A stretch of 64,000 bases of DNA from the NCBI RefSeq assembly GCF_023278185.1, contig NZ_CP066356.1, positions 1-64,000 of the forward strand, read 5' to 3'. The notes under the pieces are model-generated. The model was not told the origin of the DNA, made no database searches, and was given only the letters and a program-made list of their open reading frames with translations. How positions within the stretch are numbered: the stretch's first letter is position 1; each line of letters opens with the position of its first letter. This document shows, piece after piece, positions 1-64,000 of the stretch. A program made the position numbers and the translations under genes. The stretch is from Bradyrhizobium elkanii USDA 76. GTDB taxonomy: Bacteria; Pseudomonadota; Alphaproteobacteria; Rhizobiales; Xanthobacteraceae.

Positions 1-120
1 GGCGGGACTTCTATCGTGGAGTCATGAAAGCCGGAAGAACGAAGTTGGGATCGTCTCTCTGAGACCGAAGCCCGAGGCAAATATGGATTGCTTCGCTTCT
101 CTCGCAACGACGGATGGAGC

Positions 121-136
121 TGTTTCACGTGAAACA
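121..136. promoter_or_regulatory. parS: parS centromere site 1
   Basis: Perfect palindrome TGTTTCACGTGAAACA, the bacterial consensus parS site bound by ParB. ParB spreads from such sites and ParA pulls the origin region to the cell pole. It is the first of three identical copies within 101 bp just downstream of mnmE. In alphaproteobacteria the usual continuation on this side is mnmG-rsmG-parA-parB, which would lie left of the window. Confidence 0.95.
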
Positions 137-158
137 GTGCGGCTGTCTGACCGGCAAT

Positions 159-174
159 TGTTTCACGTGAAACA
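159..174. promoter_or_regulatory. parS: parS centromere site 2
   Basis: Second perfect copy of TGTTTCACGTGAAACA, with its centre 38 bp from that of site 1. Identity over all 16 bases and close clustering make a chance match very unlikely. Confidence 0.95.
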
Positions 175-205
175 GGACGAGGGTTCCTTAACCCGATCGA
201 AACCA

Positions 206-221
206 TGTTTCACGTGAAACA
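206..221. promoter_or_regulatory. parS: parS centromere site 3
   Basis: Third perfect copy of TGTTTCACGTGAAACA. It ends 12 bp beyond the mnmE stop codon on the gene's downstream side, so the cluster lies in the mnmE-to-next-gene spacer and not in coding sequence. The remaining bases 1-120 show no gene on either strand. Confidence 0.95.
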
Positions 222-233
222 GATGGGCGGCCG

Positions 234-1559
234 CTACTTCCCGACGCAGAACTCGCGGAAGATGACATCCAGGATGTCTTCAACGTCCACCCGGCCGAGC
301 AGACGACCGAGTGAATAGGCAGCGCGGCGGAGTTCCTCCGCCGCCAGCTCTTCGCCCTGCCCGACCACATCGATGCTGCGCTGGAGAGATTCGACGGTCT
401 CCTGCAGCAAACCACGCTGCCGCGTCCGACTGATCAAGCCGCCTTCGCTGGTTCCAAAATAGTCCTGAGCGAACCCGACCAACGCTGCGATGAGTTCTGA
501 CAACCCGTCGCCACGAGCAGCCGAGATCCTGAATTCCGGATAACTGCCGCCCTCACCCATCGTGGTCCTGACGAGGTCGATCTTGTTCCGCACCAGCCAG
601 GTCGGCGTCGCGCCGCCATGTCCCGCCTTCGCATCGCCGCTGTCGGCAAGCCACAGCACCAGGTCCGCCTCCGCGGCGCGGGCTCGGGCGCGGCGGACAC
701 CCTCCTGCTCGACCGGGTCGTCGGTCTCGCGGATGCCGGCGGTGTCGATCACCGTCACCGGATAGCCGTCGAGGTCGAGCTGCACTTCGATCACATCGCG
801 GGTCGTGCCGGCATGCGGCGAGACGATCGCGACCTCGCGCTTGGCGAGCTGATTGATCAGGGTCGATTTGCCGACATTCGGCGGACCGGCGATCGCGACC
901 ACGAGGCCGTCGCGCAGCCGCTCGCTTTGCCCCTGCCCTGCAAGGACTTGCTTGATCTCATCATGCAGCGCGCGGATCTTCTCGAGCGCCGGCGTGATCA
1001 GCTCGGCCGGCACATCGCCTTCATCGGAGAAATCGATGCCGGCCTCGATCAGCGCCGACGCCGCGATGATCCGCTCGCGCCAGTCCCGCGCGCGGTCGCC
1101 GAGCAGCCCCTTCAGCTGGCGCAACGCCTGGCGCCGCTGCCGGTCAGTATCGGCGTGGATCAGGTCGTCCAGGCCCTCAGCCTCAGTCAGGTCGAGCTTG
1201 CCGTTCTCGAAGGCCCGCCGGGTAAATTCGCCCGGCTGGGCCGGCCGCACGTTGTCGAATGCCGCGATCGCATCGAACATCGCCGACAACACCGCGCGTC
1301 CGCCATGGACATGAAATTCGGCGACGTCTTCGCCGGTCGCACTGGCCGGGCCTGGAAACCACAGCACGACAGCGTCATCGATCGGTTGATGGTTCGAATC
1401 GTGGAGCAGCGCGCGGGTTGCCAGCCGCGGCATCGGCGTCTTGCCCGCCAGTCCTACAATGACCGACTGGGCCATTGGACCAGACAGCCTGATGATGGCG
1501 ATCGCACTCGGCGGCCGCCCTGAGGATAACGCGAAGATGGTCTGGTCGCGTGGATGCAT
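234..1559 (-). CDS. mnmE: tRNA modification GTPase MnmE (TrmE)
   Basis: A 441-residue GTPase that works with MnmG to install the carboxymethylaminomethyl group on U34 of certain tRNAs. The order is an N-terminal tetrahydrofolate-binding domain, a helical domain, then an inserted G domain with G1 GPPNVGKS (225-232), G3 DTAG (272-275) and G4 NKID. The C-terminus is FCVGK, matching the family C-x-GK end with its catalytic cysteine. Length and start (ATG at 1559) fit the family. It is the leftmost gene of the leftward mnmE-rho-hemJ group, next to the parS cluster, as expected near alphaproteobacterial origins. Confidence 0.97.
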
Positions 1560-1860
1560 CGCCTATTTCTTCCAGCAAATCGGTAAAGGCAATGCCGCGC
1601 CGATTCCGCACCCCATCCCGCAGAATGTTGCAACGCAGCATAGCCTGATTTCACTGCAACAGCCGCGCAGCAATTCTGCTGCAGTGTCGTCCAGCTGGAT
1701 CACAAATCTAATATATAAATATAAATAATATCAGATGGTTAAATGAAAAATCAGCTCAGAAGGCGGCTCCATTTATGCTGCACTTCGCTGCAGCAAATCC
1801 GCAGCATGAAAAAAGGCGCCCCGTTTGTGCGGAGCGCCCTGTGTCTTTTCGGCCGTGGCC
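1560..1860. other. mnmE-rho intergenic region
   Basis: A 301-bp spacer without a convincing gene. Around 1705-1750 it is markedly AT-rich (runs such as aatatataaatataaataat) compared with the GC-rich surroundings, and this probably holds the mnmE promoter. The right part contains the rho terminator at 1809-1838. Short frames here have no recognisable domain. Confidence 0.6.
1809..1838 (-). terminator. Intrinsic terminator of rho
   Basis: Read on the minus strand, GGCGCUCCG and CGGGGCGCC form a 9-bp stem (one G-U pair) with a 6-nt loop, followed directly by six Ts. It lies 22 bp past the rho stop codon. It is a textbook Rho-independent terminator at the end of the gene for Rho itself. Confidence 0.85.
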
Positions 1861-3126
1861 TCAGGTGTTCATGGAATCGAAGAATTCCGAGTTGCTCTTC
1901 GTGTTGCGGAGCTTGTCGAGCAGGAAGTCGATGGCGTCCATGGTGCCCATCGGATTGAGGATGCGGCGCAGGACGTACATCTTCTTGAGCACCTGCGGAT
2001 CTGTGATCAGCTCCTCCTTGCGGGTGCCGGAACGGGCAATATCGATCGCCGGGAAGGTCCGCTTGTCCGAAACCTTGCGGTCGAGGATCAGTTCGGAGTT
2101 ACCGGTGCCCTTGAACTCTTCGAAAATGACTTCGTCCATGCGGCTGCCGGTATCGACCAGCGCGGTCGCGATGATGGTCAGCGAACCGCCCTCCTCGATG
2201 TTGCGCGCGGCACCGAAGAAGCGCTTCGGCCGCTGCAACGCGTTGGCATCGACACCGCCGGTCAGCACCTTGCCGGATGACGGCACGACGGTGTTGTAGG
2301 CGCGGCCAAGGCGCGTGATCGAATCGAGCAAGATCACGACGTCGCGACCGTGCTCGACGAGGCGCTTGGCCTTCTCGATCACCATCTCGGCAACCTGGAC
2401 GTGACGCACCGCAGGCTCGTCGAAGGTCGACGACACCACCTCGCCCTTCACCGAGCGCTGCATGTCCGTGACTTCTTCCGGACGCTCGTCGATCAGCAGC
2501 ACGATCAGATAGCAGTCGGGATGATTCGCGGTGATGGAGTGCGCGATGTTCTGCATCAGCACCGTCTTGCCGGTGCGCGGCGGCGCCACGATCAGCGCGC
2601 GCTGGCCCTTGCCTATCGGCGCGACGATATCGATCACGCGGGCGGAAAGGTCCTTCTTGGTGGAATCCTCGAGCTCCATGCGGAAACGCTGATTGGGGAA
2701 CAGCGGCGTGAGGTTGTCGAAATTGACCTTGTGCTTCGACTTTTCCGGATCCTCGAAATTGAGCGTGTTGACCTTCAGCAGCGCGAAATAGCGTTCGCCT
2801 TCCTTCGGGCTGCGGATATGGCCTTCGATCGTGTCGCCGGTGCGCAGGCCGAAACGGCGGATCTGCGACGGCGAAACGTAGATGTCGTCGGGGCCGGGCA
2901 GGTAGTTCGCGTCGGGCGAACGAAGGAAGCCGAAACCGTCGGACAGCACCTCCACGACGCCCTCGCCGACAATGTCGGTCTCGGCGGCGGCGAGGTTTTT
3001 GAGAATTGCGAACATCAGCTCCTGCTTGCGCATGGTGCTGGCATTCTCGACCCCATTCTCTTCCGCAAACGAGACGAGCTCGGCCGGCGTTTTCGATTTG
3101 AGGTCCTGGAGTTTGATTTCCCGCAT
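1861..3126 (-). CDS. rho: Transcription termination factor Rho
   Basis: A 421-residue hexameric RNA-dependent ATPase/helicase that terminates transcription. The N-terminal Rho domain begins [17 protein letters not shown], then comes an RNA-binding cold-shock-like domain with GFGFLRSP near 64-71. The RecA-like motor has Walker A APPRTGKT at about 181-188, plus the Walker B and Q/R-loop regions. The frame stays open upstream, but ATG 3126 gives the normal family start and has an AGGACG ribosome site 9 bases upstream. The leader toward hemJ has a TATATAGGA word and a GTCCTTC-GCAA-GAAGGAC hairpin (3332-3349) that might take part in promoter or attenuation control. Confidence 0.97.
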
Positions 3127-3378
3127 TGGGGTCGTCCTGTGAGGAAGTAAGTAGGGAAGGGGTGCGAGGTGGCTCTGGAAAAAGCGGACGCCAAAGGAAG
3201 GTCCGCAGGTCTCAGCCAGGAAAGTGCCGTTTGGGCTTTCAAACCTGATGCGGCGCCGGTCCGAAAAGAACCGGAACGCGACCACATCCGCCTGCGTGGG
3301 GTGGGATAAATCCTATATAGAAAATCGATTCGTCCTTCGCAAGAAGGACTGAAGCCTGCGTCTTGAGCATCGTGATGT

Positions 3379-3828
3379 CTAGAGCGGCTTCACCACCACC
3401 ATGATCACGATCAGGATCATCAGGACCGTCGGCACCTCGTTGATAATACGATAGAATTTCTGGCTACGCTGATTCCGGTCGGCGGCGAAATCCTTCACGC
3501 AGCGGGACAAAAAGCCGTGGATACCCGACATGGCGAGCACCAGCGCAAATTTGACGTGAAACCAGCCGGACAGGTACCAGTGTCCGGCCCAGACCAGGAA
3601 AAGCCCGGCCAGCCAGGTCACGATCATCGCGGGGTTGATGATCCCCTTCAAAAGCCGCCGCTCCATGACCTTGAACGTCTCGGACTGCCTGGAGCCGGCC
3701 TCGGCCTCGCAATGATACACGAACAGCCGCGGCAGATAGAGCATGCCGGCCATCCACGAGATCACGGCGACGATGTGCAGGGCCTTGACCCAGGCATAGA
3801 TCGGCAGGGCGTTGATCCAGTCGAACAT
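3379..3828 (-). CDS. hemJ: Protoporphyrinogen oxidase HemJ
   Basis: A 149-residue inner-membrane protein with about four transmembrane helices. It oxidises protoporphyrinogen IX to protoporphyrin IX, the penultimate step of heme synthesis, in most Gram-negative bacteria that lack HemG/HemY. Family features are the conserved His18 in KALHIVAVISWMAGMLYLPR, Arg34 after a proline, and the short C-terminal membrane segment ending VVVKPL. It is transcribed away from the divergent gap and towards rho. In many relatives hemE (and often hemH) stands beside it; neither is in this window. Confidence 0.93.
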   Translation of the reverse strand: MFDWINALPIYAWVKALHIVAVISWMAGMLYLPRLFVYHCEAEAGSRQSETFKVMERRLLKGIINPAMIVTWLAGLFLVWAGHWYLSGWFHVKFALVLAMSGIHGFLSRCVKDFAADRNQRSQKFYRIINEVPTVLMILIVIMVVVKPL

Positions 3829-4274
3829 CGCAGTGACGCCTTTCGGGGAACAGTTCGGGAGGACTCAGCGTTGCGCGCAAGGCTTCGCCAGCGAGGGACG
3901 GATACATATCCGCACACACGGCTCTCCTAAACCTAATTAATTTTAGAATCTAAGGTTTGAGTCTTAATGGCAGTGAATTTGACTCATGCAATCCGGTCCA
4001 GCGGTTCTTGCGGGCTTGTTCACATCCCTCAACATTCCGCTCGACAGCGGCGGATATCCGGAATCTCTCGCAGGACTCAATTGGTTGCGCGCGTCTGTGG
4101 CCAGCTTATGAAGAGACAAATCCACACGGGTTCACTATCATCCTGCCTGTGACGTCGACTTATCCTATTGCGGGGTGCTGTGAAGAAAGGCACGGGATAT
4201 ACAGAGCCCGGGCGGCGAACCCGGATTCTTCTCCTCGACCTCCACAGGGATTCACAGGTTAGACAGGGGCTCTG
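3829..4274. other. oriC: Candidate chromosomal origin region (oriC)
   Basis: A 446-bp divergent gap with no convincing gene. Everything to the left runs leftward, and the genes to the right start rightward. An AT-rich stretch lies at about 3930-3985 (AATTAATTTTAGAATCTAAG). Words close to the DnaA box TTATCCACA occur at 4016-4024 (TTGTTCACA), 4118-4126 (AAATCCACA), 4238-4246 (ACCTCCACA) and 4248-4256 (GGATTCACA). From general knowledge, Caulobacter and Rickettsia origins lie between hemE and the DUF299 gene; here a heme gene and a DUF299 gene flank the gap. No perfect DnaA box and no exact TTAA-N7-TTAA CtrA site was found, so the call is an inference. Promoters for hemJ and the next gene must also lie here. 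Confidence 0.5.
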
Positions 4275-5111
4275 GTGCCGACGACTTCCAATTATTTCCA
4301 CCTGCATCTGGTGTCGGACTCGACCGGCGAGACGCTGATTACCGTGGCGCGCGCGGTCGCCGCGCAATACGCCAATGTGACCGCGGTCGAGCACGTCTAT
4401 CCCCTGGTGCGCAGCCAGAAGCAGCTCGATCGCGTGCTCGACGAGATCGAGGAATCGCCCGGCATCGTCCTGTTCACGCTGCTGGAGAAGGATCTGGTCG
4501 GCCGGCTCGAGGGCAAGTGCAAGGAGATCAACGTTCCGAGCCTGTCGATCATCGGGCCTGTGATGCAGCTGTTCGAGGCGTATCTGGGTGCCGCGACGAC
4601 CGGGCGCGTCGGTGCGCAGCACGTGCTGAACGCGGAATATTTCCGCCGCATCGATGCGCTGAACTACACGATGATGCATGACGATGGTCAGCATGTCGAA
4701 GGCCTCGAGGAGGCCGATGTCGTGCTGGTCGGGGTATCCCGCACCTCGAAGACACCGACGTCGATCTATCTCGCCAACCGCGGCATCAGAACGGCGAATG
4801 TGCCGCTGGTGCCGGGCATCCCGCTGCCGCATCAGCTCGAGACCTTGAAGAAGCCGCTGGTGGTCAGCCTGCATGCGACGCCCGAACGCCTGATCCAGGT
4901 CCGGCAGAACCGCCTGCTCACCATGGGCGACCGCGACAACGATACCTACATCGACAAGCAGTCGGTAGCCGACGAGGTCGCCTTTGCCCGGCGCCTCAGC
5001 GCGAAATTCAACTGGGCGCTGCTCGACGTCACGCGGCGTTCGATCGAGGAGACGGCGGCCGCGGTGATGAAGCTCTTCAACGACCGCCAGCGCGCGCGGC
5101 CGTCGGAATGA
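4275..5111 (+). CDS. Pyruvate-phosphate/water dikinase regulatory protein (DUF299/PpsR family)
   Basis: A 278-residue bifunctional ADP-dependent kinase and Pi-dependent pyrophosphorylase. It switches a dikinase (PpdK or PpsA) off and on by threonine phosphorylation near its catalytic histidine. It starts with [13 protein letters not shown] and has the family P-loop-like [15 protein letters not shown] in the middle, then [17 protein letters not shown]. The start is GTG at 4275. Whether the partner is PpdK or PpsA cannot be told from this window, so no symbol is given. It heads the rightward ppsR-maf-coaE-dnaQ series, 10 bp ahead of maf. Confidence 0.9.
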
Positions 5112-5121
5112 TTCTCACGTC

Positions 5122-5730
5122 ATGAGCATCTGGCGCGGCCCACAGAAGCTGATCCTCGCGTCGCAGAGCCGCGCGCGAAAGATGCTGCTTGAAAACGCCG
5201 GCCTCGATTTCGAGGCGCTGCCGGCCGACATCGACGAACGCGCAGTGCAGAAGAATTCGGGCCTTGCGGCGCCGGGCGAGATCGCGTTGCTCCTGGCGCG
5301 CGAGAAGGCGTTGTTCGTCTCCAGGCAGAGGCCCGGTCAATATGTCGTCGGCGCCGACCAGACGCTGGCGCTGGGGCAACGGATGTTCAGCAAGCCCGCC
5401 GGCCGCACCCAGGCCGCCGAGCAACTTAGCCTGCTCGCCGGACAGACCCATGAGCTGCATTCCGCCGTCTCGGTCGCGCGCGATGGAAAGATCCTGTTCG
5501 GCGATGTGAGCGTGGCCCGCATGACGATGCGGCGGCTCGCTGCCGGCGAGATCGAGAGCTATCTCGACCATGCCGGGGAGGCGGTGACGACCAGCGTCGG
5601 GGCCTACCAGCTCGAGGGCCTCGGCGTGCATCTGTTCGAGCGGATCGAAGGTGACCATTTCACCATCCTCGGCCTGCCGCTATTGTCGCTGCTGGCGTTC
5701 CTGCGTGCAGAGAAACTACTCGCGGTGTGA
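5122..5730 (+). CDS. maf: Maf-family nucleotide pyrophosphatase
   Basis: A 202-residue Maf-like protein that hydrolyses non-canonical or free nucleoside triphosphates to monophosphates, as house-cleaning and cell-division checkpoint. The N-terminal LILASQSRARKMLLENAGL carries the family S-x-S-R-x-R phosphate-binding motif. It is followed by the DID(E)R segment, the VVGADQTLAL motif with its conserved Asp, and the GAYQLEG block near residue 160. It starts 10 bp after the preceding stop, consistent with an operon. Confidence 0.92.
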   Translation: MSIWRGPQKLILASQSRARKMLLENAGLDFEALPADIDERAVQKNSGLAAPGEIALLLAREKALFVSRQRPGQYVVGADQTLALGQRMFSKPAGRTQAAEQLSLLAGQTHELHSAVSVARDGKILFGDVSVARMTMRRLAAGEIESYLDHAGEAVTTSVGAYQLEGLGVHLFERIEGDHFTILGLPLLSLLAFLRAEKLLAV

Positions 5731-5778
5731 GGCGCGGAGGCGTGGTGACGGGAGAGATGCTGAACCGATGTTGATGCG

Positions 5779-6378
5779 ATGCTGATTCTTGGATTGACCG
5801 GCTCGATCGGGATGGGGAAATCCACCACGGCCAAATTGTTCATGGAGGCCGGCGTGCCGGTGTACGACGCCGATGCGGCCGTGCATCAGCTCTACGAAGG
5901 CGAAGCCGCGCCGGCGATCGAGGCCGCCTTTCCCGGCACCACCGCCGGCGGCAAGGTCGATCGCGCGAAACTGTCGGCGCGCGTGGTGCACGATCCTGCT
6001 GCGATGAAACAGCTCGAGCAGATCGTGCATCCGATGCTCGGCGCATCGCGCCAGAAATTCTTCGCCGATGCGGAAGCCGCAGGTCACCCGGTCGTCGTTG
6101 TCGACGTGCCGCTGTTGTTCGAGACCGGCGGCGAGAAGCGTGTCGATGCCGTCGTTGTCGTCACCACCTCGCCGGAACTGCAGCGCGAGCGGGTGCTGGC
6201 CCGCGGCACGATGGATGCGGCCAAGCTCGACGCCATCATCGCCAAGCAGATGCCGGACTCCGAGAAGCGCAAGCGCGCGGATTTCATAGTGGATACCTCG
6301 CACGGACTCGATCCGGTGCAGGCGCGCATCCGCGACATTCTGGCCGAGGTTGTTAAGATGCCGAAGCGGCGCGCCTGA
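5779..6378 (+). CDS. coaE: Dephospho-CoA kinase
   Basis: A 199-residue P-loop kinase that phosphorylates dephospho-CoA at the 3'-ribose hydroxyl, the last step of coenzyme A synthesis. Walker A is GSIGMGKST at residues 8-16, followed by [11 protein letters not shown] in the substrate region and the [14 protein letters not shown] motif with the catalytic acid. The ATG at 5779 gives the usual start, [11 protein letters not shown]. It sits between maf and dnaQ, as in many Hyphomicrobiales. Confidence 0.95.
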
Positions 6379-6408
6379 TTCGCCCGCCTTTTCGGATTCC
6401 TTCAGGTC

Positions 6409-7134
6409 ATGCGCGAAATCGTTCTCGATACCGAAACCACTGGCCTCGACCCGTTGCGCGGCGACCGGCTGGTTGAGATCGGCTGCGTCGAGATTTTCAA
6501 CCGCATGCCGACCGGACAGACCTACCACGTCTACATCAATCCCGAGCGCGACATGCCGGCGGAAGCATTCGCCGTGCACGGGCTGTCGACCGAGTTCCTG
6601 GCCTCCAAGCCGCTGTTCAACGAGGTGGTCGACGAGTTCCTGGCCTTCATCGGCGATACACCGCTGGTGATCCACAACGCGTCGTTCGACATCAGCTTCA
6701 TCAACGCCGAGCTTGACCGCATCAAGCGGAAGGCGATCCCGAAGGACCAGCTGGTCGATACGCTGCTGCTCGCACGGCGCAAGCATCCCGGCGTGTCGAA
6801 CCGGCTCGACGATCTCTGCTCGCGTTATCAGATCGACAATTCCCGCCGCACCAAGCACGGCGCCTTGCTCGACGCCGAACTGCTGGCCGAGGTCTATATC
6901 GACCTGATCGGAGCGCGGCAGTCGCAGCTGATCCTGGCGTCGGAAACGTCGGATGCGCGCGCGGGCGGCCATAGTGGTGATACGCCGCGGCGGCAACGCG
7001 AGACCCCGCTGCTCGCGCGGGTCATTGACGCCGATCGGGAGGCCCACCGGGCCTTCATTGCCACGCTCGGCGACAAGCCGATCTGGAACGATTACCTGCC
7101 GCCGCCAGCGCCTGCTGCAGCACCGGCGGCTTGA
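6409..7134 (+). CDS. dnaQ: DNA polymerase III epsilon subunit (proofreading exonuclease)
   Basis: A 241-residue DEDDh 3'-5' exonuclease, the proofreading subunit of the replicative polymerase. Exo I is IVLDTETTGLDP at the N-terminus; Exo II includes LVIHNASFDISFIN around residues 86-99; Exo III is TKHGALLDAELLAEVY near 150. The alanine/proline-rich tail after about residue 185 is the usual linker region towards polymerase alpha. It starts 30 bp after coaE and is the last rightward gene before the palindromic repeat and the convergent secB. Confidence 0.95.
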   Translation: MREIVLDTETTGLDPLRGDRLVEIGCVEIFNRMPTGQTYHVYINPERDMPAEAFAVHGLSTEFLASKPLFNEVVDEFLAFIGDTPLVIHNASFDISFINAELDRIKRKAIPKDQLVDTLLLARRKHPGVSNRLDDLCSRYQIDNSRRTKHGALLDAELLAEVYIDLIGARQSQLILASETSDARAGGHSGDTPRRQRETPLLARVIDADREAHRAFIATLGDKPIWNDYLPPPAPAAAPAA

Positions 7135-7158
7135 TCAAAATAGGTCGGGGCGTAGTTC

Positions 7159-7264
7159 CGTCATCCTGAGGTGCGAGCTCTTGCGAGCCTCGAAGGATGC
7201 ACGGCCCGGCTGGTGGCCGTCGATCCTTCGAGACGCCCGCAAGTGCGGGCTCCTCAGGATGACG
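7159..7264. repeat. Interspersed palindromic repeat (type A), copy 1
   Basis: A 106-bp imperfect palindrome beginning CGTCATCCTGAGG and ending CCTCAGGATGACG, with inner arms CCTCGAAGGATG and ATCCTTCGAG around a short GC-rich centre. A second copy with the same ends and the same centre stands at 52507-52604. It lies between the convergent dnaQ and secB genes and could act as a bidirectional terminator. This looks like a Bradyrhizobium-type repetitive extragenic palindrome. Confidence 0.9.
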
Positions 7265-7306
7265 GATTACACTTCCCCGCGTGTTACACTTTCCCGGGTC
7301 TAGAAC

Positions 7307-7795
7307 TCAGCTCGGCTTGACGCCGGGAGCAGCCTGGGCGGCCGCCTGCCGCTCCATGTTCTGGCGGTAGAGACCGAGGAAATCGACGGGGTCGAGCAAC
7401 AAAGGCGGGAAGCCGCCGTCGCGGACCGAGGTCGCGACGATCTCGCGTGCGAACGGGAACAGCAGCCGCGGGCACTCGATCATGACCAGCGGGTGCAGGT
7501 TCTCCTTCGGCACATTCACGATCCGGAAGACGCCGGCATAAGCGAGGTCGAAGCTGAACATCACCTTGCCTGCGGTCTCGGCCTTGCCCTCGATCGAGAG
7601 GATCACCTCGTACTCGTTCTCCGACAGGTTGTTGGCGGAGACGTTGATCTGAATGTTGATCGCCGGCTGCTGTTGCTGCTGGCCGAGCGAGGCCGGCGCA
7701 TTCGGGTTCTCGAACGACAGGTCCTTGGTGTACTGAGCCAACACGTTGAGCTGGGGAGCGGGTTGTTCGACGGGGGCGCCGTTGCCATTGGTCAT
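7307..7795 (-). CDS. secB: Protein-export chaperone SecB
   Basis: A 162-residue tetrameric chaperone that holds pre-proteins unfolded and hands them to SecA. The diagnostic blocks [14 protein letters not shown] near residues 20-33, NINV-type beta strands ([12 protein letters not shown]), and [15 protein letters not shown] followed by [17 protein letters not shown] are all present. A run of five glutamines (about 39-43) makes the loop after the first motif slightly longer than in E. coli. Convergent with dnaQ. Confidence 0.96.
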
Positions 7796-8216
7796 GAAAA
7801 TGTCTCCTGGAGCAGCGCTCGATGGACAGAGTGTCCGACGGCACGCGTTAAGGTGTTGAGAATGCCGATGCCGGGCGAGTGGCTATCATAGGCCCGGCTC
7901 GGTCCACAAGGACGACGAACGGGCGCGTTCCGGCGGGCCGGCGGCAAGTTCTCCCGGCAAAGGGCGGCGCGCGTGAGTCTGTCCAATCTCTTAACAGCTT
8001 CCTAAATTATTGAAGATACGCGATTTCCTGAAAGGAACGGTTTCCCCCGGGGGTCAAAACGCGCTACACTTGCCCGTGCCAAAAAGCGCCATTGGCCGGG
8101 CATAGTTTCGTGCCTACATCTGCGGACTCTATCGGTGATGTAATCTCTGCTGTTCCCGACCGGGAACGCTTTGACGGCCGGCCCGTTGCCGGCAGAGACC
8201 AGAAAGCGAATTCGAC
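7796..8216. other. secB/Tim44 divergent intergenic region
   Basis: A 421-bp divergent spacer that must carry the promoters for secB (leftward) and the Tim44-like gene (rightward). In several relatives an fxsA-type gene lies here; I see no frame with FxsA features. Short GC-rich inverted segments (for example GGCCGGCCCGTTGCCGGC near 8175) occur, but nothing can be assigned. Confidence 0.5.
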
Positions 8217-8921
8217 GTGGATATTTACACCATCATCTTCCTGGCGCTGGCCGTGTTTATCTTCCTGCGCCTGCGCAGCGTTCTCGGACAGCGCACGGGA
8301 AGCGAGCGGCCGCCTTATGATCGCGCCGCGCCCAACGTCGTGCAGCGCGGTCAGGATAACAACGTCGTTCCGATCCCGGGATCGGTGATCGACCAGCCGG
8401 CCTCGGCCGCGCCCGCCGAGCCGGTCGAGCCCACGGAACGCTGGAAGGGCATCGCCGAGCCCGGCACGGCGCTGGCGCAGGGTCTCGACGCGGTGGCCGC
8501 CCAGGATTCCTCGTTCGATCCGCGGCATTTCCTCTCAGGCGCCCGTTCGGCCTATGAAATGATCGTGCTGGCCTTCGCCAATGGCGATCGCCGCGCGCTG
8601 CGCGACCTGCTGTCGACCGAGGTCTATGAAAGCTTCGAGGCCGCGATCAAGGATCGCGAGAAGCACGAGCAGAAGACCGAGACGCGGTTCGTCTCGATCG
8701 ACAAGGCCGAGATCGTCAGCGCGGAGACGCGCGACCGCTCGACCCAGCTCACCGTCCGCTTCGTGTCACAGATGATCTCGGTCACGCGCGACAAGGCCGG
8801 CACCATCGTCGACGGCAGCCCGGACAAGGTCGCCGACATCACCGATATCTGGACATTCGCCCGCGACTCGACTTCCCGCGATCCGAATTGGAAGCTGGTT
8901 GGCACTGGAAGCGCTCACTAA
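8217..8921 (+). CDS. Tim44-like domain protein (TimA family)
   Basis: A 234-residue protein with one N-terminal membrane helix (DIYTIIFLALAVFIFLRLRS), a proline/alanine-rich linker, and a C-terminal Tim44-like domain from about residue 95 (FDPRHFLSGARSAYEMIVLAFANGD onward). Homologous domains in mitochondria tether the import motor; bacterial members are inner-membrane proteins of largely unknown role. The start is GTG at 8217, directly before the hydrophobic segment. It overlaps the mltA start by 23 bp, so the two are probably cotranscribed and translationally coupled. Confidence 0.88.
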   Translation: MDIYTIIFLALAVFIFLRLRSVLGQRTGSERPPYDRAAPNVVQRGQDNNVVPIPGSVIDQPASAAPAEPVEPTERWKGIAEPGTALAQGLDAVAAQDSSFDPRHFLSGARSAYEMIVLAFANGDRRALRDLLSTEVYESFEAAIKDREKHEQKTETRFVSIDKAEIVSAETRDRSTQLTVRFVSQMISVTRDKAGTIVDGSPDKVADITDIWTFARDSTSRDPNWKLVGTGSAH

Positions 8922-10515
8922 GCATCTCAGCTACGGGCGGCTCGCGGTCGCGTGCTGCGCGCTCGCGGTGCTGTGCTCCACCGCAGCGATCGCGGCGCGC
9001 TACAGGTCAAGCCGGCACCCTCCGCCGCGACACGAGCGTAGCCACCCGATTCCCTATCCCAATCTGGAAATGCCGCTGCAGGTCAGCGGCAGCCAGTATG
9101 AGCCGCTCGCCTGGTCCAACGTCGCGGGCTGGAGCGCCGACGATCATCTCGCGGCCTACAAGGCGTTTCGCGCCAGCTGCAAGCCGATCGCGGCCCAGCA
9201 GGGTGCGCCCGCGGATTCGAAAGCGCTCGGGAGCTCGCTGCGCGATCCCTGCCGGATCGCCAAGGGACTCGCGCTGAGCGACGGCGTCAAGGCGAAGGAC
9301 TTCTTCGAGCAGAATTTCGTGCCGCTGCGCATCTCGCGGCTCGGCGAGGACGCCGGCTTCGTCACCGGTTACTACGAACCGGTGCTCAATGGATCGCGGA
9401 CTCAGACCGACGTTTACAACGTGCCGGTCTATCGCCGCCCGTCCAACCTGTTCGTGCGCGGCAAGACGCAGAATTCGGTCGGCCTGCCCAATGGCGGCGC
9501 GGTGTATCGCAAGATCGGCCGGCGCAAGCTCGTGCCCTATTACGACCGCGGCCAGATCGAGGACGGCGCGATCGCCGGCCGCGGGCTCGAGATCTGCTGG
9601 CTGAAGAGCCAGACCGATCTCCTGTTCGCTCAGATCCAGGGCTCGGCGCGGATCAAGCTCGAGGACGGCACCACGCTGCGCATCAATTACGATGCGCATA
9701 ATGGTTATCCCTATACGCCGGTCGGACGCGTCCTGATCGACCGCGGCATCATCCCGAAGGATCAGATGTCGATGCAGAAGATCAGGGAGTGGATGGAGCA
9801 GAACCCTGACGGCGCCAACGATCTGCGCCGACAGAACCGCTCCTACGTCTTCTTCCGCGAGGTCCCGCTGTCCGACAAGGACGAGGCCGTCGGCGCGCAG
9901 GGCGTGCCGCTGACGCCGGGCCGCTCGATCGCGGTCGACAAGGCGCTGCATGTCTACGGCACGCCGTTCTTCATCGCCGGCGAGCTGCCGATCGAATCCG
10001 AGCAGTCGAAGACGCCGTTCCACCGGCTGATGATCGCGCAGGACACAGGCTCTGCGATCGTCGGTCCGGCGCGCGCCGATCTCTATTTCGGCGCCGGCGC
10101 GGATGCCGGAAAAGTCTCGGGCCGGCTGCGGCACAACATGCAGTTCGTCATGCTGGTGCCGAAGGGCCTCGATCCCGTCGCGCGCGGCCACAAGCTGCCT
10201 GTTCCGGATGAGCGGCCCTCGGCCAAGATCGCAAAGCTGTTTCCACAAACCGAGCCGCCGAAGGACAAGCCGGCGGCGAAGGCCGCGGATATGCCGACCG
10301 CCGGCATCGCCAAGAGCGCGGCGAAAGACTCAGGCAATAGCGCCGCCAAGAACCCGGCCGCGAAGGATGTCGCGCCCGCAGCGCCGGCAGCAACCACCCC
10401 TGTCGCGCAGGCCGCGCCTGTGGCAGAACCGGTGCCGTTGCCGGTTGCCCGGCCAGATATTCCGCAACCGGAGAAGCGGCGCTTCCGGCGCTATCGCCAT
10501 CACCGCGATCAATGA
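8899..10515 (+). CDS. mltA: Membrane-bound lytic murein transglycosylase A
   Basis: Cleaves peptidoglycan glycan strands to 1,6-anhydromuropeptides. The N-terminus has a hydrophobic signal (VACCALAVLCSTAAIA, about residues 17-32). The MltA domain carries GYYEPVLNGSRT, then the 3D domain with the conserved acid in QDTGSAIVGPARADLYFGAG. The TTG start at 8899 is chosen because it gives a full signal peptide and overlaps the upstream gene. At 538 residues it is longer than typical MltA: the last ~95 residues are a K/A/P-rich low-complexity tail ending in a basic RRFRRYRHH cluster, whose role is unknown. Confidence 0.93.
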   Translation: MALEALTKHLSYGRLAVACCALAVLCSTAAIAARYRSSRHPPPRHERSHPIPYPNLEMPLQVSGSQYEPLAWSNVAGWSADDHLAAYKAFRASCKPIAAQQGAPADSKALGSSLRDPCRIAKGLALSDGVKAKDFFEQNFVPLRISRLGEDAGFVTGYYEPVLNGSRTQTDVYNVPVYRRPSNLFVRGKTQNSVGLPNGGAVYRKIGRRKLVPYYDRGQIEDGAIAGRGLEICWLKSQTDLLFAQIQGSARIKLEDGTTLRINYDAHNGYPYTPVGRVLIDRGIIPKDQMSMQKIREWMEQNPDGANDLRRQNRSYVFFREVPLSDKDEAVGAQGVPLTPGRSIAVDKALHVYGTPFFIAGELPIESEQSKTPFHRLMIAQDTGSAIVGPARADLYFGAGADAGKVSGRLRHNMQFVMLVPKGLDPVARGHKLPVPDERPSAKIAKLFPQTEPPKDKPAAKAADMPTAGIAKSAAKDSGNSAAKNPAAKDVAPAAPAATTPVAQAAPVAEPVPLPVARPDIPQPEKRRFRRYRHHRDQ

Positions 10516-11102
10516 AACGACCCGCGCCGATCCCCGATCTGTCAGCTCCGTCGCGGCGCAAGCGCGCGCTGAGCGAAGAGGAGCGTGCGCTCTGGGAGAG
10601 CGTGGCAAAGCAGGTCAAGCCACTGCGCAAGCGGCCGGTCGCCGCGAAGGCCCACGCCGTCGCCTCTGATCCGGCCACCCATCACGCGATTGCCAAACCC
10701 ATCCCGGTCAAGCCGGTGGCAGCGGTCAAAGCCGCGCCGGCACAGCGCCCGCACGTGCCGCCGCTGGCGCCGATCGGCCGTCGCGAACGTGCAAAGCTCT
10801 CGCGCGGCCGGCAGGAGATCGATGCGCGGCTCGATCTGCACGGCATGACCCAGCTGCGCGCGCATCGCGTGCTGTTCACCTTCCTGCAGCGCGCGCACAG
10901 CGACGGGCTCACTTTCGTGCTCGTCATCACCGGCAAGGGCAAGGTCGGCGGGCTCGATTCCGAACGCGGCGTGCTGCGGCGCCAGGTTCCGGAATGGCTC
11001 AGCCTGCCGGAATTCCGCTCGCTGGTCGTCGGCTTCGAGGAAGCGCATATCGGCCATGGCGGCGAGGGCGCGCTTTACGTGCGTGTTCGGCGCGCGCGAT
11101 GA
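10512..11102 (+). CDS. Smr domain-containing protein
   Basis: A 196-residue protein with a basic, alanine-rich N-terminal half and a C-terminal Smr domain (about 105-196). The domain motifs are LDLHGMTQLRAHRVL, VLVITGKG and the HIGHGGEGALYVRVRR end (family H-x-G-x-G-A). Smr domains bind or nick nucleic acids, and related small Smr proteins act in ribosome or RNA processing, but the specific substrate here is unknown. Its ATG overlaps the mltA stop (ATGA), so translation is coupled in the Tim44-mltA-smr operon. Confidence 0.9.
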   Translation: MKRPAPIPDLSAPSRRKRALSEEERALWESVAKQVKPLRKRPVAAKAHAVASDPATHHAIAKPIPVKPVAAVKAAPAQRPHVPPLAPIGRRERAKLSRGRQEIDARLDLHGMTQLRAHRVLFTFLQRAHSDGLTFVLVITGKGKVGGLDSERGVLRRQVPEWLSLPEFRSLVVGFEEAHIGHGGEGALYVRVRRAR

Positions 11103-11120
11103 GCATGCTCAACGAAAATG

Positions 11121-12245
11121 TTAGAATGGCCTGACGATCCCGACGCGCGGGATCAGCGTCACGATCCAGCCCAAGATCGTCGACTTGCTATCGTCCGCCG
11201 GGATCGCCGGCACGTCCTTCGACGCCGGCAGCATCCTGGTGGCATGCAGCATCAGGAACATGCAGACCGCCCAGTTCGAGATCCAGCGCGAATAGTCGAA
11301 CACGGTCACGAACATCACGAAATAGCCGGCGCTGATGACAACGAGTGCGCCGAGCACGATCCGGCGATGCAGGTCGCTCGCGAGCGCACCAATCAGTCGC
11401 GCGAAATAGCGCCATAGCGGCGTGTGCAGCCAGATCAGCAGCGCAAACACCGGAACGCCCAGGATGTTCGAGGGCATGCGCGCCCAGGTGTCGGCGAACT
11501 CCTTCGACAGCGGCTGGTACCAGATGTAGCCGAACTGAAGCAGGTCGGTGCGCGACGGATCGGCCATCCGGCTCTGCAGATGACGGATGAATTCGTCATA
11601 GGGCACGTCGACCGTGCCGGCGAATTGCGCGACCAGGAACAGGATGCCGACCCCCGCGAGCGCCGCGAGGCCGAAGACGGCGTTCCGCGGCGTCACGCCC
11701 TGCACCAGATAAAAGCGCAGCACCACGATCGCCGTTATGGTCGGCACATACATCAGGACGAAGATGTGATGGACCAGGATCAGCAGGATCGAGAACAGCG
11801 CGGCAATCAGCACATACACCACCGAGCGCGCCGGGATCAGCAGCAGCACGATCGTCAGCGCACAGCCATAGATGTCGAAATGGCCGAGCGTGTGCATGAA
11901 GTTCTTCAGGAAGAACGGCGAGCCCGCGATGAAGACGAACAACGGCCAATGTGCGTCGTTGAAGCCGAATGTGCGGCGGAACAGTTTGATGAACAGTCCG
12001 AGCGTCACCAGCCAGATCGCGCCGGCCAGCGCGAACACCAGCCATACGGGCACCTTGTCGGTGAACAGCGACACGATCGCCCCGACCAGCGCGCGCTTGG
12101 TGAAGCCGTAATGATAGTCGACCAGCAGATGGATGTAGGGAACGAAGGGCGGCAGCGCGATCTTGTGCAGGAACACGCCGACCAGCACGGCCGCATTGAC
12201 GGCCAGCATCAAGCGCCAGGGGTTTTGCCACACCCGCAGATTCAT
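11121..12245 (-). CDS. Uncharacterised multispanning membrane protein
   Basis: A 374-residue integral membrane protein with roughly nine to ten hydrophobic segments, for example LMLAVNAAVLVGVFLHKI at the N-terminus and IVLGALVVISAGYFVMFVTV near 300. The first loop contains YHYGFTKRALVG and a later part SPFFLKNFMHTLGHFDIYG. The topology recalls bacterial GT-C-type or EpsG-like membrane proteins, but no catalytic motif can be confirmed, so no function is given. It is convergent with smr, 18 bp away. Confidence 0.8.
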   Translation of the reverse strand: MNLRVWQNPWRLMLAVNAAVLVGVFLHKIALPPFVPYIHLLVDYHYGFTKRALVGAIVSLFTDKVPVWLVFALAGAIWLVTLGLFIKLFRRTFGFNDAHWPLFVFIAGSPFFLKNFMHTLGHFDIYGCALTIVLLLIPARSVVYVLIAALFSILLILVHHIFVLMYVPTITAIVVLRFYLVQGVTPRNAVFGLAALAGVGILFLVAQFAGTVDVPYDEFIRHLQSRMADPSRTDLLQFGYIWYQPLSKEFADTWARMPSNILGVPVFALLIWLHTPLWRYFARLIGALASDLHRRIVLGALVVISAGYFVMFVTVFDYSRWISNWAVCMFLMLHATRMLPASKDVPAIPADDSKSTILGWIVTLIPRVGIVRPF

Positions 12246-12260
12246 CGATCGCCCACTCTC

Positions 12261-12390
12261 GTCGTCCCGGGCAAGCGAAGCGCGACCCGGGACCCATAAC
12301 CACCGAAGGTAGTTCTAGAAGGAATGTCGGCCCGAGTCTTTGTCACCGCGGACTGTCGGGGTTATGGGTCCCGGCTTTCGCCGGGACGAC
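12261..12390. repeat. Long inverted repeat (GTCGTCCCGG type)
   Basis: The left arm reads GTCGTCCCGGG...GGGACCCATAAC and the right arm GTTATGGGTCCCGG...CCGGGACGAC, separated by about 60 bp. It fills most of the spacer between hslU and the membrane-protein gene. A short solo palindrome of the same family occurs at 20457-20482. Confidence 0.85.
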
Positions 12391-12402
12391 TACGGTGGCC
12401 GC

Positions 12403-13707
12403 CTACAAAATAAACCGGCTCAGATCGGCGTTCTTGGCGAGGTCGCCGACATGCTTGGTGACGTAGTCGGCGTCGACCTGGATGGTCTCGCCGTGGCGAT
12501 CGGGCGCGGTGAAGGAGATCTCGTCCAGCACCCGCTCCATCACGGTCTGCAGCCGCCTTGCGCCGATGTTCTCGACCGTGGAATTCACCGCCACGGCGAC
12601 ATCGGCCAGCGCGTCGATGGCGTTGTCGGTGATGTCGAGCGTGACGCCCTCGGTCTTCATCAGCGCAACATACTGCTTGATCAGCGACGCCTCCGGCTCG
12701 GTCAGGATCCGGCGCATGTCGTCGCGGGTCAGCGCCTGCAGCTCGACGCGGATCGGCAGGCGGCCCTGCAGCTCCGGCAAAAGGTCCGACGGCTTGGCGA
12801 TATGGAACGCACCTGAGGCGATGAACAGAATGTGGTCGGTCTTGACGGCGCCGTGCTTGGTCGAGACCGTGGTGCCCTCGATCAGTGGCAGCAGGTCGCG
12901 CTGCACGCCCTCGCGGGAGACGTCGCCGCCGGCGCGGTTCTCGCGCACGCAGATCTTGTCGATCTCGTCGAGGAACACGATGCCGTTGTTCTCGACCGCG
13001 TTGATCGCCTCCTGTACCAGCTGATCGGTGTCGAGCAGCTTGTCGGATTCCTCGTTGACGAGGATTTCGTGCGAGCCCTCCACCGTCAGGCGGCGGGTCT
13101 TGCTGCGTCCACCCATCTTGCCGAAGATGTCGCCGAGCGAGATCGCGCCCATCTGGGCGCCGGGCATGCCGGGGATTTCGAACATCGGCATGCCGCTGCC
13201 GCCCGACTGCGTTTCGATCTCGATTTCCTTGTCGTTGAGCTCGCCGGCGCGCAGCTTCTTGCGGAACGACTCGCGCGTCGCCGGGCTCGATCCCGGGCCG
13301 ACCAGCGCGTCCAGCACGCGTTCCTCGGCGGCAAGCTGGGCGCGGGCCTGAACGTCCTTGCGCTTGCGCTCGCGGGTCTGCGCGATCGCGACCTCGACGA
13401 GGTCGCGGACGATCTGCTCGACGTCGCGGCCGACATAGCCGACCTCGGTGAACTTGGTGGCCTCGACCTTGAGGAACGGCGCGCCGGCGAGCTTGGCCAG
13501 CCGTCGCGCGATCTCGGTCTTGCCGACGCCGGTCGGCCCGATCATCAGGATGTTCTTGGGCAGAACCTCCTCGCGCAGGGAACCGGCGAGCTGCAGCCGC
13601 CGCCAGCGGTTGCGCAGCGCGATCGAGACGGCGCGCTTGGCGTCGGTCTGGCCGACGATGAAGCGGTCGAGTTCAGAAACGATTTCACGGGGAGAGAAGT
13701 GAGTCAT
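12403..13707 (-). CDS. hslU: ATP-dependent protease ATPase subunit HslU
   Basis: A 434-residue AAA+ unfoldase that feeds substrates to the HslV peptidase. It shows the N-terminal [17 protein letters not shown], Walker [16 protein letters not shown] (about 55-69), the long intermediate domain, Walker [15 protein letters not shown], sensor motifs and the C-terminal DLSRFIL tail that docks into HslV. Full length. It is the last gene of a leftward group hslV-GNAT-DUF2585-hslU, so two unrelated genes separate it from hslV. Confidence 0.97.
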
Positions 13708-13767
13708 TGGCTCTAGCTAGGTTGGAATCGCGGTCTCGGCAAGCGGCAGTCCTCCAGGGCGTGATCC

Positions 13768-14364
13768 CTAAAGGATCGGCGGCCCGACCTGCCACTGCCG
13801 GATCGCCTCGAACGGGTGGATCAGCATGATGATGTTCAGTGTCAGATTGTCGCGAATGTGAAGCAGCAACACGGTCTCGAACAAAACGCCGAGCGCGACC
13901 GTCGCGGCGATCGGCAGCTTGCGCGCCAGCAGGAAGCCGACAACCATCGCGAGCGTGTCCGACACCGAATTGACGATGGTGTCGCCGTAATAATCGAGTG
14001 AGATCGTGCCTGCGCGATAGCGCTCGATGATCCAGTTGGAGTTTTCGACGAGCTCCCAGCTGCCTTCGATCAGCATCGCGACAATCAGCCGCCCGGGCCA
14101 GGCGAGGCGTGGCAGCGCGAGGGAGGTCAGACCGTAGAACAGCAGGCCATGCAGCACATGCGACAGCGTGTACCAATCGGCGATGTGCTGCGAGTTCTCC
14201 GAGCTCTGAACCGTGCCATGCCAGAGCTTGACATAGCCGCAGGCACAGATCGGCAAACGGCCCATCGCATAAAGCAGCGCCGCCTGCAGCAGGAGCAGCG
14301 CTGCGGCGATCGCCAGCCAATGCCACGCTGAAACGCCGGTGATGGGCTTGTGCGCGATCGTCAT
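13768..14364 (-). CDS. DUF2585 family membrane protein
   Basis: A 198-residue protein with an N-terminal helix ([22 protein letters not shown]) and several more hydrophobic segments. The signature blocks [22 protein letters not shown] and [20 protein letters not shown] match what I recall of the DUF2585 (UPF0314) family, widespread in Hyphomicrobiales and without a known role. It overlaps the upstream GNAT gene by 4 bp (ATGA), indicating coupled translation. Confidence 0.85.
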
Positions 14365-14846
14365 GCGTCGCGCGCCATCAGCAGCGCCGGCCCGTCCGGC
14401 GTATCGACCATACCCATCTTCCGAAAACCCGCCTTCTCATAGGCGCGGATCGCGCGCGCATTGGCCGGATCGGGATCGGTGACGATGCGTGGCGCGCCCT
14501 GCGCCAGCCGGTCATCGACAAAGGCGCGGATCAGCGCCGAGCCGTGGCCACCTGCCATCATGCTGGGCTCGCCGATGAAGAGGTCGATCCCGCGCGCGCC
14601 CTCCGGCTGGACCCCGAAGCCGGAATTCCAGGCCGTCAGGTCGTAGCACTGGATGTAGCCCAAATCGGACGCATCGGCCGCGACGATGAACTGGTCCATG
14701 GCCGGCTCGTCGAGGTCGCCGCTGACCAGCGCATATTGCTCGGCCGGATCGCCCCACCATTCCCGGACATGCGGCAACGCCAGCCACTGCTTGATCTGCG
14801 GCAGGTCGGCCGGCGTCATCGGGCGGAAATGATAGGGGCTGGCCAT
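14361..14846 (-). CDS. GNAT-family N-acetyltransferase (aminoglycoside 6'-type)
   Basis: A 161-residue GNAT protein: [28 protein letters not shown] at the start, LGYIQCYDL in the core, [23 protein letters not shown] as the acetyl-CoA binding motif, and [22 protein letters not shown] at the end. The HVREWW and DLFIG features are typical of AAC(6')-Ib-like enzymes and of siderophore or amino-acid acetyltransferases, so drug resistance should not be assumed. It begins 2 bp after the hslV stop and overlaps DUF2585. Confidence 0.85.
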
Positions 14847-14848
14847 GC

Positions 14849-15406
14849 TCAGCCGCCGATCGTCTCGATCGTCACGTTCCGGTTGGTGTAGACGCAGATA
14901 TCGGCGGCGATATCCAGCGCGCGGCGGACGATGGTCTCGGCGTCCTTGTCGGTATCGACCAGCGCGCGGGCCGCGGCGAGAGCGTAATTGCCGCCGGAAC
15001 CGATCGCCATGACCCCGGAGTCGGGCTCCAGCACGTCGCCGGTGCCGGTCAGCACCAGGGAAACGTCCTTGTCGGCCACGATCATCATGGCCTCCAGCCG
15101 CCGCAGGTAGCGGTCGGTCCGCCAGTCCTTGGCGAGCTCGACGGCCGCCCGGGTCAGCTGCCCCGGATATTGCTCCAGCTTGCTTTCCAGCCGCTCGAAC
15201 AGGGTGAAGGCGTCGGCGGTGGCGCCGGCAAAGCCGCCGATCACGTCGCCCTTGCCGATCCGGCGGACCTTTTTGGCATTGGCCTTGATCACGGTCTGGC
15301 CGATCGAGACCTGCCCGTCGCCGCCGATCACCACCTTGCCGCCCTTGCGGACCGTACAGATCGTGGTGCCATGCCAGACCGGCAGCTCATTTGGGGATGC
15401 TTGCAT
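14849..15406 (-). CDS. hslV: ATP-dependent protease peptidase subunit HslV
   Basis: A 185-residue threonine peptidase that forms the double hexamer of the HslUV protease. After removal of the propeptide, the catalytic Thr lies in [23 protein letters not shown] near residue 14-15. The [14 protein letters not shown] motif and the C-terminal NVTIETIGG are normal. First gene of the hslV-to-hslU group; the 182-bp gap to the divergent hisB carries both promoters. Confidence 0.97.
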
Positions 15407-15588
15407 AGGTTACCTCTCTTCCGGGCAGATTTAGGCGGTCGGGCAGGGGGTTACAATCGGGCGATTTGGCAAGGAATTTGGGTCATCATGGCCCGAAGTT
15501 AGGGCGTTTCGGGGTCATCCCGCAGTAGCGAAGGTGACATCAGCCTGTTAAAAGACCGGCGTTTTCGGCACGGGAAAGCTCAATTTTC

Positions 15589-16182
15589 ATGCGCACCGCA
15601 ACCATCAAGCGCAAGACCAAGGAGACCGACATCGAGGTGACGGTCAACCTCGACGGAGCAGGCGTATCCACGGTTTCGACCGGGATCGGCTTCTTCGATC
15701 ATATGCTCGACCTCCTGGCCCGGCATTCGCGCATCGACATCACGGTGAAGGCGGATGGCGATCTCCATGTCGATTACCACCACACCACCGAAGACGTCGG
15801 GATCGCGCTCGGACAGGCCGTGAAGCAGGCGCTCGGCAACATGGCCGGCATCACCCGCTACGCCTCGATCCACATGCCGATGGACGAGACGCTGTCGCGC
15901 GTCGTGATCGACATTTCCGGCCGCCCGGTGCTGGTGTTCAAGGCCGAATTCCCGCGCGACAAGATCGGTGAGTTCGACACTGAGCTGGTGCGCGAGTGGT
16001 TCAACGCCTTCGCGATGAACGCCGGCGTGACTCTGCACGTCGAGACCCTATATGGCGAGAACAGCCATCATATCGCCGAATCCTGTTTCAAGGGTCTGGC
16101 GAGGGCGCTGCGGACGGCAATTGCGATCGATCCGCGCGCCCAGGGCGAAGTGCCCTCGACCAAGGGTCAGCTCGGCGGCTGA
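15589..16182 (+). CDS. hisB: Imidazoleglycerol-phosphate dehydratase
   Basis: A 197-residue enzyme of histidine synthesis that dehydrates imidazole glycerol phosphate to imidazole acetol phosphate. Metal-binding motifs are [29 protein letters not shown] and [18 protein letters not shown]. It is the monofunctional (dehydratase-only) form usual in alphaproteobacteria. It heads the rightward his series. Confidence 0.97.
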
Positions 16183-16190
16183 TCTCTGGA

Positions 16191-16236
16191 GCATGATCCG
16201 GAAGAGTGGATGCCGGTTTTCCGAAAGTTCGTGCTT
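16191..16236. repeat. GCATGATCC-type repeat, degenerate copy
   Basis: Begins GCATGATCCGGAAGAGTGG and continues CCGGTTTTCCGAAAG. It is a decayed copy of the palindromic element seen intact at 53566-53612. It lies between hisB and the DUF2628 gene. Confidence 0.75.
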
Positions 16237-16268
16237 TAAATAAGAGTCCATCCTCGGCGGAGCCTTCG

Positions 16269-16799
16269 ATGCCGGTCTATACAGTGCATGCCCCCGTGGC
16301 CAACGGCGCCGATCTCGCGGCGGCCGACAAGTTCGTCTTCGTGCGCGACGGTTTCCATTTCTGGGCCGCGGTTGCGGGCGTAATCTGGCTGGCCTGGCAT
16401 CGGCTCTGGCTGGCACTGATCGGCTGGCTCGTTCTTACTTTCGCGATCGATTACGCGCTGACCAAGCTTGGCGTCGGCCGCAGCGCGATCTTCTTCGTCG
16501 ACCTGGTGCTGATGGTGTTGCTCGGGCTCGAAGCGGCGAGCTTGCAACGCTGGACGCTGTCGCGGCGCAGGTGGCGCCAGATCGACATCGTCGTGGGCGA
16601 CGATGCAGAGGCCGCCGAGCGCCGCTTCTTCGCGCGCTGGACCGCGCGGCATCGCGGCGCCGTCAATGATCAGCGGTCGGTCGATCGCGGCGGGCCGCCG
16701 CCAACCCGAGACGTTCCGGGTCAGTCATTCTCAAAACCCCCAATGATGCCGCAGGGCGGCATCATCGGATTGTTTCCAGAGCCAGGAGGATCGCGATGA
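16269..16799 (+). CDS. DUF2628 family protein in the his operon
   Basis: A 176-residue protein starting MPVYTVHAP. After ~25 residues comes [32 protein letters not shown], with two or three membrane segments to about residue 100, then a basic cytoplasmic tail. This is the pattern of DUF2628, often found inside the his cluster of Hyphomicrobiales; function unknown. The frame is open further upstream, but ATG 16269 starts the conserved part. Its stop overlaps the hisH start (ATGA). Confidence 0.82.
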
Positions 16800-17446
16800 C
16801 CGTTGCAATCATCGATTACGGCTCCGGCAATCTGCATTCGGCGGCCAAGGCCTTCGAGCGCGCCGCGCGCAGCATGGAGGATACACAAGCCATCAAGGTG
16901 ACGCGCGATCCCGATGCGGTGTATCGCGCCGATCGGATCGTGTTGCCCGGCGTCGGCGCGTTTGCCGATTGCCGCCGCGGCGTCGACGCGGTCGACGGCA
17001 TGCTGGAAGCGCTCACCGAGGCGGTGCGGGTCAAGGCGCGGCCGTTCTTCGGCATCTGCGTCGGCATGCAGCTGATGGCGACGCGCGGCAAGGAGCACGT
17101 GATCACCGAGGGCTTCAACTGGATCGGCGGCGATGTCGAGAAGATCGAGCCGCGCGACGAGAGCCTGAAGGTCCCGCATATGGGCTGGAACACGCTCGAC
17201 ATGGTGCGCGAGCATCCGGTGCTGGAGCGGCTGCCGCTCGGGCCGAAGGGACGTCACGCCTATTTCGTGCACTCCTATCACCTCAACGCCGCCAATGAGG
17301 CGGACGTGCTGGCGCGCGCCGATTATGGCGGGCCGGTGACCGCGATCGTCGGCAAGGACACCGCGATCGGCACCCAGTTTCACCCCGAGAAGAGCCAGCG
17401 CTTCGGCCTCGCTTTGATCGCCAATTTCTTGAAGTGGAAGCCGTGA
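16796..17446 (+). CDS. hisH: Imidazole glycerol phosphate synthase subunit HisH
   Basis: A 216-residue class I glutamine amidotransferase that delivers ammonia to HisF. It has [11 protein letters not shown], oxyanion region PGVGAFADC, the nucleophile motif [11 protein letters not shown] with the catalytic Cys, and the C-terminal His/Glu in [13 protein letters not shown]. It overlaps DUF2628 by 4 bp and hisA by 4 bp. Confidence 0.97.
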
Positions 17447-18171
17447 TTCTCTTTCCAGCGATTGATCTGAAGAACGGCCAGTGCGTGCGCCTGGAGCAGG
17501 GCGACATGGCGCGCGCCACCGTGTTCAATCTCGATCCGGCGGCGCAGGCGGCGAGCTTCGCCGCGCAGGGCTTCGAATATCTCCACGTCGTCGATCTCGA
17601 CGGCGCCTTCGCCGGCAAGCCGATGAATGCGCATGCGGTGGAGGCGATGCTGAAGGCCGTCACCATGCCGGTGCAGCTCGGCGGCGGCATCCGCGACCTC
17701 AAGACCATCGAAGCCTGGCTCGACAAGGGCATCACGCGCGTCATCATCGGTACCGCCGCAGTGCGCGATCCCGAGCTGGTGAAGGGCGCGGCGAAGACAT
17801 TCCCGGGTCGCGTGGCCGTGGGCCTCGATGCGCGCGACGGCAAGGTCGCGGTCGAAGGCTGGGCCGAGACCTCGCATGTGACCGCGCTCGAGATCGCACA
17901 GCGCTTCGAGGATGCCGGCGTCGCCGCGATCATCTTCACCGACATCGCCCGCGACGGCTTGCTCAAGGGCCTCAACCTCGACGCGACCATTGCGCTTGCC
18001 GACCGCATCTCGATTCCGGTGATCGCCTCCGGCGGCTTCGCCTCGATCGACGACGTCAAGGCGCTGCTGCAGCCGCGTGCCAAAAAGCTCGCCGGCGCGA
18101 TCGTCGGCCGCGCGCTGTATGACGGACGGCTCGATCCGGCCGCTGCCCTTCAGCTGATCCGCGGCGCGTAG
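17443..18171 (+). CDS. hisA: ProFAR isomerase
   Basis: A 242-residue (beta/alpha)8 isomerase that converts ProFAR to PRFAR. The catalytic Asp lies in [18 protein letters not shown] and the second in [12 protein letters not shown]. The GTG at 17443 is preferred because it gives MILFPAIDL and overlaps the hisH stop (GTGA). An in-frame GTG at 17434 would add three residues. Confidence 0.95.
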
Positions 18172-18180
18172 GAGGAGACC

Positions 18181-18957
18181 ATGTTCAAGGTTCGCGTGAT
18201 CCCCTGCCTCGACGTCAAGGACGGCCGCGTGGTCAAGGGCGTCAACTTCGTCGATCTGCGCGACGCCGGCGACCCGGTCGAGGCCGCGATCGCCTATGAC
18301 GCCGCCGGCGCCGACGAGCTCACCTTCCTCGACATCACCGCCACCCATGAAAACCGCGGCATCATGCTGGACGTGGTGCGGCGGACGGCGGAAGCCTGCT
18401 TCATGCCGCTGACCGTGGGCGGCGGCGTCCGCACCGTCGACGACATCAAGACCCTGCTGCGCTCCGGCGCCGACAAGGTCTCGATCAATTCGGCGGCCGT
18501 CAGCCGGCGCGAATTCGTCAAGGAAGCGGCCGAGAAATACGGCGAGCAATGCATCGTGGTCGCGATCGACGCCAAGCGGGTCAAGCGCGCCGGCGGCTCG
18601 GACCGCTGGGAGATTTTCACCCATGGTGGACGCAATGCCACCGGGATCGACGCCATCGAATATGCCCAGGAGGTCGTCGCGCTCGGCGCCGGCGAAATCC
18701 TGCTGACCTCGATGGACCGGGACGGCACCAGGCAGGGCTTTGACCTGCCGCTGACCCGGGCGATCGCGGACAGTGTCCCCGTACCGGTCATCGCGTCCGG
18801 TGGTGTCGGCAATCTCGATCACCTGATCGACGGCGTCCGCGAGGGTCACGCCACCGGCGTGCTGGCCGCGTCGATCTTCCACTTCGGGGAATTTACCATC
18901 CGTCAGGCCAAGGATCACATGGTGCGCGCCGGCCTGCCGATGCGGCTCGATCCCTAG
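18181..18957 (+). CDS. hisF: Imidazole glycerol phosphate synthase subunit HisF
   Basis: A 258-residue (beta/alpha)8 cyclase that joins the HisH ammonia with PRFAR to make imidazole glycerol phosphate and AICAR. The catalytic residues lie in [17 protein letters not shown] (Asp11) and in [15 protein letters not shown]. It follows hisA by 9 bp, with AGGAGG 4 bp before the ATG. Confidence 0.97.
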
Positions 18958-18960
18958 CGC

Positions 18961-19010
18961 GAGCGTGGTCAGGAAAAGGGGAAACCGGTTTTCCGAAAAG
19001 ACCACGCTCA
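18961..19010. repeat. Imperfect inverted repeat between hisF and hisE
   Basis: Arms GAGCGTGGTC and GACCACGCTC enclose GGAAACCGGTTTTCCGAAAAG. The core resembles the GCATGATCC-type repeats at 16191 and 53566 (all share ACCGGTTTTCCGAAAAG or a close form). As a 10-bp stem in RNA it could lower transcription into hisE. Confidence 0.85.
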
Positions 19011-19107
19011 AATGGAGTGGTTGAGGACTCCTTGTCACAAAAATGCTAAGTCCCCACCTAAGGGATGGCACCCGTGCGGTGCCGCTGTGCATGCTTGAGT
19101 TGAGTTG

Positions 19108-19431
19108 ATGTCGCGTTTCACGGTCCACGATCTGGCCGCCACCATCGACGCCCGCGCTGCAATGGGCGGCGAGGCGTCCTACACCCGTAAGCTGCTCGAC
19201 AAGGGCGCGGAGCATTGCGCCAAGAAATTGGGCGAGGAAGCGGTCGAGACCGTGATCGCCGCGGTCGAGAATGACCGCGATCACCTCATCGCGGAAAGTG
19301 CCGATCTCGTGTTTCACCTGCTGGTTCTGTTGAAATCACGCGGCGTGAAGCTGGAGGATGTCGAGGCCGCGCTGGAGAAGCGCACCTCGATGTCGGGACT
19401 GGAAGAGAAGGCGTCGCGCAAGCGCGACTAG
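19108..19431 (+). CDS. hisE: Phosphoribosyl-ATP pyrophosphatase
   Basis: A 107-residue MazG-like all-alpha enzyme that hydrolyses phosphoribosyl-ATP to phosphoribosyl-AMP, step 2 of histidine synthesis. The metal-binding motif [14 protein letters not shown] and the second helix [12 protein letters not shown] are clear. ATG 19108 is preferred over the TTG three bases upstream. It is separated from hisF by the inverted repeat and followed by coaA. Confidence 0.94.
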
Positions 19432-19466
19432 CGCAAATGATCGAGCGCATCGAGAGGGGCAGCCTC

Positions 19467-20423
19467 ATGGACATCCGGGCACCAGATCAACAGTACAACC
19501 CCTACCGCATCTTCACGCGCCAGCAATGGTCGCATCTGCGTGACGATACGCCGATGACGCTCGAGCCGGGCGAGTTCGACCGCCTGCGTTCGATGCACGA
19601 CCGCCTCGATTTGCAGGAGGTCGAGGACATCTACCTGCCGCTGTCGCGGCTGCTCTCGATCTATGTCGATGCGACCCAGCGGCTGTATTACTCGCAGCGC
19701 CAGTTCCTCAACATCCGCGACCGCAAGATGCCCTACATCGTCGGCGTCGCCGGATCCGTCGCGGTCGGCAAGTCGACCACGGCACGCGTGCTGCAGGCGC
19801 TGCTGGCGCGCTGGTCGCCGCGGCCGAAGGTCGACCTGATCACGACCGACGGTTTCCTGTTTCCGAATGCGGTGCTCGAGCGGCAAGGCATCATGCAGAA
19901 GAAGGGCTTCCCGGAGAGCTACGACCTGCCGACGCTGCTGTCGTTCCTCAGCGACATCAAGGCGGGGCGGCGCCGCGTGCGCGCGCCGGTCTATTCGCAT
20001 CTGACCTACGACATCGTGCCGAACAAATGGGTCGAGATCGACCAGCCCGACATCCTGATCGTCGAGGGCGTCAACGTGCTGCAGACCGGGCGGCTGCCGC
20101 GTGACGGCAAGGCGGTGCCGTTCGTTTCCGACTTCTTCGACTTCTCGGTCTATATCGACGCCGACGAGGCCGTGCTGAGGGAGTGGTACATCAAGCGCTT
20201 CCTGGCGCTGCGCGACACCGCGTTCACCGATCCAAGGTCCTACTTCCACCGCTATGCGCCGCTGTCGGACGAGGAAGCCACGGCGACTGCGATCGCGATC
20301 TGGGAACGCACCAACCTCGCCAATCTCGAGGACAACATCCTGCCGACCCGCCCGCGCGCGACGCTGATCCTCAAGAAGGGTGCCGATCACGTGGTGCAGT
20401 CGGTCGCGCTGCGCCGGCTGTAG
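19467..20423 (+). CDS. coaA: Type I pantothenate kinase
   Basis: A 318-residue P-loop kinase that phosphorylates pantothenate, the committed step of CoA synthesis. It has [21 protein letters not shown] (Walker A), [11 protein letters not shown], the [12 protein letters not shown] loop and [16 protein letters not shown] 19467 is chosen because GAGAGGGGC is well placed upstream and the product begins [14 protein letters not shown], the family start. An upstream ATG (19437) overlaps the end of hisE. Confidence 0.95.
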
Positions 20424-20456
20424 GTTTGATCCGCCAAAGCTGACCGCATCAGTGCT

Positions 20457-20482
20457 GTCGTCCCGGCCTTCGCCGGGACGAC
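20457..20482. terminator. Palindromic repeat, possible bidirectional terminator
   Basis: GTCGTCCCGGC-CTTC-GCCGGGACGAC is an almost perfect hairpin of 11 bp with a 4-nt loop, between the convergent coaA and histidine-kinase genes. No T-run follows on either strand, so its termination role is inferred from position. The sequence belongs to the same family as the arms at 12261-12390. Confidence 0.6.
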
Positions 20483-20498
20483 GCGGAGTTTGCGGCTG

Positions 20499-22748
20499 CT
20501 ACGCCGCGATATGCCGCGCGGCGGCGAGGCCCGCGAGCGCTTCTTCCAGCTTCTCGCGGTCGAGCGGCTTGATCAGGAAACCGTCCATGCCGGCTTCGAA
20601 GCAGGCGTAGCGGTCTTCCATCAGCGTATTTGCCGTCAGTGCCAGGATCGGGGTCCGGCGGACGGAGTGCGCCGCCTCATGGGCGCGGATCTGCTTGGTG
20701 GTTTCGATGCCGTTGAGGCGCGGCATCTGGATGTCCATCAGCACGAGATCGTAGGGCGTGCCGGCAGAGGTCGCCGACAGCCAGGACTCCATCGCCTGCT
20801 CGCCATTGGTGGTGATGACCACGTTGTGGCCGAGCCGGGTGAGCAGCGAGCGCATCAACAGCGCGTTGATCTCATTGTCCTCGGCGACCAGGATCGAGAG
20901 CCCCTTGTCCGGCAGCGCGGAAGCGGGCGCGGTGGGCACGGACCCGGCGGCCGCCTCGATCGCGAGGCTCGGCGCAGCAATTTCCGGCGATGCGGTCAGG
21001 CGTGCGGCGAGCGACGACGCGCGCAATGGCTTCACCAGGTAACCGGTGAACATGGCCGACTCGGAGGCCGAAAGATCCAGCCGCGTCGCCGGCGTGAACA
21101 TCACGATGCGATGGGTCGCGTGGAGGCGGGCGGCTTCGGCAAACGCCTCCATCGCCGGGGTGCCGAGCGTGTGGTCGATCAGCACCGCCTGCCAGCTCCG
21201 CTCCGGCAGCAATGCCTCGGCGACGTTGGCATCCGACACGATGCAGGTCTGCGCGCCCCAGCGCTGCAACCGCCGCGAGATCAGCGAGACCTCGATGCTG
21301 TGCGGCGCGACCAGCATGATCGATTGTCCGGTCAAGTCGGGCGCGGCGAAGCCGCTGGCCTCGCCGGTATCGGCGGCGACGAGCGGGATCGACACCTCGA
21401 AGGTCGAGCCTGCGCCCGGCGTGCTTGCGAGCGTGATGCGGCCGCCCATCCGCTTGACGATGCGGTCGCTGATCGAGAGGCCGAGGCCGGTGCCGCCATA
21501 GCTGCGCGCGATCCGGTCGTCGGCCTGCTCGAACTCCCGGAAGATACGCTGCTGCGCTTCCGGCGCGATGCCGATCCCGGTGTCGCGGACCAGGAAGCTG
21601 ATCTCGTTCGGCCAGATGCCGGGCTCGACGATCAGCGCCACGCCACCGGTCGCGGTGAACTTGATGGCGTTGCCGGCGAGGTTGAGCAGCACCTGACGCA
21701 GCCGCGCGGCGTCGCCGGTCACCTGCGTCGGCAGCCGTTCGTCGACATAGGCGGCGATCTCGATGCCCTTGGTCTGCGCGCGCGGCGCCAGCAGCTCGGT
21801 GATGTCCTCGATCAGGCCGGACAGCGCGAAGGCACGATGTTCGAGATCGATCTTGCCGGCTTCGATCTTGGAGTAATCGAGCAGCTCCTCGATCAGCGCG
21901 AGCAGCGCGTCGCCCGATGTCTTGACCGCCTTGACGTAGGTCATCTGCTCCGGCGTCAGCTGCGTATCCATCAGCAATCCGCTCATGCCGATGATGCCGT
22001 TCAGCGGAGTGCGGATCTCGTGGCTCGCCATCGCGAGGAAGCGCGACTTGGCGCGGTTGGCGGCGTCGGCCTGATCGCGCGCTTCGGCGAGCGCGTGCTC
22101 GCTCTCGGTGCGGTCGGTGACGTCGCGGCCGACGCTCTGCATCTCCGCCGGCGCGCCGGCATCGTTGCGCACGAGGCCTTCACGCCAGGCGATCCAGCGC
22201 GGCCCGAGCGGTCCCTCGATCTTCTGGTCGTAGACCCGCGTGCCGTTGGATTCGAGCGCGGTGTCGCCTTGCTCGAGCACCTTCAGCGTTGCGGTGCTGC
22301 CGATCAATTCGCTGCGGGGCCTCTGCGCCAGCTCGCAATAGGCGTCGTTGGCATAGGTGATGAGCCCGTCGAGGTCGCGCAGCACGATCAGATCGTCCTG
22401 CGCCTCGAACAGGGTCGAGGCGCGCTGCTCGGCCTCCTGCAGTTCCCAGTTGCGGTCGGCCATCGCTTCATTGTGCATGGCGATGGTGCGCAGCCGCTTG
22501 CGCATCAGCCGCAGGCGGATGCCGAGCGTCACGATCCAAAGGCAGGCGAGCGCGAACAGGAAGCTGACCCCGATCGCGAATGCATTGGGATCGTAGCCGC
22601 TCTGTTGCGAGAGCGCGCCCGAAATGAATCCGAAGGCGCTGCCGAATGCGACGGAGAAGATCGTGAACGAACGGACGATCGTCGCGACCCAGGAATGGCG
22701 CCGGACGAAGCGGCGAAGGCGCAACTTGATCCGGAAGAAACGCCCCAT
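20499..22748 (-). CDS. Hybrid sensor histidine kinase with two receiver domains
   Basis: A 749-residue inner-membrane sensor. Two membrane helices (about 21-45 and 57-80) with a short periplasmic loop, then a PAS domain (about 114-216). HisKA follows with phospho-acceptor His243 in [12 protein letters not shown], then HATPase_c with N-box Asn360, G1 DTGIG (389-393) and [10 protein letters not shown] degenerate receiver-like region (about 475-585) keeps Asp525 and Lys573 but lacks the acidic pair. A full receiver (618-745) has E623/D624, phospho-acceptor Asp672 in [11 protein letters not shown] and Lys727. No cognate regulator is adjacent. ATG 22748 is used; a TTG lies one codon upstream. Confidence 0.93.
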
Positions 22749-22851
22749 CAATGGTGACCCTGAGACAGCTTGATCTGGCGCTGACGATGCGTCGGCCAGC
22801 TTGCAAAGTGCTTGAAGTTGGTGGCCATTTCGCGCCGCCCTCAGAACAAGG

Positions 22852-23373
22852 TTAGCGGGGGGTTAACTCCGCCATGACCCGGTTCGGGACGCGCGCGTCA
22901 GGTTCGGGCGATGCGGCTTCGAGGCGGCGGTGTCCGCCGCGGGCACTGACGATCAGGGCCGCGGCATCGCGCACTGAGAAGGTCTTCGACTGCACGAAGA
23001 CACGGTAGTCGGACGGACCGTCATCATGCGTCAGATAGATGACGGGGCCGGTCGCCGAGGCATCGCTGGAAATCCCGATCAGCTGCGCCGCCGCGCTGCG
23101 CTCGCAGGCGCCGGCCTCGGCATCGTCGATGTCGTCGATCACGGTGAAGTCGGCGGCGTCGGCGCTGTCGGCGATCTGGACCCGGACGGTGGCTTGGCTG
23201 GGGTCGTCGGTGAAGCTGACGTGAAGCTGCGCCAGCCAGGGGATCGATGCGATCTGCATCGTGGCGCCACCCACCTCGATGCAGGGCCGCGGGCCCGGCA
23301 AGAATTCGGCGCGGGCAAGGACCGCGGCCACGGCAAGGGGGACCACTGACGTCAAAATCTTCAAACGCAACAT
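22852..23373 (-). CDS. Hypothetical exported protein
   Basis: A 173-residue protein starting MLRLKILTSVVPLAVAAVLARA, a typical Sec signal peptide. The mature part has two cysteines (in RPCIEVGG and AGACERSAA), possibly a disulfide, and ends in an Arg-rich segment. No domain is recognised. Two upstream in-frame possibilities exist, but this ATG places the signal at the N-terminus. It lies between the sensor kinase and comM, all leftward. Confidence 0.7.
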   Translation of the reverse strand: MLRLKILTSVVPLAVAAVLARAEFLPGPRPCIEVGGATMQIASIPWLAQLHVSFTDDPSQATVRVQIADSADAADFTVIDDIDDAEAGACERSAAAQLIGISSDASATGPVIYLTHDDGPSDYRVFVQSKTFSVRDAAALIVSARGGHRRLEAASPEPDARVPNRVMAELTPR

Positions 23374-23503
23374 GACACAACTCGCTCGACCCAAGCTTGC
23401 CGCGGATCGCGGTGCTTATGGTTTGCGGAGCGTAAACAAAACTCGTTACCGCCGCGTTGACGCGGGGCATTGCGGCACGAATCGGGACAGGGCTTAGGTT
23501 CGG

Positions 23504-25042
23504 TCAGGCGGCGCGGCGCAAATCGTCGGCCAATGCACGATAGGACAACGCTTCGGCGAGGTGCAGCCGGCCGATCGTCTCGGCGCCGTCGAGATCGGCA
23601 AGCGTGCGCGCCACCCGCAGCACGCGGTGATAGCCGCGCGCGGTGAGGTGCATGTTGTCGGCGGCCTCGCGCAGCAGCTTCTGCCCGTGCGCGTCGGGCT
23701 GCGCGATGGTCTCGAGCAGCGAACTCGGCGCTTCCGCATTGGTGCGGACATGCGGCATGCCGGCAGCCGCATAGCGCGCGAGCTGGATGTCGCGCGCGGC
23801 CGCGACGCGGGCGGCAACCTCGGCCGATCCCTCCGCCGGCGGCGGCAGGATCAGATCGGCCGCGGTCACGGCGGGCACCTCGATCCGCAGGTCGATGCGA
23901 TCCATCAGCGGGCCGGAGATCCGCATCTGGTAGTCGGCGGTGCAGCGGTCGAGCCGGCCGCGCTTGCAGGAATAGCCGGGCTCATAGGCATGGCCGCAGC
24001 GGCACGGGTTCATGGCCGCAACCAGCATGAAGCGCGCCGGATAGGTGACGCGGTGGTTGGCCCGGCTCACCGAAACCTCGCCGTTCTCCAGCGGCTGGCG
24101 CAGCGAATCCAGCACGCGCGGATCGAACTCCGGCAATTCGTCGAGGAATAGCACGCCCTGATGCGCGAGCGAGATCTCGCCCGGCTTGGCGCGCGTGCCG
24201 CCGCCGGTCAGCGCGGCCATGCTGGCGGAATGATGCGGGCTGCGGAACGGGCGCCGCGCGGTCAAGGCGCCGTCGCGGATCTCGCCGGCAACCGAGGCGA
24301 TCATCGAGACTTCGAGCAGCTCCGACGGCGACAGCGGCGGCAGGATCGAGGGCAGTCGCGCCGCCAGCATCGATTTGCCGGCGCCGGGCGAGCCCATCAT
24401 CAGCAGATGATGGCCGCCGGCAGCGGCGATCTCGAGCGCGCGTTTCGCGCTCTCCTGGCCCTTGATGTCGCGCAGGTCCAAAAGCGTTTCCTCGCGCTCA
24501 TGCACCTTCGGCTGCGGCCGCGACAGCACCTGCGTGCCCTTGAAGTGGTTGGCGATCTGGATCAGCGAGTGCGCCGCGATGATCTGGACGTCCGGACTGG
24601 CCCAGGCGGCTTCCGAGCCGCAGGCGGCCGGGCAGATCAATCCCTCGTCGCGCGAATTGGCGCCGATTGCCGCGGGCAGCACGCCCGCAACGGCTGCGAT
24701 CGAGCCGTCGAGCCCGAGCTCGCCGAGCACGGTGAAGCCGTTCAGCGCATCCGGCGGGATCGCGCCGATCGCCGCCATCAGGCCGAGCGCGATCGGCAGG
24801 TCGTAATGGCTGCCCTCCTTGGGCAGGTCGGCGGGTGCGAGGTTGACGGTGATGCGGCGGGCAGGAAGCGCGAGGCCGGAGGCGATCAGCGCCGAACGCA
24901 CCCGTTCGCGGGCTTCCGACACCGCCTTGTCGGGCAGGCCGACGATCGCGAATGCCGGCAATCCCGGCGCGACCTGCACCTGCACGTCGACCGCGCGGGC
25001 CTCGATCCCCTCGAATGCGACGGTGGAAACGCGCTGAACCAT
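23504..25042 (-). CDS. comM: ComM / YifB family Mg-chelatase-like AAA+ ATPase
   Basis: A 512-residue protein. ComM is a hexameric helicase that promotes branch migration when transformed DNA integrates. It has an N-terminal Lon-protease-like fold (VQRVSTVAFEGIEARAVDVQVQVAPGLPAF), an AAA+ core with Walker A MMGSPGAGKSMLA and Walker B VLFLDELPEFD, the FMLVAAMNPCRCGH zinc-finger-like stretch, and the YHRVLRVARTLADL C-terminal domain. Full length and intact. The IS1-like element starts only 42 bp upstream of its start codon, so the native promoter may be displaced. Confidence 0.94.
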   Translation of the reverse strand: MVQRVSTVAFEGIEARAVDVQVQVAPGLPAFAIVGLPDKAVSEARERVRSALIASGLALPARRITVNLAPADLPKEGSHYDLPIALGLMAAIGAIPPDALNGFTVLGELGLDGSIAAVAGVLPAAIGANSRDEGLICPAACGSEAAWASPDVQIIAAHSLIQIANHFKGTQVLSRPQPKVHEREETLLDLRDIKGQESAKRALEIAAAGGHHLLMMGSPGAGKSMLAARLPSILPPLSPSELLEVSMIASVAGEIRDGALTARRPFRSPHHSASMAALTGGGTRAKPGEISLAHQGVLFLDELPEFDPRVLDSLRQPLENGEVSVSRANHRVTYPARFMLVAAMNPCRCGHAYEPGYSCKRGRLDRCTADYQMRISGPLMDRIDLRIEVPAVTAADLILPPPAEGSAEVAARVAAARDIQLARYAAAGMPHVRTNAEAPSSLLETIAQPDAHGQKLLREAADNMHLTARGYHRVLRVARTLADLDGAETIGRLHLAEALSYRALADDLRRAA

Positions 25043-25083
25043 GCTGCCCCTATTCTTCCGCAATCGAAGGTAGCGGAACCTGG

Positions 25084-25091
25084 CGGCGAGT
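25084..25091. repeat. Target-site duplication, left copy
   Basis: CGGCGAGT directly abuts the left terminal inverted repeat and is repeated exactly at 27736-27743 beyond the right one. IS1-family elements usually make 8-9 bp duplications. Confidence 0.88.
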
Positions 25092-25113
25092 GGTCATGCC
25101 TCAGTTTGAAATT
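25092..25113. repeat. Left terminal inverted repeat of the element
   Basis: 22 bp starting GGTCATGCCTCAG and ending GAAATT; the inverse complement of 27714-27735 except for one base (position 4, C here and A there). The stop codon of the DUF6894 gene reaches 2 bp into it. Confidence 0.9.
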
Positions 25114-25360
25114 AGCTCACTTTCTTGCGGCTGATCTCGAAGTAAAAACGAACCGTCATAACGGGACCGTCTTCGTCCCGTACCTCGATCTCCATTTGGT
25201 CAGTCCCTCTGCCTTTAGTGGTGATGGCCGCATCCCGAGCCATCGCGCCAAGCGACTGCGCCGCCTCGCTCTGCGCGGCATCCACATCCCGAAGGTCTAT
25301 GCCTTCCTCATCGACGGCGGTGCCGCTGCCGTCCTTTAGGTCGAAGTAATACCGCGGCAT
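25112..25360 (-). CDS. DUF6894 family small protein (transposon passenger)
   Basis: An 82-residue acidic protein starting MPRYYFDLKDG, followed by VDEEGIDLRDVDAAQSEAAQSLGAMARDA and ending in a beta-rich VRDEDGPVMTVRFYFEI. This is the pattern of the short DUF6894 proteins that are multicopy in Bradyrhizobium and relatives; function unknown. A start three codons upstream is possible, but this ATG has AAGGA at a better distance. It is the last gene inside the element, with its stop codon touching the left inverted repeat. Confidence 0.8.
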   Translation of the reverse strand: MPRYYFDLKDGSGTAVDEEGIDLRDVDAAQSEAAQSLGAMARDAAITTKGRGTDQMEIEVRDEDGPVMTVRFYFEISRKKVS

Positions 25361-25423
25361 TATCCCCATTTCCTTTCCAGTCCTTCCAAAGCAAAAGGCT
25401 AGAATGCGTTCCTATTCTGGCGC

Positions 25424-26317
25424 TTAGCTGAGATTTGCGCCTTCGAGACGCTTCTTATACGGTCCGCGCTTCTTCGGCGCTCCTTCCCGCTTGTCGATCA
25501 GCGTCACGATATCGGCCATTTCCATGGGCGAGGAAACCAACCCAGCCGCCATCGCTGGCGTCATGCGCAGCGTCTTGTGCTGCTTAATGAAGTTATACCA
25601 AACGAAATATAGCGCCAGCGCGTGATAGTGGTTCTCGACCTTCTTAGAGAAGGCGTTCGTCAGGCGCGTGAAGCGGCGCATTGACATGCGCATGGTGAGG
25701 TTCTGACGTTCCACGAATGACGTGGAGACATGCTTGATGTCAGGCGAACCGAGAACCAGATCGCGGTCAACGCCGATCAGCTTTGCCGGGCTGTAGCGCT
25801 TCTGGCCTTCCGGTTCTTTGCCATATAGCTTTTGCAGAATTCCGTAGTCGATCCCATCCGGGCCGAATGCATTACTAATGGCTACAAGGTACGGGCGGTG
25901 CCCGTCAGTGGTGAGTTGAACGCGATTAGCTAGCCGACCTTTTAGGTCATCGATGAACATATTTGCGGCGTGCGCGTCGCGATCACCGACAAGCCACGAC
26001 AAGATCAACTTGGTATCCGCGTCAATTGCCGTCCACGTCCAAACGTCGCCGGAGCCGATAGGCGCTGCCTTCGCGCTTGGGACGTTCTTCTGCTTAGCGT
26101 AGGCGAAACTCCAGATTTCATCGCACTGGACGCGCTGTGAACTGACGTTGCGGACGGTCGCGTCATGGAAGGCGCTGCACGCGAGACCCGCGTCCACCAG
26201 CAGCTTGGTCACGGTGTTCAGGGAAACGTCAGCCACCCGCGAGATGGAGCGCATGGAAGAACCCTCGCAGAGCATCTGGAGGATTTGAGCGCGCGTCTCA
26301 ATGGGCAATTTATTCAT
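25424..26317 (-). CDS. IS1-family-like DDE transposase, single ORF
   Basis: A 297-residue protein with an N-terminal helix-turn-helix (about 5-45: IETRAQILQMLCEGSSMRSISRVADVSLNTVTKLL, read in parts) and an RNase H-like core. Likely catalytic acids are D66 in QCDEIWSF, D138 in LTTDGHRPY and E203 in SFVERQNLTMR, the D-E-x-W / T-D / E-R-x-N pattern of IS1-type enzymes. Classic IS1 makes its transposase by frameshift from two ORFs; here it is one uninterrupted frame. The C-terminus is basic. The promoter with a palindrome in its spacer lies directly upstream. Confidence 0.88.
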   Translation of the reverse strand: MNKLPIETRAQILQMLCEGSSMRSISRVADVSLNTVTKLLVDAGLACSAFHDATVRNVSSQRVQCDEIWSFAYAKQKNVPSAKAAPIGSGDVWTWTAIDADTKLILSWLVGDRDAHAANMFIDDLKGRLANRVQLTTDGHRPYLVAISNAFGPDGIDYGILQKLYGKEPEGQKRYSPAKLIGVDRDLVLGSPDIKHVSTSFVERQNLTMRMSMRRFTRLTNAFSKKVENHYHALALYFVWYNFIKQHKTLRMTPAMAAGLVSSPMEMADIVTLIDKREGAPKKRGPYKKRLEGANLS

Positions 26318-26323
26318 AATGAT

Positions 26324-26352
26324 AATATGCGTGAGCGCTCACGCATTGTCAA
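26324..26352 (-). promoter_or_regulatory. Transposase promoter with operator-like palindrome
   Basis: On the minus strand a perfect -35 TTGACA (26352-26347) is followed by the 20-bp perfect palindrome ATGCGTGAGCGCTCACGCAT (26346-26327), which fills the spacer. The -10 is CATATT at 17 bp or TATTAT at 19 bp. Transcription would start at about the A of the transposase ATG (26317), so the mRNA may be leaderless. The palindrome core GTGAGCGCTCAC is the same as the symmetric core of LacI-family operators; the repressor is unknown. Confidence 0.7.
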
Positions 26353-26375
26353 TATTTAACAATTTGGGGGATTCA

Positions 26376-26410
26376 CAAAATAAAACGCCGGGCCTATATT
26401 GCCCGGCGTT
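26376..26410 (-). terminator. Intrinsic terminator after the tRNA
   Basis: On the minus strand AACGCCGGGC and GCCCGGCGTT form a 10-bp stem with a 7-nt loop, followed by TTTTATTTT. It lies 10 bp beyond the CCA end of the tRNA and so separates tRNA transcription from the transposase promoter. Confidence 0.85.
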
Positions 26411-26420
26411 AAGAAGAATT

Positions 26421-26497
26421 TGGTGCGCTCGGCCAGATTCGAACTGGCAACCGGGAACTTAGTAGGGACCTGCTCTATCCAGTTGAGCTACGAGCGC
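26421..26497 (-). tRNA. tRNA, Arg(UCU)-like body with anticodon ACU
   Basis: A 77-nt cloverleaf with a perfect acceptor stem (GCGCTCG/CGAGCGC), D-arm GCTC-AACTGGATA-GAGC, T-arm GCCAG-TTCGAAT-CTGGC, discriminator A73 and an encoded CCA. The anticodon loop reads CTACTAA, so the anticodon is ACU, which would read the serine codon AGU. The body is a short-variable-loop type like tRNA-Arg(UCU), not the long-arm tRNA-Ser; A20, C35 and U36, identity elements of ArgRS, are kept. Two of five anticodon-stem pairs are mismatched (U29-U41, C30-U40). It may be an odd functional tRNA or a decaying one. Confidence 0.8.
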
Positions 26498-26520
26498 GGG
26501 AATTGATGGCTCTCGCCTTC

Positions 26521-26577
26521 CGGTCAGGTCTGGGCGCTGTAACGCCTAGCCTGACCGTCTCGCTCTAGAAGGTGCCC
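26521..26577. other. Strong imperfect hairpin between the wHTH gene and the tRNA
   Basis: CGGTCAGG (26521-26528) pairs with CCTGACCG (26570-26577 after indexing), and an inner GGCG/CGCC pair extends the stem. The arms enclose TCTGGGCGCTGTAACGCCTAG. No T-run follows, so it could protect the mRNA 3' end, act in tRNA processing or be a weak terminator for the gene at 26628. The second arm sits roughly at 26550-26557 within this interval; the rest up to 26577 shows nothing. Confidence 0.45.
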
Positions 26578-26627
26578 GTGAGCGAGTTGTTGGGCATCAA
26601 TCTCTTCTTTTCACTACCTATCCTCCA

Positions 26628-27221
26628 TCAACCCATGATGTCGTTTGGAGCAGCCGGTGACGCGGCTGCTTCTTCACTGCCTCCTTCAACACTGTCGGTG
26701 TTGTCGGCGGTCGATGAAGCTGCTTGATCTTTTTCCCCGTTTTTGCGGGGTTTCCCGGCCTTACGGAGGCCGGGATACCATTCAAGAAGCCCGAACAGAT
26801 CCGTGTTCGGAATCCTCACGAACGTCACGGTATTTTTTCCAAGAGAGATACGGATGCTCTGTTTCTGACTTTCTGAATTTGTCGTGCCAAAGTCGAAGGC
26901 GCCTTGGATCAGAGCTTCCTGAATGTCTTCGACGGAAACGGGGGAAGGAGAGTTGCCAGCCGCTTCGGCGCGGGCCTCCATGATGACCCGCACGGCGGTC
27001 GCAAACGGCTTGCCAAGGAATTCGCCGGGCTGGAACTGCTTGGGAGTGCGACGCGATCCGACCACGCTGGCGGTCGTAGTAGCGGTCTCCACATCGCCGA
27101 ACCTGGGTTCCGCACCCGACATTTCGTCGTAATCGTTCACCCAGCGCTTAAGGCGCGCGGCCTCGCTCTGATGGAAGAGGATTTTTTCGAGCGCTTTTGT
27201 AACTACAGGGTCGTCAGCCAT
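26628..27221 (-). CDS. Winged-helix-like protein of unknown function (transposon passenger)
   Basis: A 197-residue protein. Residues 1-35 are probably helical (MADDPVVTKALEKILFHQSE). Residues ~70-150 read FATAVRVIMEARAEAAG...VSVEDIQEALIQGAF...QSIRISLGKNTVTFVRIP...GLLEWYPGL. This is a three-helix plus beta-wing pattern reminiscent of HARE-HTH / restriction-system winged helices, with a serine/alanine-rich acidic tail. The domain call is inference from pattern only. ATG 27221 is used; the longer upstream frame lacks a good ribosome site. Confidence 0.65.
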   Translation of the reverse strand: MADDPVVTKALEKILFHQSEAARLKRWVNDYDEMSGAEPRFGDVETATTTASVVGSRRTPKQFQPGEFLGKPFATAVRVIMEARAEAAGNSPSPVSVEDIQEALIQGAFDFGTTNSESQKQSIRISLGKNTVTFVRIPNTDLFGLLEWYPGLRKAGKPRKNGEKDQAASSTADNTDSVEGGSEEAAASPAAPNDIMG

Positions 27222-27392
27222 TTCTGCATCCCCGGGGTGGAGTGCAGACAATCTATGGCAAAGCGGCGGAACTTGCAACGCCTGACGCAAACTCTGTTTA
27301 TAGCCGCGCAGAAGCACATACTATATATTTGATTATGTTGACATTTTACATTGGAGAAAACATGTGGAGTTCTTTTAAGGTTTTGCTCGCGT

Positions 27393-27635
27393 CTATTTCT
27401 CGCCTTTCCAGCGAGCCTTGGCGGCTTTCCTCGCTGATTCGGCGCGCTCCTTTGGAGTCAACTTGTCCGCACGGGCGCGGCCACCCTTGAGGCCACCTTT
27501 GCGGCCAAGCTCTGAAGCGGTCTGATTCTTCACGAGATGCGTGTCCTCAACCTCGCCGGTCGCAATGCGGCCGATCAGTATCGCGTTCTGTACGGTGTCG
27601 GCGTGGCGCTTCTCGCCCTTGGGGCCTTTGGGCAT
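27393..27635 (-). CDS. Small basic protein (transposon passenger)
   Basis: An 80-residue Lys/Arg/Ala-rich protein beginning MPKGPKGEKRHADTVQNAIL. It has GRKGGLKGGRARADKLT and ERAESARKAAKARW near the C-terminus, a motif I recall from many small plasmid or island proteins. A nucleic-acid-binding role is likely from its charge, but it is not assigned. First gene after the right end of the element. An inverted repeat, ATCCTG-CAGGAT, overlaps its probable ribosome-binding region. Confidence 0.7.
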   Translation of the reverse strand: MPKGPKGEKRHADTVQNAILIGRIATGEVEDTHLVKNQTASELGRKGGLKGGRARADKLTPKERAESARKAAKARWKGEK

Positions 27636-27646
27636 GAGGTCAAATC

Positions 27647-27663
27647 ATCCTGTTTGTCAGGAT
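27647..27663 (-). promoter_or_regulatory. Palindrome over the ribosome site of the small basic protein
   Basis: ATCCTG-TTTGT-CAGGAT, a perfect 6-bp inverted repeat with a 5-bp centre, ends 11 bp before the ATG at 27635. On the mRNA the hairpin would contain the AGGAU ribosome-binding word, so it could regulate translation, or it could be a DNA operator. Confidence 0.5.
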
Positions 27664-27713
27664 GTAGGATACCACGGGGAGAAGATCAGGAGAGAGGCCG
27701 GTCAAGAGGCCCG

Positions 27714-27735
27714 AATTTCAAACTGAGGCATTACC
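27714..27735. repeat. Right terminal inverted repeat of the element
   Basis: 22 bp whose complement starts GGTAATGCCTCAG; it matches the left repeat at 21 of 22 positions and directly abuts the second CGGCGAGT. Confidence 0.9.
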
Positions 27736-27743
27736 CGGCGAGT
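27736..27743. repeat. Target-site duplication, right copy
   Basis: Second exact copy of CGGCGAGT. Removing the element and one copy gives the empty site ACCTGGCGGCGAGTGCAAG. Confidence 0.88.
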
Positions 27744-28113
27744 GCAAGAACATTACAGGAACATTCGGGTCAGCTGGCTCGGCTCGTCCGGTACCAATTC
27801 ACCGCGCGGCACATCCGCTCCCGGCCGGTGCGGAAGCGTCGGGCGTCGCTCGCGATGACGCGCGCCTCGCGCGATCGAACACAGCTCGCGTCGTCGACAA
27901 CTGCAGGAATCATTTTCAAGAATCATTCCAGCACGCACGAGCATCGCGCTTATTGTCGCAGCGTGTCGCCGATTTCCTTGCTGTTTCAGCGATCGCACGC
28001 TGATCGCGCGCGCAGTCTCGATCTATTCCAACTGCCGAGGTCTGTACTCGCGAGCCCCGCGCTGTAGAGCCGGATCACAAATCCATCCAGGCTGATATCA
28101 GGGGCGCCTTCGC
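27736..28113. promoter_or_regulatory. Upstream region of the TonB-dependent receptor
   Basis: A 378-bp stretch without a supported gene. GAATCATT occurs twice, at 27907-27914 and 27920-27927, forming a 13-bp-period direct repeat in an otherwise GC-rich area. It is a candidate binding site for an iron-responsive regulator, but it does not clearly match the known Irr or RirA motifs, so this is only a location to test. Confidence 0.35.
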
Positions 28114-30408
28114 GTGATCGATCGACTTGCTTCGCATTCCACCCGTCAACATCCGCGACTGCGAACGATCGGTCTATGTACCGCCGCCGTCCTTGCCGCA
28201 GGAGTCACGATCGAACGCGCCGACGCGCAATCGGAACTGCCGCCGGTGAGCGTGGACGCGCCTCAGCAACGCGCGGCAGCTGCGAATGCAAAACCGGTTC
28301 GTCGTCCGGTGACCGCACGCGCGAGCCGCGCCAATCGCGTGGCTCGATCCCGGCAGGCGACGCCGCCAGCGGCGGCACGATCCGGTGCCGGCGCCGGTGA
28401 GCGAGCCGGCGGTCCGGTGGTCGGGTTCGTTGCCACGCGTTCGGGCACGGCGACCAAGACCGACTCGCCGCTGATCGAAATTCCGCAATCGATCTCGGTC
28501 GTCACGACGGACCAGATCAGGAACCAGGGTGCGGAATCGGTGGGCGCGGCATTGCGCTACACCGCGGGCGTCAGCGGCGACGTGAATGGCGGCTCGGACA
28601 CCCGCTTCGGCGGCTTGCAGATCCGCGGCTTCGACATGACGATGCCGGGCCTCTATCTCGACGGCTTGCGGCTGCCGAGCAGCAACTATGTGCACTTCCT
28701 CGGGCTCGATCCGTACGGCGCCGAGCGCCTCGAGGTCCTGAAGGGACCGTCCTCGGCGATGTTCGGCGGCAGCGGCACCGGCGGCATCCTCAATTATGTC
28801 AGCAAGCTGCCGACCGCGCGCGAGTTCGGGGAAGTGTCGCTCTCGGGCGGCAGCTTCAACCGCTATCAGGGCGAGTTCGATATCGGCGGCCGCGCCAACA
28901 AGGAAGGGACGGTGCTGTGGCGCCTGACCGGCGTCGCGCGCGATGGCGAGACCCAGGTCGACTACACCAAGGACAATCGCGTCTTCATCGCGCCCGCCGT
29001 CACCGTGAAGCCGAACGAGGACACCACGATCACCTTCCTTGCGAATTACCAGAAGGAACGCACCGGCTGGAGCCTGCAATTCCTGCCGCCGTCCGGCACC
29101 GTCTGGGCCAATAACGGCCGCTACATTCCGAACACGCGCTTCGTCGGCGAACCCGGCTTCAACCAGTTCGACACCGAGCAGTCCTCGGTCGGCTACATGC
29201 TGTCGCACGACTTCAACGAGGCGCTGACCTTCCGCCAGAACCTGCGCTATTCGTGGATGCACAACGAGCAGAAGAGCTTCTACGGCACCGGCTATGCGTC
29301 GGCGGCCGACGAAGCCGCGGGCCTATTGTCGCGCGGCGGCGCCGGCGGCAGCTCGACGATCGATTCCTTCGGGGTCGACAACCAGCTGCAGGGCAAGTTC
29401 GTCACCGGCATGCTGAGCCACACGACGCTGTTCGGCGTCGATTACCGCAACACCTCGTTCCGCGACATGGCCTCGAGCTACAGCACCGGCAAGCTCAACG
29501 TCTTCGCGCCGGTCTATACCAACAGCTGGATCAACAACGGACCGTATGACGACACCGGCATCAAGCAGTCGCAGGCCGGCCTCTATCTGCAGGACCAGAT
29601 CAGGCTCGGACGGCTGTCGTTCCTGCTCGGCGGGCGGCAGGATTTCGTCACCACCGACCTCGACAACAATCTCGCGAAGACGTCGACCTCGACCGATGCT
29701 TCGGCATTCACCGGCCGCGCCGCCGTCATGTACAATTTCGACAATGGCATCGCGCCCTATTTCAGCTATTCGGAATCATTCCTGCCGGTGCTGAGCATCA
29801 ACGCCGCCGGCGAACTGCTGAAGCCGGAGTCCGGCGTCCAGTACGAAGTCGGCGTCAAGTACCAGCCCGTCGGCATCAATGCGCTGATCACGCTGGCCGC
29901 CTTCGACCTGACCCGATCAAACGTCGTCACCTACGCCCCGCCGTCCTATTTCGCCGAGCAGACCGGCGAGATCAGGTCGCGCGGCATCGAGCTCGAAGGC
30001 ACCGCGACGCTTGTCGAGGGCGTCAACATCCGCGGCGGCTACGCCTATGTCGACGCGGTCGTCACCAAGGATCCCGTCAATGTCGGCAAGGCGCCGACCA
30101 CGGTCCCGCTCAACCGCTTCTCGCTGTGGGGCGACTACACCGTTCAGGGTGGCCCGCTCGCCGGCGTCCAGTTCGGGGCTGGTGTCCGCTATGTCGGATC
30201 GACGTTCGGCGACGACGCCAACACCTTCAAGGTGCCGGCATCGACGGTGGTCGATGCGCTCGTCGCCTATACCAGGGACAATTATCGCCTCTCGCTCAAC
30301 GTCACCAACCTCGCCGATACGCGCTACGTGGCAGCCTGCTACGGCAACACCAGCTGCTTCTACGCGGAGGGCCGCAAGGCGATCGCGAAGCTGACCTATC
30401 GCTGGTGA
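28114..30408 (+). CDS. TonB-dependent siderophore receptor (FegA/FhuA-like)
   Basis: A 764-residue outer-membrane receptor, probably for a hydroxamate ferric siderophore. Signal peptide about 1-39 (ending ADAQS). A short TonB-box-like LPPVSVDAP is followed by a ~50-residue Arg/Ala/Pro-rich linker, and the plug begins GFVATRSGTATKTDSPLIEIPQSIS with the family QSISVVT and LKGPSSAMFGG blocks. The beta-barrel ends in the aromatic C-terminus KLTYRW. The GTG start at 28114 is used. It is followed at 28 bp by a PepSY membrane protein, the arrangement of Bradyrhizobium fegAB and foxAB. Confidence 0.9.
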   Translation: MIDRLASHSTRQHPRLRTIGLCTAAVLAAGVTIERADAQSELPPVSVDAPQQRAAAANAKPVRRPVTARASRANRVARSRQATPPAAARSGAGAGERAGGPVVGFVATRSGTATKTDSPLIEIPQSISVVTTDQIRNQGAESVGAALRYTAGVSGDVNGGSDTRFGGLQIRGFDMTMPGLYLDGLRLPSSNYVHFLGLDPYGAERLEVLKGPSSAMFGGSGTGGILNYVSKLPTAREFGEVSLSGGSFNRYQGEFDIGGRANKEGTVLWRLTGVARDGETQVDYTKDNRVFIAPAVTVKPNEDTTITFLANYQKERTGWSLQFLPPSGTVWANNGRYIPNTRFVGEPGFNQFDTEQSSVGYMLSHDFNEALTFRQNLRYSWMHNEQKSFYGTGYASAADEAAGLLSRGGAGGSSTIDSFGVDNQLQGKFVTGMLSHTTLFGVDYRNTSFRDMASSYSTGKLNVFAPVYTNSWINNGPYDDTGIKQSQAGLYLQDQIRLGRLSFLLGGRQDFVTTDLDNNLAKTSTSTDASAFTGRAAVMYNFDNGIAPYFSYSESFLPVLSINAAGELLKPESGVQYEVGVKYQPVGINALITLAAFDLTRSNVVTYAPPSYFAEQTGEIRSRGIELEGTATLVEGVNIRGGYAYVDAVVTKDPVNVGKAPTTVPLNRFSLWGDYTVQGGPLAGVQFGAGVRYVGSTFGDDANTFKVPASTVVDALVAYTRDNYRLSLNVTNLADTRYVAACYGNTSCFYAEGRKAIAKLTYRW

Positions 30409-30436
30409 TCACCCCAGACAATCTGCTGAAATCCCC

Positions 30437-31726
30437 ATGAGACCGATCTTCGGACGACTGCATCGCTGGGCGGGTCTTCTCACCGCGGCCTTCCTGTTCT
30501 TCTCGGGCGTCACCGGCGCGATCATCTCGTGGGACCACGAGATCGACGATGTGCTCAACAGGAAGCTGCTCGAGGTGACGAGCTCCGGACCAGCGATCCC
30601 GTCGGTCGAGCTCGCCCGGCTGATCGAGCAGCGCGATCCCCGCGCCCGCGTCGTCCACATGTTCATGACGGCGGAGAAAGGCGAGTCGCTGTGGTTCTTC
30701 GTGCTGCCGCGGATCGATCCGGCGACCGGCAAACGTTACACGCTCGACTACAACCAGGTCTTCCTGGATCCCAACACCGGCGTCGAGCTCGGCCGCCGCT
30801 ATTGGGGTGCGGTCTGGCCGGTGACCCGCGAAAACTTCGTCTCGTTCCTCTACAAGCTGCACTACACGATGCATATCCCCGAATTCTGGGGCAGCGATCG
30901 CTGGGGCATGCGCTTCCTCGGCGTCATCGCCGTGATCTGGACGATCGATTGTTTCGTTGGCTTCTACCTGACCCTGCCGTCGCGGCGGCGCGCAAGGGTG
31001 GAGCGGGCGTCGGCGATATCGGGCTCGCGCGGCAAGGGTTTCTGGAGCCGCTGGGCACCGGCCTGGAAGATCAAGACCTCAGGCAGTGCCTATCGAATCA
31101 ATTTCGACATTCATCGCGCCTTCAGCCTGTGGACCTGGGCCTTGCTGTTCGTGATGGCGTTCACGGCATTCTCGCTGAACCTCTATTTCGAGGTGTTCTC
31201 GCCGTTGATGAAGACCGTGTCCAACTACACGCCGACACCCTACGAGCAGCGGCCATACCGTCATCTCGACGATCCGATCGAGCCGAAGATGACCTATGCG
31301 GAGATCGCCACGCGGGCCGCGGCCGACGGCAAGGCGCGCGGCTGGACCGCACCGATCGGTTCGATCAATTATGGTCCGGCCCATGGCGTCTATGCGGTCG
31401 CGTTCTTCGAGCCGGGCGACGAACATGGCGCCGCGGGCGTCGGGCCGGCGCAACTCTACTACGACAGCGAGGACGGCCGTCCGCTCGGCGAGCGGCTGCC
31501 ATGGGTCGGCACCGCGGCCGACGTGTTCGTGCAGATGCAGTTTCCGCTGCATTCCGGCCGGATCGCCGGCTTGCCCGGGCGCATCCTGATCTCGCTGACG
31601 GGGTTGGTGGTTGCGGCGCTGTCGGTGACGGGCGTCGTGATCTGGTGGCGCAAACGTCGTGCGCGGATTTGCGCGCGAGAGACGGTGCGCACACGCCCCG
31701 AGCGCCGCCTTGCGCCGGCGGAATAG
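30437..31726 (+). CDS. PepSY-domain inner-membrane protein (FegB/FoxB-like)
   Basis: A 429-residue protein with PepSY-associated membrane helices: the first is RLHRWAGLLTAAFLFFSGVTGAIISW, with later ones near 155-180 and 220-245, and the last ILISLTGLVVAALSVTGVVIWWRKR. Two PepSY-like periplasmic regions lie between them. Such proteins pair with TonB receptors and are thought to reduce ferric siderophores or help iron release after uptake. Its coupling to the receptor gene supports a role in iron uptake; the exact substrate is unknown. Confidence 0.88.
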   Translation: MRPIFGRLHRWAGLLTAAFLFFSGVTGAIISWDHEIDDVLNRKLLEVTSSGPAIPSVELARLIEQRDPRARVVHMFMTAEKGESLWFFVLPRIDPATGKRYTLDYNQVFLDPNTGVELGRRYWGAVWPVTRENFVSFLYKLHYTMHIPEFWGSDRWGMRFLGVIAVIWTIDCFVGFYLTLPSRRRARVERASAISGSRGKGFWSRWAPAWKIKTSGSAYRINFDIHRAFSLWTWALLFVMAFTAFSLNLYFEVFSPLMKTVSNYTPTPYEQRPYRHLDDPIEPKMTYAEIATRAAADGKARGWTAPIGSINYGPAHGVYAVAFFEPGDEHGAAGVGPAQLYYDSEDGRPLGERLPWVGTAADVFVQMQFPLHSGRIAGLPGRILISLTGLVVAALSVTGVVIWWRKRRARICARETVRTRPERRLAPAE

Positions 31727-31821
31727 GTCGGGCGCCCGGTGGGCTCCTTGCACCGGGCGGCAAATGCATTCGGGAGCGGCGGCGGCCGCTCCCGAGGCAG
31801 TCCGTCTTCGCAATCAGTCCG

Positions 31822-32793
31822 TCACAGGTTCATCTGCATCGGCTCCGGATAGTAGTGGAAGCCTTCGCCGACCTTGGCGACGTGGCCGTAGCCCGGCCAG
31901 GCGAAGTGATAGGACATCACGGCGGTCTTGTTCGCGGCCAGCATCTCCAGCAGCTTGACCCGCGAGTTCGCCGCCTGCTTCGGATCGGTGTCGTAGGAGA
32001 ACTCCATCCGCGGACGCTCCAGCAGCAGCACCGCGTGATGCGACAGGTCGCCGAGGAAGGCGAAGGATTTGCCGCCCGAGCTCACCATGAAGATGGTGTG
32101 TCCCACGGTGTGGCCGGGCGCTGCGATTGCCGTCACGCCGGGCAGGAATTCCTGGCCGTCCTTGAAGAACACGATGCGGTCGCGCACCGGCAGCAGGTTC
32201 TTGCGGGCATGCACGATGAAATCCTTCAACGGGCTGCCCATCTTGCCTTCGTCGGTCCAGAACTCGAGATCGCTCTGGGCGATGTAGTACTGTGCATTCG
32301 GAAACAGCGGCTTGTCGTCGGCGCCGACAATGCCGCCGATATGGTCGATATGCGCGTGCGACAGCACAACGGCGTCGATGTCTTCCGGCTTGATGCCGGC
32401 TTCCTTCATGCTCTTCTGCTGCCGGCCGGTGGTCGGACCGAAGGCCTTCGAGGTGCCCATGCCGCTATCGAACAGGATCAGCTTGTCGCCGGTGTTGACG
32501 ATCGGCGAATTCTGCTCGAGCACGACATTGTCGGGCGAGAGGAAGTTGTCGGAGAGCATCTTCTTCACCTCCTCCTTCGGCACACCGGTGAAGGTGCCGG
32601 AGGGGTCGCCGAGCGGAAGCGGCCCGTCGGATACGACGGTCACTTCGGCTTCGCCGAGCATGAAGCGGTGCCAATAGGGTGTCTGCGTGCCGAGCTTCGG
32701 CGCGCGTGCCTGTGCGGTGCCCCCGAGCAGGGTACTGGCGCCGAGACCGGCACCGAGCGCGAGCAAGGATCGTCGTGAGACATTGAGCGTCAT
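31822..32793 (-). CDS. Exported metallo-beta-lactamase-fold hydrolase
   Basis: A 323-residue protein with a twin-arginine signal (VSRRSLLALGAGLGASTLLGG). The metal-binding motif LSHAHIDHIGG (H-x-H-x-D-H) is followed by GHTVGHT and a later acid in FLGDLSHH. This fits periplasmic MBL-fold lactonase-like hydrolases, but the substrate cannot be told, so no lactamase activity is claimed. ATG 32793 is chosen for the twin-arginine start and its AGGAGGAAG ribosome site. Convergent with the PepSY gene. Confidence 0.88.
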   Translation of the reverse strand: MTLNVSRRSLLALGAGLGASTLLGGTAQARAPKLGTQTPYWHRFMLGEAEVTVVSDGPLPLGDPSGTFTGVPKEEVKKMLSDNFLSPDNVVLEQNSPIVNTGDKLILFDSGMGTSKAFGPTTGRQQKSMKEAGIKPEDIDAVVLSHAHIDHIGGIVGADDKPLFPNAQYYIAQSDLEFWTDEGKMGSPLKDFIVHARKNLLPVRDRIVFFKDGQEFLPGVTAIAAPGHTVGHTIFMVSSGGKSFAFLGDLSHHAVLLLERPRMEFSYDTDPKQAANSRVKLLEMLAANKTAVMSYHFAWPGYGHVAKVGEGFHYYPEPMQMNL

Positions 32794-32980
32794 AACGTCT
32801 TCCTCCACAATTTTTATGATATTTTCGCGTTGTTGCCCGCGCGTTGACCCGCCGCTTGACCTGACGCAGGCAAGAAGATGCTGCCCTCGCCCGCGCAAGC
32901 TGGCAAGAAGAATAAGGAGAACGCATGCGCGATCGCACGCCGGCTGAATTTCAGCCGGCTGTGCGGCGCACAAGGGAGGG

Positions 32981-33928
32981 TTACTTGGCGGCGCGCTTCT
33001 TCTCGATGGTATCCCAGATCATCGCCGCGACGTCGGGGCCATTGAGCCGCTGGATTGCGCGGATGCCGGTCGGCGAGGTGACGTTGATCTCGGTCAAATT
33101 GCCGTCGATCACGTCGAGGCCGACGAACATCAGACCAAGTTCGCGCAACGAGGGCCCAACGGTGGCGCAGATTTCGCGCTCGCGATCCGAGAGCTCGGTC
33201 GCCTTGGCCGCGCCGCCGCGCACCATGTTGGAGCGCAGATCGTCCGCTGCCGGCACGCGATTGACGGCGCCGGCGAACTCGCCATCCACCAGGATGATGC
33301 GCTTGTCGCCATGCTTCACCTCGGGGAGGAAGCGCTGGATCACCCAGGGCTCCTTGAAGGTGACGGAGAACATGTCGAACAGCGAGCCGAAATTCATGTC
33401 CTGCGGCATCACGCGGAAGACGGCGGCGCCGCCATGGCCGTGCAACGGCTTCATGACGACGGCGCCGTGCTGGTCGCGGAATGCGTTGATCTCGTCGAGA
33501 TCGCGCGAGATCAGGGTCGGCGGCATCAGCTGCGGGAAATTCATCACGAACAGCTTTTCCGGCGCGTTGCGTACGCTGGCCGGGTTGTTGACGACCAGCG
33601 TCTTCGGATGGATGCGCTCGAGCAAATGGGTCGAGGTGATGTAGGCGAGGTCGAACGGCGGATCCTGCCGCAGCAGCACGACGTCGAAGCCGTTGAGCGG
33701 CTCGCGCTTCGCCTCGCCCAGCATGAAGTGATCGCCGACCTCGTCGCGCACGGTGAGAGGCTGCACCGGCGCCACCAGCTCCTCGCCGCGCAGCGACAGC
33801 TTGTCGGGCGTGTAGTAGGAAATGCCGTGGCCGCGCTTCTGCGCCTCGAGCAGCAGCGCGAAGGTCGAATCGCCGCGGATATTGATGCGCGCGATGGGAT
33901 CCATCTGGACGGCGATCTTCAATTTCAT
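32981..33928 (-). CDS. gshB: Glutathione synthetase
   Basis: A 315-residue ATP-grasp ligase that adds glycine to gamma-glutamylcysteine. It begins [34 protein letters not shown], has [15 protein letters not shown] in the ATP-binding region, and ends with [21 protein letters not shown], the family active-site block. Full length. It is 25 bp from yraN, and the leftward rsmI-yraN-gshB group is conserved in Hyphomicrobiales. Confidence 0.96.
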
Positions 33929-33953
33929 AAGCGTGTCCCGCGAGGTCTTGAGG

Positions 33954-34340
33954 TTAATCAGGGCTGGCGTCGAATGCCGCTAACAGATGGCGCGGCAGGC
34001 TCTTCGGCGCAATCAGCACGGCGTCGAATCTGAGGTCAAATTCGGCATGTTCGGGATGCGCCATCAGCCAGGCCTGGGCGGCATTGATGATGCGCAGCTG
34101 CTGCCGCGGCGTCACCGCATAGGCGGCGTCGTCGAGGCTGGCACGGGCCTTGACCTCGACGAAGGCCAGCAAGTTGCGCCGGCGCACGACCAAGTCGATC
34201 TCGCCAAAGGGGGTGCGAAAGCGTCGTGCCAGGATGCGATAGCCCTTGGCGATCAGGAGGGCTGCGGCGCGGCTCTCCGCCGAGATACCGGTCCGGAACG
34301 CCGCGACGCGCTCCGGCGAGGCGCTGTCAGTCTTCGCCAT
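33954..34340 (-). CDS. YraN family (UPF0102) nuclease-fold protein
   Basis: A 128-residue protein with the YraN/UPF0102 pattern: [45 protein letters not shown], where the E-D-L and E-V-K residues resemble a PD-(D/E)XK site. Function is not firmly established. The chosen ATG (34340) overlaps the rsmI end by 14 bp; an upstream start is improbable. Confidence 0.86.
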
Positions 34341-35280
34341 TGCCGTCCCCGGTGGTCTTCGCAAGCTCGAGGGCGCGGGCATAGACCTCGCGGCGCGGCC
34401 GGCCCGACAGTTCGACCGCATGGGCGACCGCGTCCTTGACGCTGCCGCGGGCGAGCTGCGCCCGCAGCAGATCGTCGAGTTTATCCTGGTCCATCACCCC
34501 GGCATCATCGGCCGGCGGTCCGATGACCAGCACGAACTCGCCGCGTGTCTCCAGCGCGTCCGCGCTGGCCGCCAGCTCGGCGACCGGCGCGCGCGTGATC
34601 TCTTCGTGCAGCTTGGTCAGCTCGCGGCAGATCGCGGCATCGCGGCCGGCCATGATCGCGGCGAGATCGCGCAGCGTGTCCTGCACGCGATTGCCCGATT
34701 CGAACATCACGACCGTCGAATCGACCCTCGCCAGCTCATTGAGCCGTGCGCGGCGCGCGTGCTCCTTGGCCGGCAAAAATCCCTCGAAGAAAAACCGGTC
34801 GGTCGGCAATGCCGCGACCGACAGCGCGGTCAGCACCGACGATGGCCCCGGCACCGCGATCACGGCATGCCCGGCGGCGCAGACGTCGCGCACCAGCTTG
34901 AATCCGGGATCGGAGATCAGCGGCGTGCCGGCGTCGGAAACCAGCGCGATCGCGGCGCCCTGCGCCAGGCGCTCCAGGATTTTGGGGCGGGCCTGGGCCG
35001 CGTTGTGCTCGTGGTAGAGCGCGAGCTCGGCGGCGATCGCATAACGCTCGGTCAGCCGGCGGGTGATCCTTGTGTCCTCGCAGGCGATGACGTCGACACC
35101 GGCCAGCGTTTCCAGCGCGCGCAGGGTGATGTCGGCGAGATTTCCGATCGGGGTCGCGACCAGATGGAGCCCGGGTGCGGCCCTTGGCGCGGCCAGCTGC
35201 TGGCCGCCGATCGAAAAGGTTTTGGCGGCAGCGCCTGTTGTGGCATCCGAATGGTGGAGGGAACTGGCTTTTGCGCGCAT
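34327..35280 (-). CDS. rsmI: 16S rRNA (cytidine(1402)-2'-O)-methyltransferase
   Basis: A 317-residue SAM-dependent tetrapyrrole-methylase-fold enzyme that 2'-O-methylates C1402 of 16S rRNA, fine-tuning the ribosomal P site. Key blocks are [30 protein letters not shown] and [18 protein letters not shown]. The C-terminal ~40 residues form a small basic helical part. About 25 extra residues precede the conserved domain. Confidence 0.95.
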
Positions 35281-35290
35281 AATGCCAATC

Positions 35291-35396
35291 TAGAGCGTTT
35301 TCGAGCGAAGTGGGTACCGGTTCGCGTGAAGAAAACGCGTCAAACCGAGAATCTAGAGCCCCGTTCCGATTCAATCGGAACGGGATAAGCTCTAGA
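35291..35396. repeat. Interspersed repeat type B (GAGCGTTTTCGAGCGAAGTGG), copy 1
   Basis: A 106-bp element bounded by TCTAGAGC/GCTCTAGA-like arms and carrying GAGCGTTTTCGAGCGAAGTG, ACCGGTTCGCGTGAAGAAAAC and a CCGTTCCGATT-AATCGGAACGG hairpin. A near-identical copy is at 61140-61244; partial copies lie at 55016 and 62077. Confidence 0.9.
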
Positions 35397-35603
35397 GGGA
35401 TGGCGGCGCTAGCGCCACATCCGCAAAGGGCGGTGACGGAACGCTGCCTGAGGGAGGGGAATGGAGGCCGCGGCAAGGGCGCCGCGGGGCCATAATCCTT
35501 TTGTTTTAGTTAACTATTCGCCGAGAATATGCCTGAATCCACCCGCCTCATCAGAGCTGGATGGAGTCCTGGCTGATCACGGTCGGCCAAGAGAAGAGAG
35601 ACG
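35397..35603. other. Rest of the rsmI/LppC divergent region
   Basis: Part of the 323-bp divergent spacer right of the type-B repeat. It holds no supported gene; an AT-rich word (TTTTGTTTTAGTTAAC near 35500) is the probable promoter area for the lipoprotein gene. Confidence 0.45.
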
Positions 35604-36809
35604 ATGGAAGGCCCGCATTACCGCAAGTCCCCGCCGTCGGGCGCCACCCGGCGGACCGCGCTCGGCCTCATCGTGGGCGCGCCGCTGCTGACGGCCTGTT
35701 CCGGCGTGCAGCAGAGCTTGAGCCAGTTTTCTAGCGGCAACCAGGAAGGCGGTCCTGCCGGTCCGCAGCAGCAGCCGCAGGCGGTCGGCACCGGGCAGGT
35801 CAAGATCGGGCTGATCCTGCCGCTGTCGGCTTCCGGCAATGCCGGGCTTGCCGCCCAGTCGATGCGGAACGCGGCCGAAATGGCGCTGGCGGAATTTCAG
35901 AACCCGAACATCCAGCTCCTGATCAAGGACGATGGCGGCAGCCCGCAGGGCGCATCGCAGGGTGCCCAGCAGGCCCTGTCCGAAGGCGCCGAAATCATTC
36001 TGGGACCGCTGTTCGCAGGCTCGGTGCCGGCCGTCGCGCAGCTGACGCGGCCGCGCGGAACCTCGGTGATCGCGTTCTCCACCGATTCGAGCGTCGCCGG
36101 GCGCGGCGTCTATCTGCTGAGCTTCCTGCCGGAATCCGACATCAATCGCATCGTCGACTACTCGGCGGGGATCGGAAAGCGCTCGTTCGCCGCGATGGTG
36201 CCGGACAATGCCTATGGCAATGTGGTCGAGGCCGCGTTCAAGCAGGCGGTCGGCCGCAAGAACGGCCGCGTCGTCGCATTCGAGAAATATGGCGCCGATC
36301 GCGCGACGCCGGCGCGAACCGTGGCGCAGGCGCTCGGCCAGGCCGACGCGCTGCTGATCGCCGACGATGGCGATTCGGTGGTCGCGACCGCCGATGCCTT
36401 GACCGCAGCCGGCGCCAATCTGCGCAACATCCAGCTGCTCGGCACCGGGCTGTGGGACAATCCGCGGGTGTTCGCGAGCCCGGTCTTGCAGGGTGGCCTC
36501 TACGCCGCGCCCGATCCGTCCGGCTTCCGCAGCTTCGCCGGCCGCTACCGCAGCAAATATGGCGGCGAGCCGGTGCGCACCGCGACGCTCGCCTATGATG
36601 CCGTGGCGCTGATGGCGGCGCTCGCGCGCACGCAAGGCGCGCAGCGCTTTGCGCCGGAGACGCTGACCAATCCGTCCGGCTTCGCCGGCATCGACGGTCT
36701 GTTCCGCTTCCGCTCCGACGGCACCAATGAGCGCGGCCTTGCGGTCATGAAGGTGGCCTCAGGCGGCAGCACGCCGGTCGCAGGCTCGCCGAAGAGTTTT
36801 GGCGCTTAA
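35604..36809 (+). CDS. Periplasmic-binding-fold lipoprotein (LpoA/LppC-like)
   Basis: A 401-residue protein with a twin-arginine/lipobox-like start (RRTALGLIVGAPLLTACSG), so the mature cysteine is probably lipidated. From about residue 65 (VKIGLILPLSASGNAGLAAQSMRNAAEMAL) it has the type 1 periplasmic binding fold. This matches the penicillin-binding-protein activator family related to Leu/Ile/Val-binding proteins. It lacks the TPR-like N-terminal half of E. coli LpoA, so activation of PBP1A is only inferred. It is the only gene here on the plus strand. Confidence 0.82.
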   Translation: MEGPHYRKSPPSGATRRTALGLIVGAPLLTACSGVQQSLSQFSSGNQEGGPAGPQQQPQAVGTGQVKIGLILPLSASGNAGLAAQSMRNAAEMALAEFQNPNIQLLIKDDGGSPQGASQGAQQALSEGAEIILGPLFAGSVPAVAQLTRPRGTSVIAFSTDSSVAGRGVYLLSFLPESDINRIVDYSAGIGKRSFAAMVPDNAYGNVVEAAFKQAVGRKNGRVVAFEKYGADRATPARTVAQALGQADALLIADDGDSVVATADALTAAGANLRNIQLLGTGLWDNPRVFASPVLQGGLYAAPDPSGFRSFAGRYRSKYGGEPVRTATLAYDAVALMAALARTQGAQRFAPETLTNPSGFAGIDGLFRFRSDGTNERGLAVMKVASGGSTPVAGSPKSFGA

Positions 36810-37116
36810 TTTCGTCGGGCGCGGGCCTGAAATCGCTTTAAAGCACCCGCCAGCTACTGTGCATGGGGTTGTTTTCGATATTTTGGCGCCGTGCACCCAG
36901 AGCGGGATGATTTTTGGTTGAATCGGCTTGCCGCGGGTTCAGTTCACCTCTCCCCGTCGGGGAGAGGTCGGATTGCAAAGCAATCCGGGTGAGGGCTCTT
37001 GCTCTCTCGATAGACCGTAACCCCTCACCCGATTTGCTGCGCAAATCGACCTCTCCCAAGGGAGAGGTGAAATTTCGACGCCGTTCCAGCTCAACCTAAT
37101 CTCATCGCGCTTCAGT
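36810..37116. other. LppC/hemW intergenic region with repeat
   Basis: A 307-bp convergent spacer, largely filled by the repeat at 36945-37069. No gene is supported here. Confidence 0.6.
36945..37069. repeat. Palindromic repeat (CACCTCTCCC type)
   Basis: Begins CACCTCTCCCCGTCGGGGAG and ends CTCTCCCAAGGGAGAGGTG. Inner arms GGATTGCAAAGCAATCC and GATTTGCTGCGCAAATC each form a hairpin, and GGGTGAGGG faces CCCTCACCC. It is a nested palindrome typical of extragenic repeats in Bradyrhizobium, and could terminate both convergent genes. Confidence 0.85.
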
Positions 37117-38274
37117 CTAGGCGGCGAGATCCGCGACCACCGCGTCGAGCACCGGAAATCCCGACTTCGTGACGCGCAGTCGTCCGTCGGCGTCGACGGC
37201 GATCGCGCCTTCCTCGCGCAGCATCGCGATCCGGTGCGGATCGAGCTGGCGGCCGGAGAGCTTCGCATAGCGCTTGGGATCGATGCCCTCGGCGAGCCGC
37301 AGCCCCATCAGCAGAAACTCGTCGGCGCGCTCTTCGCTGTTGAGGCTGTCATCGCTGACGACGCCATGGCCGCGCTCCTCGACGTTCAACAGCCACGCCT
37401 CGGGGCGCCGCTCCGTTGCGGTCGCGTGCCTGACGCCATCGATGTCGAGCCTTCCATGTGCGCCAGGGCCGATGCCGGCATATTCCTCACCGCGCCAGTA
37501 GACGAGGTTGTGCTTGCACTCGGCGCCGGCGCGGGCGTGATTGGAGATCTCATAGGCCGGCAATCCCTCGCGGGCGCAGACCTCCTGCGTCACGTCGTAG
37601 AGCGCGCGCGCGGTCGCTTCATCCGGCGTCTGCAATTTGCCGGCGGCATGCAGCCCGAAGAACGGCGTGCCTTCCTCGATCGTGAGCTGGTAGAGCGACA
37701 GATGCTCGGCCGCTTCCGAGATCGCCTGCTTCAGTTCATCGGCCCACATCCGCGGCGTCTGGTCGGGCCGCGCATAGATCAGATCGAACGAATAACGGTC
37801 GAATGCAGAACGCGCGATCGCGACCGCGTCGAGCGCCTCGCGCGCGGTGTGCAGGCGGCCCAGCGCCTTCAGCGAGGCGTCATCGAGCGCCTGCACGCCG
37901 AGCGAGACGCGGTTGACGCCGGCTGCGCGATAGCCGCGAAAGCGCGTTGCCTCGACGCTGGTCGGATTGGCCTCGAGCGTGACCTCGACATCGCGCGAGA
38001 CCTGCCAGTGCTTGCCGATCGCATCGAGCACGGCACCGACGGTCTGCGGCTGCATCAACGACGGCGTGCCGCCGCCGAGGAAGATCGAGGACACCTGCCG
38101 CCCCGGAACGCGCGCGGCCGTCGTCTCGATCTCGCGGGCGAATGCGCGCACGAAACGATCCTCGTCGACGGGCGCATGCCGCACGTGGCTGTTGAAATCA
38201 CAATACGGGCATTTCGACAGGCAGAACGGCCAGTGCACGTAGACGCCGAAGGCTTCTCGGTCAGCGTGGCTCAA
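37117..38274 (-). CDS. hemW: Heme chaperone HemW (radical SAM)
   Basis: A 385-residue radical-SAM-like protein. The N-terminal [22 protein letters not shown] carries the CxxxCxxC cluster motif with the extra His typical of HemW, which binds heme and inserts it into membrane-bound enzymes. It lacks the features of true coproporphyrinogen dehydrogenase HemN. The start is TTG at 38274; its first bases overlap the end of rdgB by 14 bp. Confidence 0.9.
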
Positions 38275-38896
38275 GGCAGATCTCCGCGAGCTTCACGAAG
38301 GCGCGGGCGCGATGCGACAGGCCGAGCCCGAGCGGCGGCAGGCCGTGCTTCTCGATGCTGGTCATCTCGCCGAAGGTCCGCGTGTAACCGTCGGGCAGGA
38401 AGGCCGGATCGTAGCCAAAGCCGGCAGTGCCGCGCGGCGGCCAGACCAGGGTTCCATCGACGCGGGCCTCGACCTCTTCGAGATGATCGTCGGGCCAGGC
38501 CACGCACAACGCCGACACGAAATGTGCCTTGCGCCGGTCCGGTGCGGTGGCGCCGCGTTCCTGCAGCAGCCGCTCGATCCGCGTCATCGCCGCCATGAAG
38601 TCCTTGCCCTCGCCGGCCCAGCGCGCCGAGTAGATCCCGGGTGCGCCGTCGAGCGCGTTGACCACGATGCCGGAATCGTCGGCGAAGGCGGGCAGCCCGG
38701 TCGCCCTCGCCGCCGCGATCGCCTTGATCGCCGCGTTGGCGCGAAAACTGTCGCCGGTCTCCTCGGGCTCGGTGAGGTCAAGCTCGCCAGCCGACACCAC
38801 CTCCACGCCGTGCGGCGCCAGCAGTTCCCGCATCTCGGCAAGCTTGCCGGGATTATGGGTGGCGATGACGAGCCTTCCGGTGATTCGGCGATGCAT
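38261..38896 (-). CDS. rdgB: XTP/dITP diphosphatase
   Basis: A 211-residue Ham1/RdgB enzyme that hydrolyses ITP, dITP and XTP. It has [18 protein letters not shown], the [25 protein letters not shown] active-site block, and [11 protein letters not shown] plus LSHRARAF at the C-terminus. The much longer open frame upstream overlaps rph in another frame and is not real; ATG 38896 gives a normal-length product. Confidence 0.96.
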
Positions 38897-38907
38897 GACC
38901 AATCTGA

Positions 38908-39621
38908 CTACGCCACCGCGATCTTTTGCAAGTCGACCAGACGCGCGACACCTTTGCGCGCCAGCGCCATCAGCGCCAGGAACTCGCCTTCCGAGAACGG
39001 CGTCTTCTCGGCGGTGCCCTGCACCTCGATGATCCGGCCGTCGCCGGTCATGACGAAATTGGCGTCGGTGTCGGCCTCGGAATCCTCGGCATAGTCGAGA
39101 TCGAGCACCGGCGTGCCCTGGTAGATGCCGCAGGAGATCGCCGCCACGTTGTCGCGCAACACATTGGTCTTCAGCATGTTGCGGGTCTTCATCCAGTTGA
39201 TGCAGTCGGCCAGCGCCACCCAGGCACCGGTGATCGAGGCGGTGCGGGTGCCGCCGTCGGCCTGGATGACGTCGCAATCGACCGTGATCTGACGCTCGCC
39301 GAGCGCCTCGAGATCGACGGCCGCGCGCAGCGAGCGGCCGATCAGCCGCTGGATCTCGACCGTCCGGCCGCCCTGTTTGCCGGCCGAGGCCTCGCGACGG
39401 GTGCGTTCCAGGGTGGCACGCGGCAGCATGCCGTATTCGGCGGTGACCCAGCCGCGGCCCTGGCCCTTCAGCCACGGCGGCAACCGCTCTTCCAGCGTGG
39501 CGGTCACCAGCACATGGGTGTCGCCGAACTTCACCATGCAGGAACCCTCGGCATATTTGACGACGCCGCGTTCCAGCGACACGGGACGCAGTTCATCGGG
39601 TGCACGGCGGCTTGGCCGCAT
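38908..39621 (-). CDS. rph: Ribonuclease PH
   Basis: A 237-residue phosphorolytic exoribonuclease that trims tRNA 3' ends. It begins [28 protein letters not shown] and has [21 protein letters not shown] and the phosphate-binding and active-site [22 protein letters not shown]. Full length. It is divergent from hrcA across 170 bp, the common Hyphomicrobiales order rph-hrcA-grpE. Confidence 0.97.
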
Positions 39622-39791
39622 GAAATCCTCCAGAAATCCGAGAAAATTGGCTGGCCGTGCTTGTAGGAGCGGGAAGGGGCAGCGGCAAGGGTTTTCGGCC
39701 CCGGTATGGTCCGGTACGAGGGGACCGAATGCATGCTTGTCATCGGCCTCCCGGATCGACAAATTATGCAGTAATTGTGAGGGACTGGAGT

Positions 39792-40880
39792 GTGACTCAC
39801 CACGATCCGATTGGCCTGATTGCGCCGCATGCCGGGCTCGCCCAGCTCAACGAGCGTTCGCGCGACATTTTTCGTCAAATCGTCGAAAGCTATCTCGCGA
39901 CCGGCGAGCCGGTCGGTTCGCGCAACATCTCGCGCCTGATCGCATTACCGCTGTCGCCGGCCTCGGTCCGCAACGTGATGTCGGATCTCGAGCAGCTCGG
40001 CCTGATCTATGCGCCGCATACCTCCGCCGGCCGGTTACCCACCGAACTCGGGCTGCGCTTCTTCGTCGATGCGCTGATGCAGGTCGGCGACCTCACCGAG
40101 GCCGAGCGTCAATCGATCCAGACCCAGCTTGCTGCCGTCGGCCGCGCGCAATCCGTCGAGGCCGCGCTCGGCGAAGCCTTGACGCGGCTGTCGGGGCTGA
40201 CCCGTGCCGCGGCGGTGGTGCTGACGCAAAAGTCGAATGCGCGGCTGAAGCACATCGAGTTCGTGCGGCTGGAGCCGGAGAAGGCGCTGGTCGTGCTGGT
40301 CGGCGAAGACGGCCAGGTCGAAAACCGCGTGCTGGCGCTGCCGCCGGGTGTTCCATCCTCGGCCCTCACCGAGGCGACCAACTTCCTCAATGCGCGGATC
40401 CGCGGCCGGACGCTGGCTGAAGCGCGGCTCGAGCTCGAGACGGCATTGACGCAAAACCGCGCCGAGCTCGATCAGCTCACGCAAAAAGTGGTCGCGGCGG
40501 GCATCGCGAGCTGGTCCGGCGGCGAGAACGAGGACCGTCAGCTGATCGTGCGCGGTCACGCCAATCTGCTCGAGGACCTGCATGCGCTCGACGATCTCGA
40601 GCGCATCAAGTCGCTGTTCGACGATCTCGAAACCAAGCGCGGCGTGATCGATCTGCTCGGCCGCGCCGAACGCGGCGAGGGTGTGCGGATCTTCATCGGC
40701 TCGGAGAACAAGCTGTTCTCACTGTCGGGTTCCTCGACCATCATCGCGCCCTACGGCGACGCCCAGGGCCGGATCGTGGGCGTCCTCGGTGTGATCGGAC
40801 CGACGCGGCTGAACTATGCGCGGGTGATCCCGACCGTCGATTATGCCGCGCGCATCGTCAGCAAGATGCTGGGCGGCTGA
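39792..40880 (+). CDS. hrcA: Heat-inducible transcription repressor HrcA
   Basis: A 362-residue repressor that binds CIRCE operators, usually ahead of groESL. It has an N-terminal winged helix ([25 protein letters not shown] and [31 protein letters not shown]), a GAF-like core and the IFIGSEN / [13 protein letters not shown]-terminal block. The GTG at 39792, with GGAG upstream, gives the family start. I did not find a CIRCE palindrome near dnaK or grpE here, so its targets lie elsewhere. Confidence 0.95.
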
Positions 40881-41045
40881 CCGGAGGGCGATTTCGCTTT
40901 CATTTGACGGGTTTTCTTCACCCAGGCCGGAGATCCCAGTTCCCGAGACCGGTATGTTGCGCTTGATTTTCGCCGCCCAAAGCACGATATCCCGGCAAGC
41001 AATCCCCAAGATTTGAACCGACGCGAGTTTTCGAGAAGGCAAGCC

Positions 41046-41651
41046 ATGACCGATCCGAACCGGGCCAATGACAACACCGAGAATTCGGCGCCGACGGGTG
41101 AGCCCGTGGTCTCGAAGCCCTACATCATGCCTGACGAGCCCGAGGCCGGATCGGCAGAGGCGCTGACCAAGGAACTCGCCGAGGCGCGCGACCGGACGCT
41201 GCGCACGCTGGCCGAGATGGAGAATCTCCGTCAGCGCACCCGCCGCGAGGTCGCCGACGCCAAGACCTACGGCATCACCGGCTTTGCCCGCGACGTGCTC
41301 GACATCGCCGACAACCTGCAGCGTGCGCTCGATGCGGTGCCGGCCGAGACCAAGGAAGCCGCCGATCCCGGCCTGAAGGCGCTGATCGAAGGCGTCGAGC
41401 TGACCGAACGTTCGCTGCTCAACGCGCTGGAGAAGAACGGCGTCAAGAAGTTCGACCCGATCGGCGAGAAGTTCGATCCGAACTTCCAGCAGGCGATGTT
41501 CGAGGTGCCTGATCCGTCGGTGCCGTCGGGCACCGTGGTGCAGGTCGTGCAGGCCGGCTACATGATCGGCGAGCGCATCCTGCGTCCGGCCCTGGTCGGC
41601 GTCTCGAAGGGCGGCGCCAAGGCCGCCCCGAGCGCCGACATCACCGCCTGA
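41046..41651 (+). CDS. grpE: Nucleotide exchange factor GrpE
   Basis: A 201-residue protein that speeds ADP release from DnaK. The N-terminal ~40 residues are disordered and acidic. A long coiled coil follows ([32 protein letters not shown]), then the four-helix and beta domain with [10 protein letters not shown] and [45 protein letters not shown] 41046 is used; the upstream extension is not conserved. Downstream of hrcA by 165 bp. Confidence 0.96.
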
Positions 41652-41699
41652 TCTGTCCGCTCCCGGCTGCCCGTTTGTGAGCTCGCGGATTGCGCGGGC

Positions 41700-42125
41700 T
41701 CACGGTCGCGGCTTTTCGTGTGCCTTCGGCCAATAGGTGCCGAAGCTCCAGAGATTTCCTTCCGGATCGCGGCAGGCGAAGTCGCGGCTGCCATAGTCGG
41801 TGTCGCGCAGCTCCATCTCGATCTTTGCGCCGACAGCCTTGACCTTCGCGTGCAGCGCGTCGGGATCGTCGACGGCGATATAGATCGAGTCCGTGCGGCG
41901 GTTGTCGAGGTCGCCGACCAGCCTGCCATATGCATCGTCACGGCCCTGGCCCAGCATCAGCATCGAGGAACCATAGGCGAGCTCGGCGTGATGGATCACG
42001 CCGCCATCGCGGTAGACGACGTGTTCGGTGAACCCAAGCACCGTCGTAAGCCAATTGGTCATCGCCTCGGCGTCCTTGCAGCGCAGGGTCGGGTAGATGC
42101 GGGGCGGTTCGATGTCGTGCGTCAT
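41700..42125 (-). CDS. VOC-family (glyoxalase-like) protein
   Basis: A 141-residue vicinal-oxygen-chelate protein: RIYPTLRCKDAEAMTNWLTTVLGF, a GSSMLMLG strand and IYIAVDDPDALHAKVKAVGAKIEMELRDTDYGSRDFACRDPEGNLWSFGTYWP. This is the bleomycin-resistance-like/PhnB-type layout with a C-terminal metal acid in DPEGN. The substrate cannot be assigned. Opposite strand to grpE. Confidence 0.82.
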   Translation of the reverse strand: MTHDIEPPRIYPTLRCKDAEAMTNWLTTVLGFTEHVVYRDGGVIHHAELAYGSSMLMLGQGRDDAYGRLVGDLDNRRTDSIYIAVDDPDALHAKVKAVGAKIEMELRDTDYGSRDFACRDPEGNLWSFGTYWPKAHEKPRP

Positions 42126-42193
42126 GGTCGCTCACCTCCTTGGCTGACGGCGCCATCCTGCACGAGGCAGCGCGGCGTCGGCTTGAAGGTTTG

Positions 42194-43048
42194 TTACCAG
42201 TCCGCCAGCCCATCGCCGGCGTGAACCAGCCGGCGGTCGGTCAGCGCCTGGCGGCGCGCCCAGGCGGTTGGCGGTTCGCCTGCGAATTCGACGAACTCGC
42301 GGGCGAGATGGGCCTGGTCGGCATAGCCGCTTTCCACCGCGATCCCCGCCCAGCCAAGCGCGGCTTGGCTTTGTGCCAGCTGGCTCGCCCGGTGAAACCG
42401 CATCATGCGCGCCAGCGATTTGGGGGCGAGGCCGAGCTCGGACCGAAACCGGCTGGCCAGATGCTTGCGGCTCCAGCCGATCTCGTCGGCCAGTGCCGTG
42501 ATGCTGATAGCGCCGGCCGAACGCGCCAGCTTTCGATAGGCGAACGCGACTTCGGGAGATGGCATGCGGCCGGCGCGGCGCAGCACGAACGCCTCGAGCA
42601 GGTCGAAGCGGCGCTGCCAGCACGTCACGGCGCCGAGCTGCTCGCGCAGACGACGGCCATCATGGCCCAGCACATCGTCGATATCGACCATGCGCCCGAC
42701 CAGGTCGGTCACGGCGCCGCCGAAGAAGCTGTAGGCGCCGAGCGGGGTGAAATCGACCTGTACGCAGGCGGCGCGGCCGTCGGACTCGATGTAAACCGGC
42801 CCGGCATGCAGGCCGGCGGCGAAGCTGAGCTGACGATCGGCCGCGCCGGGCTCGCGCGACAGCGCGATCAGGAACGGCGAGCCGAAACTGATGATCAGCG
42901 GGACGATCAGCGGCGCGGTCTGCCGTTGTGCGAACCGGCCCGTCGCGGTCTCGCGATAACCGGTGATCCGGACGATCAGGCCCGCCAGGCGCGGCGATGG
43001 CAGGCGCTGCGCGAGATCGAATGCCAGGGGTGACGCAGACGCGGCCAT
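42194..43048 (-). CDS. AraC-family transcriptional regulator
   Basis: A 284-residue regulator with an N-terminal ligand-binding or dimerisation half and a C-terminal pair of helix-turn-helices (ISITALADEIGWSRKHLASRFRSELGLAPKSLARMMRF and IAVESGYADQAHLAREFVEFAGEPP). The frame is open another 54 codons upstream, but ATG 43048 starts the folded part. It may control the adjacent VOC or pncA gene; no operator is evident. Confidence 0.85.
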   Translation of the reverse strand: MAASASPLAFDLAQRLPSPRLAGLIVRITGYRETATGRFAQRQTAPLIVPLIISFGSPFLIALSREPGAADRQLSFAAGLHAGPVYIESDGRAACVQVDFTPLGAYSFFGGAVTDLVGRMVDIDDVLGHDGRRLREQLGAVTCWQRRFDLLEAFVLRRAGRMPSPEVAFAYRKLARSAGAISITALADEIGWSRKHLASRFRSELGLAPKSLARMMRFHRASQLAQSQAALGWAGIAVESGYADQAHLAREFVEFAGEPPTAWARRQALTDRRLVHAGDGLADW

Positions 43049-43070
43049 GCGGATCTCGCGAGGCTGCGTC

Positions 43071-43781
43071 TTACGCGATGTCCGAGGACTGGATGCGCTT
43101 GACGCCGGCCTTGGCCATGTCGTCCCAGGCCTTGGCGAGCGATCCCTGGGTGTCGATGCCGCGGCAGGCATCTTCCACCACATAGGTCTCGAAGCCGGCC
43201 TTGCGCGCATCGAGCGCGGTCCATGCGACGCAGAAGTCGGTGGCCAGCCCGGCCACGAAAACCCGTTCGACGTTGCGCGCCTTCAGATAGGCGGCGAGCC
43301 CGGTGGTGGTCTTGCCGTCGGCCTCGGTGAAGGCGGAGTAGCTGTCGACGTCCTTGTGAAAACCCTTGCGGATGATCAGCTCGGCCTGCGGGATCGCGAG
43401 ATCCTTCGACAGCGAAGCGCCATCGGTACCCTGGACGCAGTGGTCGGGCCACAGCACCTGCTTGCCATAGGCAAGGTCGACGGTCTCGAACGGCTTCTTG
43501 CCGGAATGGGTCGAGGCAAAGGAGATGTGTCCGGGCGTGTGCCAGTCCTGCGTCATCACCACATTGGCAAAGCTCCTGGCGATCCGGTTGATCACCGGCA
43601 CCACCTGCTCGCCGTCCTTCACCGCGAGGCTGCCGCCGGGCAGGAAGCAGTTCTGGACGTCGATCACGAGCAGCGCGGAGCTATCGTCGGGCTTGATCGC
43701 AGCCGCCCAGAGATGTTTTGGAACCAGCGCGGCAAGCGCCAGCGTACCGAGTCCTGCAACGACCTGTCGTCGATCCAACAT
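43071..43781 (-). CDS. Nicotinamidase/isochorismatase-family hydrolase with export signal
   Basis: A 236-residue PncA-like hydrolase that deaminates nicotinamide to nicotinate. Catalytic triad D41 (LLVIDVQNCF), K139 (IIRKGF) and C184 (GLATDFCVAW); metal-binding D79/H81 (TQDWHTPGH). Unusually, it begins MLDRRQVVAGLGTLALAALVPKHLWAA, a twin-arginine-like signal with hydrophobic core, so the enzyme may be periplasmic, whereas PncA is normally cytosolic. It lies next to an AraC regulator. Confidence 0.88.
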   Translation of the reverse strand: MLDRRQVVAGLGTLALAALVPKHLWAAAIKPDDSSALLVIDVQNCFLPGGSLAVKDGEQVVPVINRIARSFANVVMTQDWHTPGHISFASTHSGKKPFETVDLAYGKQVLWPDHCVQGTDGASLSKDLAIPQAELIIRKGFHKDVDSYSAFTEADGKTTTGLAAYLKARNVERVFVAGLATDFCVAWTALDARKAGFETYVVEDACRGIDTQGSLAKAWDDMAKAGVKRIQSSDIA

Positions 43782-43865
43782 CGCGCCCCTCCTCGCTCCG
43801 ATAACCGTGCGAGGAGGCTAGTTCCGTTCGTGGAGCTGCGAAAGTCCGATTTTTCGGCGGGCCTG

Positions 43866-44801
43866 TCAGCCGCGCGGCTGGATGCCGTCGCGCACCGCGC
43901 GGAAGCGCGGGAAGGCCTTCTCCCAATCGGTGCGCGGGGAGCTGCCGATGATGCGCATCGATGTTTGCGCGCCGAACCGCAGCCACTGCACGATGGTCAC
44001 CGGGGTGTTGTCCTTGCCGCTGACCGCGTCGATCCGCGTCTCGAAGCCGGGCTGGCCGTCGATCCGGATCGGTTCGGACATGGTGATCCGCCCGTCGCGC
44101 ACGCCGGGGATCGTGGTGGCGATCTGCTGCGCGAAGCGGCCGCGATCATCCGGTGTGGCCGGGGCCGAGCCGATGATGCCAAGCAGCATGAAGGGCTTGG
44201 TCTCAAGGCCCCTGTCGTCGCCGTCGGCCATCAGCAGCGCCGCGCCCGGCGCCAGCATGCGGACATTCTTGAAGCTGCTGAGCTCGGTGACCTTGAACGG
44301 CATCATGCCGAGCTGTTCGTCGACCGGCACCTCGTTGCGGATCTGGGCGGTGGCGAACATCTGCCGCACGGCGTCGTCGGTGTAGATCTTGCTCGCGTTC
44401 TCCGGCACCTGCACCGCGACATAGCCTGAGAAGGTCGGTCCCGGCAGGATCATCGAATAGCGCCGCACATTGGTGGTGCCGTCACGCGCGCTCTCCACGG
44501 TGTAATAGGCAAGGCCGGCCGGCGTCTCGAGGCTCTCCGGCTTGATGTTTCCGCTACCGGCCGGGTTGGCCTTGAAGGCGCTCACGACCTCGTTGTAGGC
44601 GTCCGCGGGCAGATCGGCGATCAAGACCTTCACGCCCTGGTCCTCGGTCTCGAAGCCGATGAACGACTTGGCGCGGTTGAGACCCACCAGCGGCTTCATC
44701 CCGACATGCGCGCCCGGCGGAAACACCACGTCGGCGGCAAAGCCACGACAGGTGGCAGCAAGCAGCAAGGCAACCGCAACGAGAAGTCGAAAAGGCGTCA
44801 T
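43866..44801 (-). CDS. Uncharacterised exported protein
   Basis: A 311-residue protein beginning MTPFRLLVAVALLLAATCRGFAAD, a Sec signal peptide. The mature part starts VVFPPGAHVGMKPLVGL and shows repeated beta-strand-like segments (GYVAVQVPENASKIYTDDAV, IIGSAPATPDD) but no domain I can name. Similar proteins occur widely in Bradyrhizobium. It is transcribed away from dnaK. Confidence 0.72.
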   Translation of the reverse strand: MTPFRLLVAVALLLAATCRGFAADVVFPPGAHVGMKPLVGLNRAKSFIGFETEDQGVKVLIADLPADAYNEVVSAFKANPAGSGNIKPESLETPAGLAYYTVESARDGTTNVRRYSMILPGPTFSGYVAVQVPENASKIYTDDAVRQMFATAQIRNEVPVDEQLGMMPFKVTELSSFKNVRMLAPGAALLMADGDDRGLETKPFMLLGIIGSAPATPDDRGRFAQQIATTIPGVRDGRITMSEPIRIDGQPGFETRIDAVSGKDNTPVTIVQWLRFGAQTSMRIIGSSPRTDWEKAFPRFRAVRDGIQPRG

Positions 44802-45367
44802 GGGGATCTACCGGTTTTGCTTGGTGGCCGCGCAACGGGGCCGGTGCAGGGCTGGATGGCCTCTTTCAGTCGGACCGCTTTTAGCGGTTTTGATGACCCT
44901 GCAACAGGCCACCAAAGCCCCGCTCCGGGCCTGCAGGCCCGATTCCATGGGCTTTTCGTCCCGATTGGCTGGCACTTTCCAGTTTCCCGACGTTTCCGAC
45001 GATCGGCCGCCAGCGGCCAAACAGCGCGCCCTCGGCCTGTGCGCCGCTCCCGCATACGACGTTTGTGAGTATTCACTCAACAGCGCGGACGTCGTGTAGC
45101 GGATGTTCGCGGTCGACGGCGGGCGGCATCATTGCCGATTTGTTAACTTGGACCGGGCTTGAACCGGCGCTGCAGCCGGGCTGACACAATCTTTCAAACG
45201 TCAGTCTTTTCAGGCCTCAACGTTGCGTCCAGTCCTTGCGGGCAGGACCCTCTCTCCTATATCAGGCTCACCGTCGCAATATCGCGAGTATGTGAACGTC
45301 TGGGGGTTCGGTACGGAGCGCCGTCAGGGCCCAACCAACCTGCCGTAGCAAAGAGGATATCAAAACC
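44802..45367. other. Divergent region upstream of dnaK
   Basis: A 566-bp spacer without a supported gene. It holds a short hairpin ACCGC-TTTTA-GCGGT (44874-44888), a TGAGTATTCACTCA palindrome (45066-45079) that could be an operator, and the probable heat-shock promoter of dnaK near its right end. The weak small frames found here lack recognisable features. Confidence 0.6.
45235..45262 (+). promoter_or_regulatory. Probable RpoH-type heat-shock promoter of dnaK
   Basis: CTTGCG at 45235-45240 and CCTATAT at 45256-45262 are separated by 15 bp. This fits the alphaproteobacterial RpoH pattern (CTTG followed at about 15-17 bp by CYTATNT). The transcript would begin near 45269, giving a leader of about 99 nt before the dnaK ATG. 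Confidence 0.65.
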
Positions 45368-47269
<1,902 letters not shown>

Positions 47270-47439
47270 GCGGATTTGCGATCATGACCCTCACACCAAT
47301 GAGCACGCGCCGCGTCTCGGAGGAGTGGGGGTCATTTTTCTTTAAGGCGATCGCTGCATCTTCCAGACAGGCGCAATCCTTGACGCGATCCTCAGCGCAA
47401 TCTTTGGCGATCGCGATGAACTTCGGACGGAATTGAAGG

Positions 47440-48567
47440 ATGTCCACCAAGCGCTGCTATTACGAGACCCTCGAGGTTGAGCGGAACGCGGACGAGACCA
47501 AGCTCAAATCGGCTTTCCGCAAGCTCGCAATGAAGTGGCATCCGGACAAGAATCCGGGCGACGCCAACAGCGAAATCCGGTTCAAGGAAATCAACGAAGC
47601 CTATGAGGTCCTGAAGGACGGCGACAAGCGCGCCGCCTATGACCGCTTCGGCCATGCCGCTTTCGAGCAGGGCATGGGCGGTGGCGGCCCCGGCTTCGGC
47701 GCCGGCTTCGCCTCATCCTTCTCCGACATCTTCGAGGACCTGTTCGGCATGGCCGGGCAGCGTCGCGGCGGCGGCCGCGAGCGCGGCGCCGACCTGCGCT
47801 ACAACATGGAGATCACGCTCGAGGAGGCCTTCCAGGGCAAGACCGCGCAGATCGAGATCCCGGTCTCGGTCACCTGCGAATCCTGCTCGGGCACCGGCGC
47901 CAAGGCCGGCACCAAGCCGAAGACCTGCTCGCATTGCGGCGGCGCCGGCCGTGTCCGGCAGGCCCAGGGCTTCTTCACGCTGGAGCGGACCTGCCCCGGC
48001 TGTCAGGGTCGCGGCCAGATGATCGAGGATGCCTGCACCTCCTGCGCCGGTTCCGGCCGGGTGACGCGCGAGCGCACGCTTTCGGTCAACATTCCCCCGG
48101 GCGTCGAGGACGGCACCCGGATTCGTCTCGCCGGCGAAGGCGAGGCCGGTGTCCGCGGCGGACCGCCGGGTGACCTCTACATCTTCCTGTCGCTGACCAC
48201 GCACCAGTTCTTCCAGCGCGACGGCGCCGACCTGCATTGCCGCGTGCCGATCTCGATGGTGACCGCAGCGCTCGGTGGCGAATTCGAAGTGCCGACCATC
48301 GACAAGGGCAAGACCAAGGTGAAGGTGCCGGCCGGCACCCAGTCCAGCCGGCGATTCCGCATCGCATCAAAGGGTATGCCGGTGCTCCGTTCGCGCCAGA
48401 CCGGCGACATGTATGTCCAGGTCGTGGTCGAAACGCCGCAGAATCTGACCAAGAAGCAGCAAGAACTGCTGATGGAGTTCGAAAAGCTGTCGTCCGGCGC
48501 AACCCAGCCGGAGGCCGCGGGTTTCTTCTCTAAGGTCAAGGACTTCTTTGGCAATCGCTCCGTCTAG
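47440..48567 (+). CDS. dnaJ: Chaperone DnaJ (Hsp40)
   Basis: A 375-residue type I Hsp40. The J domain is at 1-70 with WHPDKNPGD and its HPD motif; a Gly-rich linker follows. The zinc-binding region has four CxxCxGxG repeats ([32 protein letters not shown]), then the peptide-binding C-terminal domain with [19 protein letters not shown]. Downstream partner of dnaK. Confidence 0.98.
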
Positions 48568-48666
48568 CCGCAGTCGTTATGCTTGACCGTAACGACTTCG
48601 ACCTATACGTCTTTGTGACTGTTTTCTGACAACCGCTCGATTGTGCGGTCCCCGCCTGGTAGCGAC

Positions 48667-49269
48667 ATGCCTTTGCAATCGTCCGTGCGTGCGTCGAAGA
48701 AGCCCCTCCGTCTCGACGACGAGGTTCGATTTCTCCGTTCATGGATGGAGAAGCCGCTGCATATGGGCGCGGTGATGCCGTCCGGACGGCTGCTCGCCCG
48801 CACCATGGCGCAATATGTCGATCCCGACGCCGAGGGGCCGGTCGTCGAACTTGGACCCGGCACCGGGGCGATCACCAACGCGTTGATCGAGCACGGCGTC
48901 GATCAAAAGCGTCTCGTCCTGGTCGAATACAATCCCGGCTTCTGCGCCTTGCTGCGCGAACGCTATCCGCACGCCAGGGTCGTCCAGGGGGATGCCTATA
49001 CGCTGCGCGATACGCTGTGGGAGGTACTTAAATCTCCCGCCTCAGCCGTGGTCTCCGGCCTGCCGCTCGTCACCAAGCCGATGCTGACCCGCCTGAGGCT
49101 GGTCCGTGACGCCTTCCTGGCGCTCGCACCCGGCGCGCCGTTCATTCAGTTCACCTATTCGGTGGTGCCTCCGATTCCGAAGTCGCTGCCGGGCGTGTCC
49201 ACAGAGGCCTCCGAGCGGATCTGGATGAACCTTCCGCCCGCGCGGGTCTGGGTGTATCGCAAGGGCTAA
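48667..49269 (+). CDS. pmtA: Phospholipid N-methyltransferase (PmtA)
   Basis: A 200-residue SAM-dependent methyltransferase that methylates phosphatidylethanolamine toward phosphatidylcholine, a membrane lipid important for symbiotic rhizobia. The SAM site is VVELGPGTGAITNALI, with LVLVEYNPGFCALLRERYP and VVSGLPLVTKP. ATG 48667 is chosen. From general knowledge, B. japonicum pmtA also lies just after dnaKJ, which fits this order. Confidence 0.9.
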   Translation: MPLQSSVRASKKPLRLDDEVRFLRSWMEKPLHMGAVMPSGRLLARTMAQYVDPDAEGPVVELGPGTGAITNALIEHGVDQKRLVLVEYNPGFCALLRERYPHARVVQGDAYTLRDTLWEVLKSPASAVVSGLPLVTKPMLTRLRLVRDAFLALAPGAPFIQFTYSVVPPIPKSLPGVSTEASERIWMNLPPARVWVYRKG

Positions 49270-49320
49270 CCACCCAGCGCCCGTCGCGCCGGGCGTGCGA
49301 CGAATACCTGCGATTTCAAA

Positions 49321-49899
49321 ATGTCCGCGCTGAAAATCCTCGTGATCCCCGGATCGCTTCGGTCAGGCTCGCTCAATGCGAAGCTCGCCGCCGTGCTGGC
49401 GTACGAACTGGCGCAATCCGGCGCCGACGTCACCCGCATCTCGCTCGGCGATTTTCCGCTGCCGATCTATGACGGCGACCTGCAGGCGAAATCCGGCGTG
49501 CCGCAGCATGCCGTGAATCTGAAGCGGATGATCGGCGCCCATCATGGCGTGCTGATCGTGACGCCGGAATACAATTCCTCGGTGCCGGCGCTGGTGAAGA
49601 ACACGATCGACTGGGTGAGCCGCGTGCAGGATCCGCATGAGGTGCGAGGTCAGGTGTTCCACGGCCGCGCGTTCGCGATTTCAGCCGCATCCGGCAACCG
49701 GCTCGGCGGCACCCGCGCGCTGGCTGCGCTGCGGCTGATCCTGACGGCGTGCCACGCCACCGTGATCCCGAACCAGCTCGCGCTGTCATTCGCCGAGCAG
49801 GCCTACGACGATATGGATCATCTGAAGCACCAGGCCGACATCGACACGATGCGCGCGCTGGTGCGGCAGCTGATCGACCATTCCCAACGCATGATGTGA
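49321..49899 (+). CDS. NAD(P)H-dependent FMN reductase family protein
   Basis: A 192-residue flavodoxin-like fold: ILVIPGSLRSGSLNAKLAAVL is the FMN phosphate-binding loop, and VTPEYNSSVPALVKNTIDWVSR binds the isoalloxazine ring. Such proteins reduce FMN, quinones or metals; the physiological substrate is open. 7 bp ahead of pyrF. Confidence 0.88.
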   Translation: MSALKILVIPGSLRSGSLNAKLAAVLAYELAQSGADVTRISLGDFPLPIYDGDLQAKSGVPQHAVNLKRMIGAHHGVLIVTPEYNSSVPALVKNTIDWVSRVQDPHEVRGQVFHGRAFAISAASGNRLGGTRALAALRLILTACHATVIPNQLALSFAEQAYDDMDHLKHQADIDTMRALVRQLIDHSQRMM

Positions 49900-49905
49900 G
49901 GTGAC

Positions 49906-50616
49906 ATGCAGCCAGCCAGGATCGCTCCAAGAGACCGGTTGATCGTGGCGCTCGATCTGCCGTCCGTCGCCAGCGCCGAGGCGATGATCGACCGGCTCGG
50001 CGATGCCGTCACCTTCTACAAGATCGGCTATCAGCTCGGTTATGCCGGCGGCCTTTCGCTGGCGACGCAGCTTGCAGGCAGCGGCAAGAAGGTCTTCCTC
50101 GATCTGAAACTGCACGACATCGGCAACACCGTCGCGCGTGGGGTCGAAAGCGTCGCCGGGCTCGGCGCAACCTTTCTCACCGTGCATGCCTACCCGCAGA
50201 CCATGAAGGCAGCGGTCGAGGCCCGCGCCGGCTCCGGCCTGAAAATCCTCGCGGTGACGGTGCTGACCTCCTACGACGACACCGACCTGCATGCGGCGGG
50301 CTATCGCCTCAACGTCTCCGATCTCGTCGAAGCGCGCGCCAAACAGGCGCAGGCGCTTGGTGTCGACGGCCTCGTCAGCTCGCCCGAGGAGGCCGCCGCC
50401 TTGCGCAAGATCGTCGGCGATCAGATGAACCTGGTGACGCCGGGCATTCGCCCGGCGGGCTCGGCGACCGGCGACCAGAAGCGTATCATGACGCCGGCCC
50501 GCGCCATCGCCGCCGGCGCCGACTATCTGGTGGTCGGACGTCCGGTGCTGGAAGCCGCCGATCCGAAGGCCGCAGCCGAAGCCATTCACACCGAGATCGC
50601 CCAGGCGCTTGCCTGA
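49906..50616 (+). CDS. pyrF: Orotidine 5'-phosphate decarboxylase
   Basis: A 236-residue enzyme that makes UMP, the last step of de novo pyrimidine synthesis. It begins [25 protein letters not shown], with the catalytic [18 protein letters not shown] and the phosphate-binding [17 protein letters not shown]. Full length; a few bases separate it from the next gene. Confidence 0.96.
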
Positions 50617-50637
50617 ACAACAAGAGGGAGAACAGAG

Positions 50638-50934
50638 ATGGCGAAGGGATACTGGATTGGACGCGTCGACGTTCACAATGAGGAGGGCTACAAGCCCTAC
50701 ATGGCGGCCAATCCTGCCATCTTCCAGAAATTCGGCGGCAAGTTCATTGTGCGCGGTGGCAAGTTCACCGGCGTGGAGGGCCAGAGCCGCTCGCGCAACG
50801 TCGTGATCGAATTCCCCGATTACGCGACCGCGCTCGCTTGCTACCAGTCGCCGGAATACCAGGCCAACGTCAAGGTGCGGCAGCCGCATTCGATTGCCGA
50901 CCTCATCATCATTGAGGGGCACGACAGCCCGTAG
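50638..50934 (+). CDS. DUF1330 domain protein
   Basis: A 98-residue dimeric alpha/beta-barrel-like protein: MAKGYWIGRVDVHNEEGYKPYMAANPAIFQKFGGKFIVRGG, then VVIEFPDYATALACYQSPEYQ. The features match DUF1330 small proteins, whose role is unknown. AGGGAG stands before the ATG. Possibly cotranscribed with pyrF and dapB. Confidence 0.88.
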   Translation: MAKGYWIGRVDVHNEEGYKPYMAANPAIFQKFGGKFIVRGGKFTGVEGQSRSRNVVIEFPDYATALACYQSPEYQANVKVRQPHSIADLIIIEGHDSP

Positions 50935-51005
50935 CCCTGATCGCGGGTGGCCGGTTCGGTTGCCGGAACAGCCTTGGCTCGCTATATCGCGTGGAGAGGT
51001 GAGCC

Positions 51006-51818
51006 ATGGCTGACATGCGTCTGATTGTTGCGGGAGCCGGCGGCCGGATGGGCCGCACGCTGACGCGGGTGATTTCCGAGACCCCGGGGGCGGTGCTGGT
51101 CGGTGCGCTGGAAGCGCCGGGCTCGGAGCTGCTCGGCAAGGATGCCGGCGTGCTCGCCGGCCTCCCCGCCAATGACGTCAAGCTGTCGGCCGATCTGTGG
51201 TCGATGTCGGCCGGCGCCGACGGCATCCTGGATTTCACCGTGCCGGCCGCGACCATCGCCAATGTCGCGATCGCGGCCGAGCGCGGCCTCGTTCACGTCA
51301 TCGGCACCACCGGCATGTCGCCGTCCGACGATGCGGTGATCCGCAGCGTGACCAACCGCGCCATCGTGGTGAAATCAGGCAATATGAGCCTCGGTGTCAA
51401 TCTGCTCGCCGCGCTCGTCAAGCGAGTCGCGCAATCGCTCGACCAGAGTTTTGACATCGAAATTCTCGAGATGCACCACAAGTCCAAGATCGATGCGCCG
51501 TCGGGCACCGCCTTGATGCTCGGTGAAGCTGCGGCCGCGGGACGCGGAATCGCGCTCGACCAGCATTCGGCGCGCGGTCGCGATGGTCTCACCGGCGCGC
51601 GACGCGCGGGCGATATCGGCTTTGCCTCGTTGCGCGGCGGCACTGCGGCCGGCGATCACAGCGTGATCTTTGCCGGCCCCTCCGAGCGCATCACGCTCTC
51701 GCACCATGCGGAAGATCGCGCGCTGTTCGCGCAGGGCGCGCTGAAGGCGGCGCTGTGGGCGCATGGCAAGAAGCCCGGCATGTATTCGATGGCCGACGTC
51801 CTCGGGTTGAGCGACTGA
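51006..51818 (+). CDS. dapB: 4-hydroxy-tetrahydrodipicolinate reductase
   Basis: A 270-residue enzyme of lysine and meso-diaminopimelate synthesis. The NAD(P)-binding motif is [12 protein letters not shown], with GTTGMS, the active-site [21 protein letters not shown] and [23 protein letters not shown]. Full length. Confidence 0.96.
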
Positions 51819-51861
51819 CGCCGCTCGACGGAAATCCAGCTAAGCGAAAACGGAATCTGAA

Positions 51862-52485
51862 ATGAGTGATCGTCTTCTTGTGCTCGTTCGTCACGGTCAG
51901 AGCGACTGGAATCTGAAGAACCTGTTCACCGGGTGGAAGGACCCGGATCTCACCGAGCAAGGCGTCAACGAAGCCAAGGAGGCCGGCCGCAAGCTGAAGG
52001 CGCAGGGCCTGTCGTTTGATGTCGCGTTCACCTCCGATCTCATCCGTGCCCAGCACACGCTGAAGCTGATGCTGGAGCAGATCGGCCAGACCGGTTTGCC
52101 GACCACGAAGAACCTCGCGCTCAACGAGCGCGATTACGGCGAGCTCTCCGGCCTCAACAAGGACGACGCCCGCAAGAAGTGGGGCGAGGATCAGGTCCTG
52201 ATCTGGCGCCGTTCCTACGACGTGCCGCCGCCCGGCGGCGAAAGCCTGAAGGATACGCTGGCGCGCACGCTGCCCTATTACGTGCAGGAGATCCTGCCCG
52301 GCGTGCTGCGCGGCCAGCGCACGCTGATCGCCGCCCACGGCAATTCGCTGCGCGCGCTGATCATGGTGCTGGAGAAGCTGACGCCGGAGCAGATCCTCAA
52401 GCGCGAGCTCGCGACCGGCGCGCCGGTGATCTATCGGCTCAATGCCGATTCCACCGTTGCATCGAAGGTCGATCTGGCAGGCTAA
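51862..52485 (+). CDS. gpmA: 2,3-bisphosphoglycerate-dependent phosphoglycerate mutase
   Basis: A 207-residue histidine-phosphatase-fold mutase that interconverts 3- and 2-phosphoglycerate. The phospho-His motif is [20 protein letters not shown], with [26 protein letters not shown] and [17 protein letters not shown]. It is shorter than the E. coli enzyme, as usual in this order. Follows dapB. Confidence 0.94.
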
Positions 52486-52506
52486 ACAACGCTCAACCGC
52501 TCAACC

Positions 52507-52604
52507 CGTCATCCTGAGGAGCGCGAAGCGCGTCTCGAAGGATGCACGGCCCGGCTGGTGGCCGTCGACCCTTCGAGACGCGCTTCGCGCTCCTCAGGGT
52601 GACG
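52507..52604. repeat. Interspersed palindromic repeat (type A), copy 2
   Basis: A 98-bp palindrome beginning CGTCATCCTGAGGAGCGCG and ending GCGCTCCTCAGGGTGACG. Its centre is the same as in the copy at 7159-7264 (GGATGCACGGCCCGGCTGG). It lies between the convergent gpmA and the Ada-like gene. Confidence 0.9.
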
Positions 52605-52616
52605 GGTAACGGTTGC

Positions 52617-53534
52617 TTAGTGCAATCCCACTTGTCCCGCTTCCCAGCCCAGCATCGCCTGCTTGCGGGTGATGCCCCAGTGATAGCCGGTCAGCGCGCC
52701 GCTCTTGCCGAGTGCGCGATGGCAGGGCACCACGAACGACACCGGATTGCGGCCGACTGCCGCGCCGACCGCGCGTGAGGCCTTCGGGCTGTTGATCTTG
52801 CAGGCGATGTCGGAATAGCTGACCGCGCGGCCCATCGGGACCTTGAGCAGCGTCTCCCACACCCGCACCTCGAAGTCGGTGCCGATCAAGACGACGCGCA
52901 GCGGCTGGTCCGCCCGCCACAACCTTGTATCGAACACGCGCTGCGCCAATGCGGTGGTGCCGTCGGTGTCCTCGACATAGGTCGCGTTCGGCCAGCGCCG
53001 CTTCATGTCGGCGAATGCGGTCTGCTCGTCGCCGTGGTCGGCGAAGGCAAGCCCCGCGAGCCCGCGATCCGTTGCGATCACGATCGCGGTGCCGAACGGC
53101 GAGGGGTGGAAGCCGTAGCGCAGCGTCATGCCGCCGCCGCCGGTCTTCCATTCGCCCGGCGACATCGCCTCATGCGTGACGAACAGGTCGTGCAGCCGTC
53201 CCGGCCCTGACAGGCCGGAGTCGAGTGCCGCGTCGAGCACGCTGGCGGAATCGCGCAAGAGGTTCTTGGCGTGGTCCAGGGTCAGCGCCTGCATGAAGGC
53301 CTTCGGCGTCAGCCCGGCCCAGCGGCGGAACAGATGGTGCAGCTCATCCGGCGTGACGGCGGCGGCATCGGCCATCGCCTCGATGGTCGGCTGTGTGCGC
53401 CAATGCTCCGAGATGAAGGCGATGGCGCGCCGAACCGAGTCATAGTCGCGCAGCGCGGCGCTCTGGAGGCCTGGCTTGGCCAGGCGCTGGTCGTGTATGG
53501 CGAGTGTCATCATGGTGTCTGATTTAGGAGCCAT
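52617..53534 (-). CDS. Ada-like bifunctional AraC regulator / O6-methylguanine methyltransferase
   Basis: A 305-residue fusion. Residues about 20-110 are an AraC-type DNA-binding domain (SVRRAIAFISEHWRTQPTIEAMADAAAVTPDELHHLFRRWAG). The rest is a methyltransferase with the active site VPCHRALGKSGALTGYHWG, whose cysteine takes the methyl group from O6-methylguanine. The N-terminal Zn-cysteine domain of E. coli Ada that senses methylphosphotriesters is missing. The start is uncertain: ATG at 53534, or one of two ATGs 7-8 codons further in. Confidence 0.88.
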   Translation of the reverse strand: MAPKSDTMMTLAIHDQRLAKPGLQSAALRDYDSVRRAIAFISEHWRTQPTIEAMADAAAVTPDELHHLFRRWAGLTPKAFMQALTLDHAKNLLRDSASVLDAALDSGLSGPGRLHDLFVTHEAMSPGEWKTGGGGMTLRYGFHPSPFGTAIVIATDRGLAGLAFADHGDEQTAFADMKRRWPNATYVEDTDGTTALAQRVFDTRLWRADQPLRVVLIGTDFEVRVWETLLKVPMGRAVSYSDIACKINSPKASRAVGAAVGRNPVSFVVPCHRALGKSGALTGYHWGITRKQAMLGWEAGQVGLH

Positions 53535-53565
53535 GGCGCGTCCAAACCACCCGATTTCTGACAAA

Positions 53566-53612
53566 GCATGATCCGGAAAAGTGGAGACCGGTTTTCCGAA
53601 AAGATCATGCTC
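53566..53612. repeat. GCATGATCC-type inverted repeat
   Basis: GCATGATCCGGAAAAGTGG and CCGGTTTTCCGAAAAGATCATGC form an imperfect palindrome. Related copies are at 16191-16236 and 18961-19010, and the ACCGGTTTTCCGAAA core is common to all three. Lies between the Ada-like and DUF2244 genes. Confidence 0.9.
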
Positions 53613-53621
53613 AAACAAGAC

Positions 53622-54182
53622 CTAGGCGATGGGGTTGTAAGTCGGACCGCGTTTCGCGGCGTTGAGCGCCGCCGTCAAGGCTTTGGAAAAACTGGCCTTT
53701 TCGTCCGGTCCCAGGAAGCTGCCAACGCTGACCCGGCGACCCCGGGAGACCAGATAGAGTCGCTCGATGCCGAACTCCTCATGCGAGATCTGTTCGAACC
53801 GCACCCAGAGCGGATTGAGCACCCATTCCGCCACATGACCGCGATGGCTGATCCTGCGCAACCGCAGTTCCGACGGCGTGACAGTGATTTCCTCGCTCGC
53901 CTTGGCGGTGCGGAAATTGACCTTGAACGCCCAATAGATCACCAGCGCGTCGAGGCCGAAGAAGCCGAAGATCGGCCAGGCGCCGAGCCACCAGAACACT
54001 GCGCCGGCGATGAAGCTGACCGCGGTGACGAACGACATCAGCACGATAAAGCCGGTGCGATTCAGCGAGCGGTGCGGCGTCAGCAATGCCGAGAACAGTT
54101 TGGGCTCGGCCTCAGCGGCATCAGCCGCAAGGTCATCGGCCATGAGGTCTTCGCCCGGATCAAAGTCGTTGCCTGCGGTCAT
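53622..54182 (-). CDS. DUF2244 domain membrane protein
   Basis: A 186-residue protein with an acidic N-terminal stretch and two membrane helices (GFIVLMSFVTAVSFIAGAVFWWLG and WPIFGFFGLDALVIYWAFKV). A conserved domain follows, ITVTPSELRLRRISHRGHVAEWVLNPLWVRFEQ, ending FLGPDEKASFSKALTAALNAAK. This matches DUF2244, often adjacent to nth in this order. The ATG lies 23 bp from the divergent nth start. Confidence 0.86.
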   Translation of the reverse strand: MTAGNDFDPGEDLMADDLAADAAEAEPKLFSALLTPHRSLNRTGFIVLMSFVTAVSFIAGAVFWWLGAWPIFGFFGLDALVIYWAFKVNFRTAKASEEITVTPSELRLRRISHRGHVAEWVLNPLWVRFEQISHEEFGIERLYLVSRGRRVSVGSFLGPDEKASFSKALTAALNAAKRGPTYNPIA

Positions 54183-54204
54183 GACGTATCAGTATATCCG
54201 GTTC

Positions 54205-54990
54205 ATGGCCAAAATCATCCGCTCTCAACGCGCCAGCACGTCAAGCGTTCGCTCCGCACCGAAGAAGAAAGCCGCGAAAGCGGCAACGCTGCTGCCCAAA
54301 CCCGGGGCAAAGAAGGCGGCCAAGAAGGCCGCCAAGCGAACCGCAAAGCCCAAGCCATGGACATCGGAGGAGGTCTACGAGGCTTTCGACCGGTTCCGCA
54401 AAGCCAATCCCGAGCCCAAGGGCGAGCTCGAGCACCTCAACCCCTACACGCTGCTGGTTGCGGTGGTGCTGTCGGCGCAGGCGACCGATGCCGGCGTCAA
54501 CAAGGCGACGCGAGCGCTGTTCGCGGTCGCCGACACGCCGGAGAAGATGCTTGAGCTCGGCGAAGACAGAGTGCGCGACTACATCAAGACCATCGGGCTC
54601 TATCGCAACAAGGCGAGGAACGTCATCGCGCTCTCGCAGAAGCTGATCGCCGAGTTCGGCGGCGAGGTGCCACGCACGCGCGCCGAGATCGAGTCGCTGC
54701 CCGGCGCCGGCCGCAAGACCGCGAATGTCGTGCTCAACATGGCATTCGGCGAGCACACGATGGCGGTCGACACCCATGTGTTTCGCGTCGGCAACCGCAC
54801 CGGGCTCGCGCCCGGCAAGACGCCGCTCGAAGTCGAGCTGGGATTGGAAAAGGTGATCCCGACCGAGTTCATGCTGCACGCCCATCACTGGCTGATCCTG
54901 CATGGCCGCTACACCTGCCTCGCCCGTGGTCCACGTTGCGACGTATGCCTGATCAACGATCTCTGCCGATGGCCGGAAAAGACCGTCTGA
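54205..54990 (+). CDS. nth: Endonuclease III with lysine/alanine-rich N-terminal tail
   Basis: A 261-residue base-excision-repair glycosylase/AP lyase that removes oxidised pyrimidines. The helix-hairpin-helix motif is LPGAGRKTANVVLNMAFG with catalytic Lys/Asp (AVDTHVFRV), and a [4Fe-4S] cluster is bound by CLARGPRCDVCLINDLC. Residues ~15-48 form a histone-H1-like tail (KKKAAKAA...KKAAKKAAKRTAKPKPW). ATG 54205 is used; an ATG at 54181 would add eight residues. Confidence 0.95.
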   Translation: MAKIIRSQRASTSSVRSAPKKKAAKAATLLPKPGAKKAAKKAAKRTAKPKPWTSEEVYEAFDRFRKANPEPKGELEHLNPYTLLVAVVLSAQATDAGVNKATRALFAVADTPEKMLELGEDRVRDYIKTIGLYRNKARNVIALSQKLIAEFGGEVPRTRAEIESLPGAGRKTANVVLNMAFGEHTMAVDTHVFRVGNRTGLAPGKTPLEVELGLEKVIPTEFMLHAHHWLILHGRYTCLARGPRCDVCLINDLCRWPEKTV

Positions 54991-55015
54991 GGCATGATCG
55001 CCATCATGTGCTATC

Positions 55016-55054
55016 AGAGCGTTTTCGAGCGAAGTGGATACCGGTTCGCGCGAA
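55016..55054. repeat. Interspersed repeat type B, partial copy
   Basis: AGAGCGTTTTCGAGCGAAGTGG and ACCGGTTCGCG match the first ~40 bp of the copies at 35291 and 61140; the rest is missing. It lies between nth and the HlyD-type gene. Confidence 0.85.
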
Positions 55055-55095
55055 GGTTTGTCGGCTGTTCCGGTGCGTGATTGAGGGAGTGAGGT

Positions 55096-56247
55096 GTGGC
55101 AGAGCAGGTTGAAGGTGGTCCGTCACCCGCCAGCCAGACCGCGCCTGCTGTAACGGCAGCACCGGCCAAGCCGCAATCAGTAGCAAGCGGCTTCTGGAGC
55201 CGTTTCGCGATTCCGCTGTTTGCCGTGCTCATTGCGCTGGTGTTCATCGCGGTGGCGACCAGTCGCTGGGATGCCTGGGTCGGCAGCGCCACGATCCAGA
55301 CCACCAATGATGCCTATGTGCGCGCCGAATTGACCCAGCTCTCCAGCCGCGTGTCGGGCGAGGTGCTCACCGTCGCCGTCTCCGATTTCCAGCGCGTCAA
55401 GGCCGGCGATCTCCTGGTGCAGATCGATCCGGCCGACTATCAGGCGCAGGTGGCGCAGGCCGAGGCCGGCGTGGTCGGTGCCCAGGCCGTGCTCGACAAC
55501 CTCAACAACCAGGTCGAGCTGCAATATGCGACCATCGCGCAGGCCGAGGCTGCACGGCTGTCTGCAGAGGCGCAGCAGACCCTGGCACGCCAGGAGGAAG
55601 AGCGTCAGCAGTCGTTGTCGCAAACCGACGCCGGCACGCGGCAGCGGCTCGAGCAGGCGACCGCATCCTACGCCAAGGCGGAGGCCGACGTGCGCGCCAG
55701 CCGCGCGGTGATAGCGGCGCAGCGCCATCAGCTCGAGGTCTTGCAGGGCACCAAGAAGCAGCGTGCCGCCGACCTCGACGCCGCCAAGGCGCTGCTGGCA
55801 TCGGCCAAGCTCAAGCTTGGCTATACGAAGATCGTCGCGCCGTTCGACGGCGTCACCGGCGAACGCCAGGTGCAGCCAGGCGACTACGTCAACATCGGCG
55901 CTAATCTGATCAATGTCGTGCCGCTGCCGAACGTCTATGTGATCGCCAACTACAAGGAGACCCAGCTGACCAACGTCAAGCCGGGCCAGCCGGTCGAGGT
56001 GACCGTGGATACGTTCGCGGGCCAGAAGCTGCGCGGCATCGTCGAGCGCATCGCGCCGGCGAGCGGATCGCAATTCGCGCTGCTGCCGCCCGATAACGCC
56101 ACCGGCAATTTCACCAAGGTGGTGCAGCGCATTCCGGTGCGTATCCAGTTCGACAAGGGCCAGCCATTGCTCGAGCGCCTGCTGCCGGGCATGTCGGTCG
56201 TCACGCGGATCGACACCGGCGAGGCGGTCGCCAATGGCGGAAAGTGA
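55096..56247 (+). CDS. HlyD/EmrA-family membrane fusion protein
   Basis: A 383-residue periplasmic adaptor of a drug or metabolite efflux pump. After a cytoplasmic start comes the membrane anchor RFAIPLFAVLIALVFIAVATSRW (about 36-58), the lipoyl half TNDAYVRAELTQLSSRVSGEVLTVAVSDFQRVKAGDLLVQID, a long coiled coil (Gln/Glu/Ala-rich, 115-245) and the barrel LGYTKIVAPFDGVTGERQVQPGDYV. The GTG start lies at 55096. It overlaps the MFS gene by 14 bp. Confidence 0.9.
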   Translation: MAEQVEGGPSPASQTAPAVTAAPAKPQSVASGFWSRFAIPLFAVLIALVFIAVATSRWDAWVGSATIQTTNDAYVRAELTQLSSRVSGEVLTVAVSDFQRVKAGDLLVQIDPADYQAQVAQAEAGVVGAQAVLDNLNNQVELQYATIAQAEAARLSAEAQQTLARQEEERQQSLSQTDAGTRQRLEQATASYAKAEADVRASRAVIAAQRHQLEVLQGTKKQRAADLDAAKALLASAKLKLGYTKIVAPFDGVTGERQVQPGDYVNIGANLINVVPLPNVYVIANYKETQLTNVKPGQPVEVTVDTFAGQKLRGIVERIAPASGSQFALLPPDNATGNFTKVVQRIPVRIQFDKGQPLLERLLPGMSVVTRIDTGEAVANGGK

Positions 56248-57862
56248 CGACCGCGACCGTGGTCCGGTCTCGCGCGGCGACGTCGCGCGCTATCCGCTGT
56301 TCGCGGTCGTCGCCGTGCTGCTCGGCGCGTTCCTGGCGAATTTCGACAGCCGCCTGACCTCGGTCGGCCTGCCCGATTTGCGCGGTGCGTTCTCGCTCAG
56401 CTTCGACGAGGGCGCCTGGCTCTCGACGGCTGCGATCGGCTCGCAGATCTTCGTCGCGCCTGCGGTGGCCTGGCTTGCCACCGTGTTCGGCCTGCGCCGG
56501 GTGCTCGGCATTCCGAGCCTGGTCTATGCGGTGGTCTCGCTGACCATCCCGTTCGTGCGCGACTACACCATGCTGATCACGCTCAGCATCGCCCACGGCA
56601 TGCTGCTCGGCACCTTCGTGCCGGCGACGCTGATGATCATCCTGCGCAATTTGCCGATCCGATGGTGGCTGCCGGCGATCGCGATGTATTCGATCCGCGT
56701 CGGCTTCGCGCTCGATTCGTCGAGCTCGCTGGTCGGCTTCTATGTCGAGCATCTCGGCTGGCAGTGGCTGTATTGGCAAGGCGTGGTGATCGCGCCGCTG
56801 ATGGGGCTGATGGTGTATCTCGGCACGCCGAACGAGCCGGTCAACCGCGACCTGCTGCACCATGCCGATTGGGGCGGCATGCTGCTGCTCGGCGCCGGGG
56901 TGTCGATGGTCTATGCCGGACTGGATCAGGGCAACCGGCTGGACTGGCTCTCGTCGGGCACGGTGATGGCGCTTCTGATCGGCGGCGGGCTGTTGATCAT
57001 CGCCTTCATGATCAACGAGATGGTTGCGCGCCGGCCCTGGGCGCATTTCAACGTGCTGTTCTCGCGCAATATCGGGCTCTCGCTGATCGTCATCCTGCTG
57101 TACACGCTGACCAGCCTGTCGAATTCGTCGCTGGTGCCGAACTTCCTCGGCACTATCGGCGCGCTGCGGCCGGAGCAGTCGGGCGTGCTGCTGTTCACCT
57201 ACGGCGCGCTGCCGATGTTCGTGCTGGTGCCGATCTCGATTTTGCTGCTGCGCCACTTCGATCCGCGTATCGTCGTGGTGCTCGGCTTCTCGGCATTCGC
57301 GGCGGCCAATCTCTGGGGCACGCAGCTGAGCCATGTCTGGGCGCGCGAGGATTTTGTCGGCATCGTCCTGCTCACGTCGATCGGGCAGGCGTTCACGCTG
57401 CTGCCGATCATCATCATGGCGCTGTCGAATTCCGATCCGTCGCGGGCGACGGCGTTCACGGCCTATATCCAGATCATGCGCCTTGGCGGCGCCGAGATCG
57501 GCGTCGCGCTGATGGTCACCTGGCTGCGGGTCCGCGAGCAGATCCATTCCAACTACCTCGGACAGCATGTGCAGAACGGCGATATCGACGTCGTGAACCT
57601 GCTCAAGCGGCTGGCAGGTGAATTTTCCGGCCACGGCATCGGGACAGCGACGGGGCGCGCCGTCGGCACGCTGGCGGCGCTGGTGCAGCGCGAGGCCAAC
57701 ACGCTCGCCTATATCGACGGCTTCTGGCTGTGCTTCTGGCTTGCGATCCTAGCGCTGGTCCTGGTCGCCTTCATCACGCGCGCGCCGCAGGGCCCGTTGT
57801 CGCCGGCACCGCTTGGCTTCGTGAAGAACGTGATGCGCAGGCTGGGCGCCGCCGCTTCCTGA
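56234..57862 (+). CDS. EmrB/QacA-type MFS efflux transporter
   Basis: A 542-residue protein of the DHA2 (14-helix) drug/H+ antiporter family. It begins with cytoplasmic MAESDDRDRG, then FAVVAVLLGAFLANFDSRLTSVGLPDLRGAFSLSFDEGAWLSTA, the DHA2 start. It lacks the classic D-R-x-G-R motif spacing in the first loop, as do several EmrB relatives. With the preceding adaptor it should form an EmrAB-like pump; the outer-membrane partner is elsewhere. Confidence 0.9.
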   Translation: MAESDDRDRGPVSRGDVARYPLFAVVAVLLGAFLANFDSRLTSVGLPDLRGAFSLSFDEGAWLSTAAIGSQIFVAPAVAWLATVFGLRRVLGIPSLVYAVVSLTIPFVRDYTMLITLSIAHGMLLGTFVPATLMIILRNLPIRWWLPAIAMYSIRVGFALDSSSSLVGFYVEHLGWQWLYWQGVVIAPLMGLMVYLGTPNEPVNRDLLHHADWGGMLLLGAGVSMVYAGLDQGNRLDWLSSGTVMALLIGGGLLIIAFMINEMVARRPWAHFNVLFSRNIGLSLIVILLYTLTSLSNSSLVPNFLGTIGALRPEQSGVLLFTYGALPMFVLVPISILLLRHFDPRIVVVLGFSAFAAANLWGTQLSHVWAREDFVGIVLLTSIGQAFTLLPIIIMALSNSDPSRATAFTAYIQIMRLGGAEIGVALMVTWLRVREQIHSNYLGQHVQNGDIDVVNLLKRLAGEFSGHGIGTATGRAVGTLAALVQREANTLAYIDGFWLCFWLAILALVLVAFITRAPQGPLSPAPLGFVKNVMRRLGAAAS

Positions 57863-57888
57863 TTTGCGAGGAAGGCGCGGATATCGCC

Positions 57889-57918
57889 GCCGGGTCAATT
57901 TATGCCGGGTCAATTTAT
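57889..57918. repeat. Perfect 15-bp tandem duplication upstream of the PKS operon
   Basis: GCCGGGTCAATTTAT is repeated twice without a gap (57889-57903 and 57904-57918), 89 bp before the polyketide-synthase ATG. It lies in the 144-bp spacer that must hold the promoter of that operon. Confidence 0.9.
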
Positions 57919-58006
57919 AGTGAATGCGGCGCTCGCGCTATGTCGCAGGCGTGTTGAAATATTTTGCTCATCGCGCGGTTCCAAGAGCGGGGGAAATGGA
58001 GCCACG

Positions 58007-59068
58007 ATGATCGAAATGAAGCAGACGGCCGCGCTTGTTTCCCTGGCGACGGCGGTTCCACCGCATCTATTCCATCAGGGACAGGTCCTGCAGGCCGCGC
58101 GCAATCTCCTCGCCGACCGCTACGCCGAATTCGAGACGCTCTCCAGCCTGTTCGCCAACACCGGTATCCAGCATCGCTACGGCGTCAAGCCGATCGAATG
58201 GTATCTCGAACGGCGCGGCTGGCCGGAGCGAACGCGGGCGTTTCTCGAGGGCGCGGAGACATTGTACGTCGACGTGGCCCGCAAGGCGATTGCGCGCGCC
58301 GACCTGACCGGCGGGGACATCGATATCGTGGTCACGGTGTGCTCGACGGGAATAGCCACGCCGTCGCTGGAGGCGCGCGTCGCCGGCAAGCTCGGTCTGC
58401 GGACGGATGTGTCGCGCGTGCCGGTGTTCGGCCTCGGCTGCGCGGGCGGTGTGTCCGGCCTGTCGATCGCGGCGCGGCTGGCCGAAGCGCGGCCGGGAGC
58501 GAACGTGCTGCTGGTTGCGCTCGAGCTCTGCACGCTCGCGGTCCGGCACGACGAGCTCACCAAGGCAAATATCGTTGCGGCCAGCCTGTTCGGCGATGGC
58601 GCGGCCGCGATCGTGCTGCGAGCCGGGGACGGTGGTGCGACGCGGATCGAGGCGACGGGCGAAAAGCTGTGGCCGGATACGCTCGACATCATGGGCTGGA
58701 CGGTCGATCCGGAGGGATTCGGCGTGGTCTTTCAGCGAACCATTCCGGATTTCGTCCGCAACCATGTTGGTCCGGCCATCGCCGAAATCCTCGCGCGGAT
58801 GCAGCTGACGGCCAATGACGTCGACCGCTTCCTCTGCCATCCCGGCGGCGCCAAGGTCATCGCCGCGCTGGAGCGGGCACTCTCTCTCGATCAGGGCACG
58901 CTCGATCACGAACGCGACGTCATCGCGGCTTGCGGCAACATGTCGGGCCCGACGGTTCTCTTTGTTCTGGAGCGAGCCTGCGCCAAGGGATTGCCGCCGC
59001 GCTCGCTGCTCACGGCGCTCGGGCCGGGCTTCACGCTCAGCTGCGTTGCGCTCAGGCACGCGGCGTGA
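58007..59068 (+). CDS. Type III polyketide synthase
   Basis: A 353-residue chalcone-synthase-like homodimer. The catalytic triad is present: Cys145 (VFGLGCAGG), His278 (RFLCHPGG) and Asn311 (CGNMSGPT). From family knowledge, such enzymes extend fatty acyl-CoA starters with malonyl-CoA to alkylpyrones or alkylresorcinols. The product here is not predictable from sequence alone. ATG 58007 has GGAG upstream. It overlaps the next gene by 4 bp (GTGA). Confidence 0.93.
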   Translation: MIEMKQTAALVSLATAVPPHLFHQGQVLQAARNLLADRYAEFETLSSLFANTGIQHRYGVKPIEWYLERRGWPERTRAFLEGAETLYVDVARKAIARADLTGGDIDIVVTVCSTGIATPSLEARVAGKLGLRTDVSRVPVFGLGCAGGVSGLSIAARLAEARPGANVLLVALELCTLAVRHDELTKANIVAASLFGDGAAAIVLRAGDGGATRIEATGEKLWPDTLDIMGWTVDPEGFGVVFQRTIPDFVRNHVGPAIAEILARMQLTANDVDRFLCHPGGAKVIAALERALSLDQGTLDHERDVIAACGNMSGPTVLFVLERACAKGLPPRSLLTALGPGFTLSCVALRHAA

Positions 59069-59577
59069 GCTTCGCGTCGGTCATCCTCGCGCTGGTCACG
59101 CTGCAGCGTCTCGGCGAGCTCGTGCTGTCACGTCGCAACACCGAGCGGCTTCTCGCGCAAGGCGCGGTCGAGGTCGGCGCCAATCACTACCCGCTCATTG
59201 TCCTGGTTCACGCCGGCTGGCTGACCGCGCTGTGGATCTGGGGCCGCAACCAGGACGTCAATCTGGCCGCGCTGGCGGGTTTCCTAGTGCTGCAAGGCTT
59301 GCGGGTGTGGATCCTCGCCGCGCTCGGGCCGCGATGGACCACGCGAATCGTCGTGCTGCCGGGCGCGCCGCTGATCGCATCCGGGCCGTACCGATATTTC
59401 CCGCATCCAAACTACGCCGTCGTGGTTGGTGAAATCGCGCTGCTACCCCTCGCGCTGCACCTGCCGCGATTGGCGCTGATCTTTACCCTCGTCAATCTCG
59501 CGATGCTTGCGCTCCGGATTCGGGTCGAGAACCGCGCGCTCTCCGTCTCCGACTGGCCACGCGCAAGCACGCCATGA
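59065..59577 (+). CDS. Isoprenylcysteine carboxyl methyltransferase-like membrane protein
   Basis: A 170-residue membrane protein with four hydrophobic segments. The C-terminal SGPYRYFPHPNYAVVVGEIALLPLAL and RIRVENRAL motifs are typical of the ICMT/PEMT membrane methyltransferase group. In Bacillus BpsAB and Streptomyces srs operons, such enzymes O-methylate the polyketide from an adjacent type III synthase; the same role is inferred here. The GTG start overlaps the synthase stop, and its own stop overlaps the exporter start. Confidence 0.87.
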   Translation: MSFASVILALVTLQRLGELVLSRRNTERLLAQGAVEVGANHYPLIVLVHAGWLTALWIWGRNQDVNLAALAGFLVLQGLRVWILAALGPRWTTRIVVLPGAPLIASGPYRYFPHPNYAVVVGEIALLPLALHLPRLALIFTLVNLAMLALRIRVENRALSVSDWPRASTP

Positions 59578-61142
59578 GCAAGGGGGCGGATCACCGAACC
59601 GACGGCCCATCGGCTGCAACCTGGGCCGGCTTCCTCCTGATGTGCTTCGGCATGTTCATGGCGATTCTCGATATCCAGGTCGTCGCAACCTCGTTGCCGA
59701 CGATCCAGCGCGCGCTTGCGATCTCGCCGGCGGCGATGAGCTGGATTCAGACCGCCTATCTGATCGCGGAAGTGATCGCGATCCCGCTGACCGGCCTGTT
59801 CACGCATGCGCTGTCGTTGCGATGGCTGTTCGCGCTTGCCGTGAGCCTGTTCACCGTCGCGTCGGTCGGCTGCGCCCTCAGCGGCGGTTTTGCGGCGCTG
59901 CTGGCGTTTCGCGTGCTGCAGGGATTTTCCGGCGGCGTCCTGATCCCCGCGGTGTTCTCCGCCGTGTTCACGCTGTTCCCGGCGCGGCTTCATCCGGTGG
60001 CCACCACGATCGGCGGCGTCGTCGCGGTGCTCGCGCCGACCGTTGGACCCGTCGTCGGCGGCTGGATCACGCAGACCTGGTCGTGGCCATGGCTGTTCCT
60101 GGTCAATCTGGTTCCGGGAGCGGTGGCAGCCGTGGTCACGCCGTTGCTGCTTCCGAAGGAAGGCGTGCAGCTTCGCGCGTTTGCCAGACTGGATAAATGG
60201 TCGCTTGTCCTGCTCGCGGCGACGCTCGCAAGCTTCATGATCGGTCTGAAGGAAGCGCCGCAACGCGGTTGGGCCGCGATGCCTTGTCTCGGCCTGCTGA
60301 TCGGAAGCATTACCGGGATGGCGCTGCTGATCCGGCGCACGCTCCGCGCGGCCTATCCGATCGCGCAATTGACGCTTTTCAAGCGGCGTCCGTTCGCGAT
60401 CGGTTGCGGACTGAGCTTTTGCCTCGGCATTGGCCTGTATGGATCGACCTATCTGATGCCGGTATTCCTCGGTTTCGTCCGCCGCCATGACGCTTTCGAG
60501 ATCGGCACCGTCATGCTGGTCACGGGAGTTGCGCAGCTCGTCGCGGCGCCGCTTGCGGCGATCCTCGAAAGCCGCATCGGCGCGCGGCGGCTGACCGGCG
60601 CGGGCTTCGCCTTGTTCGCGCTCGGCCTCGGCTGGAGCGCCATTCAGCCGCGTACGGCGGATTTTGCCGAGATGTTCTGGCCGCAGGTCGTGCGCGGCGT
60701 CGCGATCATGTTCTGCCTGCTGCCGCCGACGCGCATTGCACTGGGCGCCCTGCCGGAGGCGGAAATTGCCGACGCCAGCGGACTGTTCAACCTGATGCGC
60801 AATCTGGGCGGCGCGATCGGGATCGCCCTGATCGATACCATCCTCTATGCGCGAAGCCCGATCTATGGCGAGGATTTCCGCGTGCGCCTGCTGGCGGGGG
60901 ATGTCACCGCGGCGCAGGCGATCGGGCTCGATCCGAAGTTGCTGATCGATCGCCCGCCGGGTCTGCCGGACGACGCGACGGTGGCGTTCATCCGGCCGTT
61001 GGTCGAACGAGCGTCGCTCGCACTCACCGTCAACGAGGCATGGGCGATGCTCGCCTGCGTGGCGATCGTCGGACTGCTGCTCGTGCCCTTCGCAAGCGAT
61101 CGGGTACCGGCATCGCTGCCGGCGCTTCCGGATACCACCTAG
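59574..61142 (+). CDS. MFS transporter (DHA2 type) of the polyketide operon
   Basis: A 522-residue 14-helix MFS protein. It begins AATWAGFLLMCFGMFMAILDIQVVATSLPTIQRALAISPAAMSWIQTAYLIAEVIAIPLTGLF, with the LFALAVSLFTVASVGCALSGG region. It is fully coupled to the ICMT-like gene (ATGA). Probably exports the methylated polyketide product. Its TAG stop lies at the edge of a type-B repeat. Confidence 0.9.
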   Translation: MSKGADHRTDGPSAATWAGFLLMCFGMFMAILDIQVVATSLPTIQRALAISPAAMSWIQTAYLIAEVIAIPLTGLFTHALSLRWLFALAVSLFTVASVGCALSGGFAALLAFRVLQGFSGGVLIPAVFSAVFTLFPARLHPVATTIGGVVAVLAPTVGPVVGGWITQTWSWPWLFLVNLVPGAVAAVVTPLLLPKEGVQLRAFARLDKWSLVLLAATLASFMIGLKEAPQRGWAAMPCLGLLIGSITGMALLIRRTLRAAYPIAQLTLFKRRPFAIGCGLSFCLGIGLYGSTYLMPVFLGFVRRHDAFEIGTVMLVTGVAQLVAAPLAAILESRIGARRLTGAGFALFALGLGWSAIQPRTADFAEMFWPQVVRGVAIMFCLLPPTRIALGALPEAEIADASGLFNLMRNLGGAIGIALIDTILYARSPIYGEDFRVRLLAGDVTAAQAIGLDPKLLIDRPPGLPDDATVAFIRPLVERASLALTVNEAWAMLACVAIVGLLLVPFASDRVPASLPALPDTT

Positions 61143-61244
61143 AGCGTTTTCGAGCGAAGTGGATACCGGTTCGCGTGAAGAAAACGCGTCAAAACAAGAA
61201 TCTAGAGCCCGTTCCGATTCCATCGGAACGGGAAAAGCTCTAGA
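61140..61244. repeat. Interspersed repeat type B, copy 2
   Basis: A 105-bp element almost identical to 35291-35396 (GAGCGTTTTCGAGCGAAGTGG, ACCGGTTCGCGTGAAG, and the CCCGTTCCGATT-ATCGGAACGGG hairpin). It fills the gap between two convergent genes and even supplies both stop regions, so it may act as terminator. Another fragment (AGCGTTTTCGAGTGAAATGCTCTAG) is at 62077-62100. Confidence 0.9.
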
Positions 61245-61992
61245 CCGAGGACACGTTGGTTCGCCGCGCCGGCTCGATCAGCTCGCGCCGCGGGCCTGAC
61301 AGCCGCTTGTACATGTGCACCATGAAGGCCATGCCGAACAGCGGCGTCGCCAGATTGACGATCGGGATCGAGACGAAGGCCGCGATGAACAGGCCCGCGG
61401 TAAAGACTGTCGCCGCGTTCTCCTTGCGCATCGCCTTGGCGTCATCGGGTGAGCGGAACCGCATCGCCGCAAGCTCGAAATATTCGCGGCCGAGCAGCCA
61501 GGCGGTCGCGATGAAGAAGATGATGAAGCCTGCGCCCGCGAACAGCACGAACGGCAGCGCGACGAGGTAGACCAGGATCGTCAGCAGCGCGGTCTTGACG
61601 CCCTCGATCGTCGCGAGCGTGACCGGCAGCGCCACGCCGGGATGGTCGGCCGGATAATGCTCGCGCTCGACATGGTCGGCGACGTCGTCGACAAACAGGC
61701 TCGCCACCAGCGAGGTGATCGCGGGCATCAGGAAGATGCCGCCGAGCACGACGCCAAGGCCCGCCGAGATCGAGACGATCCAGGACAGCACGTGCAGCGT
61801 GGAATGGAAGTTGGGGCCGAGCATGCCTTCGGCCCAGACCTCGCCTGTGTCGGCAAACCAGCTCAGCAGCCGCTGCAATCCGATCGCCAGCACGGTGATC
61901 AGCACCAGCGCAAGCCCGATCGAGCGCCACAGGATCGAGCGCATCGGCGGCGACAGGATTTGCGAAAGCGCCTTGACGGCGGCGGCTAACAT
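61240..61992 (-). CDS. EI24/CysZ-like membrane protein
   Basis: A 250-residue inner-membrane protein starting MLAAAVKALSQILSPPMRSILWRSIGLALVLITVLAIGL. The FADTGEVWAEGMLG loop, LFVDDVADHVEREHYPADHPG and FELAAMRFRSPDDAKAMRKENA blocks match the CysZ / EI24 family, several members of which help sulfate uptake. No cys genes are nearby, so sulfate transport is uncertain. ATG 61992; the longer frame upstream runs into the neighbouring gene. Confidence 0.82.
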   Translation of the reverse strand: MLAAAVKALSQILSPPMRSILWRSIGLALVLITVLAIGLQRLLSWFADTGEVWAEGMLGPNFHSTLHVLSWIVSISAGLGVVLGGIFLMPAITSLVASLFVDDVADHVEREHYPADHPGVALPVTLATIEGVKTALLTILVYLVALPFVLFAGAGFIIFFIATAWLLGREYFELAAMRFRSPDDAKAMRKENAATVFTAGLFIAAFVSIPIVNLATPLFGMAFMVHMYKRLSGPRRELIEPARRTNVSSV

Positions 61993-62096
61993 GACTGGGT
62001 TACCTCTGCACAAATGACCCGCGAGAGGTAGACACCCAATATGGCTTCGGCAAGTGCCGTTTGTGCCGCGGTGCGAGCGTTTTCGAGTGAAATGCT

Positions 62097-63509
62097 CTAG
62101 GCGTCGAGCGGCCTGCCGCGGACGTTCGGTCCCCAGACACCGATAGCAATGATCACGATGACCATCGCCGCGGTGATCAGGCCGAATACCCCGCCGGCGC
62201 CGGCCTCCTTCAGCATGAACGCCACGATGAAGCCGGAGAAGGTCGCGCTGAGCCGGCTCATCGAATAGACGAGGCCCGCGGCGCGCGCCCGGATCGCGGT
62301 CGGGAACACCTCGGTCTGGTAGGCGTGATAGGCGTAGGACAGCGTCATGTTGGCTCCCGTCACCAGCACGCCGCTGGCGATCAGCAGCACCGGCTCGGTG
62401 AGCTGCGAGAAAGCGAGGCCGAACACCGAGATCGCGGCAGCCGCGCCGCAGATGATCCATTTGCGCTCGAAGCGGTCGGCGAAGGTTGCGGCCAGGAGCG
62501 GCGCGAGTGGATAGGCGAAGGCGATGATGAAGGAATATTGCAGGCTCTTGGTGACGTTGATGCCCTTTTGCACCAGCAGCGCCGGCACCCAGTTGGAGAA
62601 GCCGTAGACGCCGAACGCCTGGCAGAGATTGAAGATCATGAACAGCACGACCAGCGAGACGTAGGGCGGCCTGAACAGGTCGGCATAGCCGGTCTCGACC
62701 GGCGCACGAACTGGTGCGGTTGCGACCGCGGGGGCAGGACGCGGCGCAGCCGTCGGCGATGCGGCCTCGAGCGTCCGCATGATCCTCTCGGCCTCAGCGG
62801 TGCGGCCATGGCGGGCCAGCCAGAGCGGGCTTTCCGGAACGTAGAGCCGCAGCACCCAGATGATCGTGCTGGCGGCGGCGCCGATCAGCACCACCCAGCG
62901 CCAGCCGTCGATGCCGTGCGGCGAGAGCGGCACCAGCCACCACGACAGCGCGGCGACGATCGGCACTGCCGACAGCATCACCGCCTGGTTGATCGCAAAC
63001 GCCCGGCCGCGCATCCAGCTCGGCACCAGCTCGGTGATATAGGCGTCGATAGTGATGACCTCGATGCCGATCCCGATCCCGGCGATGAAGCGCCACAGCA
63101 GCAGGCCGCCCGGTGTGGTCTGGCACGCCATGATCACCGATGCCGCGGTGTAGAACAGCAGCGACCAGGTGAAGACCGCCTTGCGCCCGAAACGATCGGC
63201 TAGGAAGCCGAGGCAGAAAGTGCCGATGAACAGGCCCGCAAAGGTCGCCGCGACGAAGGCGCCGATGCCGGAGAAGCCGAAGAACGCCTGCGTCGTCGTG
63301 GTCATCAACCCGCTCCGGGCGAGGCCCGGCGCGATATAGCCGGTGAAGAACAGATCGTAGATTTCGAAGCAGCCGCCGAGCGAGAGCAGGATCACCAGCC
63401 GCCAGACGTAGCCGGACGTGGGCAGCGCCTCGAGCCGTCGCGAAATCTCGTCGGATCCGCTTGTCTTGTTGGCGAGATCGATCGCAGTGTCGACGTCGAC
63501 GGCGCTCAT
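62097..63509 (-). CDS. MFS transporter (sugar/organic-acid permease type)
   Basis: A 470-residue, 12-helix MFS protein. It begins with YVWRLVILLSLGGCFEIYDLFFTGYIAPGL, then FLADRFGRKAVFTW (loop 2-3 motif D-R-x-G-R-K) and RFIAGIGIGIEVITIDAYITELVPSWMRGRAFA. The central loop is Ala/Pro-rich (residues ~225-265). Motifs point to the metabolite:H+ symporter group (aromatic acids, sialate or sugar derivatives). ATG 63509 with AGGAGG upstream; the frame is open further but without a ribosome site. Confidence 0.88.
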   Translation of the reverse strand: MSAVDVDTAIDLANKTSGSDEISRRLEALPTSGYVWRLVILLSLGGCFEIYDLFFTGYIAPGLARSGLMTTTTQAFFGFSGIGAFVAATFAGLFIGTFCLGFLADRFGRKAVFTWSLLFYTAASVIMACQTTPGGLLLWRFIAGIGIGIEVITIDAYITELVPSWMRGRAFAINQAVMLSAVPIVAALSWWLVPLSPHGIDGWRWVVLIGAAASTIIWVLRLYVPESPLWLARHGRTAEAERIMRTLEAASPTAAPRPAPAVATAPVRAPVETGYADLFRPPYVSLVVLFMIFNLCQAFGVYGFSNWVPALLVQKGINVTKSLQYSFIIAFAYPLAPLLAATFADRFERKWIICGAAAAISVFGLAFSQLTEPVLLIASGVLVTGANMTLSYAYHAYQTEVFPTAIRARAAGLVYSMSRLSATFSGFIVAFMLKEAGAGGVFGLITAAMVIVIIAIGVWGPNVRGRPLDA

Positions 63510-63701
63510 TCTGGTCCTCCTGGGGGCTCCCGTGGCCGCCCTGCTTGCGAGGGCGTACGCATCGCCCATGTTTGGCAGTGGGCAGCCAGAAATCCAGACC
63601 AACATATCGAAGGGATCGTTCGATATTTTCGAACTCAGGGGGAAAGGTTGCTTTGATTCACCTGTCAAACGGCTTGTTCAACTGTCGTCCCTGCGAAAGC
63701 A
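63510..63701. other. Spacer between the MFS gene and the IS4 element
   Basis: 192 bp with the probable promoter of the MFS gene and then the left end of the IS element. GTCGTCCCTGCGAAAGC at about 63684-63700 resembles a broken copy of another chromosomal repeat, which the element may have entered. Confidence 0.4.
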
Positions 63702-64000
63702 CTAGGGCATGCACATATCTCTGAGGCTCCATCCTGCTGCGACGGCCAGGAAGTATTCGAGGCCATTTTTGAAGGTGATGGGGCCTGGAGGTTTAGACGA
63801 CGGGTAGCCGTCCCAACCGCCAAGGCGGCCGATGATCCAGGCTGCCCAGGTGAGGCTGTCGGGCGGATGTGGGTTTTTCAGTCGCTTGCTCCTGGCCTCG
63901 AGTTTCCGGTTGAGGGCGGCAAGCGCGTTGATCTCGTTGTCGTTGAAGGCAACGCGAATGGGCTGCTGACCGCCATCGCGCGCTTGCAGAAGCTGGATGG
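63702..64000 (-). CDS. IS4-family transposase, C-terminal part (cut by the window)
   Basis: On the minus strand an open frame enters from the right edge and ends TAG at 63704-63702, about 99 residues being visible. It reads ...ARDGGQQPIRVAFNDNEIN...LTWAAWIIGRLGGWDGYPSSKPPGPITF...LAVAAGWSLRDMCMP. This is the C-terminal part of IS50/IS4-type DDE transposases common in Bradyrhizobium. The N-terminus and catalytic core lie beyond 64000, so intactness cannot be judged. Confidence 0.85.
   Translation of the reverse strand, partial: IQLLQARDGGQQPIRVAFNDNEINALAALNRKLEARSKRLKNPHPPDSLTWAAWIIGRLGGWDGYPSSKPPGPITFKNGLEYFLAVAAGWSLRDMCMP

What the first reader, a model, noticed from the sequence alone, without database searches (positions are those of the whole stretch)
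25092..27735. An IS1-type transposon that carries a tRNA and three protein passengers
Seen: 22-bp terminal inverted repeats with one mismatch, both starting GGT-ATG like IS1 ends, an exact 8-bp target duplication (25084-25091, 27736-27743), and an intact one-ORF DDE transposase. Knowledge: most IS1 elements are about 0.8 kb and carry only the transposase. Inference: this 2.64-kb version moves cargo genes, among them a tRNA and a winged-helix-like protein, and may be a poorly described subgroup. All genes lie in the same direction and the outermost ones reach the ends.
Basis: partly seen in the sequence, partly recalled or inferred. Interest (0 to 1): 0.8.

Follow-up and report, generated by a model that had tools for sequence, protein, structure and literature searches.

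The report
Jumping gene carrying a misfit tRNA
A small bacterial transposon carries, besides its own moving enzyme, a tRNA gene whose body looks made for arginine but whose anticodon reads serine codons, and similar odd tRNAs ride in related transposons in several bacterial phyla, which hints at mobile elements that could alter how a cell reads its genes.

Summary
Bases 25092-27735 are an intact IS1-like transposon: 22-bp ends, exact 8-bp target repeat, one-ORF transposase, three passenger proteins (one winged-helix-like) and a tRNA. Empty sites exist in the genus.

The tRNA is the surprise. It is a class I cloverleaf with bacterial arginine determinants (A20, C35, U36) but anticodon ACU, which reads Ser AGU/AGC. 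It recurs: 14 of 142 transposase relatives carry a linked tRNA, 9 of them AGY-reading and 3 with UUA in Ser- or Leu-type bodies. Eighteen linked AGY tRNAs show compensatory changes at 15 of 21 pairs. Carriers are scattered over the transposase tree. A tRNA-only scan found IS1-like transposases within 1.5 kb of 16 of 118 hits and IS1595-type transposases near 8 more.

Best reading: a mobile cassette with a dual-identity tRNA that would place some Arg at Ser codons. Charging and decoding are inferred, not shown. AGY still means Ser in the element's own transposase, so activity must be weak, controlled or non-translational. Mistranslating tRNAs are known (Streptomyces tRNAProX, allo-tRNAs); my ten searches of an open-access library showed no report of this transposon-borne family.

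The parts
25084..25091 (.). 8-bp target repeat, left copy (CGGCGAGT)
25092..25113 (.). left terminal inverted repeat, 22 nt
   Evidence: 95% complementary to the right end
25112..25369 (-). 85-aa DUF6894 protein; its stop codon overlaps the left end
   Evidence: Pfam PF21834, 72.2 bits
25424..26317 (-). IS1-like transposase, one ORF, 297 aa
   Evidence: Pfam PF03400 28.1 bits; D66, D138 and E203 are invariant in 17 relatives (that these are the catalytic triad is my reading)
26324..26352 (-). promoter-like site of the transposase gene, overlapping a 20-nt palindrome
   Evidence: 10 of 12 matches, but 2 sites found against 1.4 expected, so weak
26384..26410 (-). terminator-like hairpin just after the tRNA
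   Evidence: 10-pair stem and T-rich tail; 4 such sites found against 4.0 expected, so weak as a scan result
26421..26497 (-). tRNA gene, class I body, anticodon ACU (codon AGU), CCA encoded
   Evidence: ARAGORN, Rfam tRNA 52.1 bits, covariation with relatives
26521..26557 (-). leader hairpin upstream of the tRNA
   Evidence: read; the 70 nt before the tRNA fold with z = -5.46
26565..26614 (-). two possible mini-ORFs in the leader (5 and 10 codons)
   Evidence: read; the 5-codon one was also found by script; function unknown
26628..27221 (-). 197-aa passenger protein, helix plus winged-helix-like domain
   Evidence: no Pfam family over cut-off; 50 database proteins including itself, none with an informative name; model mean pLDDT 74; weak winged-helix fold matches, best E 0.3
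27393..27635 (-). 80-aa basic passenger protein, found in 13 tRNA-bearing loci, window included
   Evidence: no Pfam family
27714..27735 (.). right terminal inverted repeat, 22 nt
27736..27743 (.). 8-bp target repeat, right copy

Best explanation
An IS1-like cargo transposon that moves a cassette with regulatory-looking proteins and a dual-identity tRNA. SHOWN by sequence: the mobile unit and its target repeat; the tRNA inside it; recurrence of the same kind of tRNA in related transposons with a conserved cloverleaf; arginine determinants A20, C35 and U36 together with an anticodon that reads Ser AGU/AGC. INFERRED: the host arginyl-tRNA synthetase charges it, and it competes with the host's tRNA-Ser(GCU), so that some Arg is placed at Ser AGY codons. 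INFERRED too: the leader hairpin, the winged-helix-like protein and the poorly paired anticodon stem keep the output low or conditional. The Ser- and Leu-bodied UUA variants fit the same logic, because those synthetases do not depend on the anticodon. What the element gains is open; control of the host or an addiction-like effect is a guess.
For: A20, C35, U36 and A73 fit the published bacterial Arg set, and Ser needs a long variable arm that this tRNA lacks (PMC9976931, passages; sequence). Of 48 other host tRNAs only the five Arg ones have GGATAGAG in the D arm (read), and the element tRNA has the acceptor stem of host Arg(UCG). A20 is seen in 15 of 16 transposase-linked AGY tRNAs against 65 of 102 others, though the scan pattern left base 20 free. 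Compensatory changes at 15 of 21 pairs in 18 sequences. Elements with exact target repeats around the tRNA: the window plus 12 others. Structured leader (z < -2) in 12 of 19 IS1-linked cases against 2 of 33 host tRNAs. Three linked tRNAs with UUA sit in Ser- or Leu-type bodies.
Against: No expression, charging or decoding data. AGY codons of the element's own transposases still mean Ser: at four conserved Ser columns AGY fills 30 of 68 cells in carriers and 33 of 88 in non-carriers, and at 13 conserved Arg columns AGY occurs in only 2 of 221 cells in carriers and 0 of 286 in non-carriers. An efficient Arg tRNA would damage the transposase. The window tRNA's anticodon stem has two mismatches. 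Its base 73 is A where the host's Arg tRNAs have G. Whole-body similarity to host tRNAs puts Arg alone on top in 10 of 18, ties in 2, and other amino acids in 6. L222 and L286 do not fit a kept charging identity.
Confidence: 0.45

Rival explanations
1. The tRNA is not used in translation. It is a structured regulatory or decoy RNA that keeps the tRNA fold, for instance an insulator between cargo and transposase, a sensor of tRNA state, or a decoy for tRNA-cutting enzymes.
For: AGY keeps its Ser meaning in the transposase. Anticodon stems are the least paired helix, 84.4%. Its place is fixed: in 13 of 16 linked hits the transposase match starts 134-380 nt after the tRNA start on the same strand. 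Leader hairpin. Some AGY-ending mini-ORFs precede the tRNA.
Against: It does not explain why A20, C35 and U36 go together with an AGY anticodon, or why the UUA cases use Ser- and Leu-type bodies. The cloverleaf is conserved through compensatory changes in acceptor and T stems.
Confidence: 0.35
2. An ordinary helper tRNA, charged with serine, that adds capacity for AGY codons during movement or in foreign hosts.
For: The anticodon matches Ser codons; phages and other elements often carry tRNAs (recalled).
Against: The short variable arm lacks the main Ser determinant; the host already has a class II Ser(GCU); the UUA variants do not fit.
Confidence: 0.08
3. A host tRNA gene captured by accident and now decaying; anticodon and neighbours are chance.
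For: L007 has an insertion in the D arm; L358, near an IS1595 transposase, is a degenerate tRNA-like stretch; some linked tRNAs lack an encoded CCA.
Against: Repeated presence in scattered transposase lineages, compensatory changes and a shared anticodon class. The AGY class I pattern is rare: 1 of 398 genomes of the phylum, the window's own.
Confidence: 0.05

Closest known systems
IS1 family, single-ORF and passenger-bearing subgroups (recalled from ISfinder; no call)
   Same: DDE transposase, ends starting GGTnnTG, 8-bp target repeat, passenger genes
   Different: carries a tRNA with mismatched identity; below NCBIfam's IS1 cut-off; ISfinder could not be searched
IS1595 family transposons
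   Same: eight AGY-tRNA loci have an IS1595 transposase within 3 kb; in L118 and L147 the tRNA lies inside exact 8-bp repeats
   Different: other transposase family and other ends; the link rests on the tRNA pattern scan, since 23 transposase-based loci gave no clear tRNA inside an element
Streptomyces/Kitasatospora tRNAProX (review PMC11415595, passages)
   Same: tRNA body of one amino acid with the anticodon of another; encoded mistranslation
   Different: Pro body with Ala, Asn or Thr anticodons; the passages seen mention no transposon; ours are Arg-type with Ser AGY anticodons inside transposons
Allo-tRNAs (review PMC7609411, section 7)
   Same: non-cognate anticodons; [quoted passage not shown]
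   Different: 8/4 or 9/3 acceptor branch and Ser or Ala identity; ours are 7/5 class I with Arg determinants, inside complete transposons with target repeats

Membership tests
IS1-family transposon | IS1-type DDE transposase domain | tested here: met
   Pfam PF03400 28.1 bits over its cut-off of 24.1
IS1-family transposon | NCBIfam IS1 equivalog score | tested here: not met
   68.7 bits, cut-off 100; so I call it IS1-like
IS1-family transposon | terminal inverted repeats and an 8-9 bp target repeat (lengths recalled) | tested here: met
   same in relatives
IS1-family transposon | two overlapping ORFs with frameshift, as in classical IS1 (recalled) | tested here: not met
   one ORF of 297 aa; single-ORF members are recalled as a known subgroup
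IS1-family transposon | placement in the ISfinder reference set | not testable with these tools
   ISfinder not available
tRNA-Arg (charging identity) | A20, C35, U/G36, A/G73 in bacteria (PMC9976931, passages) | tested here: met
   window tRNA A20, C35, U36, A73; A20 in 15 of 16 linked hits
tRNA-Arg (charging identity) | anticodon that reads an Arg codon | tested here: not met
   ACU reads AGU, a Ser codon
tRNA-Arg (charging identity) | aminoacylation by ArgRS | not testable with these tools
   needs an experiment
tRNA-Ser | long variable arm (class II) | tested here: not met
   5-nt variable loop; the host's four Ser tRNAs are 90-93 nt long
Allo-tRNA | 12-bp acceptor branch as 8/4 or 9/3 | tested here: not met
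   7-bp acceptor and 5-bp T stem
tRNAProX | Pro-type body | tested here: not met
   best host matches of the window tRNA are Arg(UCG) and Arg(ACG)

The most novel reading that the evidence does not exclude
A transposon-borne class of missense and ochre-suppressor tRNA cassettes: IS1- and IS1595-type elements repeatedly acquire tRNAs whose charging identity is kept while their decoding is changed (Arg at Ser AGY; Ser or Leu at UAA), packed with a structured leader and often a winged-helix-like protein. Mobile elements would thus spread controlled mistranslation, perhaps as an addiction or host-control module.
Probability: 0.35. Interest if true: 0.9.

Novelty: new variant of a known kind. Interest (0 to 1): 0.75.

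Why it matters
Natural mistranslating tRNAs are few, and the review passages I read name no clear selfish carrier for them. If small transposons carry and spread tRNAs that keep one amino acid but read another's codons, then the fidelity of the host's genetic code is something a mobile element can act on. That would tie genetic-code ambiguity to transposon biology, and it can be tested with one small gene.

Tried and rejected
AGY reassigned in the transposase: rejected. Serine-charged helper tRNA: disfavoured by body class. Defence cargo: no PADLOC match for the four window proteins. Plasmids: no record holds 80% of the element in one place; the four plasmid loci whose transposase match covers at least 80% of the query (of 8 records; fetched) gave no hit to the tRNA model. 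IS1595 transposase relatives from 240 genomes, 23 loci: the one clear tRNA (L356, Gln) lies 9 bases beyond the element's end, and L358 and L372 gave weak hits only, L358 being degenerate, so the IS1595 link rests on the pattern scan. L092 gave a repeat-plus-ends candidate whose end cuts the transposase match, so I did not count it. An IMG/VR scan with the L118 transposase found no relative. Fold search of the 197-aa protein gave weak matches only (best E 0.3). Mini-ORFs ending in AGC or AGT before the tRNA: 7 of 23 against 15 of 462 in control stretches, but several are nested or from close relatives, so a lead only.

Papers: ten searches, listings seen. Seen inside: PMC7609411 (passages and section 7), PMC9976931 (passages), PMC11415595 (passages). 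No paper on a tRNA carried by IS1 or IS1595 elements showed up in these searches; the library lacks most subscription papers, and the original allo-tRNA paper is not held.
Full report
What is there. The window holds one intact element at 25092-27735. Its ends are 22-nt inverted repeats with one mismatch, flanked by an exact 8-bp duplication. On the minus strand, from right to left, come an 80-aa basic protein, a 197-aa protein, a tRNA, the transposase and an 85-aa DUF6894 protein. The transposase passes Pfam's IS1 cut-off but not NCBIfam's. It is the only full copy in its genome: of four matches one is itself, two are short pieces like its left end and its transposase (L002, L003), and one is a host Arg tRNA (L004). 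The joined flanks match straight across the junction in all 29 other genomes whose loci were fetched, out of 117 searched.

The tRNA. Rfam scores it 52.1 bits. It has a 7-bp acceptor stem, a 5-bp T stem, a 5-nt variable loop, an encoded CCA and anticodon ACU. The genome's 48 other tRNAs include a class II Ser(GCU) and five Arg tRNAs; GGATAGAG in the D arm occurs in those five only (read). The element tRNA shares that D arm and the acceptor stem of host Arg(UCG). Its base 73 is A, the host's Arg tRNAs have G. Published bacterial Arg determinants are A20, C35, U/G36 and A/G73; Ser relies on the long variable arm and not on the anticodon; for E. coli Leu the anticodon is not crucial (PMC9976931, passages). 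So the tRNA looks chargeable with Arg and able to read Ser AGU/AGC.

Recurrence in transposase-based samples. I searched 391 genomes of the family (29 relatives fetched, L006-L034), 385 of the class (29 fetched, L208-L236), plasmids (4 fetched) and IMG/VR (80 kept of 172): 142 loci, the best matches of each search. ARAGORN, Rfam and a covariance model give 14 linked tRNAs: L006, L007, L008, L009, L020, L025, L027 in the family sample; L212, L214, L222 in the class sample; none in the four plasmid loci; L266, L284, L286, L297 in IMG/VR. I left out tRNA hits lying far from the transposase: L244, L259, L275, L279, L282, L288-L290 and L293, and a 14.5-bit fragment in L270. Nine of the 14 read AGY; three have UUA (L212 and L214 Ser-type, L266 Leu-type); L222 is Arg-type with CGU by ARAGORN; L286 is Glu-type with AGU and C33. 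L006-L009 are close kin of the window's element and not independent of each other. L212 and L214 have the tRNA about 1.1 kb from the transposase on the other strand.

They lie inside mobile units. Matching ends with an exact 8-bp repeat enclose the tRNA in the window and in L154, L155, L156, L157, L158, L098 and L148, L106, L322 (= L212), L324 (= L222) and L266 and L040; L153 and L284 agree in 7 of 8 bases. L297 shows both ends without a repeat; L159, L286 and L323 (= L214) show one end. L266 is only 1,323 bp long, with the transposase, the tRNA and a short piece like the 80-aa gene.

tRNA-based scan. Not all are tRNAs. The pattern is rare: 1 of 398 genomes of the phylum, the window's own. Sixteen of 118 have an IS1-like transposase within 1.5 kb; in 13 of these its match starts 134-380 nt after the tRNA start on the same strand, in L112 and L040 it lies on the other strand, and in L119 the tRNA follows it. 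Three of the sixteen (L089, L115, L135) repeat family-sample elements. Titles place linked hits in Pseudomonadota, Acidobacteriota, Nitrospirota and Chloroflexota. A20 is present in 15 of 16 linked and 65 of 102 unlinked hits. Comparing all neighbours with each other (window and L153-L159 included, L089, L115 and L135 left out) returned the transposase in 20 loci, the 80-aa protein in 13, one upstream gene family in 7, and eight loci with transposases that Pfam places in IS1595, 8 of 8. In two of those, L118 and L147, the tRNA lies inside exact 8-bp repeats.

Is the fold kept? In 18 linked tRNAs 95.5% of pair cells are standard and 15 of 21 pairs change on both sides; none of 500 shuffles and no slid version comes near. 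The anticodon stem is the weakest, 84.4%, with mismatches mainly in ACU members such as the window's (my reading). Eleven of the 18 were taken from the pattern scan, which fixed the D arm and anticodon loop, not the acceptor, anticodon or T stems.

Spread among elements. On a tree of 145 transposases, 25 of them carriers, the carrier label needs 20 changes; shuffled labels need 23.3 on average, minimum 18. So carriers are nearly scattered at random, as for a cassette gained and lost often. Ten of the 25 came from the tRNA-based scan, one is the window, 14 came from the 134 transposase-based entries.

Control parts. The 70 nt before the tRNA fold better than shuffles (z < -2) in 12 of 19 IS1-linked, 5 of 8 IS1595-linked and 4 of 7 other A20 cases, and in 5 of 7 of the remaining linked ones (not L266 or L284), against 2 of 33 host tRNAs with enough upstream sequence. 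The 197-aa protein has unnamed homologues only and is modelled as a helix plus a winged-helix-like domain (mean pLDDT 74, pTM 0.47), with weak fold matches.

Against a simple story. Efficient Arg insertion at AGY would harm the element itself: AGY codons in carriers' transposases align with Ser most often (0.35 of residues, Arg not among the six commonest), fill 30 of 68 cells at four conserved Ser columns (33 of 88 in non-carriers), and occur in 2 of 221 cells at conserved Arg columns (0 of 286 in non-carriers). Whole-body similarity favours Arg alone in 10 of 18. I rate the translational reading a little under one half and a non-translational role at about a third.

Prior art. Dual-identity tRNAProX (PMC11415595, passages) and allo-tRNAs (PMC7609411, section 7) are the nearest in concept; the latter tells of one allo-tRNA pseudogene overlapping a transposon-related ORF and of a hypothesised link to transposable elements. 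In ten searches I saw no description of this family.

Noticed in passing
window 25042-27758; L153, L154, L155, L156: Five elements of the window's own clade, from five genomes, sit at the same base upstream of the Mg-chelatase-like gene, directly beside GCAAGAACA, in both orientations. In four of five a GAAC-N7-GAAC repeat, which I recall as the alphaproteobacterial LexA box, starts 4 bp from the insertion; L153 has a near match only. None of 12 other elements checked has it there. This suggests a target preference.
   Followed up: partly
L322 3817-3914 (= L212), L214 3481-3567, L266 2776-2859: Ser-type and Leu-type tRNAs with anticodon UUA (ochre-suppressor-like) linked to IS1-like transposases; in L322 and L266 inside exact 8-bp repeats.
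   Followed up: partly
L058, L074, L086, L105, L110, L111, L125, L126, L131, L134, L142, L146, L149, L152: Fourteen of the 118 pattern hits share a gene family 0.2-0.6 kb downstream of the tRNA; the one member scanned (L058) is an SPFH/Band 7 protein. It looks like a separate tRNA-linked system, perhaps RNA-repair operons (recalled).
   Followed up: no
L153, L156, L157, L106, L080 (and L154 by eye): A short ORF with a ribosome-binding site just before the tRNA ends in AGC-stop; 7 of 23 such ORFs in 36 leaders named against 15 of 462 in control stretches, counts not independent. Possible attenuator or tRNA trap.
   Followed up: partly
L013 2468-3781: A CRISPR repeat array lies next to an IS1-like transposase without a linked tRNA.
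   Followed up: no
own genome, L002 and L207: A 315-bp stretch like the element's left end and DUF6894 gene, and an irregular tRNA of 42 bits at 7740532-7740604.
   Followed up: no
L007 1267-1355: A linked GCU tRNA with an insertion in its D arm, perhaps a decaying copy.
   Followed up: no
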